Source: an uncultured Thermomicrobiales bacterium
GTDB taxonomy: Bacteria > Chloroflexota > Chloroflexia > Thermomicrobiales > CADCWN01
DNA: 38,685 bases
Assembly: GCA_902806415.1 (NCBI GenBank)
Contig: CADCWN010000285.1
Span: 1 to 38,685, forward strand
Reading direction: 5' to 3'
In this document: positions 1-38,685 of the stretch, one piece after another
Layout: each line of letters opens with the position of its first letter
How positions within the stretch are numbered: position 1 is the stretch's first letter
Translations under genes and position numbers: made by a program
Notes under the pieces: generated by a model
The model's input: only the letters and a program-made list of their open reading frames with translations
Told to the model about the DNA's origin: nothing
Database searches by the model: none

Positions 1-204
1 CCTACACCTCACCCCGTGTGGCAGTCGCCGACCTGACGTCATCCCTTGCCCGTTCGCCGCGAAAATAAGGGGGCATGCCGATGACCAGGGATCATCCGGC
101 GCGCCCGGACGTATCGGTGGCGCGGGGCTGTCGCGAACGCCTTGCATGAACTATGATCCGCGCAGCATTGGGGAGTTCAGCGTAGAAAAATGGGAGGGGA
201 GACG

Positions 205-1380
205 ATGCGGTTGGCGAGCAGGATGTCACGCCTGGGGACGGAGACTGCCTTCTCGGTGCTGGCGAAGGCGCGGGCCTTGGAGGCGCAGGGGCGGCAGATC
301 ATCCACCTGGAGATCGGCGAGCCCGATTTCGACACGCCGGAGAATATCATCGAGGCCGGGTGCCGCGCCCTGCGGGACGGGCAGACCCACTACACCCCGG
401 CAGCGGGGATCCCGCAATTGCGCGAGGCGATCGCCGCCGACGTGGCGAAGTCGCGCGGGATCGCGGTCGATCCGGCGCAGGTCGTGGTGACGCCGGGCGG
501 CAAGCCGATCATGTTCTTCATCATCCTCGCGCTGATCGATGAGGGCGACGAGGTGCTGATGCCGAACCCCGCCTTCCCGATCTACGAGTCGATGGTCGAT
601 TTCGTCGGCGGCAAGCCGGTCTTCGTGCCGCTGCGCCAGGAGCATGGTTTCCGCTTCGACCTCGACGAGTTCAAGGCCGGCTTGACCGACCGCACCCGTC
701 TCGTGATCCTCAACTCGCCCGCCAATCCGACCGGCGGTATCCTGACCAAGGCCGACATCGAGGGGCTGGCGAACATCCTCCGCGAGCGCCCCGAGATCAT
801 GATCCTCAGCGACGAGATCTATTCGCGCCTCCTCTACACCGGCGAGTTCGCGTCGATCGCCGCCGAGCCGGAGATGGCCGACCGGACGATCATCCTCGAC
901 GGCTTCTCCAAGACCTACGCGATGACCGGCTGGCGGCTCGGCTACGGCGTGATGCCGAAGGAGTTGGCCGAGCAGGTGGCGAAGCTCCAGGTCAACTCCA
1001 ACTCCTGCGTCAATGCCGCGACCCAGTGGGCCGGTATCGAAGCTATCACCGGCCCGCAAGACTCGGTGGAGCGGATGCTGGCCGAGTTCCGCGGCCGCCG
1101 TGACCTGATCGTCTCCGGCCTCAACGCCCTGCCGGGGGTCGAGTGTCTGACGCCGGAGGGTGCTTTCTACGCCTTCCCGAATATCAGCGGTACCGGCCAT
1201 TCCGCCGCCGACCTGGCCGATCTCCTGCTGAACGAGGCCGGGGTCGCGGCCCTCGCGGGTACGGCGTTCGGGAAATATGGCGAGGGCCATCTTCGCTTCT
1301 CCTACGCCAACTCGCGCGAGAATATCAGCCTCGCCGTCTCGCGGATGGGCGAGGTCTTGTCGAAGAGTGGGATGCGGTAA
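205..1380 (+). CDS. Class I/II pyridoxal-phosphate aminotransferase (aspartate aminotransferase-like)
   Basis: ORF with EIGEPDFDTPENI, HYTPAAGIPQLREAIA, NSPANPTGG, SDEIYS, DGFSKTYAMTGWRLGY; start moved to ATG 205 behind a GGAGGGGAG RBS. Confidence 0.93.
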   Translation: MRLASRMSRLGTETAFSVLAKARALEAQGRQIIHLEIGEPDFDTPENIIEAGCRALRDGQTHYTPAAGIPQLREAIAADVAKSRGIAVDPAQVVVTPGGKPIMFFIILALIDEGDEVLMPNPAFPIYESMVDFVGGKPVFVPLRQEHGFRFDLDEFKAGLTDRTRLVILNSPANPTGGILTKADIEGLANILRERPEIMILSDEIYSRLLYTGEFASIAAEPEMADRTIILDGFSKTYAMTGWRLGYGVMPKELAEQVAKLQVNSNSCVNAATQWAGIEAITGPQDSVERMLAEFRGRRDLIVSGLNALPGVECLTPEGAFYAFPNISGTGHSAADLADLLLNEAGVAALAGTAFGKYGEGHLRFSYANSRENISLAVSRMGEVLSKSGMR

Positions 1381-1385
1381 ATGAG

Positions 1386-1429
1386 CTCTCCCCCAGCCCC
1401 TCCCCAACAAGGGAGGGGCCGGGGGAGAG
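1386..1429. terminator. Near-perfect 19-bp GC-rich inverted repeat directly after the aminotransferase stop
   Basis: CTCTCCCCCAGCCCCTCCC-caacaa-GGGAGGGGCCGGGGGAGAG, one mismatch; no T-tract. Confidence 0.55.
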
Positions 1430-1500
1430 GTCTCCTAGCATCTTTCCCCGTGCAAATCCTTTGCAATCCGGTCTCGTTGTTCGCGGCAAGACGGGCGTTA

Positions 1501-1509
1501 TGCTACAAT
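1501..1509 (+). promoter_or_regulatory. Putative extended -10 element (TGC-TACAAT) for sdhAB
   Basis: TGn-TACAAT about 210 nt upstream of the sdhA ATG; no good -35. Confidence 0.4.
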
Positions 1510-1519
1510 CCCTGTGGTA

Positions 1520-1539
1520 AGCACCACGCTCGTGGTGCT
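1520..1539 (+). promoter_or_regulatory. Hairpin at the predicted 5' end of the sdhA leader
   Basis: AGCACCACG-CT-CGTGGTGCT perfect inverted repeat. Confidence 0.45.
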
Positions 1540-1721
1540 CAAATCTCTGAAGATCGGCAGCCGTTTTCGCCCGGTCGATGAGGTGATTTCCTGCCCGGCA
1601 GGCTGTTCCTGGCGCAGTAGCTCCTGCGCCCCTTGCGCGCTCGGTGTGGTGGCGGTACTGTTCAGGTGCCGCATAGGATCTTCGACACGCGGCGCGTCTG
1701 TCGCCGTCGGGGAGGGACAAG

Positions 1722-3476
1722 ATGGCATCTGCAGTTCGTCCGAGTACCTATCACAAGCACGATGTGGTAATCATCGGTGCGGGCGGGGCCGGCCTGATGG
1801 CCGCCGTGCAACTCGCCGGGATCGCCGATGTCGCCGTTATCTCGAAGCTGTACCCCTCCCGGTCGCACACCGGGGCGGCCCAGGGCGGCATCTGCGCCGC
1901 GCTCGGCAACTCCGAGGAAGATCATTGGGAATGGCACATGTTCGACACCGTTAAGGGTGGCGACTATCTGACCGATCAGGATGCGGCGGAGGTGCTGGCG
2001 CGCGAGGCGATTGACGCGATCATCGAGCTGGAGCATATGGGGCTGCCGTTCAGCCGCACGCCGGACGGCAAGATCGCGCAGCGGCGCTTCGGCGGCCACA
2101 CGCGCAACTTCGGCGAGGGGCCGGTGATGCGCTCCTGCTACGCCGCCGACCGCACCGGCCACATGATCCTGCAGACCCTCTACCAGCAGGGGATCAAGCA
2201 CAACCTCAACTTCTTCGACGAATTCCAGATGCTCGATCTGCTGATCAACGATGGGCAGGTCTGCGGCGTCGTCGCGCTGCAAATTCGCACCGGCGAATTG
2301 CACATCTTCCACTCGAAGGCGGTCATCTTCGCCACCGGCGGCTTCGGGCGTTGCTTCTCCGTCACCTCGAATGCGCTCGCCCTGACTGGCGACGGTGTGG
2401 CGATCCCCTGGCGGCGCGGCGTCCCGCTCGAAGATATGGAGATGTTCCAGTTCCACCCGACCGGGATCTACAAGCTGGGGGTCCTCCTCTCCGAGGCGGC
2501 GCGCGGCGAGGGCGGGATCGTCATCAACTCCGAGGGCGAGGCGTTCGCCAAGCGTTACGCGCCGACCCTGGCCGACCTCGCCCCGCGCGACATGATGTCC
2601 CGCTTCATCTACCAGGAGGTCAAGGAGGGGCGCGGTGTCGGGTCGGGCAAGGACGGCGTCTACCTCGACTTGCGCCACATCCCGTACGAGGTCCAAGAGG
2701 CGAAGCTGCCGGACATCACCGAGTTCATCCGCGTCTATCTCGGCGTGGACCCGACGAAGGAGATGGCGCTGATCCAGCCGACCGCGCACTACGCGATGGG
2801 CGGTATCCCGACCGATCTCGACGGGCGCGTTCTGCTCAACAATACCGAGGTTATGCCCGGCTTCTATGCGGCCGGCGAGTGCGCCTGCGTCTCGGTCCAC
2901 GGGGCGAATCGCCTCGGCACTAACTCGCTGGTCGATCTCGTCGTCTTCGGTCGGCGCGCCGGTCGGCACGCCGCCGAGTTCCTGCGGACCGCCGAACTCG
3001 CGCCACTGCCGCCGAACGCCGACGCCTTCGCGCGCGATCAGGTCGAGCGCCTGCTGTCGAAAGGGAGCGGCCCGACCGAGAAGGTCGGCGCGATCCGCGA
3101 GACGTTGCAATTCGAGATGTTCGATAAGACCGGCGTCGTGCGCAACGAGCGCGGGATGCGCGAGATGCTCGCGATCCTCGACGACCTGAAGCTGCGCTAC
3201 CAGCGCGTCGCGATCGACGATCACACCCGCACGTTCAACACCGATCTGCTGGAAGCGCTGGAACTCGGCTATCTCCTCGACATCAGCGAGTGCATCGTCG
3301 CCGGGGCGCTCGGTCGCACGGAGAGTCGCGGCGCGCACTATCGCGACGATTATCCCGACCGCGACGATCAGAACTGGCTCAACCACACGATGGTCTGGAA
3401 GACCTCCGGTGGCCTCCGCTTCGACAAGAAGCCGGTCACGATCACCAAGTTCCAGCCGAAGGAGCGGAAGTATTAG
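1722..3476 (+). CDS. sdhA: Succinate dehydrogenase/fumarate reductase flavoprotein subunit
   Basis: 584 aa; [68 protein letters not shown]. Confidence 0.97.
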
Positions 3477-3478
3477 TG

Positions 3479-3591
3479 AGTCGTCAGTCGTCAGACGCCA
3501 GTCGTCAGTGGCTTGTTGCGGTGCTGCGCCAAGTATTCGGTGCAGCGGCGGGGCGTTCCCGCTGACGACTGACGTCTGACGACTGACGACT
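3479..3591. repeat. Heptamer hairpin element A
   Basis: Left arm 3479-3508 (AGTCGTC AGTCGTC AGACGCC AGTCGTC AG) and right arm 3562-3591 form a 30-bp inverted repeat with 1 mismatch; ~53-nt loop. Confidence 0.9.
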
Positions 3592-3607
3592 CCCCGAAGG
3601 GGAAACG

Positions 3608-4306
3608 ATGCGCATCCATTTCCGCATCAAGCGGTTCGATCCGACGACCGATCAGAAGCCGCATTTCAAGGAATATGACGTCGATCTGGAGCCGACCGAT
3701 CGGGTGCTCGATGGGTTGAACAAGATCAAGTGGGAGCAGGATGGGACGCTGACCTATCGACGTTCCTGCGCGCACGGCGTCTGCGGCTCCGACGCGATGC
3801 GCGTCAACGGGCGCAATCGCCTCGCCTGCACCCTGCTCATCCGCGACGCGGGGACCAAGCTGACGATCGAGCCGCTGTTGGGGCTCTCCGTCATCAAAGA
3901 TCTCGTCGTGGATATGGACCACTTCTTCCAGAAGTACAAGGACATCAAACCGTATCTGATCAACGACGACGCCCCGCCGCGGACCGAGCGGATCCAGAGC
4001 CCCGAGCAGCGCGCGATCTTCGATGACACGACGAAATGTATCCTCTGCGCCGCCTGCACGACCTCCTGCCCGCCGTTCTGGGCGAACAAGGAGTTCGTCG
4101 GCCCGGCGTCGATCGTCAACGCGCACCGCTTTATCTTCGATAGCCGTGACCACGGCGCGGCGCAGCGCCTGGAAATCCTCAACCAGCGCGAGGGGGTCTG
4201 GCGTTGCCGCACCGTCTTCAACTGCACCGACGCCTGCCCGCGCCACATCAAGATCACCCAGGCGATCGAGGATGTGAAGCGCGCCCTGCTCTTCAATCGC
4301 TACTAA
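3608..4306 (+). CDS. sdhB: Succinate dehydrogenase/fumarate reductase iron-sulfur subunit
   Basis: 232 aa; CAHGVCGSDAMRVNG, CILCAACTTSCP, CRTVFNCTDACPRHIKI. Confidence 0.97.
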   Translation: MRIHFRIKRFDPTTDQKPHFKEYDVDLEPTDRVLDGLNKIKWEQDGTLTYRRSCAHGVCGSDAMRVNGRNRLACTLLIRDAGTKLTIEPLLGLSVIKDLVVDMDHFFQKYKDIKPYLINDDAPPRTERIQSPEQRAIFDDTTKCILCAACTTSCPPFWANKEFVGPASIVNAHRFIFDSRDHGAAQRLEILNQREGVWRCRTVFNCTDACPRHIKITQAIEDVKRALLFNRY

Positions 4307-4337
4307 GCGCAGCGCGCACGGATTGAACAAACGCGGT

Positions 4338-4361
4338 GCGGCGGGCCGATCGGCCCGCCGC
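4338..4361. terminator. Perfect 24-nt palindrome downstream of sdhB
   Basis: GCGGCGGGCC-GATC-GGCCCGCCGC. Confidence 0.6.
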
Positions 4362-4532
4362 GCTGCTGTTAAGACCCATCGCCCCGCGATGATCCGCCGC
4401 CCGTCTTGCCTGTTGGAATGGGGAATGCGATAGAATCCGGCATTCGTCCGGGCCGTGCGCGAGTTCAGTGGGATGCTCGCTGCTGAACGCGGGATGGATG
4501 CACGGGTGGGTAAAAGGGAAGGTGGGTGAGGT

Positions 4533-6167
4533 ATGACGACAACGAATCGGCAGGAGGCACGGGACGATACCGTGAGCGAACGCCAGCCCGGTCCGGGCTT
4601 GACGATCGCCGGTGTGCCACAGCGCGGGGCGATTCACTGGAACTTGTCGCGCGCTCGGCTGGTGGAGGAGGCGCTGCGCCGCGACGAAGGCGCGCTGGCC
4701 GCGAATGGCGCGCTGACCGCCTTAACCGGCAAGTACACCGGGCGATCCCCCGGCGACAAATTCGTGGTCGATCAGGCGAGCTATCACCAGCATATCTGGT
4801 GGGGTGCGGTCAATCAGCCGTTGGCGCCGGAGGTGTTCGAGCGCCTGCACGGGCGGATCGCGGAGTATTTCCAGGACCGTGAACTGTTCGTCCTCGACGC
4901 CACGGTGGGGGCCGATGCGGAGTATGGGATCACGGTGCGCGTGATCGGCGAGTATGCCTGGCACTGCCACTTCGCCCAGTTGCTCTTCCGCGATTGCCAA
5001 CTCGGCCCGCAGCCCGATCGTGTCCCCGATTTCACCGTGCTGGCCGCGCCCGGCTTCCAGACCGACCCGCAGCGCGATGGCACGAACTCCGAGACGGTTG
5101 TGGCTCTCGATCTGGAACAGAACCTCTGCCTGATCGCGGGGACCGAGTACGCGGGCGAGATCAAGAAGTCGCTCTTCACGGTGATGAACTATCTGCTGCC
5201 GTTGCGCGGCGTCTTGCCGATGCATTGCTCGGCGAGCATGGGCGAGGCCGGGGATGTAGCCCTCTTCTTCGGCCTCTCCGGGACCGGCAAGACGACCCTC
5301 TCCACCGACCCAACGCGCCGGTTGATCGGCGACGACGAGCACGGCTGGAGCGACCGGGGCATTTTTAACTTCGAGGGCGGGTCCTACGCCAAGCTGATCG
5401 ACCTCTCGCGCGAGCAGGAGCCGCTGATCTGGGGGGCGATGCGCTTCGGGGCGGTGATGGAGAATGTCGTCCTCGATCCCGTGACGCGCGAACCGTGCTA
5501 CGAAGACGGCTCGTTGACCGAGAACACCCGCGGGGCCTACCCGCTCGACTTCATCGAGGGGATGGTCGAATCGGGGACTGGCGGGCATCCGAGCGCCATC
5601 CTCCTCCTGACCGCCGACGCGGAAGGGGTGCTGCCGCCGATCGCCGTCCTGACGCCGGAGCAGGCGCAGTACCACTTCCTCTCGGGGTATACCTCCAAGT
5701 TGGCCGGGACCGAGCGCGATCTGGGTGACGAGCCGGAGGCGACATTCAGCGCCTGCTATGGCTCGCCGTTCCTGCCCCTGCCGCCGCACGTCTACGGCGA
5801 GATGCTGGCGGAGCGGGTCGCCCACCACGGTACGCGCTGCTACCTGGTGAATACTGGCTGGACCGGCGGGCCATTCGGCGTCGGCCAGCGGATGAACCTG
5901 GCGCAGACGCGCGCGATGGTGAACGCGGCGATCCGCGGCGATCTCGAAGGGGTCGAATACCAGATCGACCCGATCTTCGGGCTCCGCGTGCCGAAACATT
6001 GCCCTGGGGTGCCGGATGGCGTGCTGCAGCCACGGGAGACCTGGGCCGATGGCGAGGCGTATGATCGGCGGGCGCGGGCGTTGGCCGCGAAATTCGCCGC
6101 CAATTTCGCGGAGTACGCCGAGGATGTCTCGGAGGCGGTTCGGGCGGCGGGGCCGCGCGGCGTGTAG
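4533..6167 (+). CDS. pckA: Phosphoenolpyruvate carboxykinase (ATP)
   Basis: 544 aa; GLSGTGKTTLSTDP P-loop, LIGDDEHGW, NFEGGSYAK, TENTRGAYPLDFI. Confidence 0.97.
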   Translation: MTTTNRQEARDDTVSERQPGPGLTIAGVPQRGAIHWNLSRARLVEEALRRDEGALAANGALTALTGKYTGRSPGDKFVVDQASYHQHIWWGAVNQPLAPEVFERLHGRIAEYFQDRELFVLDATVGADAEYGITVRVIGEYAWHCHFAQLLFRDCQLGPQPDRVPDFTVLAAPGFQTDPQRDGTNSETVVALDLEQNLCLIAGTEYAGEIKKSLFTVMNYLLPLRGVLPMHCSASMGEAGDVALFFGLSGTGKTTLSTDPTRRLIGDDEHGWSDRGIFNFEGGSYAKLIDLSREQEPLIWGAMRFGAVMENVVLDPVTREPCYEDGSLTENTRGAYPLDFIEGMVESGTGGHPSAILLLTADAEGVLPPIAVLTPEQAQYHFLSGYTSKLAGTERDLGDEPEATFSACYGSPFLPLPPHVYGEMLAERVAHHGTRCYLVNTGWTGGPFGVGQRMNLAQTRAMVNAAIRGDLEGVEYQIDPIFGLRVPKHCPGVPDGVLQPRETWADGEAYDRRARALAAKFAANFAEYAEDVSEAVRAAGPRGV

Positions 6168-6175
6168 TGTGACGC

Positions 6176-6213
6176 AACGGGGGCCGGGCCTACGCGGGAG
6201 GCCCAGCCCCGTT
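6176..6213. terminator. Terminator-like hairpin after pckA
   Basis: AACGGGGGCCGGGCCT-acgcggg-AGGCCCAGCCCCGTT. Confidence 0.5.
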
Positions 6214-6232
6214 CGCACGGCAGCGGATACGC

Positions 6233-6724
6233 TCAAGCGTCGCGCTCCGCGAGCCAGCGGCGCACATCCGGCTCGTGCTCCTCGTGCAGATGGCCGAAGA
6301 GATCGGCGTCGGCCAGTGGTTCATCATCCGTCCAGGGGAAACGTCCGGGCGTGGTCACATCATCGTCGCTCAGCGCCCTGACCGCCGAGGCCAGTCGATC
6401 GTAGGAGTTGTCGGCTTCGAGCAAGATGTCTTCCAGCGGGCGGTCGCGGTCGCGCTCGTGGAGCCAGGCGTTGATCTCGTCGTCGTCCGTGAGTTCTGCC
6501 GGCCAGGGGAGTTGAATCTCCTGACCTGGGCTGGCCTCCACGCGGGCGATCGTCCGTTCGCGCCAGCCGGTCAGGTGCGAGGCGAGATCCTTAAAGGTCC
6601 AGTCGCCCATCGGTCCGGGTTCGTCCATCCGCTCGGTGCCGACTTCCGTCACCAGGCGATTCCATTGCTCGCGCTCGTTCTCGATCTGGGCCAGCAGCCC
6701 GTCTTTCGTCCCTGTCCCACTCAC
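6233..6724 (-). CDS. DinB / maleylpyruvate isomerase-like four-helix protein
   Basis: GTG start behind AAAGGGG; EREQWNRLVTEV, GDWTFKDLASHLTGWRERT, HLHEEHEPDVRRWL. Confidence 0.7.
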   Translation of the reverse strand: MSGTGTKDGLLAQIENEREQWNRLVTEVGTERMDEPGPMGDWTFKDLASHLTGWRERTIARVEASPGQEIQLPWPAELTDDDEINAWLHERDRDRPLEDILLEADNSYDRLASAVRALSDDDVTTPGRFPWTDDEPLADADLFGHLHEEHEPDVRRWLAERDA

Positions 6725-6736
6725 GATAACGCCCCT

Positions 6737-6757
6737 TTCACGGTTCACGGTTCGCAG
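6737..6757. repeat. Short heptamer tandem repeat (TTCACGG x2 plus TTCGCAG)
   Basis: Period-7 repeat just upstream of the DinB-like RBS. Confidence 0.5.
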
Positions 6758-6941
6758 GGGATCGTCTCGCAAGCCGTATGCCCGCTCGAACTGGCACAAT
6801 TTGTGCATCGCAGATTGTTGATGCCCCGACTTCGCCCCCGTTTCGCAATTTTGCCCGGAGGTGGTAGGATACCCGCAAGGTGGGTGTAGTTCCTCGATTC
6901 GCTGGGGGCACCGCGCAGGAACCAAGAGATGGAGGTGAGCG

Positions 6942-9299
6942 TTGGCCGTCACGATGGGGCCGGATCTCGGTAACCGGCAAGCTGAGCTGGAGAAGCAGTT
7001 CCCGCATTGGGAGAAGATCGGCGATTGCATCGACAACTTCATCGATGTCTTCGAGAACTATCGGCAGAGCGGCCACCCCGGCGGCTCGCGCTCGAAGCGC
7101 CACATGCTCGTCGCCCTGACGCTGGGCGGCTTCATGCGCTGGGATATCCGGCACCCTGAGAAGGTCTTCGGCGACCGTTTCGTGCTCGTGGGCGGGCACA
7201 CGATCCCGGTGATTTACGCGATGCTCGCGGCCTACAACACCGCCCTGCGCGCCAAGTACGAGCGCACCGGCGACGAGCGTTACGCCGTGCCCCACGCCGA
7301 TGAGCGCCAGTTGCTCTGGAAAGACTTGTTGGGCTTCCGGCGGCGCGGCGGCCTGGCCGGTCACGCCGAGATGGAGGGCAAGACCCTCTTCCTCAAGTTT
7401 AATACCGGCCCCTCCGGCCACGGTTCGCCGGCGGCGGCGGGCGAGGCGGCGGCGCTGAAGCGTGCCGGGGCCACCGGCGTCAAGGTCTTCGCGGTCGATG
7501 GCGAGGGCGGGCTGACGCCGGGCGCGGTCCACGAGACGAAGAACTCGTCCTGGGGATTGGGCCTCGACAACTTGCACTACCTGATCGACTGGAACGACTA
7601 CGGGATCGACTCGATGGCGATCAGCGATGTCGTCCCCGGTAACCCGATCTCCTGGTTCGAGCCGTATGGCTTCCGCATCCACGGCACGGAGCAGGGCTCG
7701 GACTATGCGTCGGTCGCCCAGGCGTTCTTGCAGACGCTGGAGACGCCGAATCCCGACCGTGTCCCGAACATGACCTGGTTTAAGACGATCAAGGGGCGCG
7801 GCTACGGGATCACCGGCTACAAGGCGCACGGCACGCCGCACAAGCTGAACTCCGAGCTCTTCTGGCAGGGTCGCAAGGAGTTCGCCGACAGGTATGGCGT
7901 CGAGTGGCACGGCTTCGGTGAGGCCGCGCCGTCCGACGCGGGCGAGTTGCGCGCGCAGTTCGAGGCCAACCTGAAGGTGATCGCCGACGCGATCACGAGC
8001 GACGACGCGCTGGTGGACTACCTGGCCGAGCGACTGGTCGAGATCGGCGAATCGGTGCCGCAGGAGATCGAGGGCTACAAGCTCGATACCTCGAAGAATC
8101 CGTTCGAGGATCGGCGGTTCTGGGATTACGAGCAGTACCCGGAGAGCCTGTTCGTCAAGCCCGGCACGACGGTCGCCAATCGCGCCGCGCTCGCCAAGTG
8201 GGGCGCCTACGTCAACAGCCTCGGCAAGCAGGAGTACGGGCGACCGCTCTTCATCGCGATGTCCGCCGACCTCTCCGAGTCGACCAACATCGCCGGGTTC
8301 GCCGAGGGTTTTGGCGACATGGAAGGATGGGGGCGCTACGACCGCAACCATAACCTCGATGGCGCGCTCCTGCCGCAGCAGATCACCGAATTCACCAACT
8401 CCGGGATCTGCGCCGGGATCGCCACCGTCAACTTCTCGCCCAGTCCGTATGAGAAGTTCGACGGCTTCTACGCCTCGAACTCGACTTACGCCTCGTTCTC
8501 CTATCTGCAATACGGGATGATGCGACTCTTCAACCAGTTGGCGCAGGACTCCGATATCAAGGTCGGTAAGGTCCTCTGGGTCGCCGGCCACTCCGGGCCG
8601 GAGACGGCGGAGGACTCCCGCACTCACTTCGGGATCTTCTCGCCGGGAGTGACGCAACTCTTCCCCGAGGGCCGGATCATCAATCTGATCCCCTGGGAGT
8701 ACAACGAGGTGCCGGTCCTGCTGGCGGCGGCCTTCTCCACTGACGCCCCGATCGTCGCCCTGCACCTGACCCGCCCGCCGATCAGCATCCCCGATCGGGC
8801 GGCGCTCGGCATCGCGCCGCACACCGACGCGGCGCGCGGCGCATATCTCCTGCGCGACTACAAGCCGGGCCAGCCGCGCGGCGGCACGATCCTGGTGCAG
8901 GGGACCCTCTCGACCAACAACGTGATCGGTCTGCTGCCGCAACTCGACGCGGAGGGGCTGAACGTCAAGCTGGTCGCGACGGTCAGTCCCGAGCTCTTCA
9001 AGCGGCAGTCGCAGGAGTATCAGGACGGCATCCTCAGCCCCGCCGACCGCCTCGACTTGACGTACATCACCAACGGCTCACGGCGCCTGATGCGCGACTG
9101 GATCACCCACCGGAGTGCCGACGACTACGCGATGTCCGCCGACTTCGACAACCGCTGGCGGACCGGCGGCAGCCCGGCGGAGGTCTACGAGGAGGCGCAC
9201 CTCTCTCCCGACCACCTGCTGGCCGGCATCAAGCGCTTCATCGGCGAGCGCGAACAGCGCCTCGCCGGGATCGCCAGCGCGCTCGAAGCGGCGCGGTGA
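6942..9299 (+). CDS. Transketolase-family ThDP enzyme (long, non-canonical form)
   Basis: 785 aa, TTG start with GGAGGTGAG RBS; QSGHPGGSRSKRHMLVALTLGG, VDGEGGLTPGAVHETKNSSWGLGLDNLHYLIDWND, IKGRGYGITGYKAHGTPHK. Confidence 0.8.
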   Translation: MAVTMGPDLGNRQAELEKQFPHWEKIGDCIDNFIDVFENYRQSGHPGGSRSKRHMLVALTLGGFMRWDIRHPEKVFGDRFVLVGGHTIPVIYAMLAAYNTALRAKYERTGDERYAVPHADERQLLWKDLLGFRRRGGLAGHAEMEGKTLFLKFNTGPSGHGSPAAAGEAAALKRAGATGVKVFAVDGEGGLTPGAVHETKNSSWGLGLDNLHYLIDWNDYGIDSMAISDVVPGNPISWFEPYGFRIHGTEQGSDYASVAQAFLQTLETPNPDRVPNMTWFKTIKGRGYGITGYKAHGTPHKLNSELFWQGRKEFADRYGVEWHGFGEAAPSDAGELRAQFEANLKVIADAITSDDALVDYLAERLVEIGESVPQEIEGYKLDTSKNPFEDRRFWDYEQYPESLFVKPGTTVANRAALAKWGAYVNSLGKQEYGRPLFIAMSADLSESTNIAGFAEGFGDMEGWGRYDRNHNLDGALLPQQITEFTNSGICAGIATVNFSPSPYEKFDGFYASNSTYASFSYLQYGMMRLFNQLAQDSDIKVGKVLWVAGHSGPETAEDSRTHFGIFSPGVTQLFPEGRIINLIPWEYNEVPVLLAAAFSTDAPIVALHLTRPPISIPDRAALGIAPHTDAARGAYLLRDYKPGQPRGGTILVQGTLSTNNVIGLLPQLDAEGLNVKLVATVSPELFKRQSQEYQDGILSPADRLDLTYITNGSRRLMRDWITHRSADDYAMSADFDNRWRTGGSPAEVYEEAHLSPDHLLAGIKRFIGEREQRLAGIASALEAAR

Positions 9300-9304
9300 C
9301 GGGG

Positions 9305-9409
9305 AGTCGGTAGTCGGTAGTAGACAGGAACATAGAGGCGGTGCCTGCTTGCAGGCACCGCCTCGTCATAGGGTTCTACGGACTACGGACTACGGACTAC
9401 CGAACTACT
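9305..9409. repeat. Heptamer hairpin element B with an internal perfect hairpin
   Basis: AGTCGGT AGTCGGT AGTAG left; CTACGGA-type heptamers right (9376-9409); imperfect arm pairing. Confidence 0.75.
9335..9364. terminator. Perfect 14-bp hairpin between convergent transketolase-family gene and msrB
   Basis: GAGGCGGTGCCTGC-TT-GCAGGCACCGCCTC. Confidence 0.6.
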
Positions 9410-9773
9410 CGCCCGCCGCGACGAAGCGCATCGAGATCGAGTTGACGCAGTGGCGTGTGTTCTTCGCCGTGAGGCCCTCGCCCGTGAAGACATGACCCAG
9501 ATGACCGCCGCAGGCGGTGCAGATGATCTCGACCCGGTGGCCGTCGGCATCCGGCACGCGCGTGACGGCACCGGGGATCTCGTCGTCGAACGCCGGCCAG
9601 CCGCAATGGGCGTCGAACTTACTCTCGGAGCGGTAGAGCGGCGTTTCGCAGCGGCGACAGACGTAGAGCCCCGCCGCGTAGTGATCGTCATACTCGCCGG
9701 TGAACGGATACTCCGTACCTTTGTGGACGATGACGCGCTCTTCAGCGGGGGTGAGGGTCTGTAGTTTCACCAT
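9405..9773 (-). CDS. msrB: Peptide-methionine (R)-S-oxide reductase
   Basis: [60 protein letters not shown]. Confidence 0.95.
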
Positions 9774-9942
9774 CTGGCACCTTCTTCCGTAATCAACAGT
9801 TGCCCCACCCAAGTATAGTCGCTGTCGCTGGATCGGTCGCGGAGTGGGCGACGTTGTCCCGCTGCTATTTGCTGCGCCTGACGGCACGGACGATGCGTCT
9901 GGGTTCCTGCTCGGGAACGTGTACCATCGATCGGGAGGGTTG

Positions 9943-10992
9943 ATGATCAGAGCAGATGAGCCGCTGGCCGCGACCAACATCGCGGGAGGGATCACCGGGG
10001 GCTACGCCGCCGATCGCTATGAGCATACGCAGTATCGCCGCTCGGGGCGCAGCGGGTTGCTCTTGCCGCCGATCTCGCTCGGCGGATGGCAGACGTTCGG
10101 CGGCTATCGCGGGCCGGGGGTCGCGCGCGTGTGCCTGCTGCGCGCGTTCGATCTTGGGATTACCCACTTCGACTTCGCCAACAACTACGGCACGCCGCCC
10201 GGTATGTCCGAAATTGTCTGCGGCGAAATTATCCGGCGCGAGTTGCCGCGCGATGAGCTGATCATCAGCTCGAAGGCTGGCTACGGAATGTGGCCTGGAC
10301 CGTATGGCGACGGTCTGAGCAAGAAGTACATCGTCGCGAGTTGCGACCAGAGCCTCAAGCGGATGGGCTTGGACTACTTCGACATCTTCTACCTGCACCG
10401 CCCCGATCCGGCGACGCCCCTTGAAGAGAGTCTGGGCGCGCTCGATCTCCTCGTGCGGCAGGGGAAGATTCTTTACGCGGGGGTGAGCAACTTCCCCGGC
10501 GCGCTCTTCGCGGAGGCCGCGCGCCTCTGTCACGAGCGTGGTTGGGCACCGCTCACGATCCATCAGCCGTCGTACAGCCTGCTCAACCGGGGGATCGAGG
10601 CCGATCTGCTGCCGGAGACCGAGCGGGCCGGCACGGGCGTGATCGCCTTCTCGCCCCTGGCGAACGGCCTCCTGAGCGACAAGTATCTGGGCGAGGGGAT
10701 ACCGACCGACTCGCGCGCCGCACTGGCCTGGGACGAGGCCGGGAAGGCACGGCGCCTGTCGCCCGAGCGCCTGGCCACCGTGCGCGGCCTGAATGATCTC
10801 GCCAAGGGGCGTGGACAGTCGCTCGCCCAGATGGCCCTCGCCTGGGTCTTGCGCTCAGCAGCCGTGACGAGCGCCCTGATCGGTGCCTCGCGCGTGTCGC
10901 AAATCGAGGAGAATGTGCGGGCGCTCGACCACGCCGAGTTCAGCACGGAGGAACTGGCAACGATCGATCGGCTCACCAGCGCGACGGCCTGA
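9943..10992 (+). CDS. Aldo/keto reductase
   Basis: [69 protein letters not shown]. Confidence 0.92.
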
Positions 10993-11040
10993 CCGGGCGC
11001 TCACGTCCGTGCCGGGAGGGCGGAGGGAGGAGTATTTTTC

Positions 11041-12048
11041 GTGCGCGAGCCACCGGCCAACCTTGCCAACGAGGCGTTACAAATATCCTTGCGCGACGCG
11101 TATGCGCTTGCGGCCACCGAGATCGCCTTCCTGCCACTCGGGCACGACTCGTCGGCGTGGGTCTATCGTGTGCGCGCGGTCGACGATCGGCTCTTCTTTC
11201 TCAAGGTGCGCCTGAGCGTGACAAACGAGCCCAGCCTCCTCGTCCCGCGCTTCCTCCACGATCGGGGCGTCGACCAGATCGTCGCGCCATTGCCGACCAC
11301 GACCGGGGCACTGTGGACGGGGATACCGGGCTATGCGCTCATCCTCTACCCCTTCGTCGAGGGCGCGACCGGGATGGAGCGTGGGATGTCGTCGCAGCAA
11401 TGGCGCGACTATGGCGCGACCTTGCGGCGCATCCATGATGTGGCGGTCACGCCCGAACTCGCGGGGCTGATGCGGCGCGAGGCGTTCGTTCCCGGGTGGG
11501 CGGCGATGGTGCGACGACTCGATGCCCATATCGCCGCGCGAACCTTCGACAATCGGGCGGAGCATGCGCTCGCGACATTCTGGCAGGAGCATCGCGGCGA
11601 GATCAGCACAGTACTCGCGCGCGCGGAGGGTTTGGGGCGGCGTTTCGCCGGGAAAGCGCCCCCATTCGTCCTCTGCCACGCGGACATCCACACGGGCAAT
11701 GTGATGGTTGGTGATGATGGGCAGATCCGGATCGTGGACTGGGATGAGGCGATCCTGGCACCCCCGGAGCGCGATCTGATGTTCGCGGTCGGCGGGATCA
11801 GCAGCGCCCTGGTCGGACCGGACGATGAGGCGCACTTCCTCGAAGGCTATGGCCCGGCAGCGATCGATCCGCTCGCACTCGCCTACTACCGTTATACCTG
11901 GGCGGTGGGCGACATCGGCGCGTACGGCGAGGAGGTCTTATTCCGCCCGGACCTCGGGCCGATCACCGCGCAGGCGGCGGTCGCCGGTTTCATGGGCCTC
12001 TTCAAGCCCGGGGAGATCGTCGCACTGGCCTTCGCGTCGGGGGAATAG
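11041..12048 (+). CDS. Aminoglycoside phosphotransferase/choline kinase-type phosphotransferase
   Basis: FVLCHADIHTGNVMVGDDGQIRIVDWDEAILAPPERDLMF (Brenner motif and DxD); GTG start. Confidence 0.85.
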   Translation: MREPPANLANEALQISLRDAYALAATEIAFLPLGHDSSAWVYRVRAVDDRLFFLKVRLSVTNEPSLLVPRFLHDRGVDQIVAPLPTTTGALWTGIPGYALILYPFVEGATGMERGMSSQQWRDYGATLRRIHDVAVTPELAGLMRREAFVPGWAAMVRRLDAHIAARTFDNRAEHALATFWQEHRGEISTVLARAEGLGRRFAGKAPPFVLCHADIHTGNVMVGDDGQIRIVDWDEAILAPPERDLMFAVGGISSALVGPDDEAHFLEGYGPAAIDPLALAYYRYTWAVGDIGAYGEEVLFRPDLGPITAQAAVAGFMGLFKPGEIVALAFASGE

Positions 12049-12113
12049 GTCGCCGACCGTGCGGTGCGATCACCCCGGAACGAATAGTTGGTACCCTTCT
12101 TTCCTTCCGAAAA

Positions 12114-12152
12114 CCTCGCGGGCAGCCCCTATGTTGAGGGCTGCCCGCGAGG
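12114..12152. terminator. Perfect 15-bp hairpin between convergent genes
   Basis: CCTCGCGGGCAGCCC-ctatgttga-GGGCTGCCCGCGAGG. Confidence 0.7.
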
Positions 12153-12177
12153 CAGATGTGGGACACGGTCTTCCGTT

Positions 12178-14502
12178 TTAGTCTGCCGCCACCGGTGAAT
12201 CCGCCGCCCCGATCGCGGCCCAGATTCGCTGCGGACGGAGGGGCATGTCGATATGCCGGATGCCGAACGGGCTGAGGGCGTCAACGACCGCGTTGACGAT
12301 CGCCGGGGTGGAGCCGATCGTCGCCAGTTCGCCGATCCCCTTCGCCCCCAGCGGGTTCAGCGGGGAGGGGGTCTCGGTGCGTGCCGTCTCGAAGATCGGG
12401 AAGTCCTGGGCGCGTGGGATGGCGTAGTCCATCAGCGAGCCGGTGATCAGCTGCCCATCGTCGTCGTAGACGACCTCCTCCCAGAGCGCCTGGCCGATCC
12501 CCTGGGCGAGCCCGCCGTGGACCTGCCCATCGACCAGCAGTGGGCAGATGACCGTGCCGCAGTCGTCCACCGCGACGTAGCGGAGGATCTTGACCTCGCC
12601 GGTGTCGGGGAGGACCTCGACCGACACGATGTCCGCGCCGAACGGGAAGGTGGTGCCGGGCGGGGCGAAGAACTCCGCCGCTTCGAGCCCGGTGCCGATC
12701 TCCGCCGGGACGCTGCCGCTGTAAGCGATCTTCGCGATCTCCTTCAGGGTCAGCGCCCCCTCCGGCGCGCCTCTGACCCCGAACTTGCCCCCCGCGAAGT
12801 CGATGTCCGCGACATCCGCCTCGAGTTTGTGCGCGACGATCTTCTTGACCTTCTCGGTGATCTGATTCAGGCCCATCACCAGCGCGGAGCCGCCGACGAC
12901 GAGGCCGCGCGAGCCCATCGTCCCCTGCCCGGCGGGAGTGCGGGCGGTGTCGCCGTGGACGACGAAGACGTCGTCCATCGAGACCCCCAGCTTATCGGCG
13001 ACGATCTGCGCGAACGTCGTCTCCTGCCCCTGGCCGTGCGGCGAGATGCCGGTGGCGACCGTCACCTGGCCGGTCGGCTCGACGCGCACCGAGGCGCTGT
13101 CGAACGGGCCGAAGCCGCAAATCTCGGTGAAGGTGGCGACGCCGATCCCGAGGTAGCGCCCCTCCTTGCGGAGCCGCGCCTGCTCGGCGCGCAGCCCGGC
13201 GTAGTCGGCGGTTTCCAAGGCGACGGCGAGCGGCTTCTCATAGTCGCCGCTGTCGTAGGTCGCGCCGGTCGGCGTCTCGTAGGGGAAGGCGTCGGGCTGG
13301 ATGAAGTTCTTGCGGCGCAGCTCGACCGGGTCCAGCCCCAGTTCGGCGGCGAGGACGTCGACGATCCGCTCGATGTAGTAGGCCGCCTCGGGGCGACCCG
13401 CGCCGCGATAGGCCCCGGTCGGCATCGTGTTGGTGTAGACCGCCTTGATCTCCAGATCGACGTGCCGGAAGGCGTAGACCCCGGCGATCAGCAGGCCGGT
13501 GGACATGGAGACCCCGGCGGCGCGCGGGTACGCGCCCACGTCGGTGAGGACGCGCAGCCGCAGGCCGGTGATCGTGCCGTCCCACTTGGCGGCCAGCGCG
13601 ATCTCGGTCTGCTGCGCCCGACCGTGGTGGGTCGCCTGCAAGTTCTCGCCGCGCGACTCCATCCACTTAATCGGCCGACGGAGCTGGCGGGCCAGGGTAA
13701 CGACGATCATCTCCTCGGGGTAGGAGGAGATCTTGACGCCGAAGCCGCCGCCGACCTCCGGGGCGATCACCCGCACATCGAGCGGGGAGATGTCGAGGCA
13801 CTTGGCGATCTGCTGGCGGACGGAATGCGGGTTCTGCGTCGAGGTCTGCACGATCAACCCGCCGCTGAGGGCGTCGGGCTGCGCCAGGACCGCGCGCGGC
13901 TCCATCGGGATCCCGGCGACGCGCTGGTTGTTCATCTTCTGCGAGACGACGACTTCGGCCTGCTCGAACGCCTTGTCGGGCTCGCCCTCCACCTTGTTCC
14001 AGGTGAAGGCGACATTGCCCGGCACCTCGGCATAGAGCTGGGGCGCGCCCGGCTCCAGCGCGGCCTCCATGTCCACGACAATCGGCAGCGGCTCGTAATC
14101 GACCGCGATCAGATCGAGGGCGTCGCGCGCGATGTAGCGATCCACGGCGACGATGACGGCGATCGCCTGCCCGACGTGACGCACGACGTCGATCGCCAGC
14201 GGCCAGGTCTCGATCCCGGCCATCCCCTTCGGGCCGCCGCCCCCCTCGCCGCCGCCGTGCGGCATCGGGCCGGTGAATCCTTTGAACTCCGCGCCGGTGT
14301 AGACCGCGATCACGCCCGGATGCGCCCGCGCCGCGCTCGTGTCGATGTGGTTGATCTTCGCGTGACCGTAGATGCTGCGCAGGATCGCCACATGGCCGAG
14401 ATCCTGGGGTCGGATATCATCGACGTAGGTCGAGCTACCGGTGATCAGGCGGGGGTCTTCTTTGCGCCGGACGCGCGCCCCCATCATCCGCATGTACACC
14501 AC
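12178..14502 (-). CDS. Xanthine dehydrogenase-family molybdopterin hydroxylase large subunit (form II CoxL-like)
   Basis: GARVRRKEDPRLITG, PEVGGGFGVK, PTGAYRGAGRPEAAYYIER; GTG start behind GAGGAGG. Confidence 0.9.
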   Translation of the reverse strand: MVYMRMMGARVRRKEDPRLITGSSTYVDDIRPQDLGHVAILRSIYGHAKINHIDTSAARAHPGVIAVYTGAEFKGFTGPMPHGGGEGGGGPKGMAGIETWPLAIDVVRHVGQAIAVIVAVDRYIARDALDLIAVDYEPLPIVVDMEAALEPGAPQLYAEVPGNVAFTWNKVEGEPDKAFEQAEVVVSQKMNNQRVAGIPMEPRAVLAQPDALSGGLIVQTSTQNPHSVRQQIAKCLDISPLDVRVIAPEVGGGFGVKISSYPEEMIVVTLARQLRRPIKWMESRGENLQATHHGRAQQTEIALAAKWDGTITGLRLRVLTDVGAYPRAAGVSMSTGLLIAGVYAFRHVDLEIKAVYTNTMPTGAYRGAGRPEAAYYIERIVDVLAAELGLDPVELRRKNFIQPDAFPYETPTGATYDSGDYEKPLAVALETADYAGLRAEQARLRKEGRYLGIGVATFTEICGFGPFDSASVRVEPTGQVTVATGISPHGQGQETTFAQIVADKLGVSMDDVFVVHGDTARTPAGQGTMGSRGLVVGGSALVMGLNQITEKVKKIVAHKLEADVADIDFAGGKFGVRGAPEGALTLKEIAKIAYSGSVPAEIGTGLEAAEFFAPPGTTFPFGADIVSVEVLPDTGEVKILRYVAVDDCGTVICPLLVDGQVHGGLAQGIGQALWEEVVYDDDGQLITGSLMDYAIPRAQDFPIFETARTETPSPLNPLGAKGIGELATIGSTPAIVNAVVDALSPFGIRHIDMPLRPQRIWAAIGAADSPVAAD

Positions 14503-15024
14503 GGTCTGTTTCCTCCTCAATGCGCGTCAGTGCGGACAATCCCGCGCCCTCGCGAGATTGCCGGAATCATCGCACAAGTGTCGCCGCCGCACGATCGACG
14601 GGGCGTTCCATGTCGTTCGCCTGTTGGGAAATCGCTGGTGATCGGGGCCGAGAGTCGCTGCCTGCGGGGCAACGACAGCGGCTGAACAAAGATACTGTAC
14701 TACTTCCGCTTGGGATGTGTCGATGTTCGCCCTCTCGCCCGGCAGGCTGGCAGTGGCGCGGGTTTTGATTTGTGCAGAATGGCCGATAGACGCCCATTGC
14801 GTGGCTCCTGTCCCGACCGGAACAGCCCCGAACAGCGAATCAACGACACCACCACACCGTTAGGCAGAGCCTTTTGGTCGTGACGCACAGCCGAGGGCAG
14901 AATGCACAAAAACCGACTCTCGCTTTAGGCATCTGAACTATAGCTTTGGCAATACGGCGATCCTAAAATTTGCCTCGCGTAATGAATCAAGGGATGGTGT
15001 TGAACCAAAAGGGGAGGGAACGAC

Positions 15025-16449
15025 GTGAGCGGCAGCCTGCGCGAATTCCTGGAGATTTCCTACGACGAACTCGAGGAGTTGAATCTCGGCGCGAAAGAGC
15101 AGCGCCTCGCCCGTGTCTCGCCGGATCAGCTCCGCGAAGAGCGTACGCGCTATCTGACCGACACGAGGGGGATCAAGGCGGTGACGGTCTGCTTCACCGA
15201 CCTCGAAGGCCGCCTGCACATGCTCGACTACGATAAAAAATTCCTGGTCAAGTCTGCCGACAACCTGACCTTCGATGGTTCCTCGGTTCGCGGCTTCTCC
15301 GCCCAGGTGGAGTCCGATCTGCGCCTGGCGATCGACTGGTCGGCCTTCTACTGGCTCCCGGCCGACATCTTCAGCCCCGGCAAAGTCCTCGTCTTCGGCG
15401 ATGTGCTCGAGCGCGACGGGATGCCCTACTCCTCCGACATGCGGGCGCGCCTCATGAACTTCACGAAGCAGCAGTACGATCAGCACGGCCTGACCTGCAA
15501 CGTGGCGAACGAGATCGAGGGGATCGTCTTCCAGGGTCGGCACGCGGAGCAGACGTACGCCGATACCGACCGGTTCGAGTTCATCAGCACCGGCGGGTAC
15601 TACCACTCGCTGCCGGGCGACCCGCTGCGCGGCTTCATCGACACCGCCGCCGAGGTGCAGCGCGCGATGGGCTTCGCTAACGAGAAGGATCACCCGGAGG
15701 TTGCCCCGGCGCAGTTCGAGATGAACTACTCGTACACCGAGGCGACGATCGGCGCGGATCAGATCGCGCTCTACAAGCTGATCTGCCGCCAGGTGGCCTA
15801 TCGCCTCGGGATGACCGCCAGCTTCCTGCCGAAGCCAGTCACCGGCGTCAACGGCAACGGGATGCACACCAACATGTCGATCGGCAAGGGGAAGAGCAAC
15901 ATCTTCTTCAAGGCCGGGGGCGAAGAGGGCTTGTCGGATACGGCGTGGCAGTTCGTCGAGCGGATCCTCACCAACGCGCTCGATCTCTGCCTCATCCTCA
16001 ATTCGAGCGTCAACGCCTACCGGCGGCTCGATCCGCACTTCGAGGCCCCGAACCAGATCATGGCCTCGCCGATCGACCGCGGCTCGATGGTCCGCATCCC
16101 GATCGGCAACGAACACTCCGCCCGGATCGAGGTCCGCTCGATCGCGCCCGATGCGAACCCCTACATGGCCCTCTATACCCTGCTGAAGACCGGCCTCGAA
16201 GGCCCGCTCTCCGAGGGGATCCGCGACCGCAAGGACATCTTGCCCGACAACATCCAGGACGCGATCGAGGCGTTCAGGGGCAGCCGCTACATCGCCGACA
16301 TCCTGGGTGCCGACGTTGTCGAGAAGTACGCCGACCTCAAGCAGACGGTCGCCGACCGCAGCCCGCGCAAGCTCGGCACGCTGATCAAGCCGGGCGAGAT
16401 CCAGTTCCACCACGAGGTCTTTAACCAGTTCCTCTGGAATCGCTTCTAG
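15025..16449 (+). CDS. Glutamine synthetase family protein
   Basis: LTFDGSSVRGF, NEIEG, VAPAQFEMNYSYTEA, NGNGMHTNMSI, RIPIGNEHSARIEVRS; GTG start. Confidence 0.92.
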   Translation: MSGSLREFLEISYDELEELNLGAKEQRLARVSPDQLREERTRYLTDTRGIKAVTVCFTDLEGRLHMLDYDKKFLVKSADNLTFDGSSVRGFSAQVESDLRLAIDWSAFYWLPADIFSPGKVLVFGDVLERDGMPYSSDMRARLMNFTKQQYDQHGLTCNVANEIEGIVFQGRHAEQTYADTDRFEFISTGGYYHSLPGDPLRGFIDTAAEVQRAMGFANEKDHPEVAPAQFEMNYSYTEATIGADQIALYKLICRQVAYRLGMTASFLPKPVTGVNGNGMHTNMSIGKGKSNIFFKAGGEEGLSDTAWQFVERILTNALDLCLILNSSVNAYRRLDPHFEAPNQIMASPIDRGSMVRIPIGNEHSARIEVRSIAPDANPYMALYTLLKTGLEGPLSEGIRDRKDILPDNIQDAIEAFRGSRYIADILGADVVEKYADLKQTVADRSPRKLGTLIKPGEIQFHHEVFNQFLWNRF

Positions 16450-16550
16450 GCCGCGTCGCAGCAGCCCGGCCTGCGTCCCTTGGCGCGGGCCGGGCTTTCC
16501 CATCGTCCAGAATGACGAGGAGACCCGACCGCAATCGTCTAACCAAGGTG

Positions 16551-16593
16551 AAGGGGGTGGTCCGCGCCTTAGAAGCGCGGGCCGCCCCCTTTA
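16551..16593 (+). terminator. Directional terminator for the GS gene
   Basis: GGGGGTGGTCCGCGC-cttagaa-GCGCGGGCCGCCCCC then TTTATA; the two T-G pairs are G:U only in the + strand RNA. Confidence 0.75.
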
Positions 16594-16604
16594 TACGTCA
16601 ATCT

Positions 16605-17546
16605 CTATCCCTCGGTTGAGTCGAGACGCGCCCAGAACTCATCCGGGATCGGGTGCTGGTAGAGGTCGATCGTCTGCGCCAGCCGTTCCGGGCGGGTCAG
16701 CCCGACGACGGTGCTGTGGATGCGCGGGTCGCGCGTGGAGAATTGAAGCGCCGCCGCCGGGAGCGGGATCCCGTACTCGTCGCAGAGCGCGGCGATCTCC
16801 CGGACACGCGCCAACATCTCGGGCGGGGCATCTTTGTACATGTACTTGGGGAAGGCGTCCGGCCCCTTGACCAGCATCCCGCCGCCGTACGGTGCCGCAT
16901 TCAGTACGGCGATGCCGCGCGCGGTGGCATAGTCGAGTAGCGGCGCGGCGCTGCGGTCGAGCAGGGTGAAGCGGTTGTGCGTCAGCACCGCCGCGAAGCC
17001 CCCGAGTTCGAGGAAGCGGATCAGCAGGTCGATCGGGCCACCGGCGACGCCCAGATGCCCGATGATCCCCTCGCGTTGCAAGTCTCTCAGCGTGTCGACC
17101 GCGCCGCCGGGCGCGACCAACTCCTCGTAGGTCCCATACTCCGGGTCGTGGAGGAAGGCGATCTCCAGCCGCTCGACCCCCAGCCGCTCCAGGCTCTCCT
17201 CGATCGAGCGGCGCATCCGCGGCCCGCTAAAGTCCTTCGTCGTCGGGTCGCGATCGGCCTTCGATTGCAGGATCGCCCCCGCTGGGACGCCGCCGAGCTC
17301 GCGGATGACCTTGCCGATCCGCCGCTCGCTCTCGCCGCCGCCGTAGCTGTTCGAGGTGTCGAGGTAGTTCAGCGGCCCCGCGAACGCCGCGCGGATCGTT
17401 TCGAGGGCGCGCTCCTCCGGCACGGCGTAGTTGAACGCTTGCGGGAGGCTGCTCAGCGGCGCGCACCCGAGGCAGAGCGGCGGCACCTCGATCCCGGTCT
17501 GCCCGAATGGTCGGCGTGGCAATGTTTCCCGATCCTGATCGGCCAT
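16605..17546 (-). CDS. Aldo/keto reductase (D-threo-aldose dehydrogenase-like)
   Basis: RRPFGQTGIEVPPLCLGCAPL, YLDTSNSYGGGESERRIGK, LERLGVERLEIAFLHDPE. Confidence 0.9.
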   Translation of the reverse strand: MADQDRETLPRRPFGQTGIEVPPLCLGCAPLSSLPQAFNYAVPEERALETIRAAFAGPLNYLDTSNSYGGGESERRIGKVIRELGGVPAGAILQSKADRDPTTKDFSGPRMRRSIEESLERLGVERLEIAFLHDPEYGTYEELVAPGGAVDTLRDLQREGIIGHLGVAGGPIDLLIRFLELGGFAAVLTHNRFTLLDRSAAPLLDYATARGIAVLNAAPYGGGMLVKGPDAFPKYMYKDAPPEMLARVREIAALCDEYGIPLPAAALQFSTRDPRIHSTVVGLTRPERLAQTIDLYQHPIPDEFWARLDSTEG

Positions 17547-17571
17547 CGTGCCTCTCTCTTGCGCGGCGACG

Positions 17572-18774
17572 CTATGCGCCCGCGTTGTCGTCGAGCCAGC
17601 GGAGCGCGCTCGCCACCATCACCTCGACGCCGATCGCCAGGGCGCGCTCGTCGAGATCGAAGCGTGGGTGGTGGTGGCCCCAAACCTTGCCGCTGGCCTC
17701 GTCGCGCGTGCCGACGTGGAAGAAGGTCGAGGGGACGCGCTGGGTGAACTCGGAGAAGTCCTCCGAGCCCATGATCTGCTTGCCGGGGATCGCCTCGACC
17801 ACCCCCTCGATCCCCGCCGCGACCTCGCGCACGGTCGCCGCGATCGCGGGATCGTTGACGGTCGGCGGCACGCCGCGCGTGTACTCCACCTCAGCGGTCG
17901 CGCGCATCGACGCCGCGACCCCCTCGATCAGCGCCGGGATCCGCGCGGCCAGGAGGTCGCCGGTCTCTTTCTCGAACCAGCGGACCGAACCGGCGAACGT
18001 GGCGGTGTCGGCGATGATGTTGCGGGCGCTGCCGCCCGCCTGCAGGATCGCCGTCGTCACCACGGCGGGCGAGAGGGGATCGACCTCCCGGCTGACCAGG
18101 GTCTGCAAGGTGGTCACGATCGTCGCGGCGACCATCAGCGCGTCGACGGTGCTGTGCGGCGCGGCGGCGTGGCCACCCTTGCCCTGGATCTTCACGGCGA
18201 AATTGTCGGCGGCGGCCATCCCCGCGCCGGGGTAGGCGACGACCGTGCCGAGCGGCAGATCCTGGGCGACGTGGAGGCCCAGCGCAGCGTCGATCGCCGG
18301 GTCTTCGAGGATCCCCTCGGCGACCATCCGCTTCGCCCCGCCGCGCCCTTCCTCGGCTGGCTGGAAGCAGAAGACCATCGTGCCGGCGATCTCCTCGCGG
18401 CGGCTCATCAGGACGCGCGCCGCCGTCAGTAGCATCGCCGTGTGGGCGTCATGCCCGCAGGCGTGCATCATCCCCGCCGTCTGCGAGCGATACTCGACGT
18501 CGTTCTCTTCCTCGATCGGCAGCGCATCCATGTCGGCGCGCAGCAGCAGCGTCTTGCCCGGCCTGCCGCCCAGCAGGACCGCCTTCACCCCGGTCACCGC
18601 GATCCCGGTGCGAATGGTCGTGAAGCCGATCGCGCGCAGGCGCTCGGCGACGATCCCGCTCGTACGGAACTCTTCCAGCCCGATCTCGGGATGGATGTGC
18701 AGATCGCGCCGGGTCGCGATCAACTCGGGTTCCCACTCCCCGATCTCGTCGTGGATCGACATCAGCACCGCCAT
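17572..18774 (-). CDS. M20-family amidohydrolase (hippurate/IAA-amino acid hydrolase-like)
   Basis: RRDLHIHPEIGLEEF, LLRADMDALPIEEE, MHACGHDAHTAML, FQPAEEGRGGAKRM. Confidence 0.95.
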   Translation of the reverse strand: MAVLMSIHDEIGEWEPELIATRRDLHIHPEIGLEEFRTSGIVAERLRAIGFTTIRTGIAVTGVKAVLLGGRPGKTLLLRADMDALPIEEENDVEYRSQTAGMMHACGHDAHTAMLLTAARVLMSRREEIAGTMVFCFQPAEEGRGGAKRMVAEGILEDPAIDAALGLHVAQDLPLGTVVAYPGAGMAAADNFAVKIQGKGGHAAAPHSTVDALMVAATIVTTLQTLVSREVDPLSPAVVTTAILQAGGSARNIIADTATFAGSVRWFEKETGDLLAARIPALIEGVAASMRATAEVEYTRGVPPTVNDPAIAATVREVAAGIEGVVEAIPGKQIMGSEDFSEFTQRVPSTFFHVGTRDEASGKVWGHHHPRFDLDERALAIGVEVMVASALRWLDDNAGA

Positions 18775-18924
18775 CTCCTCGTCCCCTCCGCCTGCGCGGG
18801 CGACAGCCGACCGTCGTCTGCCCCTCCGTCGCCCTGACGCGCAAGTCTAGCACCGCGCACCCATGCGGTAGAATGGGTCGTGACGACTGTGCTGGTCGCG
18901 CGTATTGATCGCCGGGGTGGGCCG

Positions 18925-19596
18925 ATGGCGACGTTATTGATTGCCGATGACGATCGCAAGATCACCGATATGTTGCGGCGCACCCTCCTCTACGAGGGGT
19001 ATCAGGTCATCACCGCCGCCGATGGGCAGGAGGCGCTGGCGCAGATTCGGGCGCACCAATTCGATCTGATCGTCCTCGACCGGATGATGCCGGGGATCGA
19101 TGGCCTCGAAGTCGCCCGGCGCGTGCGCGGTGTCGATGCAACGCCGATCCTGATGCTGACCGCGCGCGACGCGATCGAGGATCGGGTCGCGGGGCTGGAC
19201 AGCGGCGCAGACGATTATCTGGTCAAGCCGTTCGCCCCCCAGGAATTGCTGGCGCGTATCCGCGCGCTGCTCCGCCGGGTCGAATCGCCGAACATGCCGC
19301 GCCCGCTCGCCTACGCCGACCTGCGCCTCGATCCGGCCACGCGCGAGACGCGGCGTGGCGAGCGCCGCTTCGACCTCAGCCCGAAGGAATTTGATCTCCT
19401 CTCGTACCTCCTGCGGCACGCACGGCAGGTCTTGCCGCGCGCGCGCATCATCGAGACGGTCTGGGGCGAGGATTTCTACGGCGACGACAACGTCCTCGAC
19501 GTCTACATCGGCTACCTGCGGCAGAAGACCGAGGCCGACGGCGAGTCGCGCCTCATCCAGACCGTGCGCGGCGTGGGATACGTTATCAGAGAGTAG
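18925..19596 (+). CDS. OmpR/PhoB-family response regulator
   Basis: LLIADDDRKITDML, DLIVLDRMMPGIDGLEV, LMLTARDA, DDYLVKPF; winged helix with IQTVRGVGYVIRE. Confidence 0.95.
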   Translation: MATLLIADDDRKITDMLRRTLLYEGYQVITAADGQEALAQIRAHQFDLIVLDRMMPGIDGLEVARRVRGVDATPILMLTARDAIEDRVAGLDSGADDYLVKPFAPQELLARIRALLRRVESPNMPRPLAYADLRLDPATRETRRGERRFDLSPKEFDLLSYLLRHARQVLPRARIIETVWGEDFYGDDNVLDVYIGYLRQKTEADGESRLIQTVRGVGYVIRE

Positions 19597-19705
19597 TCGC
19601 TAGTCCGTAGTCCGTAGTCCGTAGTGGTTACGATGGCGCTACGTGCGCTTCAAGCATATGGTTGGCCGCGAGAAACTACGGACTACGGACTACGGACTAC
19701 GGACT
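19595..19705. repeat. Heptamer hairpin element C
   Basis: Left arm 19595-19625 (AGTCGCT then 3x AGTCCGT then AGT) and right arm 19675-19705; 31-bp inverted repeat, 2 mismatches; 49-nt loop. Confidence 0.9.
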
Positions 19706-19719
19706 CACCCAGGGGGGCC

Positions 19720-21144
19720 ATGTCCATCCGTCTCCGCCTGACCCTGCTCTATACCGCGATCCTGGCGCTGACGCTGCTGACATTCAGCGTGGTGCTCTAC
19801 ATCACGGTCGATCGAACCACGTTCGGGGTCCTGCAAGATGGGTTGAAGGCCGACGCAGCCCGGCTGACCGATGCGAAAGATTTCAAGTTGTCGAATGTGG
19901 CCTATATCCCGGCGGCCAAGGGTTCGACAAACCCGTATGTCGAAACCCTCGATCTCGTCGGTAATCTGCGCGATCGCACGGCGAATACCATTTACGAAGG
20001 GATCGAACTGCCCCCGCTCGGGGACAATGAATTGCGGCAACTCCGCGGCACCGAGCCGGTCTATAGTCAGGTCACGCTCGGATCCGACCGCTGGCTCGTC
20101 TACAACGTCCCCGCGAAGGACAGCACGGGCAGGGAAGGGATTGTGCGCGTCGCACGACCAATAGACAACCAACTCTCCTCGCTCGAAACTTTGCGCCGCT
20201 ACCTGATTATCGCGGGGGTCATCGCTGTGGCGCTCGCGTTTGGCGTCGGGTTTCTGCTGGCGCGCACCGCCCTGCGGCCGATCGGCCAGATTACCGCGAC
20301 CGCCCGCGCGATCGAGACGAGCCGGGATTTCGGGCGGCGCGTCGATCACCACGGGCCGGAGGACGAGGTCGGGCAACTCTCCACCACGCTGAACGCGATG
20401 CTCGCCGCGCTCCAGGCGGCGTATCAGCAGACCGAGGGGGCGTTGCAGGCGCAGCGGCGTTTCATCGCCGACGCCTCCCACGAGTTGCGCACCCCCCTGA
20501 CGACGATTCGCGGCAATCTGGGCCTCCTCGGTCGCACTCCGCCGATCGGCGAGGACGACCGGCGCGCGGCACTCGGCGATATGGTCGAGGAATCGGAGCG
20601 GATGAGTCGACTGATCGACAATCTGCTGGCCCTCGCCCGCGCCGACTCGGGGATGCCGCTGCGCGCGCTCCCCGTCCCGCTCGAGCCGTTGCTCGCGGAT
20701 GTTTGTCGCCAGGCGCGACTGATCGCCCCGGGCCGCGCGATCGCCTGCTCCAGCCCGCTGGCCGCCGCGCTCGGCGATCCCGATGCGCTGAAGCAGACGT
20801 TGCTGATCCTGCTCGACAACGCGATCAAGCATACGCCGGCCGAGGCCGATATCCAGATCACTGGCGGGGCCAACGTGCGGGAGGTGACGATCGCCGTGCG
20901 GGATGGCGGGCCGGGGATCGCGCCAGCGATTCGCCCGCACCTCTTCGAGCGCTTCTCGCGCGCCGATGTCGCGCGCACCGGCGGCGGGGCGGGCCTCGGG
21001 CTGGCGATCGCCCGCGCACTGACCGAAGGGCAGGGCGGCACGATCGCGGTGGAGAGTATGCATGGTCAGGGCAGCACCTTCACCGTAACCCTCCCGCGCG
21101 CCGCGCTCGACCCTGTGCTCCCCTCGATCGCCGCCGGGCAATAG
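19720..21144 (+). CDS. Sensor histidine kinase with HAMP domain
   Basis: N-terminal TM, HAMP, FIADASHELRTPLTTIRGNL, NAIKHTP, GGAGLGLAIARAL; start at ATG 19720 behind AGGGGGG. Confidence 0.95.
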   Translation: MSIRLRLTLLYTAILALTLLTFSVVLYITVDRTTFGVLQDGLKADAARLTDAKDFKLSNVAYIPAAKGSTNPYVETLDLVGNLRDRTANTIYEGIELPPLGDNELRQLRGTEPVYSQVTLGSDRWLVYNVPAKDSTGREGIVRVARPIDNQLSSLETLRRYLIIAGVIAVALAFGVGFLLARTALRPIGQITATARAIETSRDFGRRVDHHGPEDEVGQLSTTLNAMLAALQAAYQQTEGALQAQRRFIADASHELRTPLTTIRGNLGLLGRTPPIGEDDRRAALGDMVEESERMSRLIDNLLALARADSGMPLRALPVPLEPLLADVCRQARLIAPGRAIACSSPLAAALGDPDALKQTLLILLDNAIKHTPAEADIQITGGANVREVTIAVRDGGPGIAPAIRPHLFERFSRADVARTGGGAGLGLAIARALTEGQGGTIAVESMHGQGSTFTVTLPRAALDPVLPSIAAGQ

Positions 21145-21259
21145 CCGAGTTCCCCGCTCGTTGTTCGCACCATCCAGGGTGTTGGCTGCGATGTGCTATC
21201 TGCGTGGGTAGCACGTCAGCCGCCCGTGCCGCGAACCCCTCAGACGGTCGGATGGCGCT

Positions 21260-21325
21260 CTTAGCTCCCTCTCAGCTTCTCCTCAGCGAACGCTCAGCGG
21301 ATCATCAGCGAAATCTCAGTCTCGG
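21260..21325. promoter_or_regulatory. Tandem OmpR/PhoB-type half-site array (6 copies, exact 11-bp period)
   Basis: CTTAGCTCCCT CTCAGCTTCTC CTCAGCGAACG CTCAGCGGATC ATCAGCGAAAT CTCAGTCTCGG. Confidence 0.75.
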
Positions 21326-21499
21326 TTTAAAGAACTCACAGTTTCCCACCCTATCCTTCATTTAGGTGGTGGTGCAACGGGGCGAGCAACGTGACCGACG
21401 ACTGGAAATCGTGGTGTACGAAGTCCCTCGCCGATCGCTTTGTAGATGGATCACCCTGCCCCTGGCAGAGCGGCATATGATTGCGGAAGGCGGCCAACC

Positions 21500-22159
21500 A
21501 TGACGACCACAACCATGACCCCCGACCCTGAACTCGACTTACTCGACGATCTGACCCTTCTGGGCGAGGCGCAGCGTGGCTCGACCGGCGCCTTCAACGC
21601 CCTGGTGCGACGATACGAACGGTCTGTCCATAACGTGGCGGTCCGACTCGTCGGGCGTACCGGGGCGGCGGACGAGGTCACCCAGGATACATTTCTGCGC
21701 GCGTACAACGCCCTCGATCGTTTCCAGGGCGGCGATTTCCGCCCGTGGGTGCTGCGGATCGCGACGAACCGCTCCTATGACGAACTGCGGCGGCGGCGGC
21801 GCGCGCCGGACTCTTTCGAGGAATTGGCGTACGAGCCGCCGCTGGCCTGGACCACCCTCTCGCGGCACGAAGACCCGATGGCGCGCGTGGAACGCCTCGA
21901 ACTTGCGGAAACCCTGGCGGCGGCGTTGGCGCAACTCCCATTCGACCAGCGGGTTGCCGTCGTCCTCAGCGACGTGCAAGGCTACCCGTATGACGAAATT
22001 TCCACGATCATCGGCGTGCCATACGGCACGGTGAAGTCGCGGCTGAGTCGCGCCCGCGCGCGTCTGCGAACCATCCTGGGTGGGCGCGAGCAGCCCGATA
22101 GGCGACGCACGCCTGTCGGCGGCGAGCATCGGTTCGCCGCGACGAAAGTGGCGAGTTAG
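21500..22159 (+). CDS. ECF sigma factor (sigma-E-like)
   Basis: GAFNALVRRYERSVHNVAVRLVG, DEVTQDTFLRAYNALDRFQGGDFRPWVLRIATNRSYDELRRRRR, LPFDQRVAVVLSDVQGYPYDEISTIIGVPYGTVKSRLSRARARLR. Confidence 0.95.
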   Translation: MTTTTMTPDPELDLLDDLTLLGEAQRGSTGAFNALVRRYERSVHNVAVRLVGRTGAADEVTQDTFLRAYNALDRFQGGDFRPWVLRIATNRSYDELRRRRRAPDSFEELAYEPPLAWTTLSRHEDPMARVERLELAETLAAALAQLPFDQRVAVVLSDVQGYPYDEISTIIGVPYGTVKSRLSRARARLRTILGGREQPDRRRTPVGGEHRFAATKVAS

Positions 22160-22432
22160 CGCGCCGCCGACACATCTTCGTTCGGGCCGATCTCCATCCT
22201 GGGCAAGCGGTTCAAGGAGACTAGCAAGCGCGGCTACGCGCCGTGGTGGTTCGGGCGACAGTCGGGATGGAGTAGCGGCATGGGTCGCGTTCTACCCCTA
22301 CTGGCGCCTCTTCCACAGCGCCGCCTCGCCGTCATCGACCAGCACCGGCGGGAGTTTCTGGCCTACCCAGTCGCTACAGCGTCCCGCGCGTGCTGCTGAC
22401 TGTGGGAGGGGAGATGGAAGTCGCCACGACCC

Positions 22433-23884
22433 TTATAGTCCGGTCAGTTCGCGTCCGCGTGTGAGTAACTCCTGCACCCGTTCCGGCGAGTGCGCCTCGG
22501 CATACAGGCGCAGCACCGGCTCGGTGCCTGAGAACCGGATAAGCAGCCAACTGCCATCCTCCAGGAGGTATTTGAGGCCGTCGTCATCTTTGAGCCGGAC
22601 GATCGGCACCCCGGCCAGCCGTTTCGGGGCTGCGGCACGAATCCTAGCCGTCGCGGCGTCGGCCTGCTCGGGGTGACAAGGGAGGTCGAGACGCTCGTAG
22701 GACCACTTGCCGACGCGCGCTTCGAGTTCGGTGAGGGCGGTATCGAGCGTCCCGCCGCGACCGACGACCAGTTCCAGGAGGAAGAGCGCGGAGAGGATAC
22801 CGTCGCGGTATGGCACATGGTTGCGGAAGGCGAAGCCGCCGGTTTCCTCCCCGGCGATGATCGCGTCGTGCTCATGGAAGACCGGGGCCATCGCCGTGAA
22901 GCCGACCGACGTCTCGAAGACCGGCACATTGAAGTGTTCGGCGATAACGTCGATCATCGCCGTGCCGTTCAGCGATTTCACGATCGGCCCGCTCCAGCCG
23001 CGCGTCTCCAGCAGGTAGAGGGTCAGCAGCGCGAACAGGGTCTGCCCATTGATATAGGCACCATCCCGACCGATCACGCCGAGCCGATCGGCGTCACCAT
23101 CGAGCGCGAAGCCCAGGGCAGAGTTGCCGTCTTGCACCACGCGCGTGAGTCGGCCGAGATTGGCAGCGATCGGCTCCGGCCCGCGAATATTCGGGAAGAG
23201 TGGATTGGCGACGCCGTTCATCTCGATGATCTTCGTCGCCCCTTCGGCGAAGAGCGCGGGGAGAATGCCGGCACCGGAGCCGTACATCGCGTCCACGACG
23301 ACGGTGAGGCCGGCACCGCGCAGGGCATCGAGATCGAAATGCTGCCGCAAGCCTTCGAGATAGCTCTCCAGCGGGTTGATCCGATCGAGGTTCCCGTCGT
23401 CCTCGGCGGCGTCCAGCGCGCGGCGCGGCGGCTCATCGCCGCTCGCCGCGAGGGTGACCAGGCGATCCTCGATCGCGTGCAGGAATGCGGCGGAGGCCGG
23501 TGCGCCGTTCTGTGCGTGGATCTTGATCCCGTTGTACTGGGCGGGGTTGTGGGACGCGGTGATGACCATCCCACCGTCGGCCCCGCGCTCGACGATCGCC
23601 TGGCTGACCACCTGCGATGGGATCGGACGATTGCAGAGATAGACGTGGATATCGTGCGCAGCGAGGACTTCGGCGGCGGCGGCGGCGAAGCGCGCCGAGT
23701 TGAAACGCGTATCGTAGCCGATGACGAGCGCAGGTGTGTCGGCAGTATCCCCAGTCTCCAGCGCGCTGCGGGCGCGGAGTTCGAGGGCGAGCGCCTGGCT
23801 CACCCGGCGGACGGCGGCGAACGTGAAGTCCTCGGCGATGATGCCGCGCCAACCGTCTGTTCCGAAACGCGGCGCGTCAGGCAT
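22433..23884 (-). CDS. Phosphoglucomutase/phosphomannomutase family protein
   Basis: FGTDGWRGIIAEDF, MVITASHNPAQYNGIKI, ALDGDADRLGVI, GEETGGFAF, RFSGTEPVLRLY. Confidence 0.96.
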   Translation of the reverse strand: MPDAPRFGTDGWRGIIAEDFTFAAVRRVSQALALELRARSALETGDTADTPALVIGYDTRFNSARFAAAAAEVLAAHDIHVYLCNRPIPSQVVSQAIVERGADGGMVITASHNPAQYNGIKIHAQNGAPASAAFLHAIEDRLVTLAASGDEPPRRALDAAEDDGNLDRINPLESYLEGLRQHFDLDALRGAGLTVVVDAMYGSGAGILPALFAEGATKIIEMNGVANPLFPNIRGPEPIAANLGRLTRVVQDGNSALGFALDGDADRLGVIGRDGAYINGQTLFALLTLYLLETRGWSGPIVKSLNGTAMIDVIAEHFNVPVFETSVGFTAMAPVFHEHDAIIAGEETGGFAFRNHVPYRDGILSALFLLELVVGRGGTLDTALTELEARVGKWSYERLDLPCHPEQADAATARIRAAAPKRLAGVPIVRLKDDDGLKYLLEDGSWLLIRFSGTEPVLRLYAEAHSPERVQELLTRGRELTGL

Positions 23885-24379
23885 GGACACTCCATAGCCG
23901 TGCGGCGGACCTAGAGCACCGCCTCGGGTAGTTATCAATTTGTCGGTGCCTCTTCTCGTCGATCATCGCGATATTCGGATCGCGAAGGTGAGAAGGGGCA
24001 GCGCCGCGATCGGATGATACTCGCGCTGATGGTCGCTCCACGCGATCGGGGCCTCCCGCGTTGTGGGGACGGCACGCCGCATTGCGCCCCAATCTTCTGC
24101 CCAACAGCGATTGGCACGATTACTACCGCCGCTCCTCGGGACGCGCGCCACAGACACCCCTTCGTCGTTGTCCAGCGCCGCTCTTGGGCGGCGGGAGCGG
24201 TCGGCCCGTTGACCAGCCGTGGACAGTTCGCGAGCAGCATTGTCATCGTTTGCAGGGGAACGTCTGGTAGGCACGTATGAGGAAATAGGCTACCACAGGG
24301 GATCGTCGGGGACAAGGATGCGGTTATAGGAAATAGGTCCGTCCGTGCAAGTTTCGGGCCGGATGGGGTGGTCGGCACG

Positions 24380-24856
24380 CTAGAGGCGATCCAATTTTTC
24401 ATCGAGCCAGGAACCAAACAACCGCTCGGCCAGGCGTTGCCAATTGCCGCCGTTTCCGCGATCGACCATGCCCTGGCCTGTATCGACGCGAGGCGACTCG
24501 CCGTGCTGCTCCCTGTCGGCCCTGTCGCCACGACCGGCTGTTTCTGGTGCGTTGAATGGGGCCGAGGGGTCGAACGTGGGGAGATCGGTATAGAGTTCGA
24601 CCGCCGCCTTCGTCGCTTGGCGGGTTGAGGTGGCGCGCTCGGCGGCGCGCTCGGCAGCGATGACCTCGTAGGGGGAGCGACCGGCCAGATCGACGCGCGG
24701 TGTGAGCTGCCATTCGTGGTAAGCGCGAACGAACCAGCGTCGGCGATCGGCGAGATCGAGTGTCGCGCCCGGCGGCAGATCTTGGAGTGCACGGGAACAG
24801 CTGCGCACGAGATAGACCGCCAGTTCGCCGAGGAGACGTTTCTCTTGCGGCCCCAT
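24380..24856 (-). CDS. Hypothetical protein
   Basis: ORF from ATG 24856; WFVRAYHEWQLTPRVDLAGRSPYEVIAAER resembles small helical DUFs; Pro/Asp-rich tail. Confidence 0.5.
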   Translation of the reverse strand: MGPQEKRLLGELAVYLVRSCSRALQDLPPGATLDLADRRRWFVRAYHEWQLTPRVDLAGRSPYEVIAAERAAERATSTRQATKAAVELYTDLPTFDPSAPFNAPETAGRGDRADREQHGESPRVDTGQGMVDRGNGGNWQRLAERLFGSWLDEKLDRL

Positions 24857-25032
24857 GCGCTTCTCCGTCAACGCGGCTGATGCGAGCCGCCGCCCCCGCT
24901 CGTCGCCGCCCCGTCCATTGCCTGCTGACTCTGCCGATAATCGTAGCACGCGGATCGGGCTTTGCCAACGGGGAATCCGTGCGTGCCGACCGCCTCCGGT
25001 CGCCTGGGCGCTGTCTCTCCCATTGTACTCGT

Positions 25033-27558
25033 TCACGGCAAGCGGACGCTGACAAGCCCATCATCGGTGAGCAGATAAGCGGTGTTCGCCTTCTCGTCGA
25101 CCGCGATCTCACGCGCATTGGTGAACGTTTTCGCATCGGGTGCGGGTTTGTAGACGGTGATCTGCGTGCCATCGCGGCCCATCCGAACGATCCGGCCCTC
25201 CCGCGCATCGAGCAGATAGAGCCATTTGCCCTCGAGTGTCGAGGCGATCGCGGTCGCCCCCGCCAGCGGTGGCACCACCGCCGGGGATAGTGTTGCTTTC
25301 ACTTCGCCCTGATAGAGGTCGAGCACGCGCCCATCCGAGAGGAGCGCATAAATATCGGCGTCGATGGTGAAATCAACCGCCAGATTGAGATCGGCGTTCG
25401 TCTTCGACGACGACCACGGCTGTGGCGACTGATTGAAGGCCCCGGCTGCCCATTTGATGATCTGACCGCGTTCCGCTTCGAGAATGTAGAGATTGCCGAC
25501 GAAGCTCTCGACGGCGGTCGCCTTGCGGCCATTCGCCGCGAGCGGGCTCATCGTCCAGGCGCCGGCGTTGTCGCGCACGAAGCCTTGCGTCTCGCTATAG
25601 GCGAACAGGTTGGTCTCGCGCCAGGCGATGCCGAGCAGTGCGCCAGCGGCGGTGCCGCCGATCAGGTCGCCCTTTACCAGGATCTTCGTCAGGGTGCCAC
25701 GCCCATCGGCCAGGTACACCGTGCCATTGGCGAAGACATACTGCTTGCCACCCCCGACGACGATCTGCGGTCGGGCGTTCACGGCGAGCGCGCCGGGCGG
25801 CAATGCCCCGAGCACGTTGACGGCGTCCGGTGCGAGTCGCTGGATCCCGCCCACCTGATCCCTCGCCGCGTTGATCGCCGCCGCCTCGGCGGCGATCCGC
25901 TCCTGACGGCCCGGCTTGTCGGCGGCGGGGATATTCTTGAGTTGTTCGGGAAGGGCGAGGAGTTGTACGTGCGCGGCCTGGCGGTCGGGCAGCGCGCTTG
26001 CCGCTTCGCGTGCCTGGGCGACTTGCGCGAGGGCACCGTCGAAGCGCGCCTGCTCGACGCGCGCCTGATGGTTGCGGAGCGACACGAGCAGCACCGCCAC
26101 GAAGACGAGCAATCCCACCAGCAGAATCAACGGCAATGCCCGCCCGAACGGTAGCCCGCCCGCCCGATAGCGCTCCAGCCCACCGAGCGGCCAGACGCGC
26201 TTGCGCCCGTCGTCGAGATGGCGATCGTCGCGGCGACGCCCGCCCGATGGCAGAACCCGCTCCACAATCGTGCCGATACCGAGGAGCGGGAGCGCGACGA
26301 GGGAGCCGAGCGCGCCAAACGGATTCGCGCGGTGCGCGCGGCGGCGCGATGGGAGTATGTCATCGAGCGGGCCGTGCTCTGTGCCGCGCACGCCGCGCGG
26401 GGCGCTGTTCGCCGTCTGTGCGACCACGCGCTGGTGGTGGCGCTGCGGGGCCTCGACGTAGTCCTCTTCCCAACCTTCATCGCCTTCGTCGCCTTCGGCC
26501 CTGGTCTCGAATTCGGGTCGCAGGTGGCCCGTGGGAATGCTCATCGCGGAGATAGTCCGCTCGTCGTCGGTGCCACTTTCCAGGGCGTCGCGCAGTGTGC
26601 TGCCATCGTCGGACACCGCTTCCGCCCGAGCGGATTGGGGGCGAGTATGACGTTCGCCGAAGCGGGGCCAGGGGATGATCCGGGAACGTTCACGCATCTC
26701 CCGTAGATTGCGCCCAAACCACCCCTCGTCCTCAGTGGCCTCGCCGTCATCGGCAAGGGTGGTCGGCTCGTTGTCGTCCGACTCAGAGCCGTGATGGCTT
26801 GTCGGGTAGCCCGCGCCCTCGGTGATCGTCGGCGCGATCGACGTGGCATAGGCGGTCGCGAGTCCGTGCTGTTCGGAGAGATCGACCAGGAACTCGACCG
26901 CCGCCACTGGATCGTCCGCGAGCAGCGGCCCGAGGGCGCTCCCTTCTGGAAGAAGGCGTGCGATATTCGAGGTACACAGGGTGATCAGGTCGCCATCCTC
27001 CAGCGTGGCCCGGAAGAAGAGCGGGGCGGTCGCCTCGGTCGCCCCGAGCCCCTGCCGGTCGTCGCGCGCGTGCGGCTGGTAGTCGCTCGCCCAGGTTGCC
27101 AGATCGGGCAGGGTAATCGGTACCCCGCCCTGGGAGAGGATCAATTGCGTCGGCGGCACCTGACAGATCAGCACTTCCTCCGCGCGCACGAGGAGGCAGG
27201 TTAGCCCGAGGAGGACGCGATGACCGGGTGTGGTGCTGAGGTTCTGCTGGTAGAGGGCTAGATTGGCCGCGTCGATCGCCGTCGTCAAGGCGGTGAGCGG
27301 ATCGCGCGCCGCGCTCGCGGTGTAAATATCCCGGATCGCCTTGACCACACCGGCCCCGACCGACGCTGCTCGCGGAGAGTGCTCGACCGACTCGACGATG
27401 ACGCAGAGTTGATCCTTCGAGGCTCCCCGTTCACTAGACGCGACCTCCGCCACGAGGAGCCGTGGTGAACGCCCCTCGCCCTGGGCGTCGTCGGTGGAGA
27501 ACTCGGCCTGGCCCGCTTCGCCGGTGATGATCCTCGTGCGTTCGCGATTCGCTGTCAT
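25033..27558 (-). CDS. Predicted PP2C-fold pseudophosphatase - TM - beta-propeller protein
   Basis: PP2C-like N-terminus without metal-binding Asp; acidic linker; TM LPLILLVGLLVFVAVLLVSL; C-terminal NHL/WD-like repeats (KWLYLLDAREGRIVRMGRDG). Confidence 0.7.
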   Translation of the reverse strand: MTANRERTRIITGEAGQAEFSTDDAQGEGRSPRLLVAEVASSERGASKDQLCVIVESVEHSPRAASVGAGVVKAIRDIYTASAARDPLTALTTAIDAANLALYQQNLSTTPGHRVLLGLTCLLVRAEEVLICQVPPTQLILSQGGVPITLPDLATWASDYQPHARDDRQGLGATEATAPLFFRATLEDGDLITLCTSNIARLLPEGSALGPLLADDPVAAVEFLVDLSEQHGLATAYATSIAPTITEGAGYPTSHHGSESDDNEPTTLADDGEATEDEGWFGRNLREMRERSRIIPWPRFGERHTRPQSARAEAVSDDGSTLRDALESGTDDERTISAMSIPTGHLRPEFETRAEGDEGDEGWEEDYVEAPQRHHQRVVAQTANSAPRGVRGTEHGPLDDILPSRRRAHRANPFGALGSLVALPLLGIGTIVERVLPSGGRRRDDRHLDDGRKRVWPLGGLERYRAGGLPFGRALPLILLVGLLVFVAVLLVSLRNHQARVEQARFDGALAQVAQAREAASALPDRQAAHVQLLALPEQLKNIPAADKPGRQERIAAEAAAINAARDQVGGIQRLAPDAVNVLGALPPGALAVNARPQIVVGGGKQYVFANGTVYLADGRGTLTKILVKGDLIGGTAAGALLGIAWRETNLFAYSETQGFVRDNAGAWTMSPLAANGRKATAVESFVGNLYILEAERGQIIKWAAGAFNQSPQPWSSSKTNADLNLAVDFTIDADIYALLSDGRVLDLYQGEVKATLSPAVVPPLAGATAIASTLEGKWLYLLDAREGRIVRMGRDGTQITVYKPAPDAKTFTNAREIAVDEKANTAYLLTDDGLVSVRLP

Positions 27559-27635
27559 GGCATCCCCCTGAACGTACACTGACCGCCTCGCTCGCGGTCG
27601 CTGCCGAGCGCCCGGGATTCTGCGGACACCAAGGG

Positions 27636-27658
27636 ACGGTGTGGAACCCTCACACCGT
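27636..27658. promoter_or_regulatory. Perfect 8-bp inverted repeat in the 25033-27558 leader
   Basis: ACGGTGTG-gaaccct-CACACCGT. Confidence 0.4.
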
Positions 27659-27683
27659 TCATCGCGACACCACGCCGCAATAG

Positions 27684-27721
27684 TGTACGTACATTATATC
27701 GGGATGTGTCCCTGCTGTCCA
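27684..27721 (-). promoter_or_regulatory. Sigma70-type promoter with a palindrome at the predicted start site
   Basis: Minus strand TGGACA (27716-27721) - 17 bp - TATAAT (27693-27698); TGTACGTACA palindrome at 27684-27693. Confidence 0.65.
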
Positions 27722-27784
27722 GCAGGGAGTGACCTCGGATGCAGGGCGTGTACGAACGCAGAAGCACGCGCCCACGACGAGCGG

Positions 27785-29911
27785 TTAGTGGTAGGCAGGG
27801 CCGAAGGTGTGCTCGGTCCCAGTCGGCAGCAGCGTGCTCACCTGATCGATGATCTCGGGGTCGTTCAATTCGTGCGCCAGATCGAGTGCCTGGCGGAGAT
27901 GCTCCTGCGCCTCGTTCGGTTGCTGCTGGAACTGCAGGATCCTGCCGAGTTGCAAGTGCGCCTGGAGACGACCGGTGAGATCATCGACCTGCTCCGCAGT
28001 GGAGAGCAGGCGTCGGTAGCTGGTCGCCGACTCTTCCCAGCGTCCCAACTCTTCCTGGACCGCCGCCAGCTCCCGGAGCGTGATCGCGGCCAGACGTGGG
28101 TCATCGATCACTCCCACCAGCGCCGCCGCGGCGGTGATCTGCGCCATCGCCCCCTCACGGTCGCGGCGCGACCGGAGCAGCGTGGCGAAGCGCCGATGGG
28201 CCTCGACCTGACCGCGCTTGTCATCGATCCGGCGGGCGAGGCCGAGCGCCTCGTTGAACGAGCGTCGCGCGTCGTCGTAATGGCGCAACTCCCCGTAGGT
28301 GCGCCCGAGCAGAATCTGGTAGCGCACCACCTCGCGCGCATCGCCGACCGCCTTGTTCAGTTCCATCGCCTGGTGATAGTACTCCAACCCGCGCCGGGGC
28401 TGTCCACCATCGCGCACGAGGGTACCGAGACTGCCCAGGATATGCGCTTCCAGCGGCTTGTCTTCCAAACGGCGCGTCGCGTTGAGCGCCTCGGTGTAGC
28501 GCAGGATTGCCTCGTCCGTGTCACCGGCATACCAGGCACAGCGCGCCAGGTGGGTGAGCCAGGTCGCGCCGGAAGATTCGTCGCCGATCTGCGCGCTGAG
28601 TTCGAGCGCCGCCTCCAGCGTCCGCGTCGCCTCAGGCCACGAACCGGTTTCCGTGAGGAGCGCGCCGAGGCGCCCGAGGGCATCGTGTTCGAGTCGCCCG
28701 CCCGGCTCGTGGACCCGCGCGATCGCGAGGCCATCGCGCGCCGCGTCCACCGCCTCCTGGTCGCGCCCGAGTTCGAGCAGGGCCAGCGCCAGATCGAGGA
28801 GCCAGCGTACCTCTTGGGCGGGCAGCGAGCCATCGGAGAGCAGTAGCCCCTGGCGCGCGTAATCGGCCGCATCCTGCCAGTGTCCGGCCTCGATGCAGAG
28901 GGGCGTCAGGCGACCGAGGATATCGATCTGGCCTTGGGCCTCCTCGCCGGTCAGCGCCAGCGCGCGGCGATAGGCCGCAACCGCCTCCTCATCGCGCCGC
29001 AGATCGCGCAGGAGATCGCCGAGCAGACCGGCGAGCTCGGCTTCCAGGCGACGGTCTTTCCCCGCCGCCGCCAGGGCGATACCGCGTTGCACCGCGTCGA
29101 GGGCCTCAGCCGTCGCGCCGCGGAAGAGGTACAACTCGGCCGCGCGCGTCAGCGCCTCGATCTGGCCTTCGGGCTGGCCCGCCGCGCCGGCGACCCGCAC
29201 GGTGCGCTCGAACGTTTCGAGCGCCTGGTCGAACTGTTCAAGATGGCGATAGATGTCGCCGAGCGCCAGGAGCGACTCGATGTCGATCGCCGCATAGCCG
29301 CCCGCCTTCGCCCCTTCGACCTGATCGCGATAGAGCGCGATCGCCTCCTCGAAGCGCGCCTCCCCGGCATAGAGACGCGCGAGCGTGGAGAGGGCCACCT
29401 TCTCGCCGCGTCGATAGCCCGATTTGCGCGAGGAGTTGAGTGCTTCGTGGAGGATGCTCATCTGCGCGGCCGGGTCATACGACAGATCCGCGAGTCGGAG
29501 GGCGCTATCGACCTGCACGCGGCGAAAGCCCTTCGCTTTGGCCGCTGCATGATTCAGCGAGGCCAGGATAAAGGCGAAGCCGCGCTGCGCGGCGGGCAAC
29601 TCACCGATCTGCTTGTCGAGTTCCGTCAGTTGGCTATCGGCGAGATCGCGCAAGTCGCGCGCCTCCTCGATCCGGGCAAGCGCCTGTTCGAGGGTGAGCT
29701 TGCCGCGCTGAACTTGCACCCCCAGTCCGTACAGCGGATGTCCATCCAGCCCGTGCGGTGATCGTTTCCAGCGCGCGAACAATTGACTCCTCCTCACTTG
29801 TTCCGCGCCGCCCGGATCGGCGAGCACCGAAAGCGGGCGACCTTGCACCCAGACACGAGAATTTGCGCTCGGCGCAACGGTGTACGATGATCCCCGATCG
29901 CAGTAAACCAC
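27785..29911 (-). CDS. TPR-repeat protein
   Basis: Multiple 34-40-residue TPR units (LGDIYRHLEQFDQALETFERTVRVA, LLGRTYGELRHYDDARRSFNEALGLARR); GTG start uncertain. Confidence 0.85.
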   Translation of the reverse strand: MVYCDRGSSYTVAPSANSRVWVQGRPLSVLADPGGAEQVRRSQLFARWKRSPHGLDGHPLYGLGVQVQRGKLTLEQALARIEEARDLRDLADSQLTELDKQIGELPAAQRGFAFILASLNHAAAKAKGFRRVQVDSALRLADLSYDPAAQMSILHEALNSSRKSGYRRGEKVALSTLARLYAGEARFEEAIALYRDQVEGAKAGGYAAIDIESLLALGDIYRHLEQFDQALETFERTVRVAGAAGQPEGQIEALTRAAELYLFRGATAEALDAVQRGIALAAAGKDRRLEAELAGLLGDLLRDLRRDEEAVAAYRRALALTGEEAQGQIDILGRLTPLCIEAGHWQDAADYARQGLLLSDGSLPAQEVRWLLDLALALLELGRDQEAVDAARDGLAIARVHEPGGRLEHDALGRLGALLTETGSWPEATRTLEAALELSAQIGDESSGATWLTHLARCAWYAGDTDEAILRYTEALNATRRLEDKPLEAHILGSLGTLVRDGGQPRRGLEYYHQAMELNKAVGDAREVVRYQILLGRTYGELRHYDDARRSFNEALGLARRIDDKRGQVEAHRRFATLLRSRRDREGAMAQITAAAALVGVIDDPRLAAITLRELAAVQEELGRWEESATSYRRLLSTAEQVDDLTGRLQAHLQLGRILQFQQQPNEAQEHLRQALDLAHELNDPEIIDQVSTLLPTGTEHTFGPAYH

Positions 29912-29996
29912 TGATGTTGCGCCCCACGCGGTTTTATTCCTGGCCGTAGGATACCACAGAACATCGCCGACGTGAACATTCTACCAGAAATGCTGA

Positions 29997-30030
29997 GTAC
30001 ATTATGTCCGTACACAATTAGCGCTGTCTT
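29997..30030 (-). promoter_or_regulatory. Putative promoter of the TPR gene
   Basis: Minus strand AAGACA (30025-30030) - 18 bp - CATAAT (30001-30006). Confidence 0.4.
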
Positions 30031-30057
30031 GGCTGTTGCCCTTCTCCTGTCCGCAAC

Positions 30058-30072
30058 GCGCTATAATAGCGC
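30058..30072 (+). promoter_or_regulatory. TATAAT -10 inside a perfect inverted repeat upstream of pyrF
   Basis: GCGCTAT-A-ATAGCGC containing TATAAT (30062-30067); weak -35. Confidence 0.4.
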
Positions 30073-30222
30073 CTGGCATGGCAGTATCGTTCTCTGCCGG
30101 GATAGTGTGTCGGTGCTCGCGACGGGCGACGGTCACAGTTCGTTGCCCAGGACCATCGCTCATGTCAATCGTCGGCAGGTGCGCCCTGGCGGGGGATTGT
30201 CCGATGAGCAGGGGAGGCAATT

Positions 30223-31098
30223 ATGGTGCAGTCGTTCGCGGATCGCGTTCGTACCGCCGCCGAGCGGAACAACAGCCTGGTCTGCGTGGGCCTCGATCCG
30301 GTTGTCGAGCGCTTCCCCGCCGCGCTACGCGAGCGCTTCGTCGCCGACCCCGCCGGGGCGATTGTCGAGTTCAATCGCGCGATCATCGAGGCGACCGCCG
30401 ACCTCGCGTGCGCCTACAAGCCGAATCTCGGCTTCTATATCGCCCATGGCCTGGCCGGGATGGAAGCCCTGGCGCGCACTCGCGCTGCGATACCCGCTGA
30501 GATCCCCGCGATCCTCGATGCCAAGGTGAACGATCTCGGCAGCACGGCGACCGCTTACGCCGCCGGGTATTTCGATGCGTTCGGCTTCGATGCGGTCACG
30601 TTCAGCCCCTACATGGGTACCGACAGCCTCGCCCCACTCCTCGCGCGACCGGGGCGGGGCGTCTTCATCCTCTGCCGCACCTCGAACGAGAGCGCTGGGG
30701 ATTTGCAGGATCTCCCCGTCGCGGTGGCGGGTCGTGAGTCTGGCCCGCTCTTCGAGGCGGTGGCGCGCCAGATCGCCGCCTGGATCGAGCAATTCGACGC
30801 TGTTGGAGCCTGCGGTGCGGTCGCCGGGGCCACATTCCCGCGCGAGATCGCTGCGATCCGCGCGATCCTGCCCGACACGCTGCTACTCATCCCCGGTGTG
30901 GGGGAGCAGGGTGGCTCGATCGAGGAAGCGGTGCGCGCCGGAATCGACGCTTCTGGGGAGGGCATCCTGCTCAACGCGAGCCGCAGCCTGATCTACGCCT
31001 CGGCGGGCGACGACTTCGCCAGGGCGGCGCGCGGCGCAACCGAGCGACTGCGCGCGACGATCAACGAGGCCCGCGCCACCGCCGCGATCGACCGGTAG
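30223..31098 (+). CDS. pyrF: Orotidine 5'-phosphate decarboxylase
   Basis: SLVCVGLDPVVERFP, AYKPNLGFYIAHG, ILDAKVNDLGSTATAYA, LLIPGVGEQGGS. Confidence 0.95.
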   Translation: MVQSFADRVRTAAERNNSLVCVGLDPVVERFPAALRERFVADPAGAIVEFNRAIIEATADLACAYKPNLGFYIAHGLAGMEALARTRAAIPAEIPAILDAKVNDLGSTATAYAAGYFDAFGFDAVTFSPYMGTDSLAPLLARPGRGVFILCRTSNESAGDLQDLPVAVAGRESGPLFEAVARQIAAWIEQFDAVGACGAVAGATFPREIAAIRAILPDTLLLIPGVGEQGGSIEEAVRAGIDASGEGILLNASRSLIYASAGDDFARAARGATERLRATINEARATAAIDR

Positions 31099-31163
31099 AG
31101 GATGATGTGATATGGCGCGGGCTTCTCGATGTCGTAGTCGGGCAAGTCGATCGGGCGACGCGC

Positions 31164-31418
31164 TTACACCGACGAGCTGATGACGTTCTGCAACACGACT
31201 AGCAGGATCAGCACGACCGTCGGCGAGAAGTCGAGACCGCCGGTGGACGGCAAGAGTCGTCGCACCGGCGCGAGGATCGGTTCGGTCAAGTCGACGAGCA
31301 GGCGCGTGATCGCGTTGCTCCCGGTCCTATCGATCAGGAGCGCGACCAGGCGAGCCAGGAAGAGGAGCTGCAAGATATTGATGAAGACGCCGAGAAAGCC
31401 AATGAATGATGCGGGCAT
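31164..31418 (-). CDS. YggT family membrane protein
   Basis: 84 aa, two TMs; LTEPILAPVRRLLPSTGGLDFSPTVVLILLVVLQ. Confidence 0.85.
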   Translation of the reverse strand: MPASFIGFLGVFINILQLLFLARLVALLIDRTGSNAITRLLVDLTEPILAPVRRLLPSTGGLDFSPTVVLILLVVLQNVISSSV

Positions 31419-31457
31419 GGCGACTCTACTCCAATCAATCCTACGTGCCAGGTCGGG

Positions 31458-31712
31458 TCAGTACAAGGCGCGGAGGAGAAAGCTGACGACATAGGCGAGT
31501 AGGAAGACGAGCATCGGCGAGAGATCGAGCTGACCGATTCGCGGTACCATGCCGCTGGTGAGCCTGATGAATGGCAGCGTGATCGCGTTGAGGATCCGCG
31601 TCGCCGCCCAATTCCCGCCTGGATCGGCGAGGCCGATGATCCAACCGCCCATCATGACCCAGGGGAAGATGCCGATCACCCAACTCATGAGCGAAAAGGC
31701 GAGTGCTGTCAT
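31458..31712 (-). CDS. YggT family membrane protein (paralog)
   Basis: 84 aa; ILNAITLPFIRLTSGMVPRIGQLDLSPMLVFLLAYVVSFLL. Confidence 0.75.
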   Translation of the reverse strand: MTALAFSLMSWVIGIFPWVMMGGWIIGLADPGGNWAATRILNAITLPFIRLTSGMVPRIGQLDLSPMLVFLLAYVVSFLLRALY

Positions 31713-31817
31713 CTCGAAAGCTCCTTGTCTGCCGTGCCGACGCCGCCCGTCCGAAACCGCGCCTGCACACGCAAAGTATACCATCGGCCGGCGGGGCCGA
31801 TCGCCAAGGGGAACGCT

Positions 31818-32753
31818 GTGAATATAGCCGTACCGCGCGAACGTTTCGTCGGCTGCCTGATCGGGCTAGCGATCGGCGATGCGCTTGGCGCGCCGCTCGA
31901 ATTCATGCCGCGCGCCGAGATCGCCGCGACTTACGGGGAAGTCCGCGAATTGCTCGGCGGGGGCTGGCTGAACGTCGAGCCGGGCGAATATACCGACGAC
32001 ACGCAACTCGCCCTCGCGATCGCCACCAGTATCGTCCGTACCGGGCGAATCGACCCCGATGATATTGCCGCCCGCTTCGTCGCCTGGCTCCAGACCGGCC
32101 CGAAAGATGTCGGCAATATCACGCGCACCGCGATCCGCTACCACGAGCAGGGGCTTCCCTGGCGAGAGGTCGGCCCGCGCGTCGTGCGCGAGTTGGTTGG
32201 CGGGTCGGCGGGCAATGGGAGCCTGATGCGCTGCGCCCCGGTTGGCCTGTTCCACGCCGCCCGCCCCGCCGCCTTGCTCCGCGACAGCACGATCGTCTCC
32301 GAGATCACGCATGCCAACCCGCTCTCGGTCTGGAGCTCGATCGCGGTCAACCTCGCCATCGTCGAGTTCCTCCACGGGCGGGGCGAAGGGGTGATCGAGC
32401 GGGTCGCCGCGCAAATCCCCGAGCGACAGGTGGCCGACACCCTGCGCGCGGCCCCGACGCTGCCGCGCCGGGCGGTCCGCAGCGGCGGTTTCGTCCTGGA
32501 AACGCTGGGCGCGGCCTGCTGGGCGCTCGAACAGGGGGACAGCTTCGAGGAAGTCCTCGTGGCGGCGATCAACCTCGGCGACGATGCGGACACGGTTGGC
32601 GCGGTCGCGGGGGCGCTCGCCGGTGCGCGCGACGGGATCGGCGCGATCCCCGACTGCTGGATGCAGCAGTTGCGCGACGCCGATCAACTGGCCGACTTGG
32701 CGCTGGCGCTGCATCGCCTCGCGGGGAAGGGTGAGGTTTCGCCCGTTGGTTAA
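31818..32753 (+). CDS. ADP-ribosylglycohydrolase (DraG-like) family protein
   Basis: GCLIGLAIGDALGAPLEF, YTDDTQLALA, GNGSLMRCAPVG, NLGDDADTVGAVAGALAGA; GTG start behind AAGGGG. Confidence 0.93.
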   Translation: MNIAVPRERFVGCLIGLAIGDALGAPLEFMPRAEIAATYGEVRELLGGGWLNVEPGEYTDDTQLALAIATSIVRTGRIDPDDIAARFVAWLQTGPKDVGNITRTAIRYHEQGLPWREVGPRVVRELVGGSAGNGSLMRCAPVGLFHAARPAALLRDSTIVSEITHANPLSVWSSIAVNLAIVEFLHGRGEGVIERVAAQIPERQVADTLRAAPTLPRRAVRSGGFVLETLGAACWALEQGDSFEEVLVAAINLGDDADTVGAVAGALAGARDGIGAIPDCWMQQLRDADQLADLALALHRLAGKGEVSPVG

Positions 32754-32951
32754 CGAGCCTCGGGCTTGGCAATCTACTGGTACAGGGTGCGGCGGACTTC
32801 TCCCCGCCGCCCCGGCGGCGAAGGGCTCGACGCGGGGAGGGTGAGATCGTTCGAGCACCCGCGCGCTCAGACGTTGGCGTATAGCCATCGGTTCGTCTGA
32901 AATCTCAGGGGAAGCACCGTACAATCCTGTCGGCGACCTTCTCTCCCTCGT

Positions 32952-32978
32952 CTCTGTGCGCTCTGTGCGCTCTGCGGT
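32952..32978. repeat. Nonamer tandem repeat CTCTGTGCG CTCTGTGCG CTCTGCGGT
   Basis: Period-9 repeat in a convergent intergenic region. Confidence 0.6.
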
Positions 32979-33026
32979 TCAACCCCTCGTCCCGAAGTCC
33001 GGGCGCTCTACGGTCGATCGCCCGCC

Positions 33027-33977
33027 TCAGAGGGGCGCGGCCCCGAGCTTGAGATACCGCCCGACGCTGTGACGATTGCGCGGGTCGTCAGCGAGCCCGA
33101 GGATCGCGATCAGGCGATCCTCGTCGGCACCAGCGCGCGCCTGATCGACGGCGTAAGAGTCGCGCAACGTCTGTGGCGTGATGTCGTCGCGCCCGATCCC
33201 CGTCGCCTCCACGATCCGCTCCACGATCTTGTTGACCGACTGGGGCAGGATGGGGAAGAGCTTGCCGTCGGGCTGGTACTCGTCGAGCAGGCGCCGATAG
33301 ATCGGGGTAAATTCGGCGCTCGCCTTGAGGTGGCGCTCTTTCCCCGACCAGCGCGGGTTGTCATAATAGATGTAGACGACCGGTTGACTCTCGTCCGAGA
33401 GATCGATATGGTCGGTGCGCAGGTTGAGCAACTCGCCGCGCGACACCCCCAGGCGCAGCATCAGCCAGAGGGCGGCATGGGCGCGGGCGCTATCGGCCGC
33501 CGCCGCCGCCAGCAGGCGTTCCTGCTCGGCGGCGAAGAGCGGCCGGGGGGTCTTGAGCGGGATCGGGTCGGGATAGAAGTTCTCGCTGGGGTCAGAGGGC
33601 AGGACTTTCGCCGCGCCGACGAGGAATTTGAAGAAGCCGCTGAGCGAGGTCAGCCGCCGCTTGCGCGTGGAGCGAGTCTCGCTATCGCCCAGGAAGCGGG
33701 CGATGTCGCGCGCTTTGAGGGCCTCGATCGGCTTCGGGCGCGTCTGCCCCTCGAACAGGGCGAGGTCATAGCAGTACGACTCGATCGTGTTGCGGGCGTG
33801 GCCGCCTTGCTCCAGGTGGCGGCGATACCAGTGGATGGCGACCGCGACCGGCGAGTCCGGCGCGAGCGCCGAGACGCTGGCGATGACCGGATGGGCTTTG
33901 CCACCCTTGCCGATCTCGAAGAGCGTCGCCTGCTGCGGTCGCTCGGGGCCGTCCGATCGCTCGTCTATGCCGCCCAT
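33027..33977 (-). CDS. Tyrosine recombinase/integrase-fold protein with degenerate active site
   Basis: SAM-like N-domain (HLEQGGHARNTIESYCYDLALFEG); LGVSRGELLNLRTDHIDL, SGKERHLKA, TPQTLRDSYAVDQARAGADEDRLIAILGL, SVGRYLKL. Confidence 0.85.
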   Translation of the reverse strand: MGGIDERSDGPERPQQATLFEIGKGGKAHPVIASVSALAPDSPVAVAIHWYRRHLEQGGHARNTIESYCYDLALFEGQTRPKPIEALKARDIARFLGDSETRSTRKRRLTSLSGFFKFLVGAAKVLPSDPSENFYPDPIPLKTPRPLFAAEQERLLAAAAADSARAHAALWLMLRLGVSRGELLNLRTDHIDLSDESQPVVYIYYDNPRWSGKERHLKASAEFTPIYRRLLDEYQPDGKLFPILPQSVNKIVERIVEATGIGRDDITPQTLRDSYAVDQARAGADEDRLIAILGLADDPRNRHSVGRYLKLGAAPL

Positions 33978-34031
33978 TCCTCACCCCACATCGCGCCGAT
34001 CGCGCCGCACGCTCATACTGACCGTACCCCT

Positions 34032-34060
34032 AGGATACGGACAGATGTTCGTTTCGTCAA
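34032..34060 (-). promoter_or_regulatory. Sigma70-type promoter for the recombinase homolog
   Basis: Minus strand TTGACG (34055-34060) - 17 bp - TATCCT (34032-34037). Confidence 0.6.
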
Positions 34061-34082
34061 GTTGATCGTCGGTGGTTTGCGA

Positions 34083-35009
34083 TTAAGTGAGCGCATTATC
34101 AAAGAATGCAGCCGCGCGAGAAACATAGGTCCGGCGATCGAGGAAGTACGCCCCGCAGTGGTGCGCGCCCTCGGCGATCCATAACTCCTTCGGTTCGCCG
34201 GCGACGGCGTAGAGCTCGTGGGCGTGGGCGACCGGCGTGACACCGTCGCGCGCGCCGTGGATGATCAGCAGGGGGCGCGGGGCCAGCGCGCCGATCGCGT
34301 CGCTCGGACGCAGCGCGTCGTAACGATAACCATACCGCCAGCCGTTGTAATGGTCGCTCAGCGCTAGGAATGGTCGGCTCGGGAGGCGATAGCGCCCGTA
34401 GGCGGCACCGACGACCCCGACGAGGGTGGCATAGGCCGAGTCGGCGATGACCGCGCGGATGGCCGGATCGGTCGCGGCGATAAGGATCGCGAGGGCCGCG
34501 CCCATCGAGTAGCCGATTAGCCCCAGGCGGGCTTGCGGCACCCGTTCGCGGGCGAAGCGGATCGCCGCGCGCAGATCGCCCTGCTCGTGGAAGCCGACCG
34601 AGAGGGGGGCCGGGTCGCTCTCGCCGCAGCCGCGATAGTCGAAGAGTAGCACGTTGTTCCCCGCGCGCCAGAGGCCGGAGCCGATCCCCAGCAGATCGGT
34701 CTTCGCCCCCTTGTGGCCGGTCGCGCCGACGATTACCCGGTCGGTCCCGGGCTGCGGGAACCACCAGCCGCGCAGGGTCAGGCCGTCGTCGGTGGCGAAG
34801 CCGACCACCGCATGCGGGATTTGCACCTCCCAGGGCGTGAAGGTGTACGTATCCCGCCAGCCCTGCTGCCTTGGCTCGTTCAGTTCCCGCGCCGTGTAGG
34901 CCGCGATCCCCAGCGCCCCGACGATCGCCCCGCCCGCGAAGGTGGCCGTATAGCGGGCGCGTCGCCAGGCCCGCCCGCCGCGCCCGATCGTCACCGTCTT
35001 GTCGCCCAT
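34083..35009 (-). CDS. Alpha/beta hydrolase with N-terminal TM anchor
   Basis: LLFDYRGCGESD, LGLIGYSMGAALAILIAATDP, PLLIIHGARDGVTPVAHA. Confidence 0.9.
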   Translation of the reverse strand: MGDKTVTIGRGGRAWRRARYTATFAGGAIVGALGIAAYTARELNEPRQQGWRDTYTFTPWEVQIPHAVVGFATDDGLTLRGWWFPQPGTDRVIVGATGHKGAKTDLLGIGSGLWRAGNNVLLFDYRGCGESDPAPLSVGFHEQGDLRAAIRFARERVPQARLGLIGYSMGAALAILIAATDPAIRAVIADSAYATLVGVVGAAYGRYRLPSRPFLALSDHYNGWRYGYRYDALRPSDAIGALAPRPLLIIHGARDGVTPVAHAHELYAVAGEPKELWIAEGAHHCGAYFLDRRTYVSRAAAFFDNALT

Positions 35010-35260
35010 CGCCCTCACTCACCATTCGCTCGCCGCGCGACACACCGGCTGCGCCGGTGCCGCCGCGCGGCTTCCTGCTCTCGTCTTTTTGGGTCGCTCG
35101 TGGGCGACCTATCGCGACAATGATAGTCCTTTCTCGGTCACCCGCCAGTCCACCGCGCGCCTGCCTCGTCAGGGGCCGGTCGGGGCGGGTACAATCGCGC
35201 GGCGCGAGGGGCCCTCTTTCAGGGTCGTGGCGCGCGGGTTTCGGCGACGAGGGGGGCGGT

Positions 35261-36304
35261 TTGACGGTCAGTGTCGTGATCACCTGCCATAACTATGGGC
35301 GCTATCTCCGCGAGTGCCTGGAGAGCGTGCTGGCGCAAGAACGCCGACCCGATGAGATCCTGATCGTGGACGATGCCAGCGCCGACGATACGCCCACTGT
35401 CGCCGCCGCCTATACCCCATTCGGTGTGCGCTATGAGCGGGTCGAGTACCGGAACGCCTGCCGCAGCTACAATCACGGGATCGCGGCCACCTCCGGCGAT
35501 CTGATCGCCTTCGTTGATGCCGATAATGCCCCGTTGCCGCGCTTCATCGGGGCGCTCGCGGCGGCGCTGGAAGGAGATCCCGCGCTCGGCTTCGCCTATT
35601 CCGATCGCTACTGGGTCGGCGATGCGGGCGCGACCGCCTGGGCCGATCTCGGCGTCGTGTCGGGGACAATCTACCGCAGCTTCCCGCCCGACCCGGCGAT
35701 GCTGGTCCACGATAACTTCATCGACACAATGGCGATGGTGCGGCGGGCGGCGGTCGAGGCGGTCGGTGGGTTCAAGGATATCCCGATCCTCTGGGACTAC
35801 CAGCTGTGGGTCGCGATCATGGAGGCTGGCTGGGGGGCGCATTATCTGCCGGAGCCGCTCTACCATTACCGTGTGCATGGCAGCAACATGATCGTGGCGA
35901 CCCGCCCGCAACACCGCGGGTGCGCGCTGCTGATCCGGCGCGAACATTTCGGCAAGCCGTTCTGGGCACCCTATACCCATCCCCAACTCGCCGTACACCT
36001 TCAGCTTGTACCGGGGCAAATGTTGCCCGGTGGCACGCCGTGTCATCTCCTCCTCACCCCCGAGGTCATCGGGACGGCGTATCCGGCAGAGGTGCGGCTC
36101 AATATCGCGCTGCCGGCGGGGGTTGAATATCTCGACGCCGAGTGCGATCGCGCCAAGGCCCGCTTTATGGCGCGAGGGGCGGGCGTGAGGATCGGATTCC
36201 CTACCCGGTGCCAGACGGTATGGCTTCCGCGATCTCCCCCACGGTGCGACTCACCGTCATCGCGCGGCAGGGCGGAGAGGCTGGCACGATCGCCGTCACA
36301 CTGA
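35261..36304 (+). CDS. Family 2 glycosyltransferase (C-terminus apparently frameshifted)
   Basis: VSVVITCHNYGRYLRECLESVLAQERRPDEILIVDDASADDT, AFVDADNAPLP, WDYQLWVAIMEAGW; TTG start behind GAGGGGGG. Confidence 0.85.
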   Translation: MTVSVVITCHNYGRYLRECLESVLAQERRPDEILIVDDASADDTPTVAAAYTPFGVRYERVEYRNACRSYNHGIAATSGDLIAFVDADNAPLPRFIGALAAALEGDPALGFAYSDRYWVGDAGATAWADLGVVSGTIYRSFPPDPAMLVHDNFIDTMAMVRRAAVEAVGGFKDIPILWDYQLWVAIMEAGWGAHYLPEPLYHYRVHGSNMIVATRPQHRGCALLIRREHFGKPFWAPYTHPQLAVHLQLVPGQMLPGGTPCHLLLTPEVIGTAYPAEVRLNIALPAGVEYLDAECDRAKARFMARGAGVRIGFPTRCQTVWLPRSPPRCDSPSSRGRAERLARSPSH

Positions 36305-36729
36305 CCTGGGAAGACATCTTCGGGGGTGAGCACGGGCTCACCGAGCGTATTTCCCTGCCAGCGCTCATCGTCCGACCGCCACTCCAGCTGCCGCTCACCC
36401 CCGGCGGGATCCAAACCATTCGCGGGCAGTTCGGCCCCGGTGAAGCTGTCACCGTCTGGGCGGCGATGCCGGACGGTGCGCCGCGCGCGACGCTCGCCCT
36501 GCCGCCGACGGAGGCCGACGGGGCGGGTGTGGTCCGGGTCGATTGCCGCCAGGCCCCGCGCGGCTTTGCCGGGATCGTGGTCCAGGGGAAGTCGCTGCGG
36601 AATCTTGTCGTCCTGGTGCCACGGGGGGCCACGGCCGCGCTACCGCGCCTCCTGTCAGGCGGCGGGGCGCTGGGGAGGCGGGCGTTCGCGCGGCTCAGGG
36701 GGCGGAGAGGACCTCGCGAGGGGCGCTAA
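36180..36729 (+). pseudogene. Probable out-of-frame continuation of the GT2 C-terminal beta-sandwich region
   Basis: Frame +1 reads DRIPYPVPDGMASAISPTVRLTVIARQGGEAGTIAVTLTWEDIFGG, a natural continuation of LNIALPAGVEYLDAECDRAKARFM in the other frame; boundary approximate. Confidence 0.5.
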
Positions 36730-36746
36730 ACGCCGCGCTGCAGGCG

Positions 36747-38111
36747 TTAGCGGGATCGACGCGGCCAGCGCGATGGGGCCGCCCTGGGCGGGCGGGCGGC
36801 GAGCTCCGCCTCAAGCTTCTCCAGGTAGGCGCGTTGCTCGGTGACGTGCGCTTCGAGCGCCCGGAACGCCCCTTCCGTGCGTTGGCGCTCGACCGCTTCC
36901 GCCGCCAACCCCGCTTCCAACTCGCTATTAACTTTGTGAAGCGCAGCCAACTCGGTGGCGAACTGCTGATCGCGGAAGGTGGTCGCCTCCAATTGGAGTT
37001 GGATGAGTTCTTCCAGGTAGACAATATACTCCTCGACTGGTAAGTCGGGGAGCCAGCGCGTCGTCCCTTCCGCCCCCGCCATCCCCAGCACCTCCTCGTA
37101 GCCGCGCAACGTCTCCTCGGCGGAGCGTCGCCAAGTGTGACGCGTCGCGATTAGTTGACCCGGTTCGGGACGCGACGGCGCGGCCCAGGCGGCGGCGATC
37201 GCCTCCCTAATTTCGTCGGGGCTGATCGGATCGCAGTACCATGCCGCGTCGCCCAGATATTCCGCCGCGCCGCTGTTGCGCGTCGCCACGACGTTGCAGC
37301 CGCCGAGCGCCGCCTCCAGGCTGGAGAGGCCGACCGTCTCGTAGAAACTCGGCTGGGCGTGGACGCGCGCGGCGGCGTAGGCGTCGGCCAGGTCTTCGGC
37401 CCCAAGATTCGGCAGAAAGAGGATCGGCGCGGGCGCGTCGGCGGCGAGCGCGCGGCACTCCGCGACATAGGTCGCCGCGCCCGCCGTCTCCTGGCCGGCC
37501 AGGACGAGCGGCAGCCCGAGGTCGCGGCAGGCGCGGATGAGGCCGAGTTGGTTCTTCAGCGTCTCCTTCCTGCCGGCGCAGAGGATGAAACCGCGCCCCT
37601 GAAGCCCATGCTCAGCGCAGAAACGCGCGCCGTCCCCCGCCGCGAAACGGGCATCGACGGCATTCGGCACGACGCGCACCCGCACCGGGAGGCCCGGGAA
37701 GGTGGCGGCGAGCTGCGCCGCCTCGGCGTGCGAGTTCGGCAGCAACAACCGCGCCGCGCCGAGCGTGAGCCGTTGCAGGGCGCGCTCCGCCCGGTCGCTC
37801 GCCGTCTCGCGAACCTTCCCCCGGTCGGGATGTGTCGCGGCGCGGAAGCCTCCGGGGTTCCAGTAGATCGGCGAGAGGACGACCGGTAGCCCCCAACTGC
37901 GGGCGCGCATCGCCTGGCGGACCGGCTCGCCGATCACCTGTGTATTGAAGATGTGGACGAGATCATACCCAGCGAGATCGGGCGCGACCCCGCTGCTGAG
38001 GTCGGCCTCGACCCCCAGCGTGCGCAACTCCTCGGCGGTGCGGGTGGCCTGCGTGGCGTCGCCGCCTGGTCGGTCGCGGTAGTCGGCGCGGATTTGGAGC
38101 AGGACCCTCAT
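36747..38111 (-). CDS. Family 4 glycosyltransferase with C-terminal coiled coil
   Basis: HIFNTQ, LLPNSHAEA, RVVPNAVDARF, LCAGRKETLKNQ, AQPSFYETVGLSSLEAALGGCNVVAT. Confidence 0.92.
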   Translation of the reverse strand: MRVLLQIRADYRDRPGGDATQATRTAEELRTLGVEADLSSGVAPDLAGYDLVHIFNTQVIGEPVRQAMRARSWGLPVVLSPIYWNPGGFRAATHPDRGKVRETASDRAERALQRLTLGAARLLLPNSHAEAAQLAATFPGLPVRVRVVPNAVDARFAAGDGARFCAEHGLQGRGFILCAGRKETLKNQLGLIRACRDLGLPLVLAGQETAGAATYVAECRALAADAPAPILFLPNLGAEDLADAYAAARVHAQPSFYETVGLSSLEAALGGCNVVATRNSGAAEYLGDAAWYCDPISPDEIREAIAAAWAAPSRPEPGQLIATRHTWRRSAEETLRGYEEVLGMAGAEGTTRWLPDLPVEEYIVYLEELIQLQLEATTFRDQQFATELAALHKVNSELEAGLAAEAVERQRTEGAFRALEAHVTEQRAYLEKLEAELAARPPRAAPSRWPRRSR

Positions 38112-38685
38112 CGCGCCCCCGCGCCCATCGGTGCCTCACTCGGTGCCTCACTAGCCGCCTCGACCGCACTCACAGTTTGTCGTCCACCGAGGAGCGCTGC
38201 GGCGATCGCCGGGTTGCGCGCGGCGGCACGCGCTTGGGTCGCGATCCCGATGCGGAGCCGTTCGCGGAGCGGTCCGGGTGCGCCGAGCGCGCGGTCGAGC
38301 GCGGCGCGCAGGTCGGCATCGCGCGCCAGCCACGGCGAGAGGATCAGGTCCGGCAGCCCGAGGGTCCAGAGGAATGCGCGGACCTTCGGGCTCAGGGCGA
38401 CCCCGATCGGCGGCACCCCCGCCACACCGGCCAGGATCAGCGGGTGCAGGCGGGCGGAGACGAGGGCGTCAAGCCCGCCAATCGTCGCCTGGAGACTGCG
38501 GAAGTCGGCGAGATCGTCCGCCAGTCGCGCGCGGTCGCCGTGCTGCATCCGCGGGATGATCCCTTCCTCGATCGCGCGGTCGTCGTCGTAACGCCGCTGG
38601 AGCGGCAGGAAGATCGGCGTCGCGCCCCAGCGCTCGATCGCGTAGTCCGCCCCCGCCGCCAGCCAATCGGCGTAGCGCTCGAACC
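38108..38685 (-). CDS. Polysaccharide pyruvyl transferase family protein (truncated by window edge)
   Basis: Frame open to window end; YAIERWGATPIFLPLQRRYDDDRAI, ARLADDLADFRSLQATIGGLDALVSARLHPLILAGVAGVPPIGVALSPKVRAFL; 4-bp overlap with GT4 start. Confidence 0.8.
   Translation of the reverse strand, partial: FERYADWLAAGADYAIERWGATPIFLPLQRRYDDDRAIEEGIIPRMQHGDRARLADDLADFRSLQATIGGLDALVSARLHPLILAGVAGVPPIGVALSPKVRAFLWTLGLPDLILSPWLARDADLRAALDRALGAPGPLRERLRIGIATQARAAARNPAIAAALLGGRQTVSAVEAASEAPSEAPMGAGAR

Follow-up and report, generated by a model that had tools for sequence, protein, structure and literature searches.

A tandem 11-bp array between a two-component system and an ECF sigma factor gene of a Thermomicrobiales bacterium: a putative operator that may have changed its target gene

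Introduction

In the genome of an uncultured Thermomicrobiales bacterium, a run of short direct repeats with an 11-bp period lies between the genes of a two-component system (TCS) and the gene of an ECF sigma factor. The locus raises the question of which regulator would bind this array and which gene it would control. A first reading, made from the letters alone (the sequence-only reading), had proposed six half-sites in the geometry of OmpR/PhoB-family regulators, through which the adjacent response regulator (RR) would directly control the sigma factor. We examined this proposal in the window, that is, the whole stretch of 38,685 nucleotides analyzed, in the genome to which it belongs and in 60 relatives from the same order (61 genomes). 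To our knowledge, the route by which ECF sigma factors exchange an anti-sigma factor for a TCS is known from end states such as Streptomyces SigE only.

Results and Discussion

An eight-register array ends at a fixed distance from a -10-like hexamer

Pfam confirms all three neighboring genes, and with them the proposed placement of the array between an OmpR-type RR/histidine kinase (HK) operon and an ECF sigma gene. The locus comprises the following features, in which G001 designates a relative from the same family:

18925 to 19596, + strand: OmpR-family response regulator, 223 aa, presumed activator (Pfam Response_reg, E 3.1e-31; Trans_reg_C, E 6.4e-28)
19720 to 21144, + strand: sensor histidine kinase, 474 aa, with HAMP, HisKA and HATPase_c domains (Pfam)
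21260 to 21320, + strand: six strong units of 11-bp period, CTTAGC, CTCAGC (three times), ATCAGC and CTCAGT, a putative RR operator (sequence, shuffles)
21326 to 21330, + strand: seventh register TTTAA, degenerate, 2/5 match to CTCAG (TTTAC in the same register of G001)
21337 to 21341, + strand: eighth register CACAG, 4/5 match to CTCAG, promoter-proximal and in place of a -35 element (position matrix)
21352 to 21357, + strand: -10-like hexamer TATCCT, exactly 10 nt past the last unit (TATCCC in G001)
21500 to 22159, + strand: gene of an ECF sigma factor of 219 aa, presumably driven by the array promoter (Pfam Sigma70_r2, Sigma70_r4_2)
22160 to 22432, no strand: stretch where relatives encode a zinc-finger anti-sigma factor, with no such open reading frame (ORF) in the window (profile search)

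Letters and starts of the six units, re-read from the window, agree exactly with the earlier description (21260, 21271, 21282, 21293, 21304 and 21315, exactly 11 bp apart). All six are real, but the array had been under-counted, as two more 11-bp registers follow at 21326 and 21337. Registers 5 to 8 together with the -10 reach a position-matrix score of 25.7.

The strength of the repeat was assessed over the whole window with a motif-free statistic (6 units of 6 columns, any period from 8 to 14). The array scores 33/36 at 21260 with period 11; no other period exceeds 29 in the real window, and none of 300 dinucleotide-preserving shuffles of the whole window reaches the array score (0/300). The units are short, and the GC-rich genome contains other short tandem repeats, from which a functionless chance or codon-biased repeat could be imagined. 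We rejected this explanation and consider its probability negligible: the shuffle maximum is 31 against 33/36 observed, the array is non-coding, and, as described below, its co-occurrence with the TCS and its constant distance to the -10 contradict chance.

In PhoB-type promoters, a constant spacing separates the last 11-bp repeat from the -10, and the regulator binds where a -35 would otherwise lie. The window array shows both features of PhoB/OmpR-family class II promoters, head-to-tail 11-bp repeats and an end at a fixed short distance before the -10, replacing the -35. It differs from them in its unit, CTCAG-N6, and in having eight registers where two to four are usual. The array-sigma region yielded no consensus sigma-70 -35/-10 pair. 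The same layout bears on whether the array could be a repressor binding site, or a site at which the RR represses, as some OmpR-family regulators do where their sites overlap the core promoter (CutR at htrB, PMC12802291). Here, however, the units lie upstream of the -10 at the position of PhoB-type activation, and a promoter without -35 should need an activator; we regard repression as very improbable.

The same layout recurs across the order

We searched the 61 genomes for three units (CTCAG-N6-CTCAG-N6-CTCAG, at most one mismatch), with the reversed pattern as control. In the window's own genome this pattern occurs at the window array (four overlapping frames) and once on contig C37, and the reversed control gives 0 matches; thus, the motif is not scattered in this genome, where scatter would have spoken against the sequence-only reading. 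Many of the 60 relatives contain the pattern, against hardly any matches of the reversed control. When 30 arrays were aligned on their last unit, A was found at +12 in 22/30 and T at +16 in 25/30, and the remaining downstream positions carried little signal. The downstream consensus is TAnnnT, a -10 at a constant spacing of 10 nt. The more stringent search for four CTCAG/TTCAG units, 10 nt and nAnnnT, with three mismatches allowed, gave 139 matches versus 3 for the reversed control (61 genomes, summed, overlapping frames counted). Judged from these alignments, the layout across the order is that of PhoB-type activated promoters, in line with the OmpR/PhoB geometry proposed at the outset: the period is 11 bp, and the arrays end exactly 10 nt before a TAnnnT-like -10.

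The genes near these arrays are varied and include those for HtrA, a copper-type P-ATPase, multicopper oxidases, Hsp20, a phosphoesterase and the RRs themselves. This variety suggests that several related OmpR-type regulators probably share the CTCAG operator type.

Within the window's own genome, two further sites were considered as array targets and rejected. C37:2322 has no in-register -10 and no close same-strand gene downstream, and C420:7056 has a TAGAGT -10 in register and no evident same-strand gene downstream. The latter site (G000:C420:7056-7109, L180), where four units are followed after 10 nt by TAGAGT, could be the start of a small RNA or a chance occurrence.

The array accompanies the two-component system

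Orthologues of the TCS were picked by HK homology alone (>300 bits) in ten relatives (G001, G003, G007, G010, G013, G015, G016, G022, G032 and G036), in which the RR is 65-82% identical and the HK 47-53% identical to those of the window. An array with an in-register -10 lies within ~230 bp after the HK stop in all ten, only the G015 site having belonged to the matrix training set; for G001, the distance was taken from the coordinates of array and HK because frameshifts break the HK frame. Counting the window, the array follows the TCS in 11/11 genomes from at least three families. In G001, whose RR is 82% identical, the registers read CTCAG CTCAG CTTCA CTCAC ATCAG CTCAC TTTAC CTCAG, followed by 10 nt and TATCCC, an eight-register plan that nearly matches that of the window, weak seventh register included. 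The presence of the array after the HK in every orthologue chosen by homology, along with the matching plan of G001, indicates that it belongs to this TCS and travels with it rather than with the sigma gene. Loss of the array where synteny is kept, which would have spoken against the sequence-only reading, is not the case (10/10 present). The adjacent RR (18925-19596), which that reading had named as binder, is thus a well-supported candidate on comparative grounds.

The motif alone is not specific to one RR, since other OmpR-type RRs, 45-60% identical, also have CTCAG arrays nearby. The array might accordingly be an OmpR-family operator bound mainly by a paralogous RR from the same genome, of copper- or secretion-stress type, the adjacent TCS being a mere neighbor. 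The recognition-helix regions are similar across these RRs, and CTCAG/TTCAG arrays are widespread beside other TCSs, where they front copper ATPase, multicopper oxidase, Hsp20 and phosphoesterase genes. An association with the TCS in every one of the 11 genomes, across at least three families, would nevertheless be unexpected for a mere neighbor, and we consider a paralogous binder unlikely.

By class, the RR scores 221.8 bits against the PhoB model (NCBIfam TIGR02154), below its cut-off of 296, and its nearest solved relatives are PhoP and PrrA of Mycobacterium tuberculosis. The PhoP repeats are 9-bp degenerate motifs, unlike the window array (PMC3413638). An array upstream of the RR gene, as for autoregulation, was searched for in the window and no site was found. 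The gap between the RR and HK genes contains a 31-nt inverted repeat of (GTAGTCC)n (19593-19625 and 19675-19705, arms 94% complementary and 49 nt apart), which could represent a mobile or REP-like element or serve as a processing hairpin; a CTACGGA run at 9376-9400 of the window resembles it.

In nine relatives, htrA follows the array

The gene that follows the array is htrA in nine of the ten relatives. In the tenth, G015, contig C418 stops ~180 nt past the array; joining it to the contig that carries the sigma gene (C436) was tried and rejected, no overlap of the ends being found. For eight relatives, those of family f3, the product is a trypsin-PDZ protease (HtrA), called by Pfam in two and by position and similar N-termini in the rest, the gene call being incomplete in G007 and G032. 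In G001, the array is followed by htrA, with frameshifts in the draft, and then by a MoxR/DUF58/BatA-like block. In the window, htrA is absent after the array. An HtrA-MoxR-DUF58-BatA block lies on contig C322 of the same genome, away from the TCS, and none of the five Trypsin_2 loci of this genome has an array (0/5). Because the order TCS-array-htrA is common to families f1 and f3, we infer that it is the ancestral arrangement. Solely through this link with htrA, envelope or secretion stress is suggested as the stimulus of the TCS.

The f3 loci also contain, next to the TCS, a divergent operon for a YceI-like protein or lipoprotein and a hydrolase (L123-L130), which at the better-called loci ends in an ECF sigma and an RskA-type anti-sigma gene and in several genomes has another array in front. 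This linkage would be a second, different coupling of the TCS to an ECF sigma factor.

That the ancestral neighbor was htrA raises the idea that the window array is a remnant htrA promoter, still bound by the RR, with the sigma gene using another promoter, for which the ~136 bp between the predicted start and the sigma ATG leave room; or else that the junction is an assembly error. The genome, the only one of its genus among the 61 analyzed, is a fragmented draft of 425 contigs, 92.6% complete, and the HK-array-sigma junction is carried by one contig. Yet array, phase and -10 are intact with no decay, and the search of the array-sigma gap for a consensus sigma-70 promoter, as given above, was negative. 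Moreover, the next best match of the 356-bp junction in its own genome is 37 bp at 81%, so that no repeat accounts for a false join, and a repeat-induced one appears unlikely. Both versions taken together, we find this explanation improbable.

The sigma factor gene lacks the adjacent anti-sigma gene of its orthologues

Identity to the sigma orthologue reaches 64% in G001 and lies at 41-55% in most other relatives, clearly set apart from the next paralogue; a protein search of the contigs of the window's genome with the sigma factor returned distant sigmas only. Conservation of the array upstream of orthologous sigma genes, which the sequence-only reading had put forward as a check, does not hold: no array was found in 600 bp, or the available shorter stretch, upstream of the sigma orthologues of 29 relatives (0/29), where the best matrix score is -8.6 versus 29.5 in the window. 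This absence arises because the sigma gene lies elsewhere in the relatives, not because the array was lost at the TCS.

All 29 relatives have an ORF for a zinc-finger anti-sigma factor within 1.2 kb downstream of the sigma gene (profile search, E no worse than ~1e-9; the profile was seeded from 14 of the 29, leaving 15 outside it). Because Pfam detects the zinc finger weakly, in one of two tested, the anti-sigma label of these ORFs draws on their position, their H-x3-C-x2-C motif and their conservation. No profile match to an anti-sigma factor or a remnant was obtained in six frames over window positions 21001-27000, and the best match of the G001 anti-sigma in the window's genome is weak (29% identity, E 4.6e-6). 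The sigma gene therefore has no cognate anti-sigma gene next to it, as in systems of the CseBC-SigE type, with the limit that in a genome 92.6% complete an anti-sigma gene could lie in the missing sequence. As in that type, the TCS is adjacent to the sigma gene, with RR, HK and sigma on one strand.

A model for the locus

The array, its register to the -10, its conservation with the TCS, the gene order and the lack of an adjacent anti-sigma gene are read directly from the DNA. Binding, its dependence on phosphorylation, the direction of regulation and the order of evolutionary events we infer. A signal received by the HK would lead to phosphorylation of the RR, dimers of which would occupy the eight 11-bp registers cooperatively, in head-to-tail order. 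As the proximal unit takes the position of a -35 box and is separated from the -10 TATCCT by 10 nt, the RR would act as PhoB does at class II promoters and recruit the housekeeping RNA polymerase. The polymerase recruited at TATCCT would then transcribe the ECF sigma gene at 21500, whose product would be active without an anti-sigma factor. Taken as a whole, we consider it probable that the array serves the RR as operator and is a former htrA promoter that now drives an ECF sigma factor devoid of anti-sigma.

In the lineage of the window, the htrA block would have been separated from the array, the sigma gene moved under it and the anti-sigma gene gone missing. An array facing a sigma gene without its usual inhibitor gene makes the sensor seem rewired to a new target, and this combination suggests that sequestration by an anti-sigma probably gave way to transcription under TCS control as the means of regulating the sigma factor. 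We lean, with some reserve, towards a rewiring within one family, in which a stress-induced htrA promoter was re-used for an anti-sigma-less ECF sigma factor whose orthologues in 29 relatives keep their anti-sigma. The presumed state before (sigma with anti-sigma, and TCS-array-htrA) and the presumed state after (TCS-array-sigma, no anti-sigma) would then be represented by two genera from a single family, which share the eight-register promoter.

Comparison with known systems

Sigma-E of Streptomyces coelicolor is unusual in having no anti-sigma factor, its transcription being controlled by CseBC, for which the sigE promoter is seemingly the sole target (PMC6767563). SigQ with AfsQ1/Q2 is a second TCS-controlled case (PMC8999054). 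The window resembles both CseBC-sigma-E (ECF39) and AfsQ1/Q2-SigQ in an anti-sigma-less ECF sigma gene beside a TCS, control by the TCS being what we propose here. The gene order is different, sigE-cseA-cseB-cseC with a lipoprotein gene in Streptomyces versus RR-HK-array-sigma without cseA in the window, and at 178 bits the RR falls short of the cut-off of the CseB model (NCBIfam NF041733, 350 bits) and is not a member. The relatives of the window sigma also differ in keeping an anti-sigma factor, so the anti-sigma-less state looks lineage-specific. The best reading of these comparisons is that the window arrangement resembles CseBC-SigE but arose separately.

In M. tuberculosis, the OmpR-type TCS MprAB directly controls sigE, the HtrA protease gene pepD and an alpha-crystallin gene (PMC3062566). 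This is reminiscent of the TCS orthologues beside htrA in nine relatives, and in some also beside an ECF-sigma operon, whereas the window has no htrA at the TCS and SigE of M. tuberculosis has an anti-sigma. The MprA motif of Corynebacterium glutamicum is TKTTAAGAAM, not CTCAG (PMC12113857). CutRS-htrA3 of Streptomyces likewise pairs an OmpR-type TCS with an htrA target in secretion stress, with the CutR site being TAWATAAA and not a tandem CTCAG (PMC12802291).

Use of the array rule and further loci

A narrow literature search found no RR binding motif for the order Thermomicrobiales. The rule described here (at least four CTCAG/TTCAG units at 11 bp, 10 nt, nAnnnT) is usable to predict TCS regulons across the order. 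At two loci (L104, G036:C33; L105, G003:C2), a stretch of ~14 kb beside a TCS contains three to four CTCAG arrays and their in-register -10s, in front of genes for a lipoprotein, a DUF5676 protein, an FAD enzyme and a copper-type P-ATPase, which looks like a complete metal-response regulon. In two other genomes (L120, G055:C191; L118, G019:C21), strong arrays lie directly upstream of a gene for an EVE-domain-like protein, and the -10 is followed by the conserved tail ATTGAGAAGTGAGACCAA.
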